This document shows, one piece after another, positions 1 through 64,000 of a stretch of 64,000 bases of DNA (position 1 is its first letter; every line of letters begins with the position of its first letter). The notes below the pieces were generated by a model. The model saw only the letters and a program-made list of their open reading frames with translations, searched no databases and was not told the origin of the DNA. The position numbers were made by a program, and so were the translations under genes. The DNA comes from Pseudoalteromonas sp. UG3-2. Lineage in GTDB: Bacteria > Pseudomonadota > Gammaproteobacteria > Enterobacterales > Alteromonadaceae. The stretch is taken from contig NZ_JAWLJU010000002.1 in assembly GCF_037120705.1 (NCBI RefSeq), positions 1,736,001-1,800,000 of the forward strand. Reading direction: 5' to 3'.

Positions 1-398
1 GTTAGCTTAGCTCTTTGTACAATTGCAAAACTATTTATAACAATAGTTATTGCAAGTACCCTCATTAAATTAACTAATTCTGGCTGATCATAAAATTTAG
101 CGACACTAGGTGCCGCAAAAAAGAGAGTTAAGTAACAAAATAAACCAACAAAGATATTAAAGTAAAAGGCAGTTGAAAAATCCACTTCCTTGCGTTCAGT
201 ATAGCGAATCAAAGCGGCCGTAAAACCACTATCGGTGAAGACCTGACTTATAGCAATAAACACGGCTAACATACCGACTAAGCCGAATGCATTTGGTCCT
301 AACAGCCTGGCCAGAAACAACATAACTATCAATTGAATGGCTTGAGTAACTAATCGCTCAATAGCGCTCCATTTCAAAGCATTTGAAGAGGATTTCAT
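1..398 (-). CDS. Lipopolysaccharide/O-antigen flippase (Wzx family), N-terminal part
   Basis: This is the first part of a multi-pass membrane protein read leftwards and cut by the window edge, so about 132 residues are visible. It begins MKSSSNALKWSAIERL and continues with alternating hydrophobic helices, including segments such as FLARLLGPNAFGLVGM, typical of polysaccharide flippases of the MATE-like WzxC/RfbX group. The family moves undecaprenyl-linked sugar units across the inner membrane. Its start lies 6 bp beyond the end of rmlA, so it is probably the last visible gene of the rmlB-rmlA-wzx run. The family call rests on helix pattern and neighbours; the C-terminal half cannot be checked here. 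Confidence 0.75.
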   Translation of the reverse strand, partial: MKSSSNALKWSAIERLVTQAIQLIVMLFLARLLGPNAFGLVGMLAVFIAISQVFTDSGFTAALIRYTERKEVDFSTAFYFNIFVGLFCYLTLFFAAPSVAKFYDQPELVNLMRVLAITIVINSFAIVQRAKL

Positions 399-404
399 AT
401 ATTT

Positions 405-1271
405 TTATAAATCAGCTAAATAGCGACCATAACCATTCTTAGACATTAGTCTGGCTCTTGCAACCAGCTCTTCTGTCGTTAACCAACCATTATTAAATGC
501 GATCTCTTCTAAACAGGCAATTTTATACCCTTGGCATCGTTCAATTGTTTCTACAAATTGCGCAGCTTCAAGCAGGCTTTCATGGGTGCCAGTATCTAAC
601 CAAGTAAAACCACGGCCTAGCACTTCAACATTAAGCTTATTTTGCTTTAAATACATTTCATTAAGGCAGGTGATCTCTAACTCACCACGATGCGATGGCT
701 CAACTTTTTTTGCCATTTCAATCACTGAATTATCGTAAAAATAGAGCCCTGTCACTGCAAAGTGGGATTTGGGCTTCGTTGGCTTTTCTTCGATAGAAAT
801 TGCTTTTTTATTTTGGTCAAACTCTACAACACCAAAACGTTCAGGGTCTTTTACTTGATAGCCAAACACTGTTGCACCTTGACCATTTTTTGCATTTTCA
901 ACAGCATGTTTGAGCTTAGTGGTAAAACCTTGGCCATAAAAAATATTATCACCTAGCACTAAACAGACATCGTCATTACCAATGAAATCTTCACCCAAGA
1001 TAAATGCTTGAGCTAATCCATCAGGACTTGGTTGAGTTGTATAGCTTAGTTCAACCCCGAATTGTGAGCCATCACCCAATAAACGTTTGAACGAATCACT
1101 GTCTTCAGGTGTAGTGATTATAAGTATCTCTCGGATCCCCGCTAACATTAAAACCGATAGGGGATAATAAACCATCGGCTTATCATAAATTGGCAAGAGC
1201 TGTTTAGAAACACCCATTGTAATCGGGTATAAGCGAGTACCGGAACCTCCAGCTAAAATAATGCCTTTCAT
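405..1271 (-). CDS. rmlA: Glucose-1-phosphate thymidylyltransferase RmlA
   Basis: The enzyme joins dTTP and glucose-1-phosphate to make dTDP-glucose, the first step toward dTDP-rhamnose and other dTDP-6-deoxysugars, in the cytoplasm. The 288-residue length matches the family. The nucleotide-binding signature GGSGTRLYP is at residues 8-16, the metal/substrate motif LGDNIFYG at 106-113, and a [10 protein letters not shown] segment lies near residue 224. It starts 12 bp downstream of the rmlB stop and is clearly co-transcribed with it. No rmlC or rmlD is visible, so the final sugar is unknown. Confidence in the enzyme identity is high. Confidence 0.96.
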
Positions 1272-1283
1272 TATCCTTCCTTT

Positions 1284-2360
1284 TTAAAGCGTACCAAGTC
1301 GTTCTCTTTGGTAAGAGCCATTTTGAACATTATTACACCAAGCTTGATTATCTAAATACCATTGCACTGTTTTACGCAAACCTGTTTCAAATGTTTCTGC
1401 GGGAGTCCAGTCTAGTTCTTTACTCATTTTCGAGGAATCAATCGCGTATCGACGATCGTGACCAGGTCGATCATTTACAAATTTAATTTGATCTGAATAC
1501 TTTGATTTTTTTGGGACTAATTCGTCAAGAATAGTGCAAATGGCTTTAACAACTTCAATATTTTGCTTTTCATTATGGCCGCCAATGTTATATGTTTCGC
1601 CTACTTTACCTTCAGTTACTACTTTATATAAAGCGTTCGCGTGATCTTCTACATATAACCAGTCACGTATTTGATCCCCTTTACCATATATAGGCAGCTC
1701 TTTACCTTCTAACGCATTTAAAATAACAAGCGGAATAAGCTTTTCAGGAAAATGATACGGACCGTAATTATTGGAGCAATTGGTAATTATAGTTGGAAAA
1801 CCGTAAGTACGCAACCATGCACGGACAAGGTGATCACTTGAAGCTTTACTTGCAGAGTATGGACTGCTTGGCGCATAAGGTGTTTGTTCAGTAAATAATG
1901 GCAGCTCATTTTTACTATATTTATCTTCATCTGGATGCGGTAAATCACCATATACTTCATCTGTTGAAATATGATGGAATCTAAATGTAGACTTTTTATC
2001 TGCTTCGAGATTATCCCAATACTCCCTTGCAACTTCTAACAGTGTATAGGTACCTACAATATTCGTTTGAATAAAGTCAATTGGGCCCGTAATAGATCGA
2101 TCAACATGACTTTCTGCTGCTAAATGCATCACAGCATCAGGCTTAAAATTTAAAAATACATCTTTTAATGCTTGCGCATCACATATATCCACTTTTGCAA
2201 AACTGTATTGTTCACTTTGTTCAATTGACTTAAGTGATTCGAGATTGCCTGCATAAGTTAATTTATCTACATTCAAAACGCTATCTTTTGTATTGTTTAT
2301 TATATAACGTACCACCGCCGAGCCTATAAACCCGGCCCCACCAGTTACAAGTATTTTCAT
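1284..2360 (-). CDS. rmlB: dTDP-glucose 4,6-dehydratase RmlB
   Basis: This NAD-dependent extended SDR enzyme converts dTDP-glucose to dTDP-4-keto-6-deoxyglucose. The Rossmann motif GGAGFIG is at residues 7-13, the TDEVYG active-site segment at 133-138, and the catalytic YSASK (YxxxK) at 168-172. The 358-residue length is normal. It is the upstream partner of rmlA, 12 bp away. Because rmlC and rmlD are absent from the window, the 4-keto intermediate could feed rhamnose made from genes elsewhere, or an amino-deoxysugar such as Qui4N or Fuc3N. A region with an IS3 remnant lies directly upstream, which suggests rearrangement at this boundary. Confidence 0.96.
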
Positions 2361-2818
2361 AACGAATGTTTTATAAAACCTTTAATTGAGTAAACGCTAA
2401 AAAATGATAACAAGCCTTAAAAAATTAAGATTTATCACCTCTCGATAGAAATGTCATTGCCACTTAAGAATTGAAAACTTATTCCGAGTCTTGTCGAAAT
2501 CTACTCGATAGTAAGCAAGTATTTCTTGAAAGCAATAAGCTTTGGGAATAATCTTTAAAAGCCTTGGCTAAGTCCCCATACCTTGTCTATTAGGTCGTTG
2601 CGACATAAATTGTTTACCGACGATTTGAATATCTTAAATTGCCGCAAAACATCCAATTGCATTACTACTCAGCAATTTGCTGTAGCTTGTGTTTAAAGGC
2701 AGAATGATCACCCCAAATAAGAACCCCTATAAACTTATGATACGAAGTATAAGTTAGGGCATAGTTATTCACATGCATGGATGCTGTTTGTTTCTCAAGC
2801 TTTGTAGGGTGCCAAATA
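2361..2818. other. Non-coding stretch between rmlB and an IS3 remnant
   Basis: I see no supported gene here. A 72-codon open frame on the minus strand (2665-2883) overlaps the IS3 remnant in another frame and resembles nothing I recognise. An imperfect palindrome at about 2724-2759 has arms CCCTATAAACTTAT and AAGTTAGGG around a short loop. The rmlB promoter should lie near 2361-2500, but no convincing -35/-10 pair stands out. Confidence 0.4.
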
Positions 2819-2935
2819 TCACCTGAATCTAATATGTGTCTGTGCTGGATCTGTGACTGTTTTATCATCCTTTGCAGCATCAAGTATCACTTTAGCTTTA
2901 AATTCAGGAGAGTAGTTTCTAGGTTTTCTAGTCAT
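2819..2935 (-). pseudogene. IS3-family transposase OrfA remnant (N-terminus only)
   Basis: Read leftwards from an ATG at 2933-2935, the frame begins MTRKPRNYSPEFKAKVILDA, the classic start of IS3-family OrfA helix-turn-helix proteins. After about 30 matching residues it runs into a non-homologous tail and a stop at 2819, so only the first third of OrfA is present. No OrfB (DDE integrase) is visible. It is a dead insertion-sequence scar between ugd and rmlB, marking a past insertion or rearrangement in the polysaccharide locus. Confidence 0.75.
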
Positions 2936-3013
2936 AACCTGCTACAGAATTTCTGATTGCTATTCAAAAGAGCAACCACCGAAAGCCATGTCCAACGTTT
3001 TCAGGCTGCATGT

Positions 3014-4180
3014 TTAGTCGTTACCAAACACGTCGCGAGTATAAATTTTCTCTGCTACGTCTTCGAGCTCTGCCACCATACGATTGGTAACAATCACATC
3101 TGACTCTGCTTTAAAATGTTCTAAATCTTGATACACCTTCGAGTTTTGGAACTCAGGCTCTTGCAAAACCGGCTCATAAATAATCACTTCAATGCCCTCG
3201 GCTCTGATCCGCTTCATCACCCCTTGGATCGCCGACTGCCTAAAGTTGTCTGATCCGGCTTTCATAATTAAGCGATAGATCCCCACCTTTTTTGGTGCAC
3301 GCTTTAAGATAGAGTCGGCAATATAGTCTTTACGCGTGGTGTTCGCTTCGACAATGGCGGCAATCATATTGTTAGGCACATCTTGATAGTTGGCCAACAA
3401 CTGCTTGGTGTCTTTAGGTAGGCAATAACCACCATAGCCAAACGATGGATTATTATAATGATTGCCAATACGCGGGTCTAAACTTACCCCTTCAATAATT
3501 TGTCTGGTGTTTAGGCCATGGGTTTCAGCGTAAGTATCAAGCTCGTTAAAATAGGCCACTCGCATAGCTAAATAGGTATTTGAGAACAACTTAATGGCTT
3601 CCGCTTCAGTGGCATCGGTAAATAAGGTATCGATGTTTTCTTTGATAGCACCTTGGCGTAATAAGCTTGCAAACTGCTGTGCCCGCTCTGAACGCTCACC
3701 AACAATAATGCGAGATGGGTGAAGGTTATCGTAAAGTGCTTTACCCTCACGTAAAAACTCAGGTGAGAACATAATATTATTGCTATTAAACTGCTCTTTA
3801 ACGCGCTCAGTAAAGCCCACTGGCACAGTAGACTTTATTACCATGACAGCATCTGGGTTATGGGCAATAACGTCTGCAATAACGGCTTCAACGCTGCTAG
3901 TATTAAAATAGTTGGTTTGCGGATCGTAATCAGTTGGCGTCGCAATAATCACAAACTCTGCGTCTGCCAGCGCCGCAGCTTTATCTACAGTAGCCTCAAA
4001 CTGCAAACTTGAGTCTTGGAGGTATTCAGTTACTTCAGCATCTTCAATAGGAGACTGATGCTTATTTAACAACTCAACCTTAGCAGCATCAATATCTAAC
4101 GCCACCACCTGGTTATGCTTTGCCAACAACAACGCATTAGATAACCCCACATAACCTGTACCAACAACCGTAATTCTCAT
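3014..4180 (-). CDS. ugd: UDP-glucose 6-dehydrogenase
   Basis: The enzyme oxidises UDP-glucose twice to UDP-glucuronate, using NAD, for acidic surface polysaccharide. The N-terminal Rossmann motif GTGYVG is at residues 7-12, and the catalytic-cysteine motif GGYCLPKD is at about 250-257 with Cys at 253. The 388-residue length equals that of E. coli Ugd. Its start lies 86 bp downstream of the wecA stop on the same strand, so the two may be co-transcribed. Downstream lies about 650 bp of scarred DNA before rmlB. Homologues acting on UDP-ManNAc (WecC) are usually longer, so Ugd is preferred. Confidence 0.93.
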
Positions 4181-4266
4181 TTAACAAAACCCTAAAAATT
4201 TTCCAGACTCGCTATAATACCATATCTCGCAAACAGACTCTGAGACCTCACATCTGCCGAGTATAA

Positions 4267-5325
4267 TTATGGCTTTGTTTTAACGAAGTGCTTTCGGTAC
4301 CACTTTAAAACCCGCCAAACGTGCAGAATGGCGTAATTGTAGATAAAAAAGATAGCAATAAATGCGGCAAACATAAGTGATTCAGGAATCGCTAGTAGCT
4401 CACCAATAATACCTATAAGAGCAAAACAGGTCGCAATGGCCGAGATGATTAGCAGGGCTTGTCTTGAGTTAAAACCAGCCCGTAAGAAAATGTGGTGAAG
4501 GTGGTCGCGGTCTGGACGAAATGGGGATTTGCCTTGACGTATACGGCGAATAATTATCGCGGCCATATCCATCAGTGGCACAGCTACAATCCACAACGCC
4601 GTCACCGGTCGAAAAGCATTACCTTCACCTTGAGTATTGTTCGACAATAGCCAGACTACCGTGAAGCCAATAAACATGCTGCCGGCATCCCCCATGAATA
4701 TTTTTTTATAATGAGTGCCAAAAGCCCCAAGATTAAAAATAAGGTATGGAATGAGTGCGAACACTAATAACACCGAGATAAGACTGTCTTTGCCGCTAAT
4801 AAATAGAAGCGAAGAAATTGAGGCAAGGGTTATGATAGCCAAAGCACCGAGCAAGCCATCAATACCATCGACCATATTAAACGCGTTAATCATACCGACC
4901 ACCGCGATATAGGTAAATAAGATACCAAACCACCCTAGGTTAATATTGCCAACGGCAAACAAGTTACCAAGATCTTGAATGTAGCTATCTATAGAAAATA
5001 TCATTAAAGAAGCTGCTATCAACTGGAAAAGAATGCGAAAGCGCACGCTCAGGTCTCGCTTATCATCCATAATGCCAAGCACAACCATTAGGCCTGATGC
5101 CAGTAAATAACCAGCCAGTTCGACACTAAAAGGAAAAAATAGGCTGGATGTTATTAATATGCTGATAAACACAGCAATGCCACCAATTAAAGGTACATAG
5201 CCTTCGTGCTTCTTTCTCTCATTAGGTTTATCAACCAGATTAAACCGAATAGCCATTGGTCGTACAACGCCAATAGTTGCTAAGGACATAGTGAACGAAA
5301 ACAATAAGGCTAAAATGACCTCCAT
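4267..5325 (-). CDS. wecA: Undecaprenyl-phosphate sugar-1-phosphate transferase (WecA family)
   Basis: This is an integral membrane protein of about 11 helices that starts glycan assembly by moving a HexNAc-1-phosphate (GlcNAc-1-P in E. coli WecA) onto undecaprenyl phosphate. Diagnostic cytoplasmic motifs of the polyprenyl-phosphate transferase family are present: DDKRDLS at 87-93, NMVDGIDG at 150-157, FMGDAGS at about 210-216, and an HLHH cluster near 282. The length of 352 residues is usual. It is the initiating enzyme for the surrounding polysaccharide locus. The exact sugar cannot be told from sequence; the MraY paralogue is in the dcw cluster. Confidence 0.9.
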   Translation of the reverse strand: MEVILALLFSFTMSLATIGVVRPMAIRFNLVDKPNERKKHEGYVPLIGGIAVFISILITSSLFFPFSVELAGYLLASGLMVVLGIMDDKRDLSVRFRILFQLIAASLMIFSIDSYIQDLGNLFAVGNINLGWFGILFTYIAVVGMINAFNMVDGIDGLLGALAIITLASISSLLFISGKDSLISVLLVFALIPYLIFNLGAFGTHYKKIFMGDAGSMFIGFTVVWLLSNNTQGEGNAFRPVTALWIVAVPLMDMAAIIIRRIRQGKSPFRPDRDHLHHIFLRAGFNSRQALLIISAIATCFALIGIIGELLAIPESLMFAAFIAIFFIYNYAILHVWRVLKWYRKHFVKTKP

Positions 5326-6201
5326 TAAAGATTCTCCATTGGTGTGTGCATCTGAAAATCAAAATTAGAAGAATTAGTTCCGCAGATGTTTAAATTTAAA
5401 ACCACTCTATTACCTCTTTGGGTACAGCGCATAGCTTCTTGCTTAGCATCACTCAAAAGCACGCCCTAGTAAAAATCGCGACATTATATCTGATCGTCAA
5501 TTACTGTGCACCCTAAAAGCGGGACTTTATGACAGCAGTTTTACAGACATTTTTGCTTTAAGAAAACAATATCATTGTTATCTTTTGTTAACAGAAGTGT
5601 GGCCCCAAATTGAGCTTACGCACTAAGGTGAATATGATATTCTATTCTACTTTTCCTTTGGACATAGGTTGAAAAGGTTCTGCTTTACAGCGATGTATCT
5701 GTTTATTGATTATTTTTATTCTGTATAATATTGCTTTTTTTGATATTAAATGAAGCTTCTAGCCAATGGATGAACGCGCACTATAAGAACGTAGGGAATT
5801 ACTTGAACTTGGTGAACTCATTCAATAATTATGGTCCGCGAAGCTGGTCACATTGAGCGATTGATTAAAGTGATAAAAAACCATCTCAAAGCAGCGTTGC
5901 TGATATGCAAGTTGTCTTCTATCGCCTGATAGAAGGACAAAGCAAAAAATGCTAACTGAAGTTGAGGAATAATTTATATTCATCACGATTGCTCCACTTG
6001 GCTTAGAGGAAGACAAATACTCACCTAAACGCATCTTTATTGTTATCAATACTTTAGCTATTGCGTTTTTATGCAAGAAAAACTAGTTACTGAGCGCAGA
6101 AAGCCCTGCGCTAGAGATCCACAGTGTAGATAATTTAACGCTCCAGCCATGCAGTATTGGTCTAAGAGCTGCGACAAATAACAGAAGCAACATAGAGTTT
6201 T
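5326..6201. other. 876-bp AT-rich intergenic region between wecA and a WecG-like gene
   Basis: This divergent region must hold promoters for both flanking genes. It is AT-rich and every frame is short and broken. A 28-codon plus-strand frame from 5772 and an 84-codon minus-strand frame at 5822-6076 overlap on opposite strands and resemble no protein I know. The stretch around 5800-6080 may be decayed coding sequence, but I cannot name its source. Confidence 0.4.
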
Positions 6202-6915
6202 ATGAATTCACTTTTAAACCAAAAAATTTATTCTGGCGATGACTTTGAAGCGATTAAGATACAAGCGCTTAATACTAATAAGCCCGTAGCTATCTCATTC
6301 GTTAATCCATTTTCATATTATGAGGTGCAAAAACGCTCAGAGCTCATCACAGGAATTGACTATTTTTTCTCTGATGGTGCATTGCTTTGTAAATTACATA
6401 GCCTATTTCTACCCAAGATTACTCGTGCTAGTTTCGATTACAGCTCTATCGCAGCACCTTTTTTACAGCATGTGTGTGAGCGCAATTACAAGTTGGCCGT
6501 GATCGGAGCCACCGCTGATGAAAATGCAAAAGCTGTAACCGTTTTAAAGAATCAGTACCCAGCACTTAATATAGTGTATTCTAGAGACGGTTACATCGAT
6601 GATAAAAAAGCCGTAATTGAGCAAATAGAGCAATTAGAAGTTGACGTTGTATTGGTTGGTATGGGAACACCTTATCAAGAAGAGTTCTGTGTTGCGGCCA
6701 AAAGCCATATGCAATCAGCCACTTTATTCATAACCTGCGGCGGGTTCTTAACGCAAACCTCTATTAAACCAGACTATTATCACCCTTGGATTAAAAAGTT
6801 AGGCTTGCGTTGGTTACAGCGTATGGTAAAACATAAACATGTGCGTGATAGGGTAATACGTCAATACCCTAAATTTGTAATCAGTTACCTGTTAAGCATG
6901 ATAAAAAAGCGATAA
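6202..6915 (+). CDS. WecG/TagA/CpsF family glycosyltransferase (GT26)
   Basis: The 237-residue protein fits the GT26 family, which adds a second sugar (ManNAcA in WecG, ManNAc in TagA) to undecaprenyl-PP-GlcNAc. Family features are the VAISFVNPFSYYE and DYFFSDGALL segments near the N-terminus, VVLVGMGTPYQEEF in the second half, and a basic C-terminal stretch (LRWLQRMVKHKHVRDR) likely to bind the membrane. It is on the opposite strand to its neighbours, so it has its own promoter in the region upstream. It probably acts just after WecA. The donor sugar is not determinable. The ATG at 6202 has only a weak ribosome site. Confidence 0.85.
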   Translation: MNSLLNQKIYSGDDFEAIKIQALNTNKPVAISFVNPFSYYEVQKRSELITGIDYFFSDGALLCKLHSLFLPKITRASFDYSSIAAPFLQHVCERNYKLAVIGATADENAKAVTVLKNQYPALNIVYSRDGYIDDKKAVIEQIEQLEVDVVLVGMGTPYQEEFCVAAKSHMQSATLFITCGGFLTQTSIKPDYYHPWIKKLGLRWLQRMVKHKHVRDRVIRQYPKFVISYLLSMIKKR

Positions 6916-6918
6916 TCG

Positions 6919-7236
6919 ATGCCGCGCATAGGCTTCCCTCATTATATTGTCATGATTGTCATAGCATTACTGTTCTATTGACCAACCTACTTCATTCCCT
7001 CAGTTGAGCCTGAGTTAATGCAAAAGTCTTTCTTCATTGTTATGTTGAGGATGCTAATTGTTGCGATACTATATGCTTTTACGGGCACTCCACTTGAAAC
7101 CTATCGCTCTGCAATTTGGTCAGCTTTTGTGGTGGCCTTGATGATATATCTCAACCACCTAGTTAAGCTGCACGCAAAAGCGCCCAATCATCCTAATTTG
7201 CTGTCACTTAGTAATGACAGGAATAGATTGTGGTAA
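6919..7236 (+). pseudogene. Small membrane protein interrupted by an in-frame TGA
   Basis: An ATG at 6919, three bases after the WecG-like stop, opens MPRIGFPHYIVMIVIALLFY and then meets TGA at 6979-6981. The same frame continues open to 7236 with a second hydrophobic segment (MLRMLIVAILYAF) and a third (SAFVVALMIYLNHLV). A single TGG to TGA change would explain this: read through, it would be a protein of about 105 residues with three membrane segments. The 3' end overlaps the convergent GT4 gene by about 49 bp. Alternatively the second part starts at ATG 7018 as a 72-codon gene. I do not recognise the family. Confidence 0.4.
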
Positions 7237-8243
7237 TTTGCTACCGCTGACTTTAACGTAAACTCATCCGTTTTGGGTGGTGCAAGCGCTTTTCCTTGCT
7301 CAACTGCGTCAATGGCATCAGCAAATCCTTTGATATCACCTTGTGGAATAAGGTGGCCGTATTTGCCATTTTGGCTCAACTCTTTCGGGCCGTAACGGCA
7401 GTCAAACGCAACCATTGGCACCCCTAAAAAGCTGGCTTCCACCAACACGGTGGGAAGCCCTTCCCATCGTGAAGGTAACAATATTGCTTTTGCACCTTGC
7501 ATGTACTTGTATGGGTTGTCACTCGGGCCGTGTAAGATAATTTGCCCTTGTAATGCATTATCTGCAATCGCCTGCTCTAGCTCTCGCTTATTGGGACCAT
7601 CACCAAGAATGACGACTTTCGCTCCATTTAGCGAAGCCAGCTTGATGCTTTCGATAAGTAGATCGTAGCCTTTTTGAAAATGAAGGCGACCAACACACAC
7701 GTAGTAATTTTGGTAATCATGCTGCTGATGCTGAGCTAAGGTTTGTATTTCTTCACTTAGTACAGGATTATATATACGCAGTGCTTGCTCTGGGCTACAC
7801 ACCTTTAAGGCAACTAAATTGTCCAAGATCCCATCTGATACGCAAATCACTTTGTCTACCATGCGGAACAAAATCGAGGCGACACATCTACGTATCACGT
7901 TTTTGATACGCCCAGCCTCTGGAAGCTGAATTGGCACATGCTGTATTACCACTGTTTTACAGTGATTGGCGACACTAAACTTTAACCTAGAAAGGCCGCC
8001 TTTTGTGAAAATCACAAGGTCAGGTTCTATTCGTCTGGTTAGCTGTCTAAATGACTTGTGGCTACTTGCATTATTGGTAACACATGCAACCTCTCTAAAC
8101 TTATCTAGCAGAGGACCGGAAAGGCTTTGTGCAGCCACTTCAACGGTGCAGTCGTATGTTTTCACAAGACCTGTTATAAGCTGCAAGGTAACGCGTTCAA
8201 CGCCACCTAAGGTGAAGTCTTCTAGTACAAATAATAGCTTCAT
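7188..8243 (-). CDS. GT4-family glycosyltransferase
   Basis: The 351-residue protein has the two-domain GT-B layout of group 1 transferases. The N-terminal half opens MKLLFVLEDFTLGGVERVT, and the C-terminal half has the VCVGRLHFQKGYDLLIES and ILLPSRWEGLPTVLVEA segments; this second segment contains the E-x7-E type motif that binds nucleotide sugar. These enzymes add retained-configuration sugars to lipid-linked glycans at the inner membrane. It starts 4 bp downstream of the GT2 gene, so both are one transcript. Its 3' end overlaps the broken plus-strand membrane ORF. Donor and acceptor cannot be predicted. Confidence 0.9.
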   Translation of the reverse strand: MKLLFVLEDFTLGGVERVTLQLITGLVKTYDCTVEVAAQSLSGPLLDKFREVACVTNNASSHKSFRQLTRRIEPDLVIFTKGGLSRLKFSVANHCKTVVIQHVPIQLPEAGRIKNVIRRCVASILFRMVDKVICVSDGILDNLVALKVCSPEQALRIYNPVLSEEIQTLAQHQQHDYQNYYVCVGRLHFQKGYDLLIESIKLASLNGAKVVILGDGPNKRELEQAIADNALQGQIILHGPSDNPYKYMQGAKAILLPSRWEGLPTVLVEASFLGVPMVAFDCRYGPKELSQNGKYGHLIPQGDIKGFADAIDAVEQGKALAPPKTDEFTLKSAVANYHNLFLSLLSDSKLG

Positions 8244-8247
8244 GTCA

Positions 8248-9084
8248 CTATCTACCTATAAGCAGCTTGCAATTATGCAGTATGGAGTACTTAAGTATCC
8301 CTTTATCACTTCCTATCAGTTTACTCAAAGGCACCCAGGTGCCAGAAATGATATGTCGCCAGCACTCCATCGCCTTTAATTGTGATGGAGACATTAGACT
8401 CTGATGTTTGGCTAAAAACTGACTGAAACCAGTCAGGCGGTTCGGTGAGCGGGTAATACTTGCTGCAGATTGACTTTCATGTTGATAATACGTGGATTTC
8501 GGCAACTTTAGACCAGTCCCAAAACGCTGCAAGAATCTAACCCAAGTGTCATAGTCTTGCCAGGCTTTAAAACTGGCATCAAAGCCATTAATTTCCTTTA
8601 AAGCCTCGGTTTTACAAAATATTTGGTTACCCACTTTGTTGACTACTAACATGTCTTGCAGGCTGATTTCACCTATAAAGTATAAATGTTCTTGCTGTTT
8701 TTCATTGCGACATACAGTGACTGGCGTGCATAAAAAACTGTACTTCTCTTGCCACGAATTGATAAAAAAACTTAATCTATCAAAGGTAAACTCATCGTCA
8801 TCGTCTAATCCTGTAATAAACTCGCCCATAGCGTTATTTATTGCGACATTCCTGGCAAAACAAGCGCCTTGAGGTGACTCATTATGAAAGACTTTTATTC
8901 TGCTATCGTCCAGCCCTTGTAAATATTCGAAAGTACCATCAGATGAGCCATCGTTTACGATTAATAGCTCCCAGTTGGTGTAGGATTGCTGCTTTACGCT
9001 CTCAATGGCTCTTTTTAGGTTTGTTAACCTATTATGCGTGGGCATATAGACAGTAACTAAAGGGGTTGCTTTGATATCTTTCAT
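8248..9084 (-). CDS. GT2-family glycosyltransferase
   Basis: This 278-residue GT-A fold protein begins with LVTVYMPTHNRLTNLKRAIE, the standard GT2 opening, followed by LLIVNDGSSDGT near residue 41 and the metal-binding GLDDDDEF near 90-97. GT2 enzymes add sugars with inversion of configuration during O-antigen or capsule assembly. It leads a two-gene unit with the GT4 gene. No gene lies within 1.5 kb upstream apart from a decayed transposase, so its promoter should lie at 9085-9200. The sugar is unknown. Confidence 0.9.
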   Translation of the reverse strand: MKDIKATPLVTVYMPTHNRLTNLKRAIESVKQQSYTNWELLIVNDGSSDGTFEYLQGLDDSRIKVFHNESPQGACFARNVAINNAMGEFITGLDDDDEFTFDRLSFFINSWQEKYSFLCTPVTVCRNEKQQEHLYFIGEISLQDMLVVNKVGNQIFCKTEALKEINGFDASFKAWQDYDTWVRFLQRFGTGLKLPKSTYYQHESQSAASITRSPNRLTGFSQFLAKHQSLMSPSQLKAMECWRHIISGTWVPLSKLIGSDKGILKYSILHNCKLLIGR

Positions 9085-9754
9085 TTAAATTTAAATCACC
9101 AAGAAAATATGTGCTTTGATGCTGACGTCCTGCTGTAGCAATTGCTTTTTCCTGCATGCAATTGAAGCATTTAATACTTTATTTACTACATTAAAGCCCA
9201 CCCGACTTAGTGCAACTAAATAGCTGGCACTTTGCCTTATGTAGAAGCAGAAGTAGAATGCGAGTGCTGTACAAGTGCACTTACCGCTTCAAAGTAAATT
9301 TTAACTCCATACGGTGAGCATTATTGTAGTGCTAACAACGTTGGCTAACACAATAGTTTCACTCAAAAAAACACTCATACAATAACCCGCTGCTTAAGTG
9401 TTTACCTATTTGTTGCTATATAAGACCAACCCGCTTAATTAACTGGATTGATACACACGCCGTTGTTTCTCGCAAAAGACTCTATGCTACAGGAGCCAAC
9501 GTCAAGATTTGATTGTGAATTGTCTCATAGAAAGCCCACAGTGTGAATCATCTCAGTCTTAGTTACTTTGCCAATTGCATTAGTATAAAACGCTAGGCTT
9601 AAAGAGAGTTTTATACTATTTTCACTGTTCACAAAGCAACCACACATCACAAAGAAATAAAAATACACAGTAGTACGCTAGGTTGACAAAGATTGCCTTT
9701 ACTGCCGTTACAGCGGTTTGCATATTTTCATGCATCTCGATCAGCCAATCACAA
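9085..9754. other. Gene-free stretch upstream of the GT2 gene
   Basis: All six frames are short and broken and I recognise no protein, RNA gene or repeat. The composition is AT-rich like the rest of the locus. It probably contains the promoter of the GT2-GT4 pair and otherwise decayed accessory DNA, because the next recognisable item is a broken transposase. Confidence 0.4.
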
Positions 9755-10002
9755 AAGCTATTTATTGATTATTGTGGCTCAACTATCCTAGAACAGGCAA
9801 ATTTTGGACCGCTCAAGTATTCATTGCGGTGATGGGTGCAATCAATTACACCTATATCAAAGCCACGTTATCGCAAGGGATTGAACACTGTATTATGAGT
9901 CATGTGCGCTGCTTTGAATTTATTGGCGGTATGCCTGACTCGTCATTCCTGATAACCTCAAAAGTGGTGTCACTAAATAAAGAAGTAGTTTCAAGAGCTT
10001 GA
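9755..10002 (+). pseudogene. IS21-family transposase (IstA) remnant with a frameshift
   Basis: From 9755 one frame reads KLFIDYCGSTI, matching the catalytic-core opening seen in IstA proteins. About 15 bp later the match moves to another frame: TGKFWTAQVFIAVMGAINYT, then SHVRCFEFIGGMPDSS, which is the next IstA block. The frameshift and the loss of both ends show a dead copy. No IstB helper is visible. The pattern match is by memory of the family and is clear over about 70 residues. It marks the gap between the two halves of the polysaccharide locus as a mobile-element landing zone. Confidence 0.7.
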
Positions 10003-10215
10003 AGGTCTGCAGTAACGCAAGATGCATTAACATAAAGCTGATGATGGTTTATTACAAAAGCATCATTGTCAACTTTTTTAAGCTTCGAAACAGGCTTCAG
10101 TACCTGTACAAGCATTACCTGCTAAAACAGCAGCAGGGATTAAAGCAACTTTATTAAAACGCTTCAATTTTATGTCCACGTATCCGGTGGACACTTTATG
10201 TTTCAGTCAATATTT
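10003..10215. other. Decayed sequence with a possible signal-peptide start on the minus strand
   Basis: On the minus strand a GTG at 10177-10179 opens a 33-codon frame with a basic start and a hydrophobic core (KLKRFNK then VALIPAAVLAG), which looks like a secretion signal. It stops at 10078. Another minus-strand frame continues to about 9900 without similarity I can name. This could be a frameshifted small secreted protein or chance. I would not annotate it as a gene. Confidence 0.2.
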
Positions 10216-10420
10216 ATACCAACCCGTATTAATACTTGCTCAATTTGAGAGAGCAAATTCGACGCTAACTGCGTTAAAATTTCTTATTTAGAACACTAAA
10301 TAGCAAAATAATTGTCTTGCCTACACGGAGTAGGTACCTCGGCAATAGCAGGAAGGGAGAGCGGTGTTATCGATAGAGTTTTCTGCCTCAAATAGACCTC
10401 GTAATTAAACGAATTGGTAT
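10216..10420 (+). repeat. Dispersed palindromic repeat, long form (copy A)
   Basis: This is one of five copies in the window of an imperfect palindrome bounded by ATACC and GGTAT. The left end reads ATACCAACCCGTATTAAT and the right end AATTAAACGAATTGGTAT. At 205 bp it is longer than the 162-bp form because it carries a middle insert of roughly 45 bp containing CCTACAC and GTAGG, which can itself form a hairpin. There is no open frame, so any movement would need a protein supplied elsewhere, as for a MITE. It lies about 210 bp downstream of the ligase-like gene; the interval 10421-10629 shows nothing else. Confidence 0.85.
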
Positions 10421-10629
10421 TACACACTCAGAAAAACAGAGTATAGTAGAACGTTAAATACGTTAAAGGGCTCGACCGACACTTCATGAACATGTAGCAT
10501 CAAATCTAGGCTCGTCTGTAGTAATAATAAGACCGATTGAATTCAAGAGCTAGAGCTAAATTAATATGGTTTAAAAAATAACATCGCCTGCTCTACACGC
10601 AACCTTTTTTTAAGCAATTACTAGTAACC

Positions 10630-11901
10630 TTATGTTGTTTTTTTTAACGGCTTTACATCCTTATTCACAAAGTAAACAGAAAGTACATAGCCAAATAATA
10701 AGTAAAAGGTTGGTAAGGTTTTAAAGCGGTCACTTATTGCCGAAGAAAGGCCAAATAGCAAAACTTCAGAGGCAACAAGGCAAGCTACTGCAAATGCCAA
10801 TGCCGAAGAGACCTTTTGTCCACCACAGCTTACCCCTTTTTTATATACACAACAACAGACTAAAAAAAATACAAATTTAATTACTAATGCCGCAGCTAAC
10901 CCCAGTACGCCCCACTTAATAAGGTGAAAGCCATAGAAAGACTCTATTACGTCAATTCTGGTGGCTAATTCCATGCGGTTTGAACCCTGAGAAAAGGGCG
11001 GAAACTTTGATGAGTACTCCCCCGCCAAGGCTAGCTCTTTAAGTCTGTGGCTAGTAGAGCCATCAATTTTACCGTCTTCTCCACCAAAAGTTTCTAAAAT
11101 ATAAGCAACTTGCTCAAACTCTTCGCTGAAGGTGAGAAAAATAGCCACGCAGGCCAAAACCATACTAAAAAGTAAAAAATAAGATGTTTTTCTGTTTCTT
11201 GCTCCCGTAAACCAAAAGGCCAAGCCTAAGATCCCCAAAGTAGAAAACAAGCCACCGCGACTAAAACTCAAAAACATTGCACTGAATGCAACAAAAACAA
11301 TCAACCACTCTCCCAATGACATGGCGATACGCCGTGCAAAAAAGCAAAAGTAGTAAAAAATAAAAAACGACAAGTAAAAAGAAAAGTCTGATGGATAACC
11401 ATAAGTGCCTGACCAACGATAAAAGTGAAGTGCCATGTCATCACTTGGGCGACCTTTAAATAAATCGACCACTGGCCATACTGCTGGAATATACACCAAC
11501 ATAGAAATCACGATTTGCAGCACAAACATTTTTTTGAAAAAGCTGAAAAATGCTTGCAAGTCTTCTTCGTCTAATGGATATATCAAGGGGATAAGGATAT
11601 AGACCAAATAAATCAGCGGTCGCAAATAATCAGGTAAATCTTTGAACGTTAAGAACTCGGTGAATGCTAATGAAACGGCCATGTAGTAACTCATCAGCAC
11701 AGTGCAAATGGCAACAACCGCAGTGACAAACCCAGGCTTAAAATAGGCACGCCTAACAATTAACGACATAAAAACAAAAGCAAAGGCAAATACATGCAGC
11801 ATTTTTTGTGCCGTCGGCGCACCTAAGGTATGGGGTAAAACCGGGAATAAAAAGACGAAAAGCCAAACCAACTTGTTTATTGCCAGATTATTAAATTTCA
11901 C
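10630..11901 (-). CDS. O-antigen ligase/polymerase family membrane protein
   Basis: The 423-residue protein has about 11-12 membrane helices and a large periplasmic loop at roughly residues 240-330. The segment FLSFSRGGLFSTLGI just before that loop matches the conserved Wzy_C/WaaL signature. Such proteins either polymerise lipid-linked repeat units (Wzy) or ligate them to lipid A-core (WaaL). Sequence alone cannot decide which. Its place between Wzz/export protein and glycosyltransferases, and the lack of another polymerase in the window, favours Wzy. The long form of the dispersed repeat lies between this gene and wzz. Confidence 0.8.
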   Translation of the reverse strand: MKFNNLAINKLVWLFVFLFPVLPHTLGAPTAQKMLHVFAFAFVFMSLIVRRAYFKPGFVTAVVAICTVLMSYYMAVSLAFTEFLTFKDLPDYLRPLIYLVYILIPLIYPLDEEDLQAFFSFFKKMFVLQIVISMLVYIPAVWPVVDLFKGRPSDDMALHFYRWSGTYGYPSDFSFYLSFFIFYYFCFFARRIAMSLGEWLIVFVAFSAMFLSFSRGGLFSTLGILGLAFWFTGARNRKTSYFLLFSMVLACVAIFLTFSEEFEQVAYILETFGGEDGKIDGSTSHRLKELALAGEYSSKFPPFSQGSNRMELATRIDVIESFYGFHLIKWGVLGLAAALVIKFVFFLVCCCVYKKGVSCGGQKVSSALAFAVACLVASEVLLFGLSSAISDRFKTLPTFYLLFGYVLSVYFVNKDVKPLKKTT

Positions 11902-12042
11902 AAATTAACCTTAATTACCTAATCTTAGGTGCTGCCAATTTACTTTTTACCCTGCCACTTAGCTCTACAAAAATCCAGAGCAAAGCGCTTAGCTCAGTTA
12001 TGATTAAGAAGGCGAGTACATAAAGTCGATTGGGTATAAGTA

Positions 12043-12251
12043 ATACCAACCCGCATTAATACTTACTCAATTTGAGGAAGCAAATTCGACGCTAACTGCG
12101 TTAAAAACTTCTCATTTAGAACAACTAAATAGCAAAACTTTCGCCTTGCCTACACTGATGTAGGTACCTTGGCGGAAGCAGGACGCGAGAGCGGTGTTAT
12201 CGACAGAATTTTCTTGCCTCAAATGGGCCATTTAATTAAGCGAATTGGTAT
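12043..12251 (+). repeat. Dispersed palindromic repeat, long form (copy B)
   Basis: This 209-bp copy has ATACCAACCCGCATTAAT at the left and AATTAAGCGAATTGGTAT at the right, plus the same middle insert as copy A (CCTACACTGATGTAGG and following). Its right end stops 4 bp short of the wzz stop codon, so it sits directly at the 3' end of that gene and can form a large hairpin in the transcript. It may act as an mRNA-stabilising or terminating structure between wzz and the downstream ligase-like gene. Confidence 0.88.
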
Positions 12252-12255
12252 AAGT

Positions 12256-13161
12256 CTACTTTTGTTCTTGATTATTCATTGCTCTGAGACCAAACACAAT
12301 CACCCCACCAGTAGCAAGCACACCACCAAGCAGCGCAAATATGACCACTATCAGAGCTCTATTTGGACCATATTTGCGTTCTGGAACAATTGCTGGGTCG
12401 ATTACTTTAAAAGCATACTCTTTTTTTACGCTGGCTAACATTTTGGTACGGTGCTGCTGTTCGATCAGTTGATAGAACATTTTTTTGGTCTCTAGCACAT
12501 TGGTATTCTCAAGCGCGGTTTCTAGATAGTCGATGCTTTTATTGGCATCTATAATTTCTTCCTGACGGATTTCTTGATTTATATCTTTAACTAGTAAATC
12601 AGTGATCTCTTTTGCAACATTAGGTGACTGATGCAAAACAGCCAACTTGATTAAGCCGGTTTTAGAGTCTAGTTCCAGTTTGAAGTTATCTTCGATAAAT
12701 AATTCAAATACTCGATTTAGAGAGACAAAGTCTGGATTTCCTTGCTCTAACTGAGCCAGTTTTTCAGGGTCATAAACCAGCTTATTACTCTCCCAAGAAT
12801 AATTTTGTACCGCATATAGCTTCTTTTTTAAATCATGAGCTGCAATAAACTTGGTTAAAAATACTCGGCTTTTGAAACGCTCTATATGCAGCAGCGATTT
12901 ATCCGCAGCCCCCCCTCCAAGTTGTACCCCAGCTAAGGCAGCTAAGCCTCCGATTTGCCCTGATAACCCAGCACTTCCACCAGAGGGATTACTGGCCGGA
13001 CTTAGCAGTACCTGAGATTGATATACATTTGGCTTCGATAATGCAAATACAACACCTAAACCAATGAATACAGCAGTCACAGCAACCACAATAAATAGTC
13101 GCTTTTTCACGATATTGAAAATATCGCCAATTGAGACGTCTTCATTATTCACTTTTGACAT
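12256..13161 (-). CDS. Wzz-family chain-length determinant protein
   Basis: The inner-membrane protein controls polysaccharide chain length, or acts as the co-polymerase for export. I chose the ATG at 13161 because it follows GGGGAAGCGTGAA and starts 16 bp after the export-protein stop; an upstream in-frame start would overlap that gene. The protein is then about 301 residues: a first membrane helix at about residues 20-42, a long periplasmic region with coiled-coil character, and a second helix near the C-terminus (ALIVVIFALLGGVLATGG). No cytoplasmic kinase domain is fused, so it is a PCP of the Wzz type and not a full tyrosine autokinase. Confidence 0.88.
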   Translation of the reverse strand: MSKVNNEDVSIGDIFNIVKKRLFIVVAVTAVFIGLGVVFALSKPNVYQSQVLLSPASNPSGGSAGLSGQIGGLAALAGVQLGGGAADKSLLHIERFKSRVFLTKFIAAHDLKKKLYAVQNYSWESNKLVYDPEKLAQLEQGNPDFVSLNRVFELFIEDNFKLELDSKTGLIKLAVLHQSPNVAKEITDLLVKDINQEIRQEEIIDANKSIDYLETALENTNVLETKKMFYQLIEQQHRTKMLASVKKEYAFKVIDPAIVPERKYGPNRALIVVIFALLGGVLATGGVIVFGLRAMNNQEQK

Positions 13162-13177
13162 TTCACGCTTCCCCAGA

Positions 13178-15874
13178 TTAGATGTTATTGATTGCTGCAG
13201 CAGCAACGCCAAGTTGATAAATAATCTGAGTACTGGTGCTCCAAAGCGTTAAGTTATCCATGTAATTTGAATTGAGCGGCACCACAATGGTGTCGCCGGC
13301 ATTTAACTTCTCTTCATGATTAACGGCAAACCAACTGCCTTTTGGAATATAGACAGCACCATTTGCTTTAATAACGTAAATACTTTCATCATCAGCCAGT
13401 TCTTTAATTCCACCGCTGCGCTCGAGGTATTCTGTAATAGTAAGGCCTGGTTCAAATAGATGAGATGCTGGGTAATTAACCTCACCGATGACGCTAATCG
13501 AGTCTCTTTTTTGTGGAATATAAAGCGTATCGCCATCTTGTAGTACTAGGCTTTGTTTCCCCTGAAGAATATTGGGTAGATTTATCACCAGTCGGCCTTG
13601 TGCTTCGATACTACTTAAGTCATTTAGGAGCTGCTTTACTTCCGAGTAAGCAATACTTTCTGAGCTCGGCTGTAAACTCTTAGAAGCAATCTCGCGCTGT
13701 AAGTTTTCTGTCAGTCTATTTAGCTGTAATTCCTCTTGTTTTTTTATTTCTTCTCGAGTGAAAACGGCACCTGATACTGAAGCAAACTCAGTTACTCCGC
13801 CTGCTCTTTCTAATACACTGTTGAGTGTTTCGCCACGCTTAATCGTATATGAGCCTGGGAATTTAACTTCACCTTTAATGGTGATTTGATTCTCATCCAT
13901 CCATTTTGGTACTGAAAGGACGTTGATAGCATCTTTACTGTCTATTTTTATTGATGGTTGTTGTAGTTCTTGGGCCAATTCAAAAGAGCGGTGCTCAACA
14001 ATCATTGACTCTTTACTACTAAACTTGGTGAGCTCTGCTGTGCCTAAATAAGCGGACTCTAATAAGCCGCCAGCAGCTTCTACCGCATCTTTCACTGTGT
14101 AGTTTTGCGCTATTGGATAGTTACCTGGGTATTTGACATGCCCCTGAATCGTCACAACCTGTAAAGGGTTACTTGGAGTAGCTTGGTTTTGTAACTTCCT
14201 AATAACAGGCTCTAGCAAAGAAATTCTTGAGAAAGGGCTAGGCACTTTACCGTTGGCTACAGCCTCTTGCTCTTTGAGCATAAAAGACCAAGCGTTTTGC
14301 TCTTCTGATTCCTGCTGCTTGTCTGTTTGGTCTATTTTGTCTATTTTGTCTATTTTGTCTATTTTATTAAATTTAGAAATTGCATCGGTATCGACAAAGG
14401 CTTTATAAAGCTCGCTTTCGTAGAGATGCCACAATCTGGTTTTTTCCTGTTGTTCAAGCTCTTCTGCGGTGAGGTCTAAAGCTCTAAGCGCCTGCTTTTC
14501 TTCTTCTAGGTATTGAAAGCGGCTAAATACATAGACTTTATCGCCTTTGCTAAGCTCAATTTTCGTATCACTGTCGGTATTGGGTGTTAGCTGCTCAATT
14601 AAGTTAAACTGCGCCATTGAAATATCATTAAAGCGCCCACCACTGACCACTAAACCGTAGCCAGTATCCGCCTGAGGTAGCACAGAGTGAAGTGAGTTAT
14701 TAAATAGCTCACCAACGGTCATTCCTGGCTTCCAGGCATACTTGCCAGGACGTACCACGGCTCCAATTAGAGTGACTTCGTTATCGTAGTGGGTCGCCGC
14801 TGTGGCCACTTTTATTGCGTCACCGTCTTGTAACTGAGTTGAGTCAAAAGCACCTTGCTGCACTTCGAGCACTTTTTTAACCCCACCCGTAAAGCGGCTA
14901 ATACTGATAAAGTCTTTATACGCTGAAGCAAGCATGCCCCCAGACATAGAGAGAAGCTCGGCTAGCGATTCATCTTGTTTTACTTCAAAAATCGCTTCTC
15001 TTCTCACCGCCCCTTCCAATGTGACTTGCTTTTTTAAACTGGGGACAAACACGGTGTCACCTGCTCGCAGCGGCACATCATCGGCGTTATCGCCATTCAG
15101 TAGCAAGTCGTAAAGGTCAAGTTTTCTAATCACTTCACCTTTGCGCTTAAGCTGAATGTTTCTGTATGAACCAATATCTGTTAAACCTCCACTGGCGTAT
15201 AAGCTGTGGGTAATATTTGAAAGTGCGGATAAGGCGTAACTGCCTGGCTTCTCCACTTCTCCTACGACTAAAACACGAATTTTTTTCAATGACCCTATAG
15301 AAACATAAACAGAAGTACCGATAAGCTCTTTGGACACCTTATCTTGTAATAATTTTTTAAAGGAGTCATAGCGCATGCCAGTTACATTAATTGGGCCAAG
15401 TTCAGAAAGCGTTATACTGCCCTCACCGTCTACCTCTACCAATTCTTCTAAGTTCTGTTGACCAAAAAAGCTAATTTTAAGTTGGTCTCCAACTCCTAGG
15501 ACATAGTCTTGAGGGACCGACACGCTCCCAGAATGAGACGAAGTGAATGTATCACTCTTGAACAACTCACTTGCAAAAGGCTTTAGCTTTTTGACTTCTG
15601 GTTTGAAGCGTTTTTCATTCTCAGATAAGTAACTTTGCTCTGGCTCTGTTGGTAGTGGTACAGCATTGGTTTCTTGCTGCTGTGTATTTTTATTATTGCC
15701 AGCAGTGTTTAAGGTGCTGATGTCTATACCATATTGCTTAGCAAGCAACTGTTGTTGACTTTTAGGTAGCTTTTTAAACTGCTCTATTTGTTTTGCGGTG
15801 GGTGTAAATGCCAACGCAGTGCTTGTGAAAAGCACCATTATGGTTAAAACACACTGTCTAAAAAACATCTTCAA
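13178..15874 (-). CDS. Large multi-SLBB polysaccharide export protein (Wza-like)
   Basis: This 898-residue secreted protein carries a signal peptide ending near residue 22 and a polysaccharide-export (PES) domain at about 120-195 (YVLGVGDQLKISFFG). About six SLBB-type repeats follow, recognised by recurring blocks such as GEVEKPGSY, GAVVRPGKY, GHVKYPGNY and GEVKFPGSY. Classical Wza is about 380 residues and a lipoprotein; this one is more than twice as long and has no clear lipobox, so it belongs to the large export group. It should form the periplasmic/outer-membrane channel. A 9-bp tandem repeat encodes a KID-rich linker at about 503-518. It is the first gene of the wza-wzz run. Confidence 0.9.
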   Translation of the reverse strand: MKMFFRQCVLTIMVLFTSTALAFTPTAKQIEQFKKLPKSQQQLLAKQYGIDISTLNTAGNNKNTQQQETNAVPLPTEPEQSYLSENEKRFKPEVKKLKPFASELFKSDTFTSSHSGSVSVPQDYVLGVGDQLKISFFGQQNLEELVEVDGEGSITLSELGPINVTGMRYDSFKKLLQDKVSKELIGTSVYVSIGSLKKIRVLVVGEVEKPGSYALSALSNITHSLYASGGLTDIGSYRNIQLKRKGEVIRKLDLYDLLLNGDNADDVPLRAGDTVFVPSLKKQVTLEGAVRREAIFEVKQDESLAELLSMSGGMLASAYKDFISISRFTGGVKKVLEVQQGAFDSTQLQDGDAIKVATAATHYDNEVTLIGAVVRPGKYAWKPGMTVGELFNNSLHSVLPQADTGYGLVVSGGRFNDISMAQFNLIEQLTPNTDSDTKIELSKGDKVYVFSRFQYLEEEKQALRALDLTAEELEQQEKTRLWHLYESELYKAFVDTDAISKFNKIDKIDKIDKIDQTDKQQESEEQNAWSFMLKEQEAVANGKVPSPFSRISLLEPVIRKLQNQATPSNPLQVVTIQGHVKYPGNYPIAQNYTVKDAVEAAGGLLESAYLGTAELTKFSSKESMIVEHRSFELAQELQQPSIKIDSKDAINVLSVPKWMDENQITIKGEVKFPGSYTIKRGETLNSVLERAGGVTEFASVSGAVFTREEIKKQEELQLNRLTENLQREIASKSLQPSSESIAYSEVKQLLNDLSSIEAQGRLVINLPNILQGKQSLVLQDGDTLYIPQKRDSISVIGEVNYPASHLFEPGLTITEYLERSGGIKELADDESIYVIKANGAVYIPKGSWFAVNHEEKLNAGDTIVVPLNSNYMDNLTLWSTSTQIIYQLGVAAAAINNI
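14331..14366. repeat. 9-bp in-frame tandem repeat inside the export gene
   Basis: Four head-to-tail copies of TCTATTTTG (the last with one change), preceded by a degenerate copy at 14322-14330, encode repeated Lys-Ile-Asp on the minus strand. Because the unit is 9 bp, gain or loss of copies keeps the frame. The repeat lies in a charged linker between SLBB groups, where length change would be tolerated. Confidence 0.95.
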
Positions 15875-15911
15875 GCTGGTTTCCTGCCAAGTTCTGTCAA
15901 AAAGATTGCGT

Positions 15912-15917
15912 ATTATA
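15912..15917 (-). promoter_or_regulatory. -10 box of the export-gene promoter
   Basis: A perfect TATAAT on the minus strand lies about 38 bp upstream of the export-gene start at 15874. A T-rich -35 candidate lies about 18 bp further up and overlaps the terminator of the preceding gene, so polysaccharide export is expected to be transcribed independently of the DUF481 gene. I see no ops/JUMPStart element. Confidence 0.5.
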
Positions 15918-15936
15918 CACGAAGCGGCAGGAATAG

Positions 15937-15961
15937 AAAAAGGGACTTACCGTCCCTTTTT
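15937..15961 (-). terminator. Rho-independent terminator after the DUF481 gene
   Basis: A 10-bp perfect stem (AAAAAGGGAC paired with GTCCCTTTTT) with a 5-nt loop lies 33 bp beyond the DUF481 stop on the minus strand. The stem ends in a T run, giving a standard intrinsic terminator. It separates this gene from the polysaccharide operon. Confidence 0.85.
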
Positions 15962-15993
15962 GTTGTTATTTGTAACTATTGCGGCTCGTTTGC

Positions 15994-16785
15994 CTAGAAA
16001 CTGTAAACCAAGGTCAATGAAGTTTCTGTATCTGTGTTTTCTTTGCCTTCAGCTACATCTGAGTTGTGGATTAGGTTATAAGCCACTTTCATTTGCAGTG
16101 AGCCATTGATTTTGGTTAACAATGCGGACTCAGAAGTGGTTTTAGTGTTGGTATCACCATATTCCACGGCAACCAGCTGAGTAAACCGAGCATTGTCGGA
16201 GATTTGCCATTGGTAGTTTAACTTAGCAACACCGATGAACTCGCTTTCTGATGTGCCGGCCAGTAGATTGCCGTTTTCGTCCAGTTCAGTGCTGTCTTCT
16301 TGGTGCTCAAAACGTTTTACACCCGGACCAATTTCAGCATCCAAGAACATGTCGTCGTTGGCAAACAGTTGTTGGCCATAACCAACGGAAGCCACGGCTT
16401 CACTGCGGTAAGCACCAAAGTAATCCGACACATATGAGCCAAATACGAATAAGTGGCTGTTGTCGTCGTTTAGCTTGTAGTTACCTTGCACAGAGGCAGA
16501 GTACTTTTCATTGGTTCGCTCAGTGACGCTTTCACCAGCGTCGTTCTCGCGCTTATCTTCTTTAAAGAAACCGTCAAGCTTGTACTCGTTGTGCCAGTTA
16601 GTTAGGTTATGTTTTGCTTTAATGCCACCTTTAAGAGTCGTGGTTTCCGTGTTACCGCTAGTGATAATGGCGCCCACTTCACTGGTCACATCCCAAACTT
16701 TCTTTGGTTTCTTTGCTTTATCTTCAGCTGCTGCGGTGGCGCTAACAGCCATTAGAATAGAACAGGTTAAAACCTTTAATTTCAT
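15994..16785 (-). CDS. DUF481 family outer-membrane protein
   Basis: The 263-residue protein has a signal peptide (MKLKVLTCSILMAVSATAAA) and then alternating amphipathic strands, such as EVGAIITSGNTETTTLKGGI, characteristic of the YdiY/DUF481 family of salt-inducible outer-membrane beta-barrels. The C-terminal residues LTLVYSF end in phenylalanine, the usual barrel-insertion signal. Function is not known for the family. It starts 14 bp downstream of the mechanosensitive channel gene and is probably co-transcribed with it, which hints at an osmotic-stress link. A strong terminator follows. Confidence 0.88.
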   Translation of the reverse strand: MKLKVLTCSILMAVSATAAAEDKAKKPKKVWDVTSEVGAIITSGNTETTTLKGGIKAKHNLTNWHNEYKLDGFFKEDKRENDAGESVTERTNEKYSASVQGNYKLNDDNSHLFVFGSYVSDYFGAYRSEAVASVGYGQQLFANDDMFLDAEIGPGVKRFEHQEDSTELDENGNLLAGTSESEFIGVAKLNYQWQISDNARFTQLVAVEYGDTNTKTTSESALLTKINGSLQMKVAYNLIHNSDVAEGKENTDTETSLTLVYSF

Positions 16786-16799
16786 TGCTAACTAACCCT

Positions 16800-17624
16800 T
16801 TACTGATCTTTGTGTAGGTGAACATCCATTTGTGGAAATGGAATGGTAATGTCTGCATCGTCTAATGCAATTTTAATTTCTTCAAGAAGGTCCCAATATA
16901 CCGGCCAATAGTCTTCGGTTTTCACCCAAGGGCGCACAATAAAGTTAACGCTTGAGTCGGCCAGTTCTGACACAGCCACGGTATAGGCCGGTTCTTTAAG
17001 TAAGCGTGATTCTTTGTCGAGGACGGACTTTAATACGGCTTTAGCTTGTTTTAAATCGGCATCGTAGCCAACCCCAATGACTAAGTCTACGCGACGTGTT
17101 TTTTCACGTGAGTAGTTAACGATAGCGCCAGACATAATGGAAGAGTTTGGCATGATGATGACTTTGTTGTCTGGGGTACGCAGCTCAGTGGAGAAGATTT
17201 CGATTTTTTGCACGCTTCCTGCTTTACCACCGGCTTCAATATAATCGCCCGATTTAAATGGACGCAGGATGATGATAAGCACACCCGATGCAAAGTTAGA
17301 TAGTGAGCCTTGCAGCGCTAAACCAACAGCAAGACCTGCAGCACCTAAGATGGCAATAAATGAAGTGGTTTCAATCCCCACTTGCGATAGTGCCATAAGT
17401 AACGTAGCAGCAAATACGATAGCGTAGGCAATGTTAGCGACAAATGAGCCCACGGCTTTGTCGACTTTGCGTTTGGTGAACGCTTTCTCGGTGAGCTTAG
17501 CACCAAGCTTGGCCAGTTTGAGGCCAACAAAAAAGATAATTAATGCTATTACGCCTTGCAGCGAATAGTGAAGAATTAGATCTGAGTTTTCATTAACCCA
17601 GTTTAAAACGGCATCCATACTCAT
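16800..17624 (-). CDS. mscS: Small-conductance mechanosensitive channel (MscS family)
   Basis: The 274-residue protein matches E. coli MscS in size and layout: three N-terminal membrane helices with a glycine/alanine-rich pore helix (AILGAAGLAVGLALQGSLSN), the beta domain (LRPFKSGDYIEAGGKAGSV), and a C-terminal cytoplasmic alpha/beta domain. MscS opens under membrane tension to release solutes on hypo-osmotic shock. It leads a two-gene unit with the DUF481 gene. The next upstream gene, tRNA-His, is on the other strand. The call is secure at family level; paralogues of MscS exist in most related genomes. Confidence 0.93.
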   Translation of the reverse strand: MSMDAVLNWVNENSDLILHYSLQGVIALIIFFVGLKLAKLGAKLTEKAFTKRKVDKAVGSFVANIAYAIVFAATLLMALSQVGIETTSFIAILGAAGLAVGLALQGSLSNFASGVLIIILRPFKSGDYIEAGGKAGSVQKIEIFSTELRTPDNKVIIMPNSSIMSGAIVNYSREKTRRVDLVIGVGYDADLKQAKAVLKSVLDKESRLLKEPAYTVAVSELADSSVNFIVRPWVKTEDYWPVYWDLLEEIKIALDDADITIPFPQMDVHLHKDQ

Positions 17625-17825
17625 CCCCTTTTTTTGTTTCGCAGCATTATATCAGCCAATTTTTTTGCCTAAGCGATTCACGACGCTCACTGCTATTATG
17701 AATGTACTGAAGTTTATTTTCATTGTGTCGATCTCGCGGATCATACATAGGATATATGAATATTTGCTGTATGAGGAAAAATTCTACGAAAAAACCCTTT
17801 TTGCGAAAAAATCTTAAAATTTGCT

Positions 17826-17860
17826 TTGCATTGCCCGAAAACTTATGTATTATGCGCGCC
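17826..17860 (+). promoter_or_regulatory. tRNA-His promoter with GC-rich discriminator
   Basis: TTGCAT at 17826-17831 and TATTAT at 17848-17853 are separated by 16 bp. They are followed by GCGCGCC (17854-17860), a GC-rich discriminator typical of stable-RNA promoters under stringent control. The mature tRNA begins about 31 bp after the discriminator. Confidence 0.7.
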
Positions 17861-17890
17861 ACACCAAACGAGGTGTAGACATCTTTTTGT

Positions 17891-17967
17891 GGCGGCTGTA
17901 GCTCAGTTGGTAGAGCCCTGGATTGTGATTCCGGTTGTCGTGGGTTCAAGTCCCATCAGTCGCCCCA
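17891..17967 (+). tRNA. tRNA-His (anticodon GTG)
   Basis: The 77-nt gene folds as a cloverleaf. The acceptor pairs GCGGCTG with CAGTCGC (one G-U pair). The D arm is GCTCAGTTGGTAGAGC, the anticodon loop is TTGTGAT with GTG, and the T loop is TTCAAGT. The extra 5' G(-1) opposite C73, which defines histidine tRNA, is present, and CCA is encoded. The strong match to the E. coli tRNA-His arms makes the identity certain. Confidence 0.97.
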
Positions 17968-18090
17968 CTTCTCCCCCTTTTGTTAAAAAACATCCTATTT
18001 ATTATTTCCTTGCGTAGTTTCTGTTTTTACCTTAGTTGCGTTTTTGCGCTTGTTTGTTTGCGATAAAGCGCCCCAGCATAAAGATTATAT

Positions 18091-18192
18091 GGTCGCGGAA
18101 TAAATCCGCTGCTACGGGATTGGTGGTGTTGTTGGGCTTCGGCGTTGAAAGCACATGCACGATGTCGTAGCAGCGATTTTATATCGCGATGG
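18091..18192 (+). repeat. 102-bp inverted-arm repeat unit, left cluster copy 1
   Basis: The unit starts GGTCGCGGAATAAATCCG and ends GATTTTATATCGCGATGG. Its two ends are imperfect inverted repeats of each other (CGCGGAATAAATCCGCTGC against CGCGATATAAAATCGCTGC), so it can form a stem of about 23 bp with a loop of about 55 nt. Copies 2 and 3 are also exactly 102 bp and almost identical. The interval 17968-18090 between the tRNA and this unit shows no gene. Confidence 0.95.
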
Positions 18193-18220
18193 TTTTTCCC
18201 AGCCAATGACACAACAGCCG

Positions 18221-18300
18221 CACCGAAATCCTGAACCACACACCGTCATCCTGAACCACACACCGTCATCCTGAACCACACACCGTCATCCTGAACTTGA
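18221..18300 (+). repeat. 20-bp tandem array, four units
   Basis: Head-to-tail units of CACCGTCATCCTGAACCACA, two of them perfect and the outer two with changes, end in a palindrome CCTGAACTTGATTCAGG (18290-18306). The unit is made of the left arm of that palindrome plus a short spacer, so the array looks like slippage duplication of one arm. Confidence 0.93.
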
Positions 18301-18373
18301 TTCAGGATCTATCTTGACCTTTTGTCCCACTCTCACCATGGGCTCCGGATCAAGCCCGGAGTGACGAACCTTA

Positions 18374-18475
18374 GGTCGCGGAATAAATCCGCTGCTACGG
18401 GATTGGTGGTGTTGTTGGGCTTCGGCGTTGAAAGCACATGCACGATGTCGTAGCAGCGATTTTATATCGCGATGG
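18374..18475 (+). repeat. 102-bp inverted-arm repeat unit, left cluster copy 2
   Basis: This copy is nearly identical to the unit at 18091-18192. It is preceded by a conserved spacer carrying two further palindromes, CTGAACTTGATTCAG and CTCCGGATCAAGCCCGGAG, so the repeating module is larger than the unit alone (about 185 bp). Confidence 0.95.
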
Positions 18476-18590
18476 TTTTTATGATTTTATATCGCGCTAA
18501 GAGATCCCGGCGTAAAGCCGGTCCCACAAAAAAGGCGTAGGCGCGATTTTATATCGCGATGGTTTTTCCCAGCCAATGACACAACATCCG

Positions 18591-18730
18591 CACCGTAATC
18601 CTGAACCACACTTCGTAATCCTGAACCATACTTCGTAATCCTGAACCATACTTCGTAATCCTGAACCATACTTCGTAATCCTGAACCACACTCCGTCACC
18701 CTTAACCACACTCCGTCACCCTGAACTTGA
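18591..18730 (+). repeat. 20-bp tandem array, seven units
   Basis: Seven consecutive 20-bp units vary around CTTCGTAATCCTGAACCATA. The last units return to CTCCGTCACCCTGAAC and merge into the palindrome that opens the next module. Same family as the array at 18221-18300 but longer and more diverged; copy number probably varies between strains. Confidence 0.93.
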
Positions 18731-18803
18731 TTCAGGGTCCATCTCGAACATCTGCGCTGCTCTCACCATGGGCTCCGGATCAAGCCCGGAGTGACGAACC
18801 TTA

Positions 18804-18905
18804 GGTCGCGGAATAAATCCGCTGCTACGGGATTGGTGGTGTTGTTGGGCTTCGGCGTTTAAAGCACATGCACGATGTCGTAGCAGCGATTTTATATCGC
18901 GATGG
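18804..18905 (+). repeat. 102-bp inverted-arm repeat unit, left cluster copy 3
   Basis: Third near-identical copy, with one visible change in the loop (GGCGTTTAAAG for GGCGTTGAAAG). It is followed at about 18913-18992 by a further shared segment (TATATCGCGCTAAGA, then CCCGGCGTAAAGCCGG) that also occurs at about 18482-18572. The last 100 bp before the nagP terminator hold no gene. Confidence 0.95.
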
Positions 18906-19037
18906 TTTGTTATGGTCTTATATCGCGCTAAGAACTCCCGGCGTAAAGCCGGTCCCACAAGAGAGGTGTAGGCGCGATTTTATATCGCGATGGTTATTAT
19001 GATTTTATATTGCGTTGAGGTTGTTTGGGCATAAAAA

Positions 19038-19060
19038 ATGCCACCTTATTCAGGTGGCAT
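19038..19060 (-). terminator. Rho-independent terminator after the NagP-like gene
   Basis: A 9-bp perfect stem (ATGCCACCT with AGGTGGCAT) and 5-nt loop are followed, in the minus direction, by six T residues. It lies 49 bp beyond the permease stop and closes that transcript. Confidence 0.92.
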
Positions 19061-19108
19061 CACACACGGGATTATTTCTACTTACATAGAAATGCTGTTA
19101 TCACCTAA

Positions 19109-20401
19109 CTATGCTTTCTTTTTTATTTTATGGCCTTTAACCGCATAGAAGATAATAAAGAGGTAGCAAGGTAGCATCACTAGGTGTGCTATTTGCTGTG
19201 ATTCTACGGTGCCTGAGGTGCCTTTTGCTAGGCCCAAAAATACTGGACCAAATGCGCCGCCGGCAATTCCCATCACCAATAACCCTGAGCCTACACTGGT
19301 TAGCTTGCCAAGTCCAGATAATGCGAGGGGCCAAATTGCGGGCCACATAATAGCGTTGGCTAAACCCAATATGGCAACCATAAGTAGAATATCAGGTAAT
19401 TGTTTCAATCCAAATATATCCGAAATAATAAATGACTCTGGGCTGCCAAAGGAAATGGCTAAGGTCAGCAGTACGCCTAATACCGCTGAGGCAGTGAGTG
19501 CTTTTTCTTGTGAAATCACACGTGGGATCAAAAGGATACCTAAAATATAACCCGTTACCATACACGCCATGGTGTAAGACGTCATCACACTGTACTTTTC
19601 TACTCCGAGCGCCAGGGCAAACGAGCCAATGGTGTCGCCAGCTATCACTTCCACGGCTACGTATAAAAACAGCGCAATCACACCTAGTTTAAGATTCGGG
19701 TGCTGTAAGGCTTCTCGTACCGAGCCATGCGCTTCATTGCCATGCTCGTCTTCAAGCTCAGGCAGTGGCGCAAACTTAATTCCTAACGCAAATAAACCGA
19801 TAAAGGCAGCAAGCCCTAAATATGGGCCTACTAAACCATTAGCCATGGCGTCGATGTCGGCTTGAGTTAACTCTTTGCCAGCCATGTCGGTAAAGTTACT
19901 TAGAACCAGAGCCGTAAACACCAATGGTGCAACGATGCCGGCTCCTTTATTGAGGATCCCCATAATACTCACGCGTACCGCAGCCGACTCTTCAGGTCCA
20001 ATACGCACCACATAAGGGTTAACCGCAGTTTGCAGTAAAGTTTGGCCAATTCCCATAGTAAACTGAGCAAACAAAAACAGCGCAAACATTTGGGTTTTTG
20101 CCGCCGGAATATACAGCAAAGCCGCACACATCATCATCGCAATGGCGATGGCCATACCATTTTTATAACCGACTTTGCGGATCACCAGCGCCGACGGAAC
20201 CGCAGTTACCGTTACCGCAATATAAAAAGAAAAGAGAATAAATGAAGATTGGAACGGGGTGAGCTTTAGCACTTGCTCAAGGTATGGCATCAGTGAGCCA
20301 TTGAGCCAGGTGACAAAACCCAGAATAAAGAACATGGCGGCCACTATCGCCATCGGGATAGCGTTACTTCGTTTGGTTGTATTCGACACGGTAGCTTCCA
20401 T
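19109..20401 (-). CDS. Sugar MFS permease, NagP-like (N-acetylglucosamine uptake)
   Basis: The 430-residue protein has 12 membrane helices and belongs to the FucP-type sugar:H+ symporters; the blocks GFVTWLNGSLMPYLEQVL, QTLLQTAVNPYVVRIGPE and GILNKGAGIVAPL are characteristic. In related Alteromonadales this branch (NagP) imports GlcNAc or chitin-derived sugar. Support for that substrate comes from the chitobiase gene 386 bp upstream on the same strand and from an operator-like palindrome shared by both promoters. No nagA, nagB or nagK is here, so catabolism must be encoded elsewhere. Glucose or another hexose remains possible. Confidence 0.85.
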   Translation of the reverse strand: MEATVSNTTKRSNAIPMAIVAAMFFILGFVTWLNGSLMPYLEQVLKLTPFQSSFILFSFYIAVTVTAVPSALVIRKVGYKNGMAIAIAMMMCAALLYIPAAKTQMFALFLFAQFTMGIGQTLLQTAVNPYVVRIGPEESAAVRVSIMGILNKGAGIVAPLVFTALVLSNFTDMAGKELTQADIDAMANGLVGPYLGLAAFIGLFALGIKFAPLPELEDEHGNEAHGSVREALQHPNLKLGVIALFLYVAVEVIAGDTIGSFALALGVEKYSVMTSYTMACMVTGYILGILLIPRVISQEKALTASAVLGVLLTLAISFGSPESFIISDIFGLKQLPDILLMVAILGLANAIMWPAIWPLALSGLGKLTSVGSGLLVMGIAGGAFGPVFLGLAKGTSGTVESQQIAHLVMLPCYLFIIFYAVKGHKIKKKA

Positions 20402-20503
20402 AAAGATAACTCATTACTTGTTGTTTGGCCTTGGTATAATTGTTATTTGATACCATCCTGACTGACTGCTTACTCAATTACGCAAAATGGTATTACTGCA
20501 AAA

Positions 20504-20521
20504 AATGACAGCGCTGACATT
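20504..20521. promoter_or_regulatory. NagR-type operator upstream of the permease
   Basis: AATGACAGCGCTGACATT is an 18-bp near-palindrome located 103 bp upstream of the permease start. It differs at two positions from the site upstream of the chitobiase and fits the TGACA-n-CG-n-TGTCA style of LacI-type NagR operators reported in Alteromonadales (from memory). Confidence 0.75.
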
Positions 20522-20581
20522 TAACTTTACGTTAAAAACTATTTCATTACCAGTTAGAATTTGAGCAAAATTATCACTATG

Positions 20582-20743
20582 ATACCAACCCACATTAATA
20601 CTTGCTCAATTTGAGGGAGCAAATTTGACGCTAACTGCGTTAAAAATTTCTCATTTAGAACAACTAAATAGCAAAATTTTTGCCTTGTTATCGACAAAAA
20701 TTTTCTTGCCTCAAATAGACCACTTAATTAAGCGAATTGGTAT
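20582..20743 (+). repeat. Dispersed palindromic repeat, 162-bp form (copy C)
   Basis: The copy is exactly 162 bp from ATACC to GGTAT, with arms ATACCAACCCACATTAAT and AATTAAGCGAATTGGTAT and the conserved middle TTAGAACAACTAAATAG. The chitobiase terminator begins in the next base, so repeat and terminator are adjacent at this gene's 3' end. Confidence 0.92.
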
Positions 20744-20761
20744 AAAGGGCCAAAGCCCTTT
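20744..20761 (-). terminator. Terminator hairpin after the chitobiase gene
   Basis: A 7-bp stem (AAAGGGC with GCCCTTT) and a 4-nt loop lie 26 bp past the chitobiase stop. T residues follow on the plus strand and a shorter T-rich tail on the minus strand, so it may work in both directions. Confidence 0.65.
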
Positions 20762-20786
20762 TTTGCGATAAGTAAGATCTAAAAGG

Positions 20787-23369
20787 TTACTTTAACCCAG
20801 TGACTCGACTGGTGTTTTTTGCTCCAGCACGAGTTCTGAGTAGTACGTTGCTGGCATCATCAACACTCATCTGATCAGTGTATGGCTGCCATGACTCACC
20901 ACCATCCACACTCACCTCAATGGCTAAAAATGGAAATGCGCTATTGGCTTCTAGCTTACCCAACACCACTTTAGCGCCCGGTACTGGTAAATTTGGCTGA
21001 ATGCCATCGTTTTGCAGTTTGGCAATTTCCTTTAGTGCTAGCGCCGCGGCAAAGCGTGAATAATCTTTATCACGCTGCTCGCTATCCAGTTGCAGGCCTT
21101 CCCATGACGCTTTATGCCAAGCACGTTCTGCTAGCGACAATAAACGCGGGAAGATAAGTCGCATTAATTGTGCCTCTGTGCGGATGGTTTCCCCCCACAC
21201 TTGGCCTTGTACACCGAGAATGTTTTCTGGCTTTTCTAGCGCTGGAAGCGCACGGCCCACTAAGGCTTCAAGGTTTTCTATGGGCTCACGGTTGCGACTA
21301 TAGTCGGCATTGGCGTAAATATGTTCTGGCATATATGAGAAGGTTTTTTTGGTATCAATGTAACGTGTTGCCCAATAGTAACCGCGCTCTTCTGGGTGGG
21401 CCTCGTAAGGGTGATCAAAGTATAAATGGGTACCATGAGATAAAATCACTTGGTAATCGTTATTGGCAAAGCGGTGAGCGCGGTCGGCTACCCCCCACTC
21501 CCAAATATTATCCCAGGTGTTCACCAAGAACTGCGCGTTAGGAAATTCGTCGCGCTTAAAGGTGGTGGTGCGGTTATACATTAGGCCATCTTCCCAAGCG
21601 GCTGGCCTGATCCCTCGCTTATCCAACAATTTAGCTACTTTTTGGGTAAAGTAAGGCTTAAGATCGCTCGGCCCTGCAACGCCATTATCTGCCACCGCAA
21701 ACAGTGCATTACAAGCCGGTGACTCGGTCCAAGAGCCTTTTCCTACTTCATCGCCACCAAAGTGAACGGTTTTTAGTAAGGTGCCCGCTTCACGATACAT
21801 TTGTTGCAGTTCGTACACCACTTTTTCCATAAAGGCGTAGCTGGAGTCGAGGCAAACATTAATGGAATTATCATTATAGAATTGCACTGTGGAGTATTCG
21901 GAGGTGTCTTCAAAATCGGTCAGCAAATACGCTTTGGCTTGCTCGGGTTTCCCCGCCGCCATCAGGTTATGGTAGCGCGCCTCCATCGACTTAATGGCAG
22001 CTCGTGCGTGGCCTGGGCTTTCAATTTCTGGAATAATTTCAATGTGTCTGGCATGGGCAAACTTAAGTAGTTCAATAAAGTCGCTGCGCGATAGATAGCC
22101 ATTACCACTACCAGATTTAAACGGCCCAGTGCCAAGCTGGGTAAGTAAGCATTCACGTTCTTGTAAGTCAAAGCAGCGCTGGCCGCCCACCTCGGTTAAC
22201 TCGGGGAGCCCTGGGATCTCTAAGCGCCAGCCTTCATCGTCAGAGAAATGCCAGTGGAATTTGTTAAGCTTGTAGCGCGCCATTTGCTCCAGCAGTTTAA
22301 ATAAAGCCGCTTTGCCGTGGTAATTACGAGCATTATCGTAATGCATTCCACGCCAACCAAAACGGGGCTCATCTTTTATTTCTACATGAGACACGCTGAT
22401 TTGGCCTTGGCTATTGGCCGGGAAAAGCGCCAGCAAGCTTTGAATACCGTAAAATACGCCGGCATTGTCGATGCCCACAATACGGACCACGTCATCGTCT
22501 ATTTCTAAAGTATAAGCCCCTGAGCTTACCGAGGTTTCTAGGTTTTTATCCACACTGAGGTAAATCGTAGGCAAGTCTCCAGCTGGAATATGATCGGGCT
22601 CGGCCTCAAGCGTTAAGCCATACTCGCTTAAGTCTTCTTGAAATACCGCCACTTCGGATTTTAAGCGTCCGGCAAAGCGAATTTGCCAGCTTTTATCGAG
22701 GGTAATGTCGCCGCGATTAAAGTCAATGTACTGAGGCTTGGGAATAATTCGTCGCAGCGCTTCTTGTTTCGATACCGTGTGGTTTGCTGCGTTGCGCTCA
22801 TAGCGTAGCTCGGCATTGGCGATTTTGGTGTAATCTGTGGGGGTGTTATAGCGCTTTAATTGCTCTTCACGCTCAATAGGCGCAATAAAGTTTTGCACCT
22901 CTTCGCTGTCGGTATTGGCGAAAATGGCCGGCGTGTTATCGCCCGCTACCATAAATGCCCGTGGCATAAAGTCGGTGTAGGCGGCAACCCAAGCGGTGCC
23001 CTTAAATGGTATGTTTAGCTGTTGTCCTGGGGCTAGGCCTTGAAACTCTGCAGTTGGCGTGATGCGGTGTAAGTCACCATTAATGTGTTCAAACTGCAGG
23101 CCATTACTGACACCTGTAGTGATATTACGAACGGAGTGAAGATAGATTTGCCAGTCACTTTTACCTTTAGGTAGGCCGACGCTGGAATCATTGCGCAGGG
23201 TTATGCTGCCGTCAAAGCCACCGGCGCTTTTACCAAAGTTACTCTCTACTGCAAATTGAAAATGCGTTGCCTTGGTAAAATCGTCGAGCTGCTGCTGAGT
23301 TAATGCGGCGTGGCTACATAATGAATAGCCTGCGAGCATCGCGCCTAGCAAAGTCGTTTTTATTGTCAT
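20787..23369 (-). CDS. Beta-N-acetylhexosaminidase / chitobiase (GH20)
   Basis: This 860-residue secreted enzyme cleaves chitobiose and other GlcNAc-terminated oligomers. A signal peptide ends near SHA (residue 21). An N-terminal CHB_HEX carbohydrate-binding domain comes first, then a GH20b domain, the GH20 barrel (FGWRGMHYDNARNYHG and LNKFHWHFSDDEGWRLEIP), and a small C-terminal domain. The catalytic Asp-Glu pair is in HFGGDEV at about residue 537. Length and domain order match Serratia chitobiase (885 residues). With the NagP-like permease it forms a chitin-sugar unit, and an 18-bp operator sits 82 bp upstream of its start. Confidence 0.95.
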   Translation of the reverse strand: MTIKTTLLGAMLAGYSLCSHAALTQQQLDDFTKATHFQFAVESNFGKSAGGFDGSITLRNDSSVGLPKGKSDWQIYLHSVRNITTGVSNGLQFEHINGDLHRITPTAEFQGLAPGQQLNIPFKGTAWVAAYTDFMPRAFMVAGDNTPAIFANTDSEEVQNFIAPIEREEQLKRYNTPTDYTKIANAELRYERNAANHTVSKQEALRRIIPKPQYIDFNRGDITLDKSWQIRFAGRLKSEVAVFQEDLSEYGLTLEAEPDHIPAGDLPTIYLSVDKNLETSVSSGAYTLEIDDDVVRIVGIDNAGVFYGIQSLLALFPANSQGQISVSHVEIKDEPRFGWRGMHYDNARNYHGKAALFKLLEQMARYKLNKFHWHFSDDEGWRLEIPGLPELTEVGGQRCFDLQERECLLTQLGTGPFKSGSGNGYLSRSDFIELLKFAHARHIEIIPEIESPGHARAAIKSMEARYHNLMAAGKPEQAKAYLLTDFEDTSEYSTVQFYNDNSINVCLDSSYAFMEKVVYELQQMYREAGTLLKTVHFGGDEVGKGSWTESPACNALFAVADNGVAGPSDLKPYFTQKVAKLLDKRGIRPAAWEDGLMYNRTTTFKRDEFPNAQFLVNTWDNIWEWGVADRAHRFANNDYQVILSHGTHLYFDHPYEAHPEERGYYWATRYIDTKKTFSYMPEHIYANADYSRNREPIENLEALVGRALPALEKPENILGVQGQVWGETIRTEAQLMRLIFPRLLSLAERAWHKASWEGLQLDSEQRDKDYSRFAAALALKEIAKLQNDGIQPNLPVPGAKVVLGKLEANSAFPFLAIEVSVDGGESWQPYTDQMSVDDASNVLLRTRAGAKNTSRVTGLK

Positions 23370-23450
23370 GGTTTACTCCCAGTTTTTAAACTCACTCCAC
23401 CCGAGTTGTATTTAATCATTTTTTATTCAGTAACATCATATAAAAGTTAA

Positions 23451-23468
23451 AATGACAGCGCTATCATT
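23451..23468. promoter_or_regulatory. NagR-type operator upstream of the chitobiase
   Basis: AATGACAGCGCTATCATT matches the permease operator at 16 of 18 positions. It lies 82 bp upstream of the chitobiase ATG, in a good place for repression by a LacI-type regulator. No such regulator gene is in the window. Confidence 0.75.
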
Positions 23469-23611
23469 ATTTTTTCATCTTGGGTAAATTCGTGCGTTGT
23501 TTTGGTCTGAGTGCGGCAATTCACGATAGGTAAATAGGTTCAATATGAAACCATCCACAATGGTCGCGATGTAAACTCATAAAAACCCTCGCGAAGTAAA
23601 ATCGTAAAAAC

Positions 23612-23711
23612 AATCGCGATATAAAATCGCTGCTACGAGATTGTGCATCTGTTTCGAGCATCGCAATCAATGTCCACACCGGACCCGTAGCAGCGGATTT
23701 ATTCCGCGACC
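23612..23711 (-). repeat. 100-bp inverted-arm repeat unit, right cluster copy 1
   Basis: The unit starts AATCGCGATATAAAATCGC and ends GATTTATTCCGCGACC, i.e. the reverse complement layout of the left-cluster 102-bp units with a different loop. A conserved segment follows (to about 23802) with palindromes CTCCGGACTTGATCCGGAG and CCCTGAATCAAGTTCAGGG. Confidence 0.94.
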
Positions 23712-23923
23712 AAGGTTCGTCACTCCGGACTTGATCCGGAGTCTATGTTGAGAGCAGCGCGAAGTTCGCGATGGACCCTGAATCAAGTTCAGGGTGACGA
23801 AGTATTGGGGTTCAGTGGAGCGCATTTTGTAGTCGCGGATTGATTCCGCGACCAAGGTGAAAACCGAAATGTGGGAGCGGCTTTACTCCGGGAGCTTTTA
23901 TCGTGATATACAACTATGAAAAC

Positions 23924-24023
23924 AATCGCGATATAAAATCGCTGCTACGAGATTGTGCATCTGTTTCGAGCATCGCAATCAATGTCCACACCGGACCCGT
24001 AGCAGCGGATTTATTCCGCGACC
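23924..24023 (-). repeat. 100-bp inverted-arm repeat unit, right cluster copy 2
   Basis: This copy has the same sequence as right-cluster copy 1 across its full length as far as I can read. It is preceded by a shared segment (GTGGGAGCGGCTTTACTCCG and following) that recurs before the degenerate units at 24385-24480. Confidence 0.94.
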
Positions 24024-24053
24024 TCGTGACCATAGACACATAAACATAAAGAC

Positions 24054-24152
24054 AATCGCGATATAAAATCGCTGCTACGAGATTGTGCATCTGTTTCGAG
24101 CACCGCAATCAATGTCCACACCGGGCCGTAGTAGCGGATTTATTCCGCGACC
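24054..24152 (-). repeat. Inverted-arm repeat unit, right cluster copy 3
   Basis: A 99-bp copy with small changes (CACCGCAATC for CATCGCAATC, and GGGCCGTAGTAGCGG near the end). The same palindrome-bearing segment as after copy 1 follows it to about 24243. Confidence 0.94.
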
Positions 24153-24770
24153 AAGGTTCGTCACTCCGGACTTGATCCGGAGTCTATGTTGAGAGCAGCG
24201 CGAAGTTCGCGATGGACCCTGAATCAAGTTCAGGGTGACGAAGAATTGGGGGTCAGGGTGACGAAGTATTGGGGTTCAGAGGGAGCATATTTTGTAGTCG
24301 CGGATTGATTCCGCGAGCCTAGGTGAAAAATCGAAATGTGGGAGCGGCTTTACTCCGGGAGCTTTTATCGTGATATACAACTATGAAAACAATCGCGATA
24401 TAAAATCGTAAAAACAATCGCGATATAAAAATATAAAAACAATCGCGATGTAAAATCGCTGCTACGAGATTGTGCCTATGCTCTAAACATCTTACTTAAC
24501 AACATCTAACCCGTGGCAGCGGATTGATTCCGCGACCAAAGCTCGTCACTCCGGGCTTGATCCGGAGTCTATGTTGAGAGCTGCGCGAGGTTCGCGGTGG
24601 ACCCTGAATCAAGTTCAGGGTGACGAATTTTGTAGGCGCGGATTTATTCCGCGGACCCAATGGACCCTGAATCAAGTTCAGGGTGACGGGAGTGGATTCA
24701 GCGTAACGGAGATGAGGTCAGGGTGACGATGTATTGGGGGATCAGGGTGATAGGGGTGAGTTTAGGGTGG
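24153..24770. repeat. Mosaic of palindromic repeat fragments, right cluster remainder
   Basis: No gene is present. The stretch is built from partial modules: the CTCCGG...CCGGAG and CCCTGAATCAAGTTCAGGG palindromes recur at about 24164-24243, 24545-24625 and 24660-24690; CGCGATATAAAATCG fragments recur at about 24390-24430; a truncated unit closes with GATTGATTCCGCGACC near 24535. It extends to about 80 bp before the M13 peptidase stop. Confidence 0.85.
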
Positions 24771-24798
24771 CGAAATATTGGAGGTTGGATAACAAAGT

Positions 24799-24826
24799 AA
24801 AAAGCCACGGTAGACCGTGGCTTTTT
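24799..24826 (-). terminator. Rho-independent terminator after the M13 peptidase gene
   Basis: A 12-bp perfect stem (AAAAAGCCACGG with CCGTGGCTTTTT) and a 4-nt loop begin 25 bp past the peptidase stop on the minus strand. T-rich on both flanks. Confidence 0.92.
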
Positions 24827-24850
24827 AGGGTTATTATTTGGCGTCGATGA

Positions 24851-26923
24851 TTACCAAATTTTAACGCGGTCTTCCGGCTTCAAATACATCTTGTCGCCTT
24901 CTTTTACGTCAAATGCCTCGTAAAACTCTGGCATGTTAGGTAATACGCCAATGACGCGGTAGTGACTGGGTGAGTGAGGGTCGGTCATTAGGCGGTTACG
25001 CAATTCTTCATCGCGATATTTACGGCGCCAAATTTGCGACCAGCCCATAAAGAAGCGTTGCTCACCAGTGTAACCGTCAATCACTGGGGCTTTTTCGCCC
25101 TCTAGCGAAATTTGGTACGCCTTGTAGGCTACCGTTAAGCCGCCTAAGTCACCAATGTTTTCACCTAGGGTAAGCTCACCATTCACGGCAGCATCGTCAA
25201 ATGGTTTAAATTGGTTAAACTGCTCGACCAGCTTTTTACTGCGCGCTTCAAACTGCTCAAGATCAGACTCGCTCCACCAATTACGCAGGTTGCCATCACC
25301 GTCGTATTTTGCCCCTTGGTCGTCAAAACCATGGCCCAATTCGTGGCCAATTACCGCACCAATGGCACCATAGTTAACGGCATCGTCGGCTTCTAAGTTA
25401 AAGAATGGTGGTTGTAGGATCGCTGCCGGGAAAACGATCTCGTTGTTCACTGGGTTGTAGTAAGCATTCACTGTTTGTGGAGTCATAAACCATTCACTGC
25501 GATCCACTGGCTTACCTAACTTGTCTGCCATTTCTTGGTTGGCAAAGCGGCTGTAACGAATGTAGTTACCGACAAGATCATCAGGGCTTATTTCCAATGA
25601 AGAATAATCTTTCCACTTATCAGGGTAACCAATTTTCGGTGTGAACTTGTTGAGTTTTTCTTTTGCCGCTACCTTGGTTTCGGCGCTCATCCACTCAAGG
25701 CCGTCAATGGCTTGATCGAATCCTTTAATGAGGTTATCAACCAGCTCTTCCATCCGAGCTTTGGCTTCTGGTGGGAAATACTCTTTGACGTAAATTTTAC
25801 CGAGCATTTCACCCAGTACACTGTTACTGGCATCCACCGCTTTTTTCCACGTCGGAGCCTGCTCTTCAACGCCTTTCAAGGTTTTGCCAAAGAAGCCAAA
25901 CTTTAAGTCTACCATGTCATCGCTTAATAGCGATGCGTAATCATTGGTAAAATGGAAGGTCAGGTAGTTTTGCCACACCTTAAGGTCGGTATTGGCCATT
26001 ACCTCAGATAACTCCTCGAAGAAGCTCGGCTGGCTAACAATAATTTCATCGGTATCTAAGCCCAACTTTTGTAGCAACGCCGCAGCATCAAAGCTTGGCA
26101 TCAGCTGATTAAACTCAGCAACCGTCATCTTATTATAGGTTTTGGTGGCATCTCGGCTTTCAACTCGTGTCCACTGCGCCTCGGCAAGCTTGGTCTCGAG
26201 TTCAAGAATACTGCGAGCCGCCTCGCCTGGCTTTTCTACCCCAACTTTGCCTAAGCTTTGGGCAATATAGTCAAAATATTGCTGACGAATTGTCTCGAAC
26301 TTTTCAGTGTCTTTAAGGTAGTAGTCACGGTCAGGTAAACCTAAACCAGACTGGAACATATACAGGGCGTTCTCTGTTGAGTTTTTGGCATCATTATTGA
26401 CATACCAAGCAAAGGGTGTTGAAACACCTGATAAGCGCATTTTGGCCAGCAGTGCTGGTAGTTCAGATTTATCTGCAACGGCTTGAATTTCATTAAGATA
26501 AGGCTTGATTGGCTCTATCCCTAACTCATTGCGAGCTGCTTTATTCATATAACTTTGATAAAAAGCACCTAACTTTTGCTCTTCTGAGCCTGGCTTGGCC
26601 TTGTCGTTGGCCGCGGCCTCTTCCAGTACTTTTTTCATCGCTTCTTGCGAGTTTTCATACAGTTGAGAGAACGAGCCGTAGTTTGACTTATCTGCTGGGA
26701 TCTTGGTTTTTTCTAACCACTTACCATTAACATGATAATAAAAGTCATCTTGAGGTCTTACCGACTCATCAATATTGGCCAGTGCAATGCCGGAATTGAG
26801 TGTTTGTTGTGGTGCTTCGGCTTCGCTTTGCACGTTTTGCTGCTGCGTTTTTGGCTGCTCACTACAGCCAATCAGCCCTAGCGCCAACGCCACGCTGGCG
26901 GCAGCGAGTGATATTTTCTTCAT
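24851..26923 (-). CDS. M13-family zinc metallopeptidase lipoprotein (PepO/neprilysin type)
   Basis: The 690-residue enzyme cleaves short peptides in the cell envelope. The N-terminus MKKISLAAASVALALGLIGC is a lipoprotein signal with lipobox LIGC, so it is anchored by Cys20. The zinc site HELGH (HExxH) is at about residue 528 within GHELGHGFDDQGAKYDGDG. The second zinc ligand lies in GENIGDLGG at about 588. The C-terminal NRLMTDPHSPSHYRVIGV block carries the family arginine and histidine. Length and motif spacing fit bacterial M13 peptidases. It is a single-gene unit with its own terminator. Confidence 0.95.
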   Translation of the reverse strand: MKKISLAAASVALALGLIGCSEQPKTQQQNVQSEAEAPQQTLNSGIALANIDESVRPQDDFYYHVNGKWLEKTKIPADKSNYGSFSQLYENSQEAMKKVLEEAAANDKAKPGSEEQKLGAFYQSYMNKAARNELGIEPIKPYLNEIQAVADKSELPALLAKMRLSGVSTPFAWYVNNDAKNSTENALYMFQSGLGLPDRDYYLKDTEKFETIRQQYFDYIAQSLGKVGVEKPGEAARSILELETKLAEAQWTRVESRDATKTYNKMTVAEFNQLMPSFDAAALLQKLGLDTDEIIVSQPSFFEELSEVMANTDLKVWQNYLTFHFTNDYASLLSDDMVDLKFGFFGKTLKGVEEQAPTWKKAVDASNSVLGEMLGKIYVKEYFPPEAKARMEELVDNLIKGFDQAIDGLEWMSAETKVAAKEKLNKFTPKIGYPDKWKDYSSLEISPDDLVGNYIRYSRFANQEMADKLGKPVDRSEWFMTPQTVNAYYNPVNNEIVFPAAILQPPFFNLEADDAVNYGAIGAVIGHELGHGFDDQGAKYDGDGNLRNWWSESDLEQFEARSKKLVEQFNQFKPFDDAAVNGELTLGENIGDLGGLTVAYKAYQISLEGEKAPVIDGYTGEQRFFMGWSQIWRRKYRDEELRNRLMTDPHSPSHYRVIGVLPNMPEFYEAFDVKEGDKMYLKPEDRVKIW

Positions 26924-27130
26924 AACTTCCCCTGAAAAGAGTTTCCGCTTGAGTTATTGTTGGTGTTTTTGCCTATCCATACTGGCACAGTCCCACGTAA
27001 TTGAACAGTTTTGCTGCTTATCCCTGCATCAACTAAACATGTTAGTGACTGTTTACTATTTTACGGAGTAAGCGCAGCAGTGACTATGCTGCAAAGTCCA
27101 TCATTTGGTAACAAAGTTTGTCAGGCATTT

Positions 27131-27292
27131 ATACCATTTTGCTTAATTAAGTGGTCTATTTTGAGGCGAGAAAATCTTGTCGATAGCAAGGCAAAAATTT
27201 TGCTATTTAGTTGTTCTAAATAAGAAATTTTTAACGCAGCTAGCGTCAGATTTAATCCCTCAAATTGATCAAGTATTAAGTCAGAATGGTAT
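27131..27292 (-). repeat. Dispersed palindromic repeat, 162-bp form (copy D)
   Basis: This copy is exactly 162 bp and in the opposite orientation to copies A-C: it starts ATACCATTTTGCTTAATTAA and ends AAGTCAGAATGGTAT. Its last base (27292) is also the last base of the mutT stop codon, so the element abuts the coding region precisely. Confidence 0.92.
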
Positions 27293-27684
27293 TACCCTTG
27301 CTGCAGTTTTTCCACAATGGCGACATTGGCCGCGGGGAAATCCAACTTATGCAGTTCAGCAATTGCTACCCATTGAGAGGTTTGCCCTTCTGCACCGTGA
27401 GGCTCACCGCTAAACTCGCTCACGGTGTGAATATGCAAACACACCGATTTATCGCCATAATCGTGCTCAATACGCATTAGCTCCGTTGAGCTGGCGGTAT
27501 CAATGGCCACTTCTTCTTTTAGCTCGCGTTGAAGGGCATGAAAAACGCTCTCGCCAGCTTCTATTTTGCCACCCGGAAACTCCCACAAACCGCCTTGGTG
27601 TTGTGCTTGATTGCGTAAACAAACAAACACCTGCTGCTGCCTAATTATCACGCCAACGGCGACTTCTACTATTTTTTTACTCAT
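27292..27684 (-). CDS. mutT: 8-oxo-dGTP diphosphatase MutT (Nudix)
   Basis: MutT removes 8-oxo-dGTP from the nucleotide pool and so prevents A:T to C:G mutation. The Nudix box (GGKIEAGES, then REL, then EEV) spans about residues 37-59, with the catalytic glutamates in RELKEEV. I chose the ATG at 27684 because GGAG sits 5 nt before it; upstream in-frame GTG and ATG codons are possible. The protein is about 130 residues, as in E. coli. It follows secA but a terminator lies between, so it may depend on read-through or its own promoter. The last base of its stop codon comes from the 162-bp repeat. Confidence 0.92.
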   Translation of the reverse strand: MSKKIVEVAVGVIIRQQQVFVCLRNQAQHQGGLWEFPGGKIEAGESVFHALQRELKEEVAIDTASSTELMRIEHDYGDKSVCLHIHTVSEFSGEPHGAEGQTSQWVAIAELHKLDFPAANVAIVEKLQQG

Positions 27685-27697
27685 CATCACTCCATAA

Positions 27698-27721
27698 AAA
27701 AAGCGACTTACGTCGCTTTTT
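27698..27721 (-). terminator. Rho-independent terminator between secA and mutT
   Basis: A 10-bp perfect stem (AAAAAGCGAC with GTCGCTTTTT) and a 4-nt loop are followed by more T residues on the minus strand, 23 bp past the secA stop and 14 bp before mutT. Confidence 0.9.
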
Positions 27722-27744
27722 CGTTGTTCTTGGCTGGGTAAGGT

Positions 27745-30453
27745 CTATTTTAACTTACCGCAGCACTGCTTGTATTTTTTACCTGACTGACACGGGCAAG
27801 GCTCGTTACGGCCAACCTTAGGCTCAGTACGTGAGGCCACTACCGCGCCTTCTGGCGTTTCACCGCCTACGCGCTCAGCTTCTTCGTGTTGATATTCACG
27901 TGGTGCTTGCTCGCTCTTGCGGTGCTGTTGCTCGACTTTTTCAACGTCTTCTTCGGCGCGCACTTGCACTTTGCTCAATACGCCAACCACGTCAATTTTA
28001 AGGTTTTCCAGCATTTGTGAGAACAGCTCAAATGACTCACGCTTGTACTCTTGCTTCGGATTCTTTTGTGCATAACCACGCAGGTGAATACCTTGACGCA
28101 AGTGATCCATGGCAGCTAAGTGATCTTTCCAGTGCTGATCTAAGCTCTGTAGCATCACCGCTTTTTCGAAGTGGCGTAGCACATCGGCGCCAACCATCTC
28201 TTCTTTTTGCTGGTAGGCTTTAGCTACTTCTTCAACAATGCGTTCACGCAGTACTTCTTCGTACAGCTTGTTGTCTTCTTCTAACCACTTAGCAATGGGC
28301 AGCTCAACATGGAAGTCGTTTTTCAGGCGCTCTTCTAATGCCGGAATATCCCACATTTCAGCCAAGCTTTGCGGTGGAATATACTGATCAATGGTGCCGT
28401 TTAGAACGTCTTCACGGATGGCGGTGATGGTTTCTGAAATATCACCTTCTTCCAGCAGTTCATTACGCTGCTCGTAAACCACCTTACGTTGATCGTTCGC
28501 CACGTCATCGTACTCAAGTAGCTGCTTACGAATATCAAAGTTACGGGCTTCTACTTTACGCTGGGCGTTTTCAATGGCACGGTTTACCCACGGGTGCTCA
28601 ATGGCTTCACCACGTTGCATACCAAGCTTGCGCATCATGTTGGTCATGCGCTCACCGGCAAAAATACGCATCAATGGATCGTCCATTGACAAGTAGAAAC
28701 GGCTCGAACCAGCATCCCCCTGACGACCAGAACGACCACGGAGCTGATTATCGATACGACGTGATTCGTGACGTTCCGTACCAATGATGTGTAAACCACC
28801 CGACTCAAGTACCGCGTCGTGGCGCTTCTGCCACTCGGCTTTGATCTCAGCAATTTTTTCTTCGCTTGGATTGTCGAGTTTTTCTACTTCTGATTGCCAG
28901 TTACCACCCAGCACAATATCGGTACCACGGCCAGCCATGTTAGTAGCGATGGTCACTTTGCCAGGTAAGCCCGCGTCGGCGATGATGTCTGCTTCTTGGG
29001 CGTGGAATTTAGCGTTCAGAACGTTGTGGTCAATTTTTTCTTTGCGCAAGAAGTGCGATAAGTACTCCGAGCTTTCAATCGATACCGTACCTACTAGTAC
29101 TGGCTGACCGCGCTCTTGGCAATCACGAATGTCGGCAAGAATGGCTTCAAATTTTTCTTCTTGAGTGAGGTACACTAAATCGGCACGATCATCACGCACC
29201 ATAGGTTTGTTGGTTGGGATAACCACGGTATCTAAACCGTAGATAGACTGGAACTCAAACGCTTCGGTGTCGGCAGTACCTGTCATACCCGCCAGCTTGT
29301 TGTATAAACGGAAGTAGTTCTGGAAAGTGATCGAGGCCAGAGTTTGGTTTTCGTTTTGAATACGTACGCCTTCTTTGGCTTCCACCGCTTGGTGTAGGCC
29401 TTCTGACCAACGACGACCTTCCATAGTACGACCGGTGTGCTCATCAACAATGATAACTTCGTTTTCTTTCACTACGTAGTCGACGTCTTTTTGGTACAGC
29501 TTGTGCGCACGCAGGGCGGCGTAAACATGGCTTAGTAGCGAGATGTTACCGGCAGAATACAGTGAATCGCCTTCTTCAATTAAGCCCCGATGGGTTAATA
29601 GCTCTTCAACTTTAACTTGGCCGCGCTCGGTAAGGTGAACCTGCTTGCTCTTTTCATCAATAGTGAAGTCGCCGTCGCCTTCAACGCCTTCTTCGTCTTC
29701 TTTTTCTTGTAGTTCAAGCTCTGGCACTATTTTATTGATTTCGGTGTACAGCTCTGAGCTGTCTTCTGCAGGACCAGAAATGATCAATGGTGTTCTGGCT
29801 TCATCAATTAAGATGGAATCCACTTCATCCACGACTGCGTAGTTAAGTGGACGTTGCACACGCTCTTCGATGCTAAACGCCATGTTGTCACGCAGGTAGT
29901 CGAAACCAAATTCGTTGTTGGTACCGTAAGTGATGTCGGCTTCGTATGCTTGTTTCTTTTGCTGTGGCATCATGCCCGGCACGTTACAGCCAACAGTTAA
30001 GCCTAAAAATTCAAACAGGGGACGGTTGGTTTCAGCATCACGCCTAGCTAGGTAATCGTTCACAGTAATAATGTGCACGCCTTTACCTGATAGACCATTA
30101 AGGTACGCTGGCAATGTTGCGGTTAAGGTTTTACCTTCACCGGTACGCATTTCTGAAATGCGGCCTTGGTGCAACACCATACCACCAATCATTTGCACAT
30201 CGAAATGACGCATTCCAAATACGCGCTTTGATGCTTCACGCACAGTAGCGAACGCCTCTGGTAATATGTCATCTAAACTGCTGCCTTGCTCAATGCGTTG
30301 TTTAAATTCGCTGGTTTTTTGTTTTAGTTCTTCGTCGCTGAGCTTGCCGTATTGTTCTTCTAGGGCATTGATGAGGGCGACCGTTTTTCGTAGGTTTTTG
30401 ATGGTGCGGTCATTACGACTACCAAAAATCTTGGTAAAAATATTAGCTAACAT
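27745..30453 (-). CDS. secA: Preprotein translocase ATPase SecA
   Basis: SecA drives secretory proteins through SecYEG using ATP. The 902-residue length matches E. coli (901). Walker A GEGKT lies at residues 105-109, the [15 protein letters not shown] block follows near 210, and the second motor domain contains [12 protein letters not shown] and [18 protein letters not shown]. The C-terminal zinc-binding tail [13 protein letters not shown], which contacts SecB, is intact. Neighbours mutT and lpxC/dciA match the usual gammaproteobacterial arrangement. No SecM-like arrest peptide is visible upstream. The gene is complete and unremarkable. Confidence 0.98.
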
Positions 30454-30817
30454 GTTTAAACCGTTTCACTCTGTGTTGGCTGACCCAAACTACTCAGTCA
30501 GTATGTTTGTTGCTGGGTCGCACTTGTCCTGTTGGCGACTAAAGACGTTCCTAAATTACGGTTTTAAATTTTGCCAATTTAGGAAGTGGCTTATTGTCAT
30601 TGCCGAGTTAAAATAATGCCCTATCATACCAGACTCTTTTTTTCTGCAAACCTTATTGAGCAAATAATACCTTGCTCATTTGCAACAAAGTGGTGCGGTG
30701 AGGCGATAAAGTAGCAAGGCGAGTGTTAATAACACCTCTTTTGTCGCTCGCTGTCTGTTATACTGTGTTTGATATGGCGTTGTTAGTGATGTTTTTCAAG
30801 CGATAGGACGTAACTCT
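30454..30817. promoter_or_regulatory. Divergent promoter region between secA and dciA
   Basis: The 364-bp region must serve both secA (leftwards) and dciA (rightwards). No secM homologue with an arrest motif is found on either strand. A plus-strand TATACTG near 30758 could be a -10 for dciA. I see no clear operator or riboswitch. Confidence 0.4.
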
Positions 30818-31312
30818 GTGACTAAAAATCGTTACAACCCTAAACCTCTCAATGAAGTCATGGGTGGTTGGTCTGATAAACTCAGTCAATATGGCCAAAC
30901 CAGTGCCCAAGCCGAGCAGTTACAAACCTGCTTAGCAGACACCTTAGGGCCAGTGCTAAGCAAAAAATGCCGCGTGGCGCATTTTCGTGATGGCGTGCTG
31001 ACCATCGAAGCGGCTTCCGCCACCTTAGCAACGCGCCTTAACTTTTTGAAAATGGACTTGCTCAGCGCCTTTCGCCAAGTGGGCTTACACGATTGCACTA
31101 TGGTGAAAATCACCACCAACCCCGAGGCACAGCAGCGCTTAAGTAATAAAATTGAATCGCCGAAATCGAGCTATCGCAGTAACCGCACCATGAGTGCCGC
31201 CACGGCCGCGCACTTACTATCCTTGGCAGAATCGGCCCCGCCCTCGCTAAAAGCGAAATTAGAGAAGCTCGCCAAGCACGCTGAAGATAATAATACCAAT
31301 TCGCTTGATTAA
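30818..31312 (+). CDS. dciA: DciA-family (DUF721) replicative helicase loader
   Basis: DciA loads or activates the DnaB helicase in bacteria that lack DnaC. The 164-residue protein has the DUF721 core: LNEVMGGWSDKLSQYG near the start, then a KH-like region (GPVLSKKCRVAHFRDGVLTI and ATLATRLNFLKMDLLSAF), followed by a flexible charged tail. It starts with GTG at 30818 after an AGGACG site. Location next to secA and lpxC is typical. It is on the opposite strand to both. The last five codons and the stop (TNSLD and TAA) come from the inserted 162-bp repeat, so the original C-terminus has been replaced. Confidence 0.85.
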   Translation: MTKNRYNPKPLNEVMGGWSDKLSQYGQTSAQAEQLQTCLADTLGPVLSKKCRVAHFRDGVLTIEAASATLATRLNFLKMDLLSAFRQVGLHDCTMVKITTNPEAQQRLSNKIESPKSSYRSNRTMSAATAAHLLSLAESAPPSLKAKLEKLAKHAEDNNTNSLD

Positions 31313-31454
31313 GTGTTCTATTTTGAGGCAAGTAAATTTTGTCGATAACAAGGCAAAAATTTTGCTATTTAGTTGTTCTAAATAAGAAATTTTTAACGCA
31401 GTTAGGGTCAAATTTACTCCCTCAAAATGAGCAAGTATTAATGCGGATTGGTAT
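31293..31454 (-). repeat. Dispersed palindromic repeat, 162-bp form (copy E)
   Basis: Third copy of exactly 162 bp, oriented like copy D: it begins ATACCAATTCGCTTGATTAA and ends TTAATGCGGATTGGTAT. Its first 20 bp are translated as the end of dciA and include that gene's TAA stop. It therefore inserted into, or just before, the original end of dciA without destroying the gene. Confidence 0.93.
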
Positions 31455-31480
31455 AAATAACTTTGCTAAATCGCAGGCAC

Positions 31481-31508
31481 AAAAAATGGCGCTAATGCGC
31501 CATTTTTT
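31481..31508. terminator. Bidirectional terminator between dciA and lpxC
   Basis: A 12-bp perfect stem (AAAAAATGGCGC with GCGCCATTTTTT) and a 4-nt loop lie between two convergent genes, with T runs in both directions. It ends the dcw-lpxC transcript 20 bp after the lpxC stop and can also stop dciA transcription. Confidence 0.93.
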
Positions 31509-31527
31509 CAAACTCAATTATTGGCTA

Positions 31528-32451
31528 CTATGCCGAAGCCGTTTTAACCCCAGCTTCCATACCCGGTGCAGGCATGCTCACAGGCTCATCAAAGGTGGCC
31601 CATTCCCACGCCGACTCGGTTGCCATAATCTGACGCAACAACATGTTGTTTAAACCATGGCCCGACTTATAACAGCTGATTTTACCCAAGATGTTATGTC
31701 CTGCCATAAACATGTCGCCAACACAGTCTAAAATCTTGTGTTTAACGAACTCGTCGTTGTAGCGCAGGCCGTCTGGGTTTAGCACCTTAAACTGATCCAA
31801 CACCACGGCGTTGTCCATGCTGCCACCTAGGGCTAGGTTATTAGCGTGCATATACTCGATATCGCGCATAAAGCCGAAGGTACGCGCACGGCTGATCTCT
31901 TCAGTGAAGCTTTGTGCAGTAATATCTAAACCAATGCGTTGACGACTGGCATTGATTGCTGGGTGGTCAAAGTCGATTTCAAAATCGATATGAAAACCAT
32001 CGTAAGGGGTGATCTCTGCCCACTTATCGCCATCTTCGACGCGCACTTTTTCTTTAATGCGAATAAAGCGCTTGGCCGCGTTTTGCTCTTCAATGCCGCC
32101 TTTTTGAATTAAGTAGATGAATGGCAATGCACTGCCATCCATAATCGGCACTTCGGCGCTGTCGAGTTCAACGATTAGGTTATCGATACCTAATGCTGCA
32201 ACGGCCGCAATTAAATGCTCCGTGGTCGACAGACGTACGCCGTCTTTATTAGTTAAACAAGTACACAATTGCGTGTCGCCCACAGCTTCTGGCGTTGTTT
32301 CAAAGTCAACAACTGGGTCTAGATCCACGCGGCGAAATACAACACCTGTATTCACACCAGCTGGTCGGAGAGTGATCGTGACCTTTTCACCTTTGTGTAA
32401 ACCTACACCTGTGGCTTTAACGACTTGTGCAATCGTACGCTGTTTAATCAT
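31528..32451 (-). CDS. lpxC: UDP-3-O-acyl-GlcNAc deacetylase LpxC
   Basis: LpxC is the zinc enzyme of the committed step of lipid A synthesis in the cytoplasm. I chose the ATG at 32451, giving the family start [19 protein letters not shown]; an in-frame ATG four codons upstream is less likely. The zinc ligands are His79 in TTEHL and the pair in [10 protein letters not shown] (His/Asp near 238 and 242), with the catalytic His in MAGHN near 265. The protein is about 307 residues, as in E. coli (305). It follows ftsZ at the end of the dcw cluster, the usual gammaproteobacterial position. Confidence 0.98.
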
Positions 32452-32538
32452 AGACTTGCCCACTTAATTTCAGATAGGCGGCGGAGTGTATCACAAAACC
32501 GCCAAACTGCCAATCTTTGTTTAAATTTTATACCGACT

Positions 32539-33783
32539 TTAGTCTGACTGTTTACGCAAGAAAGCCGGAATATCGAAGTAGTCGCCTTTTTCTTTGCTGT
32601 CGCCTTTGTCACTGCTTGCCGTTGAGCTTGAAGGTTTTGGCTTAGCTTCTTGAGCTTGTGGCTCAGAGGCTTCACTTTTCCCAGTGCTCTCTGGTGCAGA
32701 CGTTTGCGGCTGCGTAAAGCTAGGTACATACATGCTAGTTTGCGAGCTTGACTGCGACGCCGTGCCAGCATCAGACCCTGACGCTTGCTGCAAACCATTA
32801 TCCACAATACCAAACTGTGGACGACGATCTCCGCCAAGGCCAGTGGCCACCACAGTTACGCGCAGCTCTTCACTCATTTCTGGGTCAATAACAGCCCCCA
32901 CCACCACAGTGGCGTTTTCAGACGCCAGCGCTTTAACATGGTTACCGACCACTTCAAACTCTTCGATGGTGATATCCATGCCAGCGGTAATGTTAACCAA
33001 AATGCCTTTGGCACCGGTTAAATCCACGTCTTCTAACAGCGGACTAGAAATAGCCGCTTCCGCCGCTTCTTGCGCTCGGTCTGGACCCGTAGCCGATGCT
33101 GTGCCCATCATCGCCGTGCCCATGGCCGACATTACGGTTCTTACGTCGGCGAAGTCGACATTGATCAAACCGGAGCGCGTGATCAGCTCAGCAATACCTT
33201 GTACTGCGCCGTAAAGTACATCGTTCGCTTTGGCGAAGGCATCTAGCAGTGTAGTACCTTTACCTAATACTTTAAGCAGTTTGTTGTTCGGAATTGTAAT
33301 GAGTGAATCGACAGTTTCTGACAATTCAGCAATGCCTTGCTCGGCCGCGGCCATGCGCTTTTTGCCTTCAAGGTCAAACGGTCGAGTCACCACGGCAACA
33401 GTTAGAATACCCAATTCTTTGGCAGCCCGAGCGACCACAGGTGCAGCGCCCGTCCCCGTACCACCGCCCATACCGGCTGCGATAAAGACCATGTCAGCGC
33501 CTTCAAGGCTGCTCTTGATGGTTTCGAGATCTTCCTCAGCAGCGCTTTTACCCACTTCTGGGTTGGCACCGGCACCCAAACCTGAGGTGATCTGAGTCCC
33601 TAGCTGTACCGTGACGTCTGCCGATGAACGGCGTAGCGCCTGAGCATCGGTATTGGCTACGATAAATCGTACGCCTTCAATTTCTTGGTTCACCATGTGT
33701 TCTACGGCATTACCACCACCGCCACCGACACCGATGACTTTAATCACAGCTTCTTCGCTGTGCTGTTCCATAATATCAAACAT
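32539..33783 (-). CDS. ftsZ: Cell-division GTPase FtsZ
   Basis: FtsZ polymerises into the Z ring. The N-terminal domain begins [20 protein letters not shown], the tubulin signature GGGTGTG is near residues 107-113, and the T7 loop [11 protein letters not shown] near 207-217. After the globular core there is a disordered linker rich in Ser, Gln and Glu (about 320-395) and then the conserved tail [12 protein letters not shown], which binds FtsA and ZipA. Length is 414, longer than E. coli (383) because of the linker. It starts 21 bp after ftsA. Complete and typical. Confidence 0.98.
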
Positions 33784-33804
33784 CTTTACTCTCCGACTTG
33801 AGTA

Positions 33805-35037
33805 CTAAAATTCGCCTTGAAACCACTTAGTGACGCGGTTCCACCAACTTCCCTCTGCATCTGCTTTCGACTTCTGTGCATTCATCGATTGCAGCGAACG
33901 GCCATATTGTAACAAACCGACCGCTGTTGCATATGCAGGGTCATCTACATAATCTGTTAACCCTTTAATGCCCACTGGGTTACCCACACGTACAGGCATT
34001 TGGAAGATATCTTCCGCTACTTCTTGGGCGCCTTTCATTTTGGCGCTGCCACCGGTTAGCACTAACCCCGCGGCAATTTGATCTTCAAAACCAGAGCGAC
34101 GCAGCTCTTCTTTGGCTAATTCGAATAGCTCTCTAAAACGCGGCTCCACCACCTCAGATAGGGTGTGTCGTGACATCACCCGCGCCGGTCGCCCCCCGAC
34201 GCTGGGTACTTCTATGGTTTCTTCACTTGAAGCCATTTGGCTCGACGCAAAGGCATATTGTACCTTCAAAGACTCAGCATGGGAGATAGGGGTGCGGAAT
34301 ATTTTTGCAATATCACCGGTGACCTGATTTCCCGCCACTGGAATAACAGCAGTGTGACGTAACGCACCATTGATGTAAATTGCAATGTCCATGGTGCCAC
34401 CGCCAATATCTAGCACCGCCACGCCTAACTCTTTTTCATCGTCGGTCAATACCGAGTAGCAAGATGCCAAGGCATTGAAAGTTAATTGGTCTACTTGTAA
34501 GCCACAGCGCTCAACGCACTTTTCGATGTTTTTCGCCATGTCGTTAGAGCAAGTAATGATGTGAGCTTTGGCTTCCATTCTCACGCCACTCATGCCCAAT
34601 GGGTTTTTAATCCCCTCTTGCATGTCGATGCTGTATTCTTGCGGCAATGAGTGCAGCATTTTCCGCTCAGCCGACATTGGCACCGAGCGCGCTATATGAA
34701 TAACATTAGCAATGTCATCATCGGTGACTTCGGCATTGTTGATGGCGACCACTCCGGTTTCGTTTTGGCACTGGATATGCTTGCCCGAAATCCCTAAATA
34801 CACCGAGCTAATACGGCAGTCGGCCATTAGTTCGGCTTCGTCGATGGCGCGTTTAATCGACTCCGACACCAAATCTAAATCGTTCACGCCGCCTTTATCC
34901 ATACCATGGGATTCTTGGCGGCCAACGCCGACGATACTAAGCTGATTGTCTGCCGTGATCTCCCCCACCGTGGCGACAACCTTGGATGTGCCTACATCTA
35001 ATCCAATCACTAAGTTTCTTTCTGCCGACTTTGTCAT
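33805..35037 (-). CDS. ftsA: Cell-division actin-like protein FtsA
   Basis: FtsA tethers FtsZ filaments to the membrane and recruits later division proteins. The 410-residue protein shows the actin-fold ATP site (NLVIGLDVGTSKV at the start and LDIGGGTMDIAIY in the middle), the 1C domain, GLVLTGGSAKMKGA near the C-terminal lobe, and an amphipathic membrane-binding tail (WWNRVTKWFQGEF). Its start overlaps the ftsQ stop by 4 bp (ATGA), indicating translational coupling. The size is close to the 420 residues of E. coli. Confidence 0.97.
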   Translation of the reverse strand: MTKSAERNLVIGLDVGTSKVVATVGEITADNQLSIVGVGRQESHGMDKGGVNDLDLVSESIKRAIDEAELMADCRISSVYLGISGKHIQCQNETGVVAINNAEVTDDDIANVIHIARSVPMSAERKMLHSLPQEYSIDMQEGIKNPLGMSGVRMEAKAHIITCSNDMAKNIEKCVERCGLQVDQLTFNALASCYSVLTDDEKELGVAVLDIGGGTMDIAIYINGALRHTAVIPVAGNQVTGDIAKIFRTPISHAESLKVQYAFASSQMASSEETIEVPSVGGRPARVMSRHTLSEVVEPRFRELFELAKEELRRSGFEDQIAAGLVLTGGSAKMKGAQEVAEDIFQMPVRVGNPVGIKGLTDYVDDPAYATAVGLLQYGRSLQSMNAQKSKADAEGSWWNRVTKWFQGEF

Positions 35038-35819
35038 GCTTCACTCTTGTTATTTTGTTGTTGTTGCTGCTCGGGAGCTGCTTTCCAACTCACCGCCAGT
35101 CCTGTGTCATAGCGTAAATCCACCACATCGACCACCTTGCCTTCAGGGCGGTCCATGCGCGGGTAAACATCAATAAATCGCTGTACCCGCTGGGCCTTGT
35201 CTTCGCGCCCTAAATTGAGGCGAATGCCGTTGTCGAGCCACAATTGCCAAGCAAAGCGTTCAGACAATGCCAAACTATCTAGGGTGAATTGATTCACCGC
35301 TAACAAGGCCTTAAATTGTTGAAACGCTTGCCACGCTTCTTCGGCACTGCCTTCGGGGCCATACAGCTCAGGCAGCCCCTCAGGCAGTTTATTGCTGCGC
35401 GCTTGAAATACTTCGCCTGCCTCATTGAGTAACAGGTCGCTATTCCAATGCGCCACTGGCGTATGTTCTACCACATACACTTGCAGGGTGTCGGGCCACT
35501 GCTTTCTTACCGAGACACTCGCCACCCATGGTAACGCTAACACCGCTTGATGAACCGCCTTAACATCCAGTTCAAAAAAGCTGTTTAAATCGGCCGTTTT
35601 AATTGCCGTTACAATGTCATGTTCTGCAGTGTAATGGGGTTTACCTAATACTTTCAACGTCTTGATTTGCGCGTCATGATGTTCGACTAACCAATCACTG
35701 ACCCAAAAAGTCCCCTTTACTAAACTAAACACCACCACAAAGAAAAAGCTTAACCCCCAAAACAATGGCCAGTTAACTTTACCACTTAGGTGCTTTGTCT
35801 TTGCTAAAAATGCTCGCAT
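35034..35819 (-). CDS. ftsQ: Cell-division protein FtsQ
   Basis: FtsQ is a bitopic protein of the FtsQLB complex that controls septal peptidoglycan synthesis. It has a short cytoplasmic start, one membrane helix at about 19-41 (LFWGLSFFFVVVFSLV), then a POTRA domain (IKTLKVLGKPHYTAEHDIV) and the beta domain. The 261-residue length fits. Its ATG lies directly after the ddl stop (1-bp gap) and its end overlaps ftsA. A glutamine/asparagine-rich C-terminus (EQQQQQNNKS) is species-specific. Confidence 0.95.
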   Translation of the reverse strand: MRAFLAKTKHLSGKVNWPLFWGLSFFFVVVFSLVKGTFWVSDWLVEHHDAQIKTLKVLGKPHYTAEHDIVTAIKTADLNSFFELDVKAVHQAVLALPWVASVSVRKQWPDTLQVYVVEHTPVAHWNSDLLLNEAGEVFQARSNKLPEGLPELYGPEGSAEEAWQAFQQFKALLAVNQFTLDSLALSERFAWQLWLDNGIRLNLGREDKAQRVQRFIDVYPRMDRPEGKVVDVVDLRYDTGLAVSWKAAPEQQQQQNNKSEA

Positions 35820-35820
35820 A

Positions 35821-36732
35821 TTAAAGCGTTTGCTCCAAAATGCGAACCACTAATTGTGCAAAAGTTACGCCGGTGGCTTTCGCCGCAAGCGGTACCAGTG
35901 ACTTTTCCGTCATCCCAGGTACGGTGTTCACTTCTAATAAATAAAAGTGTCCTTGCTCATCTTGCATGGCATCAACTCGGCCCCAACCTGTGGCACCAAC
36001 CAACTCAAAGGCATGCTTGGCCATAATTTGTAACTGCTCAGTGTGGGCAGCACTCAACTCCGCCGGGCAATAATATTCGGTACTGCTGGTTTGGTACTTT
36101 GCCTCATAATCATAAAAGCCACGTGGGGTGCGCATTTCAATCACCGGCAGCGGCGTTTTGCCTAACATAGACACGGTAAATTCACGCCCGGTGATCCACT
36201 GCTCTACTAGCACGTGTTCGTCAAACTTAAAGGCATTATTCAGCGCCGCGGTTAAGCTTTGCTCACTGTCTGCCTGTGCCATACCAATGCTCGAGCCCTC
36301 ATGACTGGGCTTCACCATCACTTTGCCGAACTGCGCGATCAAGGCTTTAGCATCAAAGCCAGCAGCTTTGCTTACCACAGCATACGGTGCGGTGCTTAAC
36401 TTCGCTGATTGGAATAAGTGCTTACAACGCACTTTGTCCATGGCTAAAGCACTGCCTAACACCCCACTGCCGGTGTAAGGCAAGCCCATAAACTCTAACG
36501 CTCCTTGAATGGTGCCATCTTCACCGCCACGGCCATGTAAGGCGATAAACACCCGGTCAACGCCTAGCTCTTTTAGCTGCCACAGGTTGCGCTCTGCGGG
36601 GTCAAAGGCAATGGCATCCACGCCTTCATTCACCAAGGCATTTAATACCGCTTGGCCAGATTTTAATGACACCTCGCGCTCAGCTGAGCTGCCACCTAAC
36701 AATACCGCTACTTTTCCAAACTGCTTGTTCAT
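35821..36732 (-). CDS. ddl: D-alanine--D-alanine ligase
   Basis: Ddl joins two D-alanines with ATP to make the dipeptide added by MurF. The 303-residue ATP-grasp enzyme starts [20 protein letters not shown], contains [16 protein letters not shown] near 80-95, [12 protein letters not shown] in the ATP lid, and WGRVDAM...[12 protein letters not shown] in the metal site. It overlaps the murC stop by 4 bp (ATGA). The dcw location corresponds to E. coli ddlB. Confidence 0.97.
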
Positions 36733-38162
36733 AACTCACTCTGTTGCAACTGCGCCACTGAGAGCTTAGTCGCGGCCAACTGTTTTACTATTTTACCAAT
36801 GTTGCCAGCCCCTTGGGTCAGCACTAAATCGCCATCTTGCATGGTGTTGGCCAGTACTTTTGCCAACTCCGCATGGTCGCTAATATGAATAGGCTCCACA
36901 CCGCGTTGGCGCAGGCTACGACACAGGCTTTTGCTATCGGCTCCGACAATCGGTGCTTCACCCGCACTGTAGACATCTAACAACAATAACTTATCAACAT
37001 CGCAGAGGACTTTGACAAAGTCTTCGTACAAATCTCGGGTGCGGCTATAGCGGTGCGGCTGATAAATCATCACCAAACGCTTATCGGGCCAGCCCGATTT
37101 TGCCGCTTTGATGGTCATGTCCACTTCCGATGGGTGGTGACCATAGTCATCAACCAACATCACTTCGCCTACTTCATTATTAAAGCTGCCATAATGTTGG
37201 AAACGGCGGCCAACGCCTGCAAAATTCTCTAGCGCTTGCAAGATAGCCTCATTACTAATGCCATGATCTTTGGCTACCGCAATGGCAGCTACGGCATTCA
37301 AAGCATTGTGCTTACCAGGCATGTTGAGCGTTACTGTGATGTCGTCGCCATCTTTGCTGCATACCCGAAAGTGCGATTGGCTTTGATCTTGGCTAAAGTC
37401 GCATAGCCTGTAATCGGCATCTTCGGCTTCACCATAGGTAATGGTGGGTCTAGCAAAGCGTGGCAATAACTCTCTGGCCACTTCTGAGTCGACACACACC
37501 ACCGCTAAACCATAAAACGGCAGATTGTGAATAAACTCCACGTAGGTGTCTTTCATTTTTTCCAAGTCACCATCGTAGGTATCCATATGATCTTCTTCGA
37601 TATTCGTGACCACAGACACCATAGGTTGCAGATGCAAAAAGGAAGCATCGCTTTCATCGGCTTCGGCAATGAGGTACTCGCTTTTACCCACCTTGGCATT
37701 ACTGCCGGCACTGTTAAGCAAGCCGCCAATAATAAAGGTAGGGTCTAGCTCCGCCTGAGCAAAAATGCTGGCAATTAAACTGGTTGTGGTGGTTTTGCCA
37801 TGGGTGCCGGCCACCGCAATGCCGTGGCGAAAACGCATTAATTCAGCCAGCATCTCAGCGCGGCGAACAATGGGAATACGGTTGGCTTTGGCCGCTTGAA
37901 TTTCCGGGTTTTGCTCATCGATGGCGCTGGAGACCACCACCACATCCGCCTGGGCGACGTTGTCGGCCTTATGACCAATAAAGATGGTCGCCCCCATGTT
38001 GCTCAGCCTTTCTGTCATGGCGCTATTGGCTATGTCTGAGCCGGTAATACGGTAACCTTCAAAGGCCAGTACTTCAGCAATGCCGCTCATACCAGCACCA
38101 CCAATTCCAATTAAATGGATGGTGTTGATACGTCGCATTGCTCTTCTGCTCGAAGCTTCCAT
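36729..38162 (-). CDS. murC: UDP-MurNAc--L-alanine ligase MurC
   Basis: MurC adds L-alanine to UDP-MurNAc. The 477-residue Mur ligase has the N-terminal Rossmann block [18 protein letters not shown], the ATP loop [10 protein letters not shown], and ATP/metal segments such as [14 protein letters not shown] and [13 protein letters not shown] kept the first ATG at 38162; a second ATG eight codons later also has an upstream purine stretch. It starts 8 bp after murG and overlaps ddl. Confidence 0.97.
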
Positions 38163-38170
38163 CTGGTTTC

Positions 38171-39238
38171 CTACTTCGCTAATTCGTTACATAATTGGGC
38201 AACCGTTTGGGTTGCCTCTGGTTGTGCACATTGTCTCGCCTTTGCTGCCATGTTGGCAATCTTTTGTGGTTCAGTGACCAAGGGCAACAGCGTTTGCGCT
38301 AATGTGTTAGCGTTAAAATTCGCTTGTGGCATGCGTATTGCCGCTCCTGCTGCCACTAATACTTCGGCGTTGGCGGTTTGGTGGTCGTCAACGGCGTGGG
38401 GAAACGGCACAAAAATCGCAGCTTTCCCGGCAGCGGCCACTTCACTAACCGTAAGGGCACCGGCGCGACAAATTACAATGTCTGCCCAGTCGTAGGCACT
38501 GTCCATATCATGAATAAATTCACTGACTTCGGCGTCTATATTAGAAACTTGGTAATTTTTAGCCACCGCCTCTTGGTTGTTCTTACCACTTTGGTGGCGA
38601 ATACTCAGCGCCGTGTCTGGTACCAATTCTAATAACTTTTTAATCCCCTCAGGGACCATTTGATTAAGCACTTGCGCCCCAAGCGAACCACCAACAATCA
38701 GAACATGCAGCGGCGACTCTACGGTTTTGTCTTTGAGGTTACAAACGCTAGCTCGCACTGGGTTGCCCACTACCTGAGCTTGTTTGGCACTAAATGCGCC
38801 AGGAAAACCGCACAGTACCTTGTTGGCTATTTTTGCCAACAACTTGTTGCTCATTCCTGCCACCGCATTTTGTTCGTGGATCAGCAGCGGAATGCCCATC
38901 AATTTGGCAGCCAATCCAACTGGTCCTGTGACATAACCGCCCATGGCCAGTACCACATCGGGTTGGCGCTGTTTCAATATCCGCTTTGCTGCCAGCACTG
39001 CCCGCAGCACCATTAAAGGGGTACTCAATAGCCGCTTAATGCCATTGCCGCGCACGCCCTTCATGGTAATAAAATCAATATCAAAGCCGTGGCGTGGCAC
39101 TACTTCGGCTTCCATTCTATCGGCCGTACCGACCCAGCTAACTTGCCAATTTTGTTGTTGCAGCTGCTGAGCGACAGCAATACCGGGGAAGATATGACCA
39201 CCCGTACCGCCCGCGACCACCAGAAGACGTTTTGTCAT
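38171..39238 (-). CDS. murG: Lipid II synthase MurG
   Basis: MurG transfers GlcNAc from UDP-GlcNAc to lipid I on the inner face of the membrane. The GT28 protein has the N-terminal glycine-rich loop [17 protein letters not shown], a second domain with [15 protein letters not shown], and the donor-site block [20 protein letters not shown]. Length 355 equals that of E. coli. It overlaps ftsW by 4 bp (ATGA). Confidence 0.98.
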
Positions 39239-40413
39239 CGTCTACCTCCACGGGATGTTGCTTGTCGGGTCGACATTTTGGTTTCAAAATCAACCCGTTG
39301 TAATATACCTGCGGCAATGGTCATAACCCATAAGCTCGAGCCCCCATAGGACACAAACGGCAGGGTAAGCCCTTTAGTTGGCAAAATACCAGCACTGGCG
39401 CCAATATTCACCACCGCCTGAAAGGCAAACCAGATGCCAATACCGAGCGCCAAATAGCCTTCATATTCTTGTCCGGCTTTTAAGGCTTTTTGGCCAATAA
39501 ATAAGGCCCGCGTCACTAACACGCCAAGCATCACAATAATGCTGAGAACACCGACAAAACCAAGCTCTTCGGCGATCACCGCAAAAATAAAGTCATTATG
39601 CGCTTCAGGTAGGTATTGTAGTTTTTGAATGCTATTACCTAAGCCCTGCCCCAACCAGCCACCTTGGCCATACGCCATTAATGACTGCACTAACTGATAA
39701 CCAGCACCAAAAGGGTCTTCCCAAGGGTTTAAAAAGCCTACCACACGTTTCATACGGTAGGGCTCGATAATAATAAGCACCACTACCAAAGACACTCCGG
39801 TGAGCATCAAGGTGAAAAACTGCCATAGTTTTGCCCCGGCTAAAAACAGCAATCCCACGGTGGTGACAAACATCACCACCACAGTGCCTAAATCGGGCTG
39901 CATTAAAATCAAAAAGGCATAAGCGGCAAACACAAGGATGGGCTTAGCAAAACCTTTAATGTTTTCTTGCACTTCTTCACGCTTACGCACTAAGTAACCG
40001 GCGATGTAGCTGAAGAAAAACAGCTTGGACGCCTCCGCCACCTGTAAACCAAAGGGTCCCAATGGGATCCAGCGTTTCGCACCGTTTACCTCACGGCCAA
40101 TAATAAGGACTGCCACTAACAACACCAAGCCAAACAACAGCAAATAGGGGTTGCTGCGTTTCCACCAAGTCATGGGCACATTGGTGGCGAACCAGAATAG
40201 GATCAGCGAACCGATTAAAAACACCAGATGGCGATAGGTGAAGTGATAAGGGTTATCAAATAACCGCTCGGCTACCGGCATAGAAGCACTGGTCACCATC
40301 ACAAAGCCCACCCCAATCAGCATTAGCATGCTGTACATCAAAGGTACATCAAATAAGCTTTCTGATTGGCGCGGTGTAAATGCTTCGCGAATTTGTGCCG
40401 TATTAACTAGCAA
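39235..40413 (-). CDS. ftsW: Septal peptidoglycan glycosyltransferase FtsW
   Basis: FtsW is the SEDS-family polymerase that works with PBP3 at the septum. The 392-residue protein has about ten membrane helices, including the SEDS segments ASKLFFFSYIAGYLVRK, VQSLMAYGQGGWLGQG and LPFVSYGGSS. The only start that fits is TTG at 40411-40413, six bases after a GGAGGG site and overlapping the murD stop by 3 bp. It is therefore a rare-start, translationally coupled gene. Its end overlaps murG. Confidence 0.95.
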   Translation of the reverse strand: MLVNTAQIREAFTPRQSESLFDVPLMYSMLMLIGVGFVMVTSASMPVAERLFDNPYHFTYRHLVFLIGSLILFWFATNVPMTWWKRSNPYLLLFGLVLLVAVLIIGREVNGAKRWIPLGPFGLQVAEASKLFFFSYIAGYLVRKREEVQENIKGFAKPILVFAAYAFLILMQPDLGTVVVMFVTTVGLLFLAGAKLWQFFTLMLTGVSLVVVLIIIEPYRMKRVVGFLNPWEDPFGAGYQLVQSLMAYGQGGWLGQGLGNSIQKLQYLPEAHNDFIFAVIAEELGFVGVLSIIVMLGVLVTRALFIGQKALKAGQEYEGYLALGIGIWFAFQAVVNIGASAGILPTKGLTLPFVSYGGSSLWVMTIAAGILQRVDFETKMSTRQATSRGGRR

Positions 40414-41732
40414 CGGTAACCCTCCACAATACTGACAAACTCATCGCCGCGTGCCATGTAGTTCGGGTACATGTCGATGCTGGCGCACGCCGGGGCTAAC
40501 AACACAATATCGCCTGCGGCTGCCACCGTTTTGGCCCCATGCACAGCATCGGCAAGTGAATCAACAAGGTGGCTATTGCGATGCAGTGGCATAAACTGTT
40601 TACCATCTTTACCAAAGCAAAACAGCGCCTTACAGTGCTGTTGTAAGGGCTGCTTTAACGGCGATAAGTCTGCGCCTTTGGCATCACCACCGACTATCAA
40701 TAAGATGTTACTGCGCTCATGGGCCAGCGATTGCAACGCCGCCACGGTTGAACCAACATTGGTGGCTTTAGAATCGTTAAAGAAACGCACCCCAGCCACG
40801 TCTGCTACCAGCTGGCAGCGATGAGGTAAGCCGGTGAAGTTAGCAAAGGCTTCGGCAAAGGCGGTCATGCTCACCTTAAGCGGTGCCAATAACGCCATTA
40901 CCGCTAGGGCATTAAATTGATTGTGGCGCCCCACCATGGCTAAGCTGCTTACCGGCAGTAAAGGGGTATCATGGTGGGCAAAATAGGCCTCGCCTTGATG
41001 TTCAAGAACATGATAGTCACCGCCAGTTAATGACACGCTTACCCCCTCACCTTGTTTGGCAAAGGTACGTTCATCATCGGCATTAAACACCACATGTTCA
41101 ACGTGGTCATAAATACGCTGCTTGGCCTCGGTGTAAGCGGCAAAGTCTGGGTAGCGGTCCATATGATCTTCGGTAATGTTTAAGATCATCGCAGACAAAC
41201 AGTTAAGGCTGTGAGTGGTTTCCAGTTGGAAGCTCGACAGCTCTAACACAAACACGTCGTGGTCTTGCTCTAACAGGGCCAACACTGAGGTGCCAATATT
41301 ACCGCCAAGTCCCACGTTAAAGCCGGCACTTTTCAATACTTCTGCGGCAAGGCTGACGACGGTTGACTTACCATTGGAGCCGGTAACCGCAATCACGGGC
41401 TTGTCGTTTAACCGCGCAAACAGCTCAATGTCACCAATCACCTCAACGCCGTCGGCAATGGCTGTGGCAACGCTTTGCTCAAACAACGGGATCCCGGGAC
41501 TAATAATGATCAGATCGGTTTGCGATAAGGCGGCATCAGCCAAACTACCAAACACCGCTTCACACTCTGGGGCGTTATGGTTGAGCCAGTCAGCACCTGG
41601 GGGGACTGGACGCGAGTCCACTACTTTGGGGTTAATGCCATGAGACAGCAAAAAGCGCACGATCCCCTGACCGGTTACGCCAAGGCCAACCACAGTGACA
41701 TGTTTACGCTTTAGTTGCTCTAAATACATCAT
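40407..41732 (-). CDS. murD: UDP-MurNAc-L-Ala--D-glutamate ligase MurD
   Basis: MurD adds D-glutamate to the nucleotide precursor. The 441-residue Mur ligase opens KHVTVVGLGVTGQGIVRFL, has the ATP loop VTGSNGKSTVVS, and the Mur signature blocks LNITEDHMDRY and RFFNDSKATNVGS. Length matches E. coli (438). It shares one base with the mraY stop (TAATG) and overlaps the ftsW start. Confidence 0.97.
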   Translation of the reverse strand: MMYLEQLKRKHVTVVGLGVTGQGIVRFLLSHGINPKVVDSRPVPPGADWLNHNAPECEAVFGSLADAALSQTDLIIISPGIPLFEQSVATAIADGVEVIGDIELFARLNDKPVIAVTGSNGKSTVVSLAAEVLKSAGFNVGLGGNIGTSVLALLEQDHDVFVLELSSFQLETTHSLNCLSAMILNITEDHMDRYPDFAAYTEAKQRIYDHVEHVVFNADDERTFAKQGEGVSVSLTGGDYHVLEHQGEAYFAHHDTPLLPVSSLAMVGRHNQFNALAVMALLAPLKVSMTAFAEAFANFTGLPHRCQLVADVAGVRFFNDSKATNVGSTVAALQSLAHERSNILLIVGGDAKGADLSPLKQPLQQHCKALFCFGKDGKQFMPLHRNSHLVDSLADAVHGAKTVAAAGDIVLLAPACASIDMYPNYMARGDEFVSIVEGYRC

Positions 41733-42814
41733 TATCTAATCTTCAACGTTGCTAGGCCGGCAAGCACTAGGATGATTGAAATAATCCAAAACCGCACAAT
41801 CACCCGCGGCTCAGGCCAACCTTTAAGCTCATAGTGGTGATGAATAGGCGCCATGCGGAAGATCCGCTCACCGCGGAGCTTATAGGAGCCCACTTGTAAA
41901 ATCACCGACAATGCCTCCATCACAAATACCCCACCCATGATGATGAGCACCAATTCTTGGCGTACTAAAATCGCGATGATCCCAAGCGCACCACCAAGCG
42001 CTAACGAGCCAACATCGCCCATAAACACTTGTGCCGGATAGGTGTTAAACCACAAAAAGCCCAACCCAGCTCCAACAATCGCAGTACACACCACCACAAG
42101 CTCACTGGTGAGTGGTAAATGTGGCAAATGTAGGTAGTCAGAGAAGTTGGCGTTACCGGTTACATAGGCAATGATGGCTAAAGCAGAAGCCACTAAAATG
42201 GTCGGCACAATGGCTAGGCCATCTAAACCATCAGTGAGGTTCACGGCATTCGAGGTGCCAACAATGACAAAGTAGCTCATGACGATGTAAAACAGCCCCA
42301 GCTGCGGCAGCACATCTTTTAAAAATGGTACTATTAGCGTGGTTTCAGCGGCGTTGCTCGAGCTAAAATATAAAAACGACGCCGTAGCCAAGGCAATCAC
42401 CGACTGCCAAAAGTATTTCCAACGCGCGATCAAGCCTTTACTGTCTTTGCGGATCACCTTGCGGTAATCATCAACAAAGCCGACAATTCCTAGGCTGCCA
42501 ATCACAAACAGCGTTACCCACACGTATTTATTGCTTAGATCGCCCCACATCAGAGTGCTGGTAAAAATGGAGCATAAAATCAGTAAGCCGCCCATGGTGG
42601 GGGTGCCCGATTTCGACAGGTGCGATTCTGGGCCATCATCACGAACCGTTTGACCAATTTGCATGCGCTGCAAACCGGCAATCATTTTGGGTCCAAAATA
42701 CAAAGAAATCAGCAGCGCCGTTAAGATCCCCAAAATGGCTCTTAAGGTCAGGTACGAAAAGACATTAAAGCCACTGTAATACTGCGTGAGGTACTCGGCT
42801 AGCCAAACTAACAT
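41732..42814 (-). CDS. mraY: Phospho-MurNAc-pentapeptide transferase MraY
   Basis: MraY makes lipid I by moving phospho-MurNAc-pentapeptide onto undecaprenyl phosphate. The 360-residue protein has ten predicted helices and the family motifs [42 protein letters not shown] and [12 protein letters not shown]. Length equals E. coli MraY (360). It overlaps murF by 7 bp. Confidence 0.98.
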
Positions 42815-44202
42815 GCTGCGTCTCCTGTTTCGCTATCCGTTCGGCCAGCGGTTACTAATTCTGCTACTAATAATTCCATGCGGGCACTACGAGAACCCTT
42901 TACAATCACGGTACAAGGCTGTGATTGCTCGGCTAATACCTGTTTCAATACCGTCAACATGCTTTCTCTAGTAGAAAAGTGGCGGTTGGGCTTTTCAAAT
43001 ACATTACTGGCGCTGCTACTGAGCACCCCAAGGGAAAACAACTCATCAATGCCTTTGGCTTTGGCGTACTCTCCTACTTCTTGGTGGTAGGCACGTGCAT
43101 CTTCGCCGAGCTCCGCCATATCTCCCAATGCCAGTACCTTGTAGCCTTGCATTGACGCTAATAAGTCAATCGCGGCATTCACCGACTTAACGTTGGCATT
43201 GTAAGTATCATCCACCACCCGTAATCGCGGTGATACTTGGATCATGTTGACGCGGCCCTTCACCTCTTGCATTTGTGCAAGTCCTGAGGCCACTTCTTGC
43301 AAACTGGCGCCAAGCTCGGTGGTTAAGGCTGCCGCGATCAGGGCATTGTTGACGTTATGCTCGCCAGAGAGCGGCAATGCGACCTTAATACGCTCATCAC
43401 CACGGCACAGAGTGAACTCTGCTCGGGCAATATCATCAAGAGTAACATCTTCAACCCACATGTCTTCTGCTTGCTTAACGCTATAACGTTTGACGTTCTC
43501 GACACTGAGGTTGTCTTGCCACATTTGCGCATAGCTGCTGTCGGCGTTGATCACCGCGACTCCACTGGGTTTTAAGCCGGAGAAAATTTCTCCCTTAGCT
43601 TGACCGACACCATCGATGGAACCAAAACCTTCAATATGCGCCGGTGCGACGTTACATACAGTGGCAACATCTGGATGCACCAAGGCTGTGGTGTAGGCAA
43701 TTTCACCAATGTGATTGGCGCCTAGCTCAATCACTGCATATTCGTCATCTTCCGCCAAACGCAATAAGGTCAGCGGCACGCCAATGTCGTTATTAAAATT
43801 GCCTTTAGTGGCTAATACCTTGCCTTTTTGCGAGAGGATGGCGGCGCACATTTCTTTTACCGTGGTTTTACCCACACTGCCGGTGATGGCAATGGTTTTC
43901 GGCTGCACGGTTTCGATCACCGCTTGACCAAGTTTGCCAAGGGCAATGCGGGTGTCTGGTACCACAAATTGCACCATGTCGATATCATGGTTCGCTTTTG
44001 AGACGATGGCGGCAATGGCGCCGCGCTCTTTGGCCGTCTGTAAAAAATGATGGCCATCAAAGTTCGGCCCTTGCAAGGCCAAAAACACCTCGCCAGGTGC
44101 TAACGTTCTGGTGTCTGTGTTTATATTGGCAACCGCCAAGTTATCCCCGTCGTAAGGGGTGTTTAAGACTGCTGCAAGCCAAGAAAAATCGATCTTGATC
44201 AT
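42808..44202 (-). CDS. murF: UDP-MurNAc-tripeptide--D-Ala-D-Ala ligase MurF
   Basis: MurF adds the D-Ala-D-Ala dipeptide. I chose the ATG at 44202, which overlaps the murE stop as ATGA and gives the usual start [13 protein letters not shown]; an upstream in-frame start at 44235 would lie deep inside murE. The protein is about 464 residues, with ATP loop [12 protein letters not shown], blocks [18 protein letters not shown] and VNADDxxY-like [12 protein letters not shown], and the C-terminal [12 protein letters not shown]. Neighbours and order are canonical. Confidence 0.97.
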
Positions 44203-45665
44203 GCCTTTTCCCCTTTTAAAATCGCTGTCACGCATTGTCTATCACACAGTTCAATGCGTTCGGTTCCTATAATTTGATAATCTTCATGGCCTTTACCCGC
44301 AATCAGCACCACGCTGTTTTCATCGCCCGCGGCAATGGCCGTGGCAATGGCTTGCGCTCTATCAGGCTGGCACAGAGCATACTCAGGGTGGATGAGTCCA
44401 GCCTTAATATCGTCGATAATAAGGTTGGGATCTTCGCTTCTGGGGTTGTCACTGGTGATCACTAATTTATCGGCATACTGCTCTGCTGCCCGGGCCATTT
44501 CGGGACGCTTGCCTTTGTCGCGGTCGCCACCACAACCAAACACACAAATGAGCTCCCCAGGCACGTGCGCTCGCAATGCCTGTAATGCCAGTGCGAGAGC
44601 CTCTGGGGTGTGAGCGTAATCGACAATACAGGTGGGCTTTTGTGCTGCACTGAATGGCTGCATACGCCCCGCAACCGGCGCTAAATCGGCGCAGGCATCG
44701 GCCAGTGCTTGCAATTCGCCGCCTTGCACCAGCAAGCTGGCGATGGCTGCAGCAAGGTTATAAAGGTTAAACTCACCATATAAGGGCACATCAATTTGGC
44801 ACGTTCCCCAGCTGGTATCGAGCTTAGCGCTGAGGCCTTGCGGATGAGCGTTAACCTCGCTGAAGAACACATACTGTTCATAGCTTTGCTGCTCAGGCTT
44901 GCGGCCATACACCACTAAGTTATCAGCGGCGAACTCCTGTGCCCACTGAGCTCCCACTTCATCGTCGATGTTAATCACGCGATAGTTGGGATTGCAGCGA
45001 CTAAACAGGGCTTTTTTTGCTGCCGCGTAGCTTTGCATGTCGCCATGATAATCTAAGTGGTCGCGGCTGAGGTTGGTAAATACCGCCACATCAAAGTCGC
45101 AATTATCCACTCGCCCTTGCACTAAGCCATGAGAGGACACTTCCATTGCCACATGCTGGTAGCGGCTGTTTAAATACGCCAAAATACGTTGCAAATCGAC
45201 ATTGGAAGGCGTGGTGTTCGTAAGCGGCACTAAATCTTGCGGTTTACCATAACCCAAGGTTCCCACCACGGCGCCACTGCTGCCAGTGAGGGTGGCAAGA
45301 TTGGCAATCATTGCGGTGGTGGTGGATTTGCCATTGGTGCCAGTCACACCAGTGAGTTTTAGTTTATTACTGGGGTAGCCATAAAATTGGCTGGCAATGG
45401 CGGCTAAGTTTGCCGCTAAATCATCAATATAAATGGTTTGCTCTGGGGCAATATTCAATTCGCTACCGGTTTCTGCCATAACATAGCTGGCGCCTTGGGC
45501 AATGGCACTGGAGGCATACTTAGCGCCATCTTGCTGATGGCCTTGCAGCGCCACAAAACAATCACCGCTTCTCACTTCGCGGCTATCAATACGAAGATCT
45601 TCCACGGCAAATGGTCCGCCGCTAACACCGTAAGCGGATAAGACTTCAGTTAGATCACGCGTCAT
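44199..45665 (-). CDS. murE: UDP-MurNAc-dipeptide--meso-DAP ligase MurE
   Basis: MurE adds the third residue of the stem peptide. I chose the ATG at 45665 because GGGAGAAG precedes it by a good distance; a longer frame begins further inside ftsI. The protein is about 488 residues. It has the ATP loop GVTGTNGKSTTT, the block NLSRDHLDYHGDM, and DNPRSEDP, the motif that selects meso-diaminopimelate over lysine. It overlaps the end of ftsI by 11 bp and murF by 4 bp. Confidence 0.97.
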   Translation of the reverse strand: MTRDLTEVLSAYGVSGGPFAVEDLRIDSREVRSGDCFVALQGHQQDGAKYASSAIAQGASYVMAETGSELNIAPEQTIYIDDLAANLAAIASQFYGYPSNKLKLTGVTGTNGKSTTTAMIANLATLTGSSGAVVGTLGYGKPQDLVPLTNTTPSNVDLQRILAYLNSRYQHVAMEVSSHGLVQGRVDNCDFDVAVFTNLSRDHLDYHGDMQSYAAAKKALFSRCNPNYRVINIDDEVGAQWAQEFAADNLVVYGRKPEQQSYEQYVFFSEVNAHPQGLSAKLDTSWGTCQIDVPLYGEFNLYNLAAAIASLLVQGGELQALADACADLAPVAGRMQPFSAAQKPTCIVDYAHTPEALALALQALRAHVPGELICVFGCGGDRDKGKRPEMARAAEQYADKLVITSDNPRSEDPNLIIDDIKAGLIHPEYALCQPDRAQAIATAIAAGDENSVVLIAGKGHEDYQIIGTERIELCDRQCVTAILKGEKA

Positions 45666-47469
45666 TATCTTCTCCCGATACGTAAGCCACTCGCTCTTTA
45701 TCTGGTGCCACATTCAGTATTCTTAAGGCGTTAGACATGATTTCGGCAAAGGCTGGACCCGACGTTTGCCCGCCATAATAGACATCGCCAGCTGGTTCGT
45801 TCACCATCACTACCACCGCTAAACGGGGGTCGCTGACCGGCGCAACACCGGCAAAATAGCCAACGTATTCATCGCCATAGCCACCGGCAACGGCTTTTTT
45901 CGAGGTCCCGGTTTTACCTGCAGCACGATAACCATCAACGGTTACGCTATGGGCCGTACCACCACGTTCAAACACCGATTCCATCATTTCCACCACCGCA
46001 CGGGTATTGCGTTCAGAGAAAATACGCTCCCCTTGAGGCTGCTCATGTTGTTTTAAAATAGTCAGAGGTCTAAGAATGCCGCCGGAGCCAAACATGGCAT
46101 AGAGTCTGGCCATTTGCGCGGTACTGGCAGAAACCGCATAGCCATAGGATAAGGTCGCCACTTCAAAGTCAGACCAACGGCGGTTGGGGTAGAATAGCCC
46201 AGAGCTTTCGCCAATCATCATCGACCCTGTGGTGTCACCAAAGCCAACCTGTTGGTAGTAGTTAATAAAGTCTTCTTTGGGGATCCGTTGTGAGATTTTT
46301 GCCACGCCCATGTTACTGGAAATTTTAACGATTTCTCTGAGGCTAAGCTCACCGTTATTGCGGGTGTCTTTGACTAGACCGCCACTGAGGTTCATCCATC
46401 CCGGATAGGTATCTATCAGCTCGTCAGGTTGCACTGCGCCATATTCTAAGCCGGCAAGAATCGCCAAAGGCTTAAGGGTAGAGCCGGGCTCAAATAAGTC
46501 GGTCATGGCGCGGTTACGGCGTTTATAAGGCGCTGCGGTACTTAAATCATTGGGGTTAAAACTGGGGCTGTTAACCAGCGCTAAGACCTCACCAGTATGA
46601 ACATCCACCACCATGGCTGAGCCTGAGGTGGCTTTATAGCTTAACACTGCTGACTTTAAGGCACGGTAAGCAATGGCCTGGATCCGCAGGTCGATGCTTA
46701 AGTGGACATCTTCTGGCTCAACCCGTTGCTCTTCCGACAACACCTGTACTTCACGTCCTTGGGCATCTTTACGAATGGTGCGTTTTCCGGCGGTGCCTGT
46801 AAGCGCCGAGTCAAACATGCGCTCCACCCCTTCAATGCCTTTGCCATCAATGTCGGTAACACCAATCATATGAGCGGTGACCTCGCCACTGGGATAAAAA
46901 CGTTTTGATTCATCCAGTAAGTGAACCCCAGGTAAGCGCATTTGACGAATGTAATTGGCTACCACCGCGGTCACTTGACGCTTTAAATAAACAAAACGGC
47001 GCTCAGGATTGCCACGCAGACGTTGGTTTACTTTTTTAGGATCTAAACGCAGTACATCCGCCAGCTCTCGCCAACGGATTTCTTCCGCATACCTTTGTTG
47101 TTTACGACGTGCCAACTCGGTCTTATCGTCGGCCAGCGTTTTATAATCTTCTCCGGCTTTGCGCGCTACACGCAGCACTTTTTTACCCAGTGCTTTATCA
47201 ATGGCTAGAGGGTCGGCATACACACTCACCACCGGCACGCTCACCGCCAGCTCTTTGCCGTTGCGGTCAAAAATCATGCCGCGCTGCACGTTTAGCTTTT
47301 CAACGCGAACGGTGCGTTTTTCGTTTTCAGCAATCGCCTTATCGGGCTCTATCACTTGTAAAAAAGCCGCTCTGGCTACCAAGGTCATAAACACCAACAC
47401 CATTACACCGCACACTAGCGCAAAGCGCCAGGTGATCATGGATTGCGATTTTTGCTTGGGCTTATTCAT
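45655..47469 (-). CDS. ftsI: Septal transpeptidase PBP3 (FtsI)
   Basis: FtsI cross-links septal peptidoglycan and is the partner of FtsW. The 604-residue class B penicillin-binding protein has one membrane helix at about 13-35, a pedestal domain (VQRGMIFDRNGKELAVS), and the transpeptidase domain. Its active-site Ser330 is in GSTLK (SxxK), followed by SSN near 382 and KTG near 519. Its start overlaps the ftsL stop by 4 bp (ATGA). Length is slightly above E. coli (588). Confidence 0.97.
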   Translation of the reverse strand: MNKPKQKSQSMITWRFALVCGVMVLVFMTLVARAAFLQVIEPDKAIAENEKRTVRVEKLNVQRGMIFDRNGKELAVSVPVVSVYADPLAIDKALGKKVLRVARKAGEDYKTLADDKTELARRKQQRYAEEIRWRELADVLRLDPKKVNQRLRGNPERRFVYLKRQVTAVVANYIRQMRLPGVHLLDESKRFYPSGEVTAHMIGVTDIDGKGIEGVERMFDSALTGTAGKRTIRKDAQGREVQVLSEEQRVEPEDVHLSIDLRIQAIAYRALKSAVLSYKATSGSAMVVDVHTGEVLALVNSPSFNPNDLSTAAPYKRRNRAMTDLFEPGSTLKPLAILAGLEYGAVQPDELIDTYPGWMNLSGGLVKDTRNNGELSLREIVKISSNMGVAKISQRIPKEDFINYYQQVGFGDTTGSMMIGESSGLFYPNRRWSDFEVATLSYGYAVSASTAQMARLYAMFGSGGILRPLTILKQHEQPQGERIFSERNTRAVVEMMESVFERGGTAHSVTVDGYRAAGKTGTSKKAVAGGYGDEYVGYFAGVAPVSDPRLAVVVMVNEPAGDVYYGGQTSGPAFAEIMSNALRILNVAPDKERVAYVSGEDNDA

Positions 47470-47789
47470 GGCAGTACAATCACCTGTTCATCTTTACTGG
47501 TTGGGCGTTTCATCTCTAATTGCATTTTGGCGATTTCTTCAATCCGAGCATGTTGTGAGTAAAACTCTTCTTCGACCACCAAGTAACGCCATTGCAGGTC
47601 TAGCTCATCACGCTGCTGCAACAATTCATCTTGTAAAATCAACTGCTGCCGAGTTAAGTGCGTAACCTGCACCACCGCCAATGCCGAAACCAAAATACTA
47701 ATAAGCAAAAATGCCGTCAGCTTGTTGGTCACCAGGTAGGAACCAATTTCGGAAAATAAGTTGGGCTGACGCTGCATATTGGCACTCAT
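47466..47789 (-). CDS. ftsL: Cell-division protein FtsL
   Basis: FtsL is a small bitopic protein that pairs with FtsB and FtsQ. The 107-residue product has a cytoplasmic start, a membrane helix at about 25-44 (LTAFLLISILVSALAVVQV) and a periplasmic coiled coil (about 47-90) with heptad-spaced leucines. Its start shares one base with the rsmH stop (TAATG) and its end overlaps ftsI. Sequence conservation is low in this family, so the call leans on size, topology and position. Confidence 0.93.
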   Translation of the reverse strand: MSANMQRQPNLFSEIGSYLVTNKLTAFLLISILVSALAVVQVTHLTRQQLILQDELLQQRDELDLQWRYLVVEEEFYSQHARIEEIAKMQLEMKRPTSKDEQVIVLP

Positions 47790-48721
47790 TAGAGTTTCTC
47801 CGCCACTCGCAATACAGAGCTGCGCGCTCTGGGGTTTTGGGCAATTTCCTCAGAACTGGGCTTAATGGCTTTACCCACTGCCTTTAAGGTGAGATTTTTT
47901 TTAAGTTGTTCATCCGTTAAAGGCAGACCTCTGGGTATCGCCTCTCCCTTACTCTGCTTTTTAATAAACTGTTTCACGATACGGTCTTCTAGCGAGTGGA
48001 AAGAGATCACCACCAGACGACCGCCAGGCTTAAGCACTTCAAGCGACGCTTGCAGAGCCGTTTGAATTTCTTCTAATTCACTGTTGATGTAAATGCGAAT
48101 GGCCTGGAAAGTACGCGTAGCTGGGTGTTTGTGCTTATCTTTCACCGGCACAGCGTCATCAATCAACGCAGCTAATTGCGCCGTGGTGGTGATGTCAGTG
48201 TGTTCGCGCACTTCAATGATTTTACGTGCGATGCGGGTGGCAAACTTCTCTTCACCATATTTTTTGATCACAAACACCATTTCTTCCAACTCTGCTTCAG
48301 CCAACCACTGTGCCGCGCTGCGACCAGAATCGGGGTCCATGCGCATGTCCAGTGGCCCGTCTTTCATAAAGCTAAAGCCACGGTCGGCATCATCCAGCTG
48401 CGGGCTAGAAACGCCAATATCTAACAAGATGCCATCGACCTGACCTAAGATACCCGCTTCTTCAGCCACCGCCTTTATGTTGGAAAAGCGACTGCGGGCA
48501 ATGCTAAAGCGCTCATCGTCGGCAAACTTCTGCGCCGCTTGAATGGCTTGCGGGTCTTGATCGATGGCTTGCAAGCGGCCTGTGGTAAGACGCTTGAGGA
48601 TCTCACCAGAATGACCACCACGACCAAAGGTGCCGTCAATGTATGTGCCCTCGGGTTTGATTGCCAAGGCATCGAGGGTTTCGGCCATGAGTACCGAAAT
48701 ATGTTTAAACTCTGCGCTCAT
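47789..48721 (-). CDS. rsmH: 16S rRNA (cytosine-1402-N4) methyltransferase RsmH
   Basis: RsmH (MraW) methylates C1402 in the ribosomal decoding centre using SAM. The 310-residue protein begins [19 protein letters not shown]. It has the SAM loop [14 protein letters not shown] at about 28-41, the block [20 protein letters not shown] and the C-terminal [12 protein letters not shown]. It lies 14 bp after mraZ, the standard second gene of the dcw cluster. Confidence 0.97.
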
Positions 48722-48735
48722 TAATTTCTTTACCC

Positions 48736-49194
48736 CTACAAGGAAAAGTTTTCCAATTCAGGGCTTTCCTCAAAGTTTCCTGAGTGTTCAATTTGGGTAT
48801 CGCTTTGCATTTGCTGATACCAGCGTTCTTCATCCCAGATTTCAAATTTGTTTAGTAGTCCAACCAGCATGATTTTTTTCCCCAACTGCGCATGGGCACG
48901 CAATGAAGGCGCCAAAAGAATGCGGCCATTTTTGTCTAGTTGGTATTCTGTAGCATGACCTAGCAACATCCGTTGCCAGCGTCTCACTCTGGGATTGGTG
49001 TTAGAGATACGACTTAATTTGGTCTCGATTTCTAGCCATTCGGCAAGTGGGTAAAGCCATAGACAAGGTTCATTAATCGCAATAGTACAGATCACTGTGC
49101 CTTGATCTTCAGACAGCAGCGGTTGTCGGTACTTAGTGGGTACCGCAAAACGCCCTTTGTCATCCAAAGCCAGCGAACTTGCACCTCGAAACAT
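48736..49194 (-). CDS. mraZ: Transcriptional regulator MraZ
   Basis: MraZ is a ring-forming AbrB-fold DNA-binding protein that represses its own dcw promoter. The 152-residue protein shows two SpoVT/AbrB repeats: [20 protein letters not shown] at the N-terminus, and [20 protein letters not shown] in the second half. It is the first gene of the cluster and has four matching operator boxes directly upstream. Length equals E. coli MraZ (152). Confidence 0.97.
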
Positions 49195-49222
49195 GAGTGA
49201 TCCTATTTAGAAGTTGGCCGAT

Positions 49223-49255
49223 CCAATTTGATCCACTAAAACCCACTTTTTACCA
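49223..49255 (-). promoter_or_regulatory. Four MraZ boxes with 10-bp period
   Basis: On the minus strand TGG occurs at exact 10-bp steps: TGGTA, TGGGT, TGGAT and TGGAT (CCA on the plus strand at 49253, 49243, 49233 and 49223). They lie between the promoter and the mraZ start. MraZ of E. coli binds TGGGN direct repeats separated by 5 bp, giving the same period. This is strong evidence for autoregulation. Confidence 0.88.
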
Positions 49256-49264
49256 CAGAAGAAC

Positions 49265-49294
49265 AGTCTAGGGCTTGACAAGCACTTTTGTCAA
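49265..49294 (-). promoter_or_regulatory. dcw cluster promoter
   Basis: On the minus strand TTGACA (49289-49294) is 18 bp from TAGACT (49265-49270). It lies just upstream of the MraZ boxes. The -35 is part of a perfect inverted repeat TTGACAA...TTGTCAA (49275-49294), which also offers a TTGACA in the plus direction. The rest of 49295-49520 must hold the promoter of the divergent GGDEF-EAL gene; another TTGACA is present near 49404. Confidence 0.75.
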
Positions 49295-49520
49295 GCAAAG
49301 TAGGCGTCTTTAACTCCTTTGTAAGCCAGAAAATTCGCGGCATTTGTGGAAGATCATGAATTTGGTGGAAAAAAGTGGGAAGGTAAAAATTTACGGTGCT
49401 TTTTGACAGAATAATTACCCTTCAGTTGCATTTTAGAAATTAAAAATTCCATTTATTAACGTCTACAGTTAAGTCTTTTTCATAGCAAGGATTTTATTAA
49501 ATTAGCTTGGTTGTACCGTA

Positions 49521-52500
49521 ATGATTCGGTATTATTCGCGCTCTGAAAACGGCACCTTGGGTGGGATTATTCTGAAATCATCAATACAATTTCGCTTCTA
49601 TCGCTTACTCGTGCTGATTTGCTTGCCCAGCTTGCTGATTATTTTATTTCTATTATGTGAGCAGCGCCAGCTAGCATTAACACAACAGTCACAACAAGCA
49701 CTGCGTTATGCCAAGCAAGTGTCTGCGATCCAACAGGTTGAATTAGCCGATACCGAGCAAGTATTAACGCAACTGGCGACCAAACTGGACCACTTTAACA
49801 GCGCGGATCCTAGCTGCCCAGCATTGCTTCATCACGCCATGTTACTGCGGCCAAATTTAGCCAATATTGGCGTAGTAAATCGTCATGGTGATGTCTTATG
49901 TACCACCCATCAACAAACCCAAAGTGCCATTAATATTGCCGACCGGAGTTATTTTCAAACGGCGCTGCAAAGTGGCCAATTCAGTATTGGTGAGTATCAA
50001 ATCGACCGCAGTATGCGCCGCGCCACCGTCAACTTTGCCTTACCCGTTTATGATGGCCAAGACACGTTTCAGTTTATGTTGGTGGCGGTAAAAGGGCTCG
50101 ACCATTGGAGTCAAACCCTCGCCAAGTTACCTTTGCCGCCGGCCACCAAAGTCATGATTGCCGATGCCAAACAGCAAATCGTCGCCCAGTACCCTAACGC
50201 CAAGGCGCATTTAGGCAAATCGGTCAATAGCAGCTGGCCCACCGACTTAACTCAGCAAGCCAAATTAATTACCGCACCGGATGGTCAGCGCTTGGTGTAT
50301 CTTAAGCAACCCCTGAGTAGCCATAGCGAAGCACTGGAAATGTACTTTAGCTTTGATTTTGAGTCGCAACTAAGCCGTATCGATAAACGTTTTGCCCTTT
50401 TTATCGGCCTGTTCATCACCGTCATTGCCTTGTTATTTTGGCAGGCACATTGGCAACTCAAGCGGCTGTTATTAACTCCCCTGGCGCGCTTAAAAACGGC
50501 CATTAGTAAGCTGGAATCAGGGCAACTAGACCCCGCTTTTAACAACACCAGCATGCCAACCGAGTTTGCTCACTTAACTGAACGTTTTGCCAATATGGCA
50601 GCGATACGACTCGATGCCGAAGACAATGCTAATCATCGCCTTGCGGTGCTGCGTGCCTTGATCAACGCCTTACCCGACAGCTACGTAAGGTTAGATCAGC
50701 AAGGCCGTATTCTGTCGCGTTATGGCGCACTCACTGACAACCAGTTACTGTTAAGAGAGTTACTCCCTGAACACATTTATAAGCGTATTTGTGCTGAACT
50801 GGCGCTCCTGAACGATGATACTTATGTGCAACTGGAATTTTCACCACAATTAAACCAAGTGATTGAGTGCCGTTTGTGCGCCATAGAAGGACACCCACAG
50901 GCGTTGTTGATCATGCGTGATATCAGTCAGCGCAAACATCAAGAGGAAGCGCTGAACCTCGCCGCATTGGTATATAACAACAGCAGCGAATGCATGATCA
51001 TCACCGACGCCAATGGCTTTATTCTCGACGTTAATGTCGCCTTTACTAATGTCACCGGTTACAGCCGCGCCGAAGTATTAGGCAAATCCACCGCCATTCT
51101 GGGCTCAGGACAACACGACAGACATTTTTACCAACAAATGTGGCAGCAGCTCAATGACCAAGGTCGCTGGCAAGGGGAAATTGTCAATCGCAAGAAAAAC
51201 GGCGAGCTCTACACAGAGTGGCTGACCATAGATAGCGTTTACGACAACAACCGCCAAGTGTATCGCCGTGTGGCGATCTTCACCGATATCACGGAAATGA
51301 AGCGTAAAGATGAGCTGATTTACAAGCAAGCGCACTTTGATGAACTGACCCAGTTGCATAACCGCTTGGGTCTAAAAAAGCACCTGAAAAAACAACTTAA
51401 GCCAAGCGATACGCCGGTGTCGGTGTTGCTGTTAGACATTGATAACTTTAAAGACATCAATGATACCCTGGGCCACTACGTTGGTGACTTAGTGCTAAAA
51501 GAAACGGCGCAGCGACTGAAGCAGCTTAACTCGGCGGCATTTTTGTCTCGTATTGGTGGCGATGAATTTGTTTTTGTGTTGCCCGATGACACCCAGCGCA
51601 GTCACAGCCAAGCGCTGGCCAAACAAGTACAAGGCGTGCTAAAACCCGCCTTTACCATCCAATCCGAGCAGTGCCACTTATCGGCCAGTATTGGCATTGC
51701 CGTGGCGCCTTACGATGGTAAGGGCACGGAGGCGATTTTAAAAGCGGCAGATCAAGCCATGTATCGTGCTAAGCAACAGGGTCGTAACGGTTACGCTCTG
51801 TTTGATGACAGCTTACGGCAGCTGGCGGAATCGCGAATGCAAATGCTCAAAGGTATACGCACCGCTTTACAACAGCAAGAGTTTACCATGCATTATCAAC
51901 CCATCGTCGACTTAAACGATAATGCCATTGTCAAAGCCGAAGCCTTGATCCGCTGGTGTCACCCTGAGCAAGGTATGATAAGCCCAGGCGAGTTTATTCC
52001 ATTGGCGGAAGAAACCCAGCTGATCCATGAAATTGGCGACTTCGCCTTTACTCAAGCACTGGACACCTTAGCACAACTGCAACGAGCAGGCCGCACGCTG
52101 GCACTAAGTATTAATGTCTCGCCGGTGCAATTTGCCGCCAAGAACTACACCTTATCGACCTGGCAGCAGCAGCTCACGCGATTGCAACTGTATACTGAGC
52201 AAGTGATATTAGAAGTCACCGAAGGCATGATGATGCATAACGATAGCCGCACTCAACAACGCATTGAAGAGTTGAAACAACAAGGCTTTCAATTGGCATT
52301 GGATGATTTTGGTACTGGCTACTCATCTCTAGCCTATTTAAAACAGCTCGACTGCCAGCTGGTGAAAATAGACAAGCGTTTTGTTGACGGTATTGCCACC
52401 AACGCCGATGATTTAACCTTGTGTGAAACCATTATCTTGATGGCCCATCGCTTAGGGCTAAAAGTAGTGGCAGAAGGCATTGAAACCGCCACCCAGCATC

Positions 52501-52616
52501 AACTGCTAAAACAAGCCGGCTGTGACTTTGGCCAAGGCTATTATTACAGTAAACCCATTTGCCAAGAGGACTTTTTGGCGTTAGTAAAAGAAAAAAGCCA
52601 CATCACTGTGGCTTAA
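49521..52616 (+). CDS. Membrane sensor with Cache-like, HAMP-like, PAS, GGDEF and EAL domains
   Basis: This 1031-residue protein makes and/or breaks cyclic-di-GMP in response to a periplasmic signal. A first membrane helix (about 29-47) and a second (about 290-310) flank a Cache-type periplasmic sensor (DRSYFQTALQSGQFSIGEYQ). A HAMP-like segment follows, then PAS (AALVYNNSSECMIITDANG, near 490). The GGDEF domain has an intact RIGGDEF at about 677-683, and the EAL domain has KAEALIRW at about 806 and DDFGTGYSSLAYLK. Both active sites look intact, so the net activity cannot be predicted. The ATG at 49521 has no good ribosome site; a later start is possible. Its 3' end contains the terminator of the converging phosphatase gene. 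Confidence 0.93.
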   Translation: MIRYYSRSENGTLGGIILKSSIQFRFYRLLVLICLPSLLIILFLLCEQRQLALTQQSQQALRYAKQVSAIQQVELADTEQVLTQLATKLDHFNSADPSCPALLHHAMLLRPNLANIGVVNRHGDVLCTTHQQTQSAINIADRSYFQTALQSGQFSIGEYQIDRSMRRATVNFALPVYDGQDTFQFMLVAVKGLDHWSQTLAKLPLPPATKVMIADAKQQIVAQYPNAKAHLGKSVNSSWPTDLTQQAKLITAPDGQRLVYLKQPLSSHSEALEMYFSFDFESQLSRIDKRFALFIGLFITVIALLFWQAHWQLKRLLLTPLARLKTAISKLESGQLDPAFNNTSMPTEFAHLTERFANMAAIRLDAEDNANHRLAVLRALINALPDSYVRLDQQGRILSRYGALTDNQLLLRELLPEHIYKRICAELALLNDDTYVQLEFSPQLNQVIECRLCAIEGHPQALLIMRDISQRKHQEEALNLAALVYNNSSECMIITDANGFILDVNVAFTNVTGYSRAEVLGKSTAILGSGQHDRHFYQQMWQQLNDQGRWQGEIVNRKKNGELYTEWLTIDSVYDNNRQVYRRVAIFTDITEMKRKDELIYKQAHFDELTQLHNRLGLKKHLKKQLKPSDTPVSVLLLDIDNFKDINDTLGHYVGDLVLKETAQRLKQLNSAAFLSRIGGDEFVFVLPDDTQRSHSQALAKQVQGVLKPAFTIQSEQCHLSASIGIAVAPYDGKGTEAILKAADQAMYRAKQQGRNGYALFDDSLRQLAESRMQMLKGIRTALQQQEFTMHYQPIVDLNDNAIVKAEALIRWCHPEQGMISPGEFIPLAEETQLIHEIGDFAFTQALDTLAQLQRAGRTLALSINVSPVQFAAKNYTLSTWQQQLTRLQLYTEQVILEVTEGMMMHNDSRTQQRIEELKQQGFQLALDDFGTGYSSLAYLKQLDCQLVKIDKRFVDGIATNADDLTLCETIILMAHRLGLKVVAEGIETATQHQLLKQAGCDFGQGYYYSKPICQEDFLALVKEKSHITVA
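52595..52614 (-). terminator. Phosphatase-gene terminator embedded in the GGDEF-EAL coding end
   Basis: The minus strand has a perfect 8-bp stem (AAGCCACA with TGTGGCTT), a 4-nt loop and a run of T. It lies 25 bp past the alkaline phosphatase stop. On the plus strand the same bases encode the last residues and part of the stop codon of the GGDEF-EAL protein. Confidence 0.85.
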
Positions 52617-52638
52617 TCTTTGAACCTAGAGGCAAAGC

Positions 52639-54306
52639 TTATTCGCTAAGGCCTAGTGCGGTGATCATTTTATTAGCGACGTCCACATGGTGTTGTAGCG
52701 TCGAAAATTGCTTGGTTACCCCTTCTGGGCCAAAAGCATAGACCGGCACGGGTGCCGCAGTGTGGGTACCTGTGCCCCAGACTACATTTTGCTCTGCAGC
52801 AATAGCACGGGCGATTTTGCCCGTGTAGTCTTCTTTGGCGTAAACGTAGAAGTCACTGAAGTCTTCAAACGCTGGGATCATCCCCGCGGTTTTGTCATCA
52901 TACACGCTCTGCCCTACCTTCGCGGCTTTATCTATGCTCACTGAGTATGAGGTCATGGCTTCAATGTGGTTTTTCCAGGTTTGTCCAGAAACCGTTTCGT
53001 AAGCCTCATCAGGAGCAGCGGCGCCAAGAATATCAAAGAAGGTACCGGTTTGATTGTAGAGCTTATCGAGCTGCGCTAAAGGACCAAAGTTAAACTTAGG
53101 GTGATAGGCTTTGTTTTCGCCATTCACATGCATGCCATCACCGGGTAAGTACTGCGCTTCAGGACGTTCGTGCTTCGAATAACTAAAACCAAAGCTGCCG
53201 GTTTCGTGGTCAGCAGTCACCACCACTAGGGTGTCGTTGCGATCTTTTACCCACTCGTGCACTGCGGCCACCGCTTCGTCAAACTTAAGCAGCTCGTTTA
53301 GCATCCAACCGGCGTCATTGGCGTGTCCTGCCCAGTCAATCTGACCACCTTCAATCATTAAGAAGAAACCATCTTCATCTTGAGACAGGATATCCAATGC
53401 CTTAACGGTCATTTCTTTTAGCGAAGGTTGGGTACAGCTGTTATCTTGCTGACACGCTTTGTAGGCAATGGCGTCATTCATACCCGAGTTGGCAAACAAA
53501 CCTAATACCTTGTCACCGTCAAAGCTATTTAACTGAGTTTTATCGAACGCCAGACCATAGCCATAGTCGTCTCTGGCTTCGAGTACCAAGTTCTTATCAT
53601 CGCCGCGTTTGGACTTTTTATAGACGTAATTTGGCATCCCTAGTGCCGCTAGTTCAGCTTGTACTTCTGGGTCATCGGCCGTAGTTTGTGGCAAAAATAC
53701 ACGGGCGCCACCAGAGAGCATGACATCAACATTGCCAGAGCTAATTAATTGCTCTGCGATTTCGGCTTCATAGGAACGATGTGGCATATGCGCCGCAAAG
53801 GCCGCTGGTGTCGCGTGGGTAATACGGGTGTCGGAAACCAGTCCAGTGGCTTTACCGGCGGCTTTGGCTTTTTCTAAAATGGTCGCCACCTGGTTGCCCT
53901 CAGCATCAAGGCCAATCATTTCTGAGCCCGCGGCAATACCAGTGGCCAATTGCGTAGCTGAACACGCCGAGTCGGTCACAAGACTGCCGTTGTCGCCGTG
54001 TGGAGCATTAAGAGAAAGCCCTAAGTGGCCGCTGTTGGCAAGTTTTGACAGCGCAGTTTGATTGCCTTTACTGTTATAAACAGAATTAGGGGCACGCTGG
54101 GCATATTCTTCTAATAATCCCACTTGCTGTGGTCCCATGCCATCACCGATCATCAAGATGACGTTTTTTACTTGCGTCACCTCTTGCACAGGGACTTCTT
54201 TAATGACTTCCACCTCTTTGATCACCTCTACGGTCTTGGTGTCGTCATTACACGCGGTCAGTAAAATTGCTGAAACAGTAACGGAGAGTAATTTTTTGTT
54301 CATCAT
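52639..54306 (-). CDS. Alkaline phosphatase lipoprotein (PhoA superfamily)
   Basis: The enzyme releases phosphate from monoesters outside the inner membrane. The N-terminus is a lipoprotein signal with lipobox LTAC (Cys19), followed by a short repetitive linker (VEVIKEVEVIKEV). Metal-site blocks are MIGDGMGPQQVGL at 52-64, the nucleophile motif TDSACSATQ at 111-119 (Ser113), EGGQIDWAGHAND, and VTADHETGSFGF. The 555-residue length is larger than E. coli PhoA and fits marine homologues. The start could be either of the first two in-frame ATG codons. No clear Pho box was found upstream. It lies near a phosphonate locus, suggesting a shared phosphorus-scavenging neighbourhood. Confidence 0.92.
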   Translation of the reverse strand: MMNKKLLSVTVSAILLTACNDDTKTVEVIKEVEVIKEVPVQEVTQVKNVILMIGDGMGPQQVGLLEEYAQRAPNSVYNSKGNQTALSKLANSGHLGLSLNAPHGDNGSLVTDSACSATQLATGIAAGSEMIGLDAEGNQVATILEKAKAAGKATGLVSDTRITHATPAAFAAHMPHRSYEAEIAEQLISSGNVDVMLSGGARVFLPQTTADDPEVQAELAALGMPNYVYKKSKRGDDKNLVLEARDDYGYGLAFDKTQLNSFDGDKVLGLFANSGMNDAIAYKACQQDNSCTQPSLKEMTVKALDILSQDEDGFFLMIEGGQIDWAGHANDAGWMLNELLKFDEAVAAVHEWVKDRNDTLVVVTADHETGSFGFSYSKHERPEAQYLPGDGMHVNGENKAYHPKFNFGPLAQLDKLYNQTGTFFDILGAAAPDEAYETVSGQTWKNHIEAMTSYSVSIDKAAKVGQSVYDDKTAGMIPAFEDFSDFYVYAKEDYTGKIARAIAAEQNVVWGTGTHTAAPVPVYAFGPEGVTKQFSTLQHHVDVANKMITALGLSE

Positions 54307-54443
54307 TTTGTTCCTAAAATGTAACGTTTGTATTTAAGACCGGCACATTCTAGGCAGGAACAATGACTGTTTTATTGCAAAGAAATGATAAAAAAGTCAT
54401 AAACAACATATAGTTACAGTATAACAAAACAAAATAGGTACAA

Positions 54444-55661
54444 TTACTTAGTGCTTTGCTTCGGCTTTTTAAACAGTTTCGAGATCGGTCGACTGGAAAA
54501 ACCAAATACAAAGATACTCAATAACACCGTGGCCATGGCAATTTGCGTTACTTGCATACCATGACTGACTTCTTCAGTTAGTAACATTAGTGTCAACACC
54601 ACCGATGCCAAGCCCTTGGGGCCAAACCAAGCCAACGTAAAGCGCTCTTTATTGCTAAGCCCTTTGCCAAGTAAACAAATAAACACCGGCAGCAAGCGAA
54701 ACAGTGCTGTTGCTAATAAGGCATAAAGCCAAACTTGCCACTGGGTATTTACTAGCAACACCACACTGGCCGCCAAACCGAATACCACCCAAATCATTAA
54801 TGCCGCAAACTCGGCTAAGTGCTCCCCTTCTTCGATGAGCTGATCTTTAAACTCATCACGGTAGTATTTGTCGAACAATAGGCCGCTAATAAAAGCAGCA
54901 ATAAAGCCACTGCCATGCAGCGCTTGGGTAACGGCAAACACTAAAAACGCAATGCCAACAAAGAGAAACGGGCTGGTTTTGGACGCAAAATAGTGATGGT
55001 TATAGGCTTTTTTTAGCAACCAAATAATCGCCATGGTCAAACCACCAGCCACAACTAGTGCAATGCCCACCTCGCGCGCAAACAAAGCGATAAAAGAGCC
55101 TGTGGTTGGCTGCAGGTTGTCGCTTAACACCGCTAACAAAAATAAAAATGCCGGAATACAGAGACCATCATTTAAACCGCTCTCGACGTTAATGGCCTCA
55201 CGCAACCGACTGGGCACGCCTTTATCGGTTATAAAGGTTTTGCACAAGGTGGCATCAGTGGGAGTGATGATCACCGCCACAATAAAGCTTAACAGCCACG
55301 ATAACTGAAATAAAAAATGCGCCACCGTAGCGGCAAACAGCATCGTAAACGGCAAGCCAATTAATAATTTCAATGGCAATTGAAAACTGTGGGACAACAC
55401 GCGCAGGCGCGTTTTAGCGGCATCTGAGAAAAGGTATATTGCCAAGGTGAGCTCAATAATCGGCAATAATGTTTGCAACCCCGCAATGTCCATACTCAAT
55501 GCCTGCTGGGCAACGGCTGTGTTAGTCCACACCCAGCCAATAGCAAAACCGGTAAGCACAAACCACATCGGCGCAGTGAGTTCCGCACGGTCAAGCTGGC
55601 GTACCGAAATTGAATAAAGAAAAATCGATAACCCGATGACCGCAATCAATATATATATCAC
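54444..55661 (-). CDS. Na+(K+)/H+ antiporter, CPA1 type
   Basis: The 405-residue membrane protein has about 12-13 helices. Family motifs are VIITPTDATLCKTFI (the helix-break region), NVESGLNDGLCIPAFLF with the ion-binding ND pair, and AWFGPKGLASVVLTLML near the end. These match NhaP/CPA1 exchangers, which swap sodium or potassium for protons. It is a single gene transcribed away from the phosphonate locus. The ion specificity cannot be read from sequence. Upstream, 55662-55908 is the shared promoter region with the TonB receptor. Confidence 0.88.
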   Translation of the reverse strand: MIYILIAVIGLSIFLYSISVRQLDRAELTAPMWFVLTGFAIGWVWTNTAVAQQALSMDIAGLQTLLPIIELTLAIYLFSDAAKTRLRVLSHSFQLPLKLLIGLPFTMLFAATVAHFLFQLSWLLSFIVAVIITPTDATLCKTFITDKGVPSRLREAINVESGLNDGLCIPAFLFLLAVLSDNLQPTTGSFIALFAREVGIALVVAGGLTMAIIWLLKKAYNHHYFASKTSPFLFVGIAFLVFAVTQALHGSGFIAAFISGLLFDKYYRDEFKDQLIEEGEHLAEFAALMIWVVFGLAASVVLLVNTQWQVWLYALLATALFRLLPVFICLLGKGLSNKERFTLAWFGPKGLASVVLTLMLLTEEVSHGMQVTQIAMATVLLSIFVFGFSSRPISKLFKKPKQSTK

Positions 55662-55862
55662 CCGTTACTCCCTGTCAGATTAACTTATTTGCATACACCC
55701 TGGTGTCAAAGTATTGCAGATAAATGCATTTAAAACAGCAAAATACGTTTAAATATTCCACCTTATTCTGAGCCCAAATTAATCGACAAATGTAAATCAA
55801 GCAAACTTTCACCTTTATGTCATCGGACTGTAAAAAACCATCATTAGTCTATTTGCAACAAA

Positions 55863-55876
55863 CTGGACTAGACCAG
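55863..55876. promoter_or_regulatory. PhnF-like operator upstream of the TonB receptor
   Basis: CTGGACTAGACCAG is a 14-bp palindrome with only one mismatched pair, 33 bp before the receptor start. Its core TGGACTAGACCA differs at two positions from the TGGTATAGACCA site I recall for the GntR/UTRA repressor PhnF of mycobacteria. A GntR/UTRA gene lies at the other end of this cluster. Confidence 0.55.
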
Positions 55877-55908
55877 AAAACTTAACCCAAACTTTTGAGA
55901 AAAGAGCA

Positions 55909-58704
55909 ATGAAAAAACTAACCCAAATCGCTGCTGCCGTGTTACTCACCACCAGCCCCAGTCTATATGCTGCGACAGGTAAACTCGTTGGTGTTGTAAA
56001 AGACCCACAAAGTAACCTATCTGGCGCCGTTATCTCGGTAAAAGGCCAAGATGTTTCCACTGTATCTGATTATCGTGGTCGCTTTGAGCTGCCAAAACTG
56101 GATGCCGGTCGCTACACCTTAGTCGTGAAGTATATGGGTTATCAGGAAACTGAGCTTGAGGTTGAGGTAGCTGATGGCAAAGTCACTAGGTTGTCTCCCA
56201 TCTTATTAAATCAGCAACAAGCGATGGAAGAAGTGGTCACCGTTGGGCAAATCTTCCGTGGCGAAATGGCCGCTGCAAATAACCAAAAAAATGCCAGCAA
56301 TATCAAAAGTATCATCTCTGCCGATGGAATTGGTAAGTTACCAGACAGAAATGCCGCTGAAGCCGTGCAACGTATTCCAGGTGTGTCGATAGAACGTGAC
56401 CAAGGTGAAGGCCGGTTTGTTGCAGTGCGAGGTTTACCGTCACAATGGAGTTCGGCCAGCATTAACGGTAACCGCCTCCCCACCGCGGAAGAGGAAACCA
56501 CCAGCCGCGCCACGGCATTCGACTTTTTTCCCAGCGAATTGATTGAATTTGTGGAAGTGTCTAAAGCTATTACTCCCGACATGGAAGGTGATGCGATTGG
56601 CGGTAATGTTAATTTCGTGACCAAAAAAGGCGCTGATGATTTTATTCTCAAAACCAACCTTGCTGTGGGCCAAAACGAACTGGCCGATGGCACAAATTAT
56701 TCTGCTAATGTGGTGTACGGCGACCGCCTACTTGACGACAAGCTAGGTTTTATCATTAACGCCACAGCGTGGCAGCGTGATTGGGCAACCGATAACTATG
56801 AGCCTCGTCGTGGTAACGATGGCTTAGGTATTTATCGCTTAGAGCTGCGTGATTATACCGGAACCCGTGAAACTTATGGCTTAAATGGCTCGATGGAATA
56901 TCAGCTTGAAAGCGGCACGCTCAGCGCCAGCGCGCTATATGGCACACTGATTGACGATGAAACCCACTATAAGCACAGACTGCGTTTTGATAAAGACCGT
57001 GCTGAGCTGCAGCATATTCGCAACGAACTCATCACCGAAATGCAAGGCTTTGAAATTGCGGGTGAACATGACTTTGGCTTTGATAAAACGCTCTCTTGGC
57101 AACTCGCGACCTACGAAAATGAGTTCCGCTATGACGACAAACCCAACAGCGATGACAACAGCTATTTTGTCGCCCGTTTTGATCAAAAAAATGTGGGATA
57201 TGTTGGACTTGAAGACCGCGATACCGGTAAAAATTATGCCTACAACCAAGTAGACGGCGGCAGCGATCCTTGGAACGCCATTAGTAATCACTTGCCCTCA
57301 GGATTTACATTCGATCCCAGCAAAATGGGCTTGTCTTGGGTTGAGCTATACAAGGTCTACGTCAACGAAAAAGATAGACTGGTGGCTAATGCCGACTTTG
57401 ACTGGCAATATAATAACCAGCTAGCCGTTAAATTTGGGGCAAAATACCGTGACAAAGTCCGTAAAGCTGACTTTGCCGATGAGTTTTACGCGTGGGACAG
57501 CGAACAATATGGCGCAGCGCCAACGCTTGCAGACTTTGCGCTAAGCGATCAACCCGGTCGCAGCGATTACTTAAGCGAAGCCAAGTTTGATTATCGCACG
57601 CAGTTGTCACAGGTGGCTTCCACCGATGCTCTTGCTCAGTTTTGGACGCAAAATCGTAATAAGTTTAAGCTGGATACGGGTGAATCAGCACTCATCAGCA
57701 ACGGTGGAGCACTGGGCAGAAACTTTGATGTTGAAGAAACCCACACCTCGCTCTACGGCATGGCAACTTACCAAGCCAGCGACAACTGGGAAGTATTAGG
57801 TGGCTTACGCGTTACCCGCACCGATACCGAAGTGTCTGGCTACACCTATTTGGCCGATGAAGACAAAGTTGTTGATACCACCAACAGCAATGACTATTGG
57901 TCAATATTACCCGCACTTCATGTTACCTATCGTGCCAATGACGATACCAATTATCGCCTCGCACTAACTCGCACCTTTGCCCGTCCTGACTTTGGCTCAT
58001 TAACACCAGGCGCAACTTACCTTGAGCAGGACAACCAGCTTAATTCAGGAAATCCAGCGCTCGACCCTACGTACTCAAATAACCTCGACTTGATGGTAGA
58101 ACATTACTTTGACCGCGTTGGTTTGGTCTCGGCGGGGGTATTCTACAAAGATATCCAAGACCCTATATTCCAAGCCACCAGCGTTGGCAATTACAACGAC
58201 AAGCAAGGCGTGACCATCATCCGTCCTGAAAACGGCGATAGCGCTTGGCTTGCGGGCATTGAACTGGCGTTTAATCGCGACCTTGGGTTTATTTCTGACA
58301 GTTTGAGCAACTTTGGGGTAATGACCAATGCCACCTTTATGGACTCTGAAATGCAGATCCCAAAGCGCACAGAAAAAGTGGCTATACCACGTCAAGCCAA
58401 TGAGCTTTACAACTTTACGCTGTATTACGACAACACCCGCTTTGCAGCTCGAATAGCGCTTAATCATAAAGGGGCTTATATCGAAGAGCACGGTGGCGAT
58501 AACCAATCGGATAGCTACTATGGCGCCAACACCAGCGTCGACTTTACGACGTCATACCAACTTAATGAACAAACGTTAGTTTACCTAGAACTGAGTAACC
58601 TCACCAACGAAGCATTGCAGTACTACCAAGGTGAGCAAGGTCGTCCATTACAGGTGGAATACTATGGTATCCGCGGTATGGTCGGCATTAACTATCAATT
58701 TTAA
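55909..58704 (+). CDS. TonB-dependent outer-membrane receptor with carboxypeptidase-like N-domain
   Basis: The 931-residue protein should import a substrate across the outer membrane using TonB. A signal peptide ends near residue 22. A CarboxypepD_reg-like domain follows (GKLVGVVKDPQSNLSGAVIS, about 24-100), then the plug (KLPDRNAAEAVQRIPGVSIE and VAVRGLPSQWSSASINGNR), and a 22-strand barrel ending in GINYQF, with the terminal Phe needed for insertion. It belongs to the large receptors common in marine Alteromonadales and usually linked to carbohydrates. Here it heads a phosphonate-catabolism cluster, so a phosphonate or phosphonate-containing ligand is inferred. An operator-like palindrome precedes it. 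Confidence 0.93.
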   Translation: MKKLTQIAAAVLLTTSPSLYAATGKLVGVVKDPQSNLSGAVISVKGQDVSTVSDYRGRFELPKLDAGRYTLVVKYMGYQETELEVEVADGKVTRLSPILLNQQQAMEEVVTVGQIFRGEMAAANNQKNASNIKSIISADGIGKLPDRNAAEAVQRIPGVSIERDQGEGRFVAVRGLPSQWSSASINGNRLPTAEEETTSRATAFDFFPSELIEFVEVSKAITPDMEGDAIGGNVNFVTKKGADDFILKTNLAVGQNELADGTNYSANVVYGDRLLDDKLGFIINATAWQRDWATDNYEPRRGNDGLGIYRLELRDYTGTRETYGLNGSMEYQLESGTLSASALYGTLIDDETHYKHRLRFDKDRAELQHIRNELITEMQGFEIAGEHDFGFDKTLSWQLATYENEFRYDDKPNSDDNSYFVARFDQKNVGYVGLEDRDTGKNYAYNQVDGGSDPWNAISNHLPSGFTFDPSKMGLSWVELYKVYVNEKDRLVANADFDWQYNNQLAVKFGAKYRDKVRKADFADEFYAWDSEQYGAAPTLADFALSDQPGRSDYLSEAKFDYRTQLSQVASTDALAQFWTQNRNKFKLDTGESALISNGGALGRNFDVEETHTSLYGMATYQASDNWEVLGGLRVTRTDTEVSGYTYLADEDKVVDTTNSNDYWSILPALHVTYRANDDTNYRLALTRTFARPDFGSLTPGATYLEQDNQLNSGNPALDPTYSNNLDLMVEHYFDRVGLVSAGVFYKDIQDPIFQATSVGNYNDKQGVTIIRPENGDSAWLAGIELAFNRDLGFISDSLSNFGVMTNATFMDSEMQIPKRTEKVAIPRQANELYNFTLYYDNTRFAARIALNHKGAYIEEHGGDNQSDSYYGANTSVDFTTSYQLNEQTLVYLELSNLTNEALQYYQGEQGRPLQVEYYGIRGMVGINYQF

Positions 58705-58747
58705 TCCAAGCTCTCTTGATTAAGCCAATTGATATAAACCGGTTGAT

Positions 58748-58770
58748 GGGCAATTCGCATAGGATTGCCC
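58748..58770 (+). promoter_or_regulatory. Inverted repeat between receptor and transporter genes
   Basis: GGGCAAT and ATTGCCC form a 7-bp perfect inverted repeat separated by 9 bp, 44 bp after the receptor stop and 19 bp before the transporter start. It may be an attenuating hairpin that lowers expression of the downstream genes relative to the receptor, or an operator. There is no T run. Confidence 0.4.
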
Positions 58771-58789
58771 TCGAATTACCGAGGATCCT

Positions 58790-60136
58790 ATGATGTTGCA
58801 GATCACACTATTTAACGCCCGCCCGCGCTGGCTAAAGGATGCCCAAGGTTTCGGCTTTGTCCTGTTCGCCGCGACCAGTGCGTTTATGACTTACTTTTGT
58901 ATGTACGCCTTTCGTAAGCCATTTTCGGTCAATACCTATGAAGCCTTTGATGACCCGAGCTGGGTTGTTAGCTTTAAAATTGCCCTGATCCTATCGCAAG
59001 TGTTTGGCTACCTATGCGCGAAATTTATCGGCGTTAAAGTGATTGCTGAAGTGCAGCATCATTATCGCGGCCGTGCAATTTTAGGCATGATTTTAACTGC
59101 TGAGATTGCACTGGTGCTATTTGCCATCACCCCCACGGGCTGGAATCTGGTTTGGCTGTTTGCCAATGGCCTCTCCCTTGGCATGATCTGGGGGCTGGTT
59201 TTTAGCTTTTTAGAAGGTCGTAAAACCACCGAAATCTTAGGTGCGGTACTTAGCGTGACTTTTATTCTTGCCTCTGGGTTGGTTAGAACTGTGGGCAAAT
59301 GGCTGGTGACCGAGCTCAACGTGCCTGAACTTTGGATGCCGGCAGCAACCGGAGCGATTTTTCTGCCGCTGCTTGTACTCAGCGTAGCTTGTCTTAATAG
59401 TATTCCTGAGCCCACACAAGAGGATGAGCAATTACGACAAAAGCGCGCGCCAATGGATGGTAAGGCAAGACTGGCGTTTTTTAAACAGTACTGGTTTGGA
59501 ATAACCGTACTGGTGCTTAGCTTTTTACTCTTTACTGGCTTTCGTGACTTTAGAGATAACTTCTCAGCCGAGATCTGGCAGGCCTTAGGATATGGGCAAG
59601 AGCCCGCGATTTTTGCTTATGCCGGGATCCGCATCGCCTTTATCGTACTCATTGCGCTTGCCGCTTTGGTATTAATTAAAAATAACCGTATCGCATTTTT
59701 TGCCAATCATGGCTTTGTTTTACTCGGGGCTTTACTGCTGGCTGGCAGCACCTATTTATACCAGATCCAAAGTCTCGATCCTAAAACGTGGATGGTACTG
59801 CTGGGAGCTGGTCTTTATATCAGTTATATCCCCTATAACTGCCTTTTGTTTGACCGCATGATCTCAGCGGTTGGCTCAACTGCGAACGCCGGTTTTTTGA
59901 TTTATCTGGCGGATTCGGCGGGCTACATCGGCTCTGTGGGCATTTTGCTTTATAAAACCTTTGCCACACCGGAGCTCAGTTGGCTGCACTTTTTTACCAT
60001 GGCTTGCTACTGGGTAGCGTTTATCGCAAGCGCCCTGGTCCTGAGCTCAATTATTTACTTTGCCGTGAAATTAAAGCGACCACGTAAGGCGTCAACGCAA
60101 GTAAGCACCACGGCACTATCATCACATATTTCCTAG
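58790..60136 (+). CDS. DUF5690 family MFS-like inner-membrane transporter
   Basis: The 448-residue protein has about 12 membrane helices in the MFS pattern. The blocks TYFCMYAFRKPFSV, KFIGVKVIAEVQHHYRGR, GMIWGLVFSFLEGRKTTE and FRDFRDNFSAEIWQALGYG match the DUF5690 family as I remember it, whose function is not established. The cluster has no ABC transporter, so this protein is the only candidate for carrying the phosphonate across the inner membrane. A GAGGATCCT site precedes the ATG; a second ATG follows at once. It ends 17 bp before phnX. Confidence 0.82.
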   Translation: MMLQITLFNARPRWLKDAQGFGFVLFAATSAFMTYFCMYAFRKPFSVNTYEAFDDPSWVVSFKIALILSQVFGYLCAKFIGVKVIAEVQHHYRGRAILGMILTAEIALVLFAITPTGWNLVWLFANGLSLGMIWGLVFSFLEGRKTTEILGAVLSVTFILASGLVRTVGKWLVTELNVPELWMPAATGAIFLPLLVLSVACLNSIPEPTQEDEQLRQKRAPMDGKARLAFFKQYWFGITVLVLSFLLFTGFRDFRDNFSAEIWQALGYGQEPAIFAYAGIRIAFIVLIALAALVLIKNNRIAFFANHGFVLLGALLLAGSTYLYQIQSLDPKTWMVLLGAGLYISYIPYNCLLFDRMISAVGSTANAGFLIYLADSAGYIGSVGILLYKTFATPELSWLHFFTMACYWVAFIASALVLSSIIYFAVKLKRPRKASTQVSTTALSSHIS

Positions 60137-60153
60137 CTAGGAGTCTTAGCAAC

Positions 60154-60963
60154 ATGAAACACATTGAAGCGTTAATTTTGGATTGGGCTGGTACTGTGGT
60201 CGACTATGGTTCGATTGCCCCCACCAGCATTTTTGTTGAAGCATTTAAGCAGGCGTATCAATTTGATATTTCCTTAGCTGAAGCGCGCGGCCCGATGGGT
60301 ATGGGCAAATGGGATCACATTAATACCTTGCTGCAAATGGACAGCGTCCGCACCCGCTGGATAACGCAATTTGGTCAGGCACCGAGTGCGGCAGATGTTG
60401 ACCATATTTATCAAACCTTTATGCCACTTCAGCAAGCAAAAGTCGCCGACCGAGCAGCCCCCATTCCGGGCGTACTTGCGGTGATCAAACGTTTGCAACA
60501 ACAAGGCGTTAAGATTGGCAGTTGCTCTGGGTATCCCAAGCCGGTGATGGACGTACTAGTGCCTGCCGCTGCCGATTATGGTTACCAGCCAGATTGTGTG
60601 GTTGCCAGTGATGAGTGCGTGGCTGGCTCTCGCCCTGGCCCTTGGATGGCGCTAGAAAACGTACAACAACTTGGAATAAATCGCGTATCAGGATGCGTAA
60701 AAGTCGATGATTCCGCACCGGGAATTAGCGAGGGGTTAAATGCCGGCATGTGGACCGTTGGACTTGCGTTAACGGGTAATGCGGTGGGGCTTAGCGAAGA
60801 AGAATGGACTGCGCTCAGTCACGAAGAGCAAAGAGCACGCTCACTGAGTGCCTATCAGCAGCTTGGCGAGGCCGGTGCGCATTATGTGATTGATTCACTT
60901 GCCGACATCGAAATGGTCTTGGTGGATATTTCTGCTCGTATCGCCCGTGGAGAGCGCCCGTAA
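60154..60963 (+). CDS. phnX: Phosphonoacetaldehyde hydrolase PhnX
   Basis: PhnX, a HAD-superfamily enzyme, breaks the C-P bond of phosphonoacetaldehyde to give acetaldehyde and phosphate. The opening block LDWAGTVVDYGS carries the Asp10 nucleophile and the Ala12 typical of this branch. RGPMGMGKWDH contains Lys52, the Schiff-base lysine that sets PhnX apart from other HAD proteins. Later blocks GSCSGYPKPVMDVL, DECVAGSRPGPWM and VKVDDSAPGISEG complete the fold. Length 269 is normal. It is coupled to the next gene by a TAATG overlap. Identification is strong. Confidence 0.95.
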   Translation: MKHIEALILDWAGTVVDYGSIAPTSIFVEAFKQAYQFDISLAEARGPMGMGKWDHINTLLQMDSVRTRWITQFGQAPSAADVDHIYQTFMPLQQAKVADRAAPIPGVLAVIKRLQQQGVKIGSCSGYPKPVMDVLVPAAADYGYQPDCVVASDECVAGSRPGPWMALENVQQLGINRVSGCVKVDDSAPGISEGLNAGMWTVGLALTGNAVGLSEEEWTALSHEEQRARSLSAYQQLGEAGAHYVIDSLADIEMVLVDISARIARGERP

Positions 60964-62381
60964 TGCGTTTTCAGCCTTTTTGGTTTGATGAAGCAATCAC
61001 TCAAACCGATATTGAAGCCGCAGCAAGCGCGCCGCCTCATGGCGCGTTGGATACCCAAGTTTGTATCATAGGTGGCGGCTTTACTGGCCTTTGGACAGCC
61101 ATAGCGCTGAAAAAGCAAAAACCTGAGCTGAATATCGCCATTATTGAAAAAGACCTCTGTGGACAAGGCGCCTCGGGGCGTAATGGTGGAGCTATGCTGA
61201 CATGGTCGACTAAATTTGCCAGCTTAATTAAAGAGTTTGGCTTAGAGCAAGCCTGCTTTTTAGTACGCCAGTCAGAGCAGGCCGTTCATGATATTAAAGC
61301 CTTTACCAGTAAACACGGGATTGAATGTGATTGCCGTGTTGATGGTGCTTACTATACGGCTTCAAATCACAGCCAGCGCAATGCCTTTGGCCCCATTATC
61401 ACCCTACTCGAGCAACACCAGCTTAATGCGTGGCAAAGACTGGATAAATCGCAGTTACAAGCAACCGGCTCTAATGCCAACCTTGCTGGAATTTACTCCC
61501 CCCACGGGGGTAGTGTTCAACCCGCCAAGCTTGTGCGTGGACTAATGAAGGTGGCAAAAACCCTTGGGGTCAAGGTATTTGAACACACCCGCTACCTAAA
61601 GCACCAAGGCCAAGACACACTAACCATTACCACAGACAAAGGCGAGATCAGAGCCAATCAGCTGGTGTTTGCCGTTAATGCTTGGCTGCCAAGCTTATTG
61701 CCGCAATTTTCTCGCAGCGTGGTGTTGGTTTCGAGCGATATGGCGATCACCACACCAGCACCTGAAAAGCTTACGACAATGGGGTTGAACCATGGTGCTC
61801 CGGTGATTGATGCACGTATTTTTGTGAATTACTACCGCACCACCTCATGCGGTCGATTAATGCTTGGCAAAGGCGGGAACTATTTTAGTTTCAATAACCA
61901 AGTGAGAGACACCTTTCACCGCGCTAGCCGTTATCAAGCCATTCTTGAGCGCTCATTTAGCCATTTCTTTGCACATCACCAGCTTGAGATAGAAAGAACC
62001 TGGACCGGCCCCTCAGACCGAAGTGTTTCTGGCATGCCTTTCTTTGGTCACTTAAATGGTCAAGCTAATGTCTTTTATGGCAGCGGCTACTCGGGCAACG
62101 GCGTAGTGCAGTCCTATTTAGGTGGGCAAATCTTAGCGAGTCTACTGCTTAACCAACAGAACGACTGGCGTCACTGCGCTTTAGTCAACCAAACGCTTAA
62201 ACAGTTCCCCGTCGAGCCATTTCGCACCGCGGGGGCTTTAATGGTGAGAAATGCCATTCGCCGTAAAGAAAACGCAGAAGATAACAATATGCCACCGCAT
62301 AAACTCGATGTTTGGCTAAGCAAGCTTAGTGGCAGCGCAGCTAAATTAGATCCGAACGTGAAGCAGGAGTATATAAAGTGA
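60963..62381 (+). CDS. FAD-dependent amine oxidoreductase (DAO family) paired with PhnX
   Basis: The 472-residue flavoenzyme has the N-terminal dinucleotide motif VCIIGGGFTGLWTAIAL (glycines at 37-42), the block CGQGASGRNGGAMLTW, and the C-terminal FAD/substrate block FYGSGYSGNGVVQSYLGG. This layout matches PuuB/GbuB-type amine oxidases. Because it overlaps phnX (TAATG) and no PhnW transaminase is present, I infer that it oxidises 2-aminoethylphosphonate or an N-methyl form to phosphonoacetaldehyde. I recall reports of FAD enzymes (named PbfC and PbfD) in phosphonate clusters with such activity. Substrate is not proven by sequence. Confidence 0.88.
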   Translation: MRFQPFWFDEAITQTDIEAAASAPPHGALDTQVCIIGGGFTGLWTAIALKKQKPELNIAIIEKDLCGQGASGRNGGAMLTWSTKFASLIKEFGLEQACFLVRQSEQAVHDIKAFTSKHGIECDCRVDGAYYTASNHSQRNAFGPIITLLEQHQLNAWQRLDKSQLQATGSNANLAGIYSPHGGSVQPAKLVRGLMKVAKTLGVKVFEHTRYLKHQGQDTLTITTDKGEIRANQLVFAVNAWLPSLLPQFSRSVVLVSSDMAITTPAPEKLTTMGLNHGAPVIDARIFVNYYRTTSCGRLMLGKGGNYFSFNNQVRDTFHRASRYQAILERSFSHFFAHHQLEIERTWTGPSDRSVSGMPFFGHLNGQANVFYGSGYSGNGVVQSYLGGQILASLLLNQQNDWRHCALVNQTLKQFPVEPFRTAGALMVRNAIRRKENAEDNNMPPHKLDVWLSKLSGSAAKLDPNVKQEYIK

Positions 62382-62491
62382 ATGCCATTATCGCGTTGCG
62401 CCGTTTTGATGATTTAGGAAAAGATCCGTGTTTAACCGTTTTACCTAGCAGTTATTGGTTTAGTCAGATAGAAGCCTATTTGGCGAGTTAG
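62378..62491 (+). CDS. 37-codon ORF translationally coupled to the FAD enzyme
   Basis: A GTG at 62378 overlaps the stop of the FAD gene (GTGA), and AGGAG lies about 9 bases before it. The frame runs 37 codons and ends at TAG 62489-62491, containing segments such as MNAIIALRRFDDLG and SSYWFSQIEAYLAS. The good ribosome site and 4-bp overlap argue for real translation. The product has no membrane helix or motif I recognise. It could be a small accessory protein, a truncated gene start, or chance. Then 80 bp separate it from the regulator gene. Confidence 0.45.
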   Translation: MNAIIALRRFDDLGKDPCLTVLPSSYWFSQIEAYLAS

Positions 62492-62572
62492 GCCAATCTG
62501 ATTTTACAAGTCATATTTATCCTGTCATAAAACGATAGTAAGCTTGTCACAAAAGGTTTTATCGACTCTATT

Positions 62573-63265
62573 ATGCTGCTTTATCAACGTATTCGAAACC
62601 ATATCCAAACGCTGCTAGCCGCTGGCAGCATGACGCCCGGTGCTAAATTGCCTTCAGAGCGTGCGCTGCAAGAAACATTTAGCTCAACACGGATCACCGT
62701 CCGTGAAGCCCTTGCACGACTAGAAGCCGAAGGACTTATCTTTAGCCAAAAGCGTCGCGGCTGGTTTGTCACGCCGGAAAAACTCAAATGGCATCCAGCT
62801 AAAAAAGTGAACTTTAACCACCTTGCCATTGAGCAGGGTTTTACGCCAACAACTCAAGTGGTAGCAATCAATCTTCCTTCCACTGCCCCTGAGTTTAGCG
62901 ACTCATATTTTGACGGCCAGCCGGTGTATGAATTAACCCGAGTACGCGCGTTAGATGGTCGCGCAATCATGATGGAACAGATCTATTGTGCAGCCGAACG
63001 TTTTGCCGACTTACATAACCAACCGCTGGATGGTTCTATCACAGAAGTGATGTCGACCCACTACCAAGTTGACGTCAGCTTTGAACAGTGCGTGATAAGC
63101 GTCACCGTGCTACCCGATGATGTTGCCGACAAATTAGAAAAGAACAACGGCGCACCTTGCTTAAAGGTACTGCGCGCCCGCTATGACGCCGAGCAAGCAT
63201 TGGTGGATTACAATATTGAATATTGGCTCCATGACGCCATCGAGATGATTGTTGAGGGCGTGTAA
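62573..63265 (+). CDS. GntR-family regulator with UTRA domain (PhnF/PhnR-like)
   Basis: The 230-residue protein has an N-terminal winged helix (KLPSERALQETFSSTRITVR and EALARLEAEGLIFSQ, residues 1-72) and a C-terminal UTRA ligand domain of the HutC type (about 85-228, with PVYELTRVRALDGRAIMMEQ). Regulators of this type often control phosphonate genes. It ends the cluster and probably represses the upstream operon until a phosphonate or its breakdown product binds. A palindrome before the receptor gene is its likely target. I see no copy of that palindrome before its own start. Confidence 0.9.
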   Translation: MLLYQRIRNHIQTLLAAGSMTPGAKLPSERALQETFSSTRITVREALARLEAEGLIFSQKRRGWFVTPEKLKWHPAKKVNFNHLAIEQGFTPTTQVVAINLPSTAPEFSDSYFDGQPVYELTRVRALDGRAIMMEQIYCAAERFADLHNQPLDGSITEVMSTHYQVDVSFEQCVISVTVLPDDVADKLEKNNGAPCLKVLRARYDAEQALVDYNIEYWLHDAIEMIVEGV

Positions 63266-63280
63266 CCCTCATACACGTAG

Positions 63281-63298
63281 GTCGTGCTTTAGCACGAC
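63281..63298 (+). terminator. Hairpin after the GntR gene
   Basis: GTCGTGCT and AGCACGAC form an 8-bp perfect stem with a 2-nt loop, 15 bp beyond the regulator stop. There is no T run. The motif resembles short palindromes that are dispersed in many gammaproteobacteria, so it may be a repeat as well as a transcript end. Confidence 0.5.
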
Positions 63299-63393
63299 AA
63301 CCTTTCCTATCACCTGCGGTTGTCCTATTTTAGAAATAGCGCTAAGTTTAAATTCGGTACTCCCACATTTGACAACTGCAAGGAACATCAAGA

Positions 63394-63474
63394 TGGCTAA
63401 TTTTAATGAGCGACTTAAAAGCCTAGATCTGAGCCGAATAACACAGTTACACTTTAGCCACAATGATGTTTAAA
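63394..63474 (+). CDS. Possible 26-codon small ORF
   Basis: ATG near 63394 follows AAGGAACATCAAG, a good ribosome site, and reads MANFNERLKSLDLSRITQLH and a few more residues to a TAA near 63472. It is short and resembles nothing I know. It may be the surviving start of a deleted gene, given that the DNA to the right is AT-rich and accessory in character. Weak support. Confidence 0.25.
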
Positions 63475-63549
63475 CGTGGGGCTTGATTGATAAAGTCAGT
63501 TGCGAATAACCCTCATTAGAAAACAAGATTGGAAATACGGAATTAGCTA

Positions 63550-64000
63550 ATGAAAAAAGTGCATGAATGGATTATGGCTCCTCACATGATAGAAACGTCC
63601 TATGCATACCTCTTATCGTCCAAATTGATGTGGCAACACAATATAACTGTTTCAATTGTTCACGCAGCACTATCGTTAGAAATATTGTTTAAAAGCTTTC
63701 ATGCTGAAGTATCCGGTAATGAAGGGCAAATAAACGAAAAATATAAATTAAAAACTGATGGTATCCTAAAAGGTAATGGCAAACATGATTTATTGAGCCT
63801 CTATGATTCACTACCAAAAGATATCAAGCGCTTGTTTGAAAGTGACTTTACTAGAGACATGCTTACAAAATACCGCAAAGTTTTTGTGGATAGTAGATAT
63901 GTTTATGAGAGGGGTGCTATTTCTGGGGGGTCAGATGCACTGGCATCAATTGCTGATAAGTTGATCAGAAAAACTGTTGAAATATACAAACAGCGTGGGT
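63550..64000 (+). CDS. Possible HEPN-like protein, N-terminal part
   Basis: The frame is open from ATG 63550 to the window edge (150 codons). It begins MKKVHEWIMAPHMIETSYAY and looks all-helical. The combination of VHAALSLEILFKSFHAE, KHDLLSLYDSLPKDI and KVFVDSRYVYERG resembles HEPN-type helical bundles, which are frequent in defence and toxin-antitoxin systems, but a clear R-x4-6-H catalytic motif is not visible. The DNA is more AT-rich than the phosphonate genes, suggesting transfer. The rest of the gene lies outside the window, so the family is uncertain. Confidence 0.45.
   Translation, partial: MKKVHEWIMAPHMIETSYAYLLSSKLMWQHNITVSIVHAALSLEILFKSFHAEVSGNEGQINEKYKLKTDGILKGNGKHDLLSLYDSLPKDIKRLFESDFTRDMLTKYRKVFVDSRYVYERGAISGGSDALASIADKLIRKTVEIYKQRG

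Follow-up and report, generated by a model that had tools for sequence, protein, structure and literature searches.

Closest described systems

Aminophosphonates form a reduced-phosphorus pool in the sea, the turnover of which has been tracked by the uptake step (PMC8316502). In other phosphonatase loci the transport slot is filled by ABC importers of the AepXVW, AepSTU and PhnSTUV types. The MFS permease AepP of Pseudomonas putida, which carries 2-aminoethylphosphonate (AEP), is related to the organophosphate:phosphate antiporter GlpT (27.75% identical; PMC8316502). As set out by Zangelmi et al. (2023, PMC10590968) for the PhnW-PhnX pathway and its accessory enzymes PbfB, PbfC and PbfD, PbfD1 is assigned to TIGR03364, in extract assays of the PbfB group N-methyl-AEP yielded phosphate but AEP did not, and the PbfD2 subgroup provides an already published case of an FAD oxidase that substitutes for PhnW.

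Here we describe a locus of the marine Pseudoalteromonas sp. UG3-2 that lies near the end of a 64 kb window, by which we mean the whole stretch of DNA that was analysed. We put at roughly three in four the probability that it forms a PhnR-type regulon by which AEP and N-methyl-AEP are taken up and hydrolytically degraded, with a DUF5690 protein as the predicted carrier.

Organization of the locus

A sequence-only reading had placed a TonB receptor, DUF5690, PhnX, an FAD oxidoreductase, a small ORF and a GntR/UTRA regulator in that order, and ORF and profile checks agree (Table 1). The five main ORFs and the small ORF are all on the + strand, and either overlap or are separated by short gaps. 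The enzymes of the locus are of known kinds, and as expected of a hydrolytic AEP pathway, PhnX and PhnW are both present above their cut-offs in the same genome. The small ORF is what is left, at the 3′ end, of an HD-domain gene whose copies in near relatives are longer, as seen by blastn and translation; about 435 bases that are found in L039 and L040 are missing at this site (blastn of the gap against loci L038–L041), and the ORF was rejected as a working gene.

A consensus scan of positions 55600–64000 gave 7 promoter-like sites where shuffled sequence gave 12.4, and 15 terminator-like sites where it gave 9.6; neither class is used as evidence here.

Table 1. Features of the locus and its flank. 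Positions are those of the window unless a contig (C2) of the genome (G000) is given.
Feature	Position	Strand	Basis
Operator-like palindrome TGGACTAGACCA	55864-55875	.	1 mismatch to TGGTCTAGACCA; 33 bases upstream of receptor start codon
TonB-dependent receptor, 931 aa	55909-58704	+	TIGR01782 480.7 bits, cut-off 310; TonB barrel, plug, CarbopepD_reg_2 domains
DUF5690 membrane protein, 448 aa; proposed aminophosphonate permease	58790-60136	+	PF18943 512.9 bits; MFS model pLDDT 92.7; neighbours in 80 loci
phnX, phosphonoacetaldehyde hydrolase, 269 aa	60154-60963	+	TIGR01422 330.1 bits, cut-off 220
FAD-dependent aminophosphonate oxidoreductase, PbfB-like, 472 aa	60963-62381	+	TIGR03329 610.3 bits, cut-off 632.8
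Remnant of Phn-HD type gene, 37 codons	62378-62491	+	blastn of gap vs L038-L041; translation
GntR/UTRA regulator, PhnR-like, 230 aa	62573-63265	+	best NCBIfam match TIGR03337 219 bits, cut-off 296.75; GntR, UTRA domains
phnW, outside window	G000:C2:1800427-1801524	-	576.3 bits, cut-off 400.8
Palindrome ahead of phnW, outside window	C2:1801546-1801557		genome palindrome scan

A conserved operator-like palindrome

Because the regulator scores below the curated PhnR cut-off (TIGR03337, Table 1), we name it PhnR-like only. As with PhnR, a conserved putative operator is found ahead of phosphonate genes: the palindrome TGGTCTAGACCA occurs with no more than one mismatch at five places in the 4.16 Mb genome, two of which are ahead of the receptor and ahead of phnW. 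It is upstream of the receptor in all 13 loci compared and, with no more than one mismatch, upstream of phnW in 11 of 13 regions, and in alphaproteobacterial loci it lies immediately ahead of DUF5690.

DUF5690 loci were compared more broadly in the best 80 of at least 573 confirmed relatives, a set that leans towards the window's own kind. Here the palindrome is present in all 27 loci with a PhnR-like gene, as against 2 of the 53 without one, and when the 13 loci nearest to the discovery loci are removed the counts are 14 of 14 and 2 of 53 (same best 80 of 573); Fisher values are 3.6e-7 for genus and 0.0012 for phylum, computed ignoring relatedness. As a control, 59 scrambled versions of the palindrome were scanned, and none was present in more than 5 of the 27 PhnR-like loci. 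Literature searches found nothing relevant on the operator word and nothing on PhnF operators. We take the palindrome to be the probable operator of the PhnR-like protein; the site itself is shown by its conservation, and binding, repression and an inducer are inferred.

Fold and genomic context of DUF5690

The predicted structure of the DUF5690 protein has an MFS fold, the nearest known structure being the glucose-6-phosphate:phosphate exchanger SLC37A4 (G6PT), so that in the model it falls nearest to known members of the OPA exchangers. At the level of sequence the relation is not significant: SLC37A4 was matched at E 2.8 in one search of DUF5690 profiles against PDB sequences and another such search gave no relevant match, GlpT was matched at E 1.9 (BLASTP), and the hhalign probability is 23.5%. 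In weak alignments with these OPA exchangers the RK pair of the first helix is in register, and we note that R42 and R252 are invariant in 57 DUF5690 sequences. No paper was found in a literature search on DUF5690 and PF18943.

Genes in the loci were labelled with profiles built in this analysis at score limits of our own choosing, with curated models applied to selected proteins. On this basis 60 of the 80 DUF5690 loci (best 80 of 573) have an aminophosphonate-degradation gene within about 10 kb, counting PhnX, PhnW, an FAD oxidoreductase of the window or TIGR03364 type, or Phn-HD, and the median distance from DUF5690 to the nearest such gene is 23.5 bases. Seven of the 60 depend on the Phn-HD profile alone, the representative of which scores 189.1 bits, under the cut-off of 214.6; of the 50 PhnX-type loci, 38 score at least 349 bits and a weaker one that was tested (L090) belongs to TIGR03351 and not TIGR01422; and one of the 15 loci with a window-type oxidoreductase (L076) is closer to L-pipecolate oxidase. 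Six further loci with PbfA or HpnZ types bring the count to 66 of 80 (best 80 of 573), the three HpnZ proteins being below cut-off (294.4–311.5 bits, cut-off 328.1), and the 14 loci with no aminophosphonate gene include several on short contigs. The loci span Pseudomonadota, Bacteroidota and others.

Within the genus, DUF5690 adjoins all 12 PhnX copies found among 36 genomes, which with the broader counts gives a positive answer to the association of DUF5690 with phnX that the sequence-only reading proposed as a check; the 80-locus and same-genus sets overlap (L038 with L026, for example), and their counts are therefore not summed. In an even draw of 398 Pseudomonadota genomes, ten have DUF5690; three of these lack both a PhnX scoring above cut-off and any PhnX-like neighbour, and in two more PhnX is on another contig only.

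It is conceivable that DUF5690 proteins transport organophosphates of other kinds, or phosphate and phosphonate esters more broadly, with adjacency to phnX being one use of several. The nearest fold is that of a sugar-phosphate exchanger, and the genus has a second type of DUF5690 with phosphatases beside it and no phnX, including alkaline phosphatase in three of four loci and, by eye, a PhoD-like gene in the two loci read; phospholipase-C-type genes are present in 10 of the 80 loci and PF01663-type phosphodiesterases also in 10 (best 80 of 573). We nonetheless consider this unlikely, given the frequency of aminophosphonate genes in the same 80 loci and the presence beside even the second type of a PhnR-kind regulator, 31–32% identical to that of the window.

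ABC systems and the direction of transport

Of 38 PhnX loci that have DUF5690, none has an ABC ATPase near PhnX, compared with 15 of 32 that lack it (Fisher 7.8e-7, relatedness ignored); the scan for ATPases reached 6 kb from PhnX and used a motif pattern, so that some may have escaped it. The 38 are those of 84 loci with a PhnX of at least 300 bits and DUF5690 within 6 kb. The 32 derive from 33 PhnX loci in 34 genomes lacking DUF5690, minus L224 (under the score limit), the set having left out G251 (contig edge) and second copies in G119 and G374.

This exclusion bears on whether DUF5690 could instead export phosphate, methylamine or some further product, or belong to a sensor, with the substrate entering through an ABC or MFS system encoded at another place in the genome. 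Direction of transport is not readable from sequence, and the search of this genome for dedicated phosphonate ABC systems covered four families, PhnJ, PhnS2 and PF12974 among them; within that scope no such system was found, which bears out in part the earlier claim that ABC uptake is missing. PhnJ is missing, and the best PhnS2 match, at 45.8 bits, falls short of the cut-off of 392.75. Together with the avoidance of DUF5690-phnX loci by ABC ATPases and the placing of the operator immediately ahead of DUF5690 in alphaproteobacterial loci, this makes an exporter or sensor role quite improbable.

The genome has two matches to PF12974 (PhnD-like), one of them above cut-off at 205.8 bits. The latter is followed by what looks, by eye, like a sensor kinase, and the listed neighbouring ORFs include no ABC genes; the match at G000:C2:429492 was rejected as a PhnD transporter.

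The FAD oxidoreductase and PhnW

The oxidoreductase falls below the curated TIGR03329 cut-off (Table 1) and is therefore named PbfB-like only, although its likeness to TIGR03329 and its 52% identity to a Vibrio vulnificus protein (461 aligned columns) indicate that it is probably of the PbfB type. The V. vulnificus protein itself scores 781.7 bits on TIGR03329 and is presumably the enzyme assayed in PMC10590968. An assignment to PbfD was rejected: the enzyme is TIGR03329-like, and PbfD1 corresponds to TIGR03364.

The sequence-only reading held that PhnW is absent and that the FAD enzyme replaces it, and named a phnW elsewhere in the genome as evidence that would count against replacement. Absence is true of the 64 kb window only: an intact phnW sits about 430 bases past the window end (C2:1800000), behind the same palindrome, and PhnW is above cut-off in all 12 same-genus genomes with a PhnX above cut-off. 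By that reading's own condition the replacement claim is refuted, as an artefact of the window edge, and the FAD enzyme is rejected as a PhnW stand-in in this genome. That it alone feeds PhnX in a PhnW-free route, as published PbfD2 is able to do from clusters without phnW (PMC10590968) and as the lack of phnW in the receptor operon itself might suggest, is very unlikely given this neighbouring gene, its occurrence in the relatives, and a nearest studied relative, PbfB, that was inactive on AEP in extract assays (PMC10590968).

A proposed route for aminophosphonates

In the regulon that we favor, the substrate, or a conjugate bearing it, would cross the outer membrane through the TonB receptor, and DUF5690 would move the aminophosphonate, in its free form, through the inner membrane, as its context and fold suggest, perhaps, at a guess, in exchange for phosphate. 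PhnW would then convert AEP, and the PbfB-type flavoenzyme N-methyl-AEP, to phosphonoacetaldehyde, from which PhnX would yield acetaldehyde and phosphate; these three reactions are known chemistry of the families. The PhnR-like protein would control both transcripts through TGGTCTAGACCA.

The proposal that DUF5690 is the inner-membrane carrier is well supported as a prediction by its context in several phyla, the operator, the exclusion with ABC genes and the predicted fold, and the family is probably an aminophosphonate importer in many bacteria. The suggestion that the TonB receptor serves a phosphonate or a conjugate is plausible, as the receptor gene heads the operon, after the operator, and in Gammaproteobacteria it is co-inherited; literature searches gave nothing relevant for TonB with phnX, and nothing for Pseudoalteromonas with PhnX and TonB or for phospholipase C with AEP and TonB.

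More tentatively, DUF5690 proteins may be widespread aminophosphonate permeases acting as phosphate exchangers, which with a dedicated TonB receptor would make up an energised, ABC-free uptake system, fed in some lineages by secreted phospholipase-C-type enzymes that free phosphonolipid head groups, and so a route for feeding on other organisms' membranes or glycans that bear phosphonates. No PC-PLC was found in the genome studied here. If DUF5690 is the carrier, a family with no assigned function becomes a marker, in Pseudomonadota, Bacteroidota and others, of a route that ABC-based surveys have overlooked.

Comparison with known systems

The locus resembles the system of Zangelmi et al. in bringing together PhnX, PhnW and an FAD enzyme of the PbfB type, and in that the accessory enzyme would extend the substrate range to N-methyl-AEP; it differs in that DUF5690 and the TonB receptor, neither of which is mentioned in the main text of that paper (PMC10590968), are fixed parts of it. 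It departs from loci with ABC importers in that a scan out to 6 kb from PhnX met no ABC ATPase motif in any of the 38 DUF5690 loci. Like AepP (PMC8316502), DUF5690 would be an MFS carrier beside AEP-degradation genes, but whereas AepP is related to GlpT, DUF5690 does not match GlpT significantly in pairwise comparison (E 1.9) and forms a Pfam family of its own. Among the OPA exchangers its predicted fold is nearest to that of SLC37A4/G6PT, although its sequence relation to this protein and to GlpT is not significant.

Organization of the locus

The sequence-only reading had described six features on one strand, and all six are present on the forward strand at the positions listed below (window G000:C2:1736001-1800000, in the organism's own 4.16 Mb genome, G000). 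A Pseudoalteromonas protein (P0001) is 98% identical to the window's DUF5690 protein. The alkaline phosphatase gene upstream of the operon occupies the same position in loci L025 and L026.

Features of the operon and its flanks within the window
Feature	Coordinates	Strand	Basis or remark
Alkaline phosphatase, upstream of operon	52639-54306	-	PF00245, 277.6 bits
TonB receptor	55909-58704	+	ORF and family search
DUF5690	58790-60136	+	ORF and family search
PhnX	60154-60963	+	Score far above curated cut-off
FAD oxidoreductase	60963-62381	+	Best family TIGR03329, 610.3 bits, below cut-off of 632.8
Small ORF, 37 codons	62378-62491	+	Phn-HD type remnant
GntR/UTRA regulator	62573-63265	+	Best family PhnR TIGR03337, 219 bits, below cut-off of 296.75
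ORF without Pfam match at E 0.001	63550-63999		Between phnR and phnW

PhnW had been thought absent and the FAD oxidoreductase to act in its place. However, a search of the organism's own genome finds phnW in an open frame on the minus strand at C2:1800427-1801524 (scoring 576.3 bits, cut-off 400.8), past the window end at 1800000; the replacement proposal is an artefact of the window edge, as phnW lies intact next to the operon. It faces the regulator gene across a single ORF, and reading the adjoining ORFs by eye showed no recognisable AEP (2-aminoethylphosphonate) biosynthesis gene. Among relatives the phnR-phnW gap ranges from fewer than 100 bases to several kb, and may therefore be an insertion spot. 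In 36 same-genus genomes, PhnX scores above cut-off in 12 and PhnW in 13, the 12 all lying within the 13. The phnW match of the thirteenth genome, G009, begins at model position 98 with a phnR-like gene alongside, and this region is a decaying locus; the shortened phnW and the phnR-like gene lie at L187:7805-9335, where the receptor operon is absent.

Between the oxidoreductase and regulator genes, P. flavipulchra, P. piscicida and P. peptidolytica (L039-L041) carry a Phn-HD type ORF of 182-204 aa, about 435 bases of which are missing from the window by comparison with L039. The ORF is shortened differently in L038, to 87 aa, and a profile built here found no such gene in L042-L045; the Phn-HD type gene is dispensable in this clade.

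DUF5690 as a candidate aminophosphonate permease

A scan of named genomes yielded at least 573 confirmed DUF5690 relatives, of which the best 80, leaning towards the window's own kind, were retained and their neighbors labelled with profiles built for this analysis. At least one of five kinds of aminophosphonate-degradation gene is present in 60 of these 80 loci (47 of 67 when L038-L050, the 13 loci nearest those in which the operator-like palindrome was found, are excluded); six others hold PbfA or HpnZ-type genes, and none of either set was found in 14. For the 60, the median distance from DUF5690 to the closest of these genes is 23.5 bases, and in 48 loci that distance is no more than 500 bases. 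Of the five kinds, the best 80 include PhnX in 50 loci, a TIGR03364-type FAD oxidoreductase in 33, Phn-HD in 31 (the sole degradation gene in seven of the 60), PhnW in 18 and the window-type oxidoreductase in 15, one of them doubtful; PbfA genes occur in L070 (by our own profile only), L072 and L080, and HpnZ-type genes in L095, L103 and L117, all six belonging to the 20 loci outside the 60. DUF5690 thus lies beside differing breakdown sets, the pattern expected of a shared importer.

The proposed association with phnX is upheld by these 50 loci and by the genus itself: DUF5690 is in 15 of the 36 same-genus genomes, including all 12 with PhnX, and by coordinates each of the 12 PhnX genes adjoins it. 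All 24 genomes examined outside the family, but within the order, lack it. Of 398 evenly drawn Pseudomonadota, 10 have DUF5690, 39 have PhnX above cut-off and five have both (Fisher p 0.0012, relatedness ignored). The two are close together in G000, G403 and G430 and on separate contigs in G203 and G338; a weaker PhnX-like gene adjoins DUF5690 in G146 and G444, and G341, G183 and G356 have neither PhnX above cut-off nor a PhnX-like neighbor, G341 having a phospholipase-C-type gene about 5 kb from DUF5690.

Where DUF5690 is lacking, 15 of 32 loci have an ABC ATPase motif no more than 6 kb from PhnX; where it is present, none of 38 do (none of 25 with L038-L050 excluded). The supposed lack of a phosphonate ABC system stands in part: a search of the organism's own genome found no PhnJ and no PhnS2 above cut-off. 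A PhnD-like periplasmic binding protein is encoded at G000:C2:429492-430184; an apparent sensor kinase gene follows it, no ABC genes do, and it is perhaps a sensor. Taken together, genomic context makes a strong case for DUF5690, earlier read as the inner-membrane carrier, as a candidate aminophosphonate permease, of which a literature search found no account.

The best matches to the TonB receptor are 57% identical in G146, about 3.5 kb from DUF5690, and 55% in G444, on a separate contig; both genomes are of the window's class and a different family, and the next best match in each is 30-31%. The other seven of the 10 DUF5690 genomes have best matches of 29-36%, a level typical of receptors generally, or none (G203). 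The receptor is co-inherited in Gammaproteobacteria, and a TonB uptake route is plausible. Phospholipase-C-type genes and PF01663-type phosphodiesterases, each in 10 of the best 80 of at least 573 loci, suggest that some lineages cleave the aminophosphonate from lipids or other conjugates; a genome search found no PC-PLC in the organism itself.

Four loci, L032, L034, L035 and L037 (same-genus genomes G009, G018, G023 and G013), carry DUF5690 of another type, which shares 38-43% identity with the window's protein. Beside it is a GntR regulator sharing 31-32% identity with that of the window, and phnX is absent from all four loci. In three of the four, L032, L034 and L035, this type adjoins an alkaline phosphatase gene whose product is 49-51% identical to the one upstream of the operon; by eye, L032 and L037 also have a PhoD-like gene and a divergent TonB receptor there. 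At G018:C81:19393-20535 the DUF5690 match is interrupted by one TAA.

A conserved operator-like palindrome

Comparison of 400-base stretches upstream of the receptor gene and phnW in the window and 12 relatives recovered the palindrome TGGTCTAGACCA, which with no more than one mismatch precedes the receptor gene in all 13, directly ahead of this first gene of the operon, and phnW in 11; in L045 the phnW site has two mismatches and in L050 it lies within a called ORF. Because 1.27 chance matches are expected within the window at two mismatches, the palindrome is not demonstrable from the window alone. Among the best 80 of at least 573 DUF5690 loci, all 27 that carry a PhnR-like gene contain it, against two of the 53 lacking one (14 of 14 against two of 53 excluding L038-L050), and 59 scrambled palindromes reached at most five of the 27 (mean 1.44). 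In L056, L057, L058, L061, L062, L069 and L085 it lies 24-42 bases upstream of DUF5690 itself. We infer that the PhnR-like protein binds this sequence; the related PhnF has a similar operator site. A literature search on the palindrome and PhnF operators found no report of such a site. The organism's own genome has five places with no more than one mismatch (two for the reversed control), including the receptor and phnW sites; another, G000:C2:3159757-3159768, inside an ORF with a weak PhnS2 match, is probably due to chance.

Comparison with known aminophosphonate enzymes

The window's oxidoreductase is 52% identical over 461 columns to a V. vulnificus protein that scores 781.7 bits against TIGR03329 and is presumably the PbfB enzyme of PMC10590968. 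That paper (Zangelmi et al. 2023) distinguishes three groups of FAD enzymes at AEP loci, with PbfB originating from V. vulnificus, and reports that extracts containing PbfB, together with PhnX, released phosphate from N-methyl-AEP and none from AEP. Clusters that hold phnX but no phnW are described there too, as is a PbfD2 enzyme able to substitute for PhnW; replacement of PhnW is therefore an idea published for other bacteria and inapplicable to this genome. The enzymes of the locus are of known kinds.
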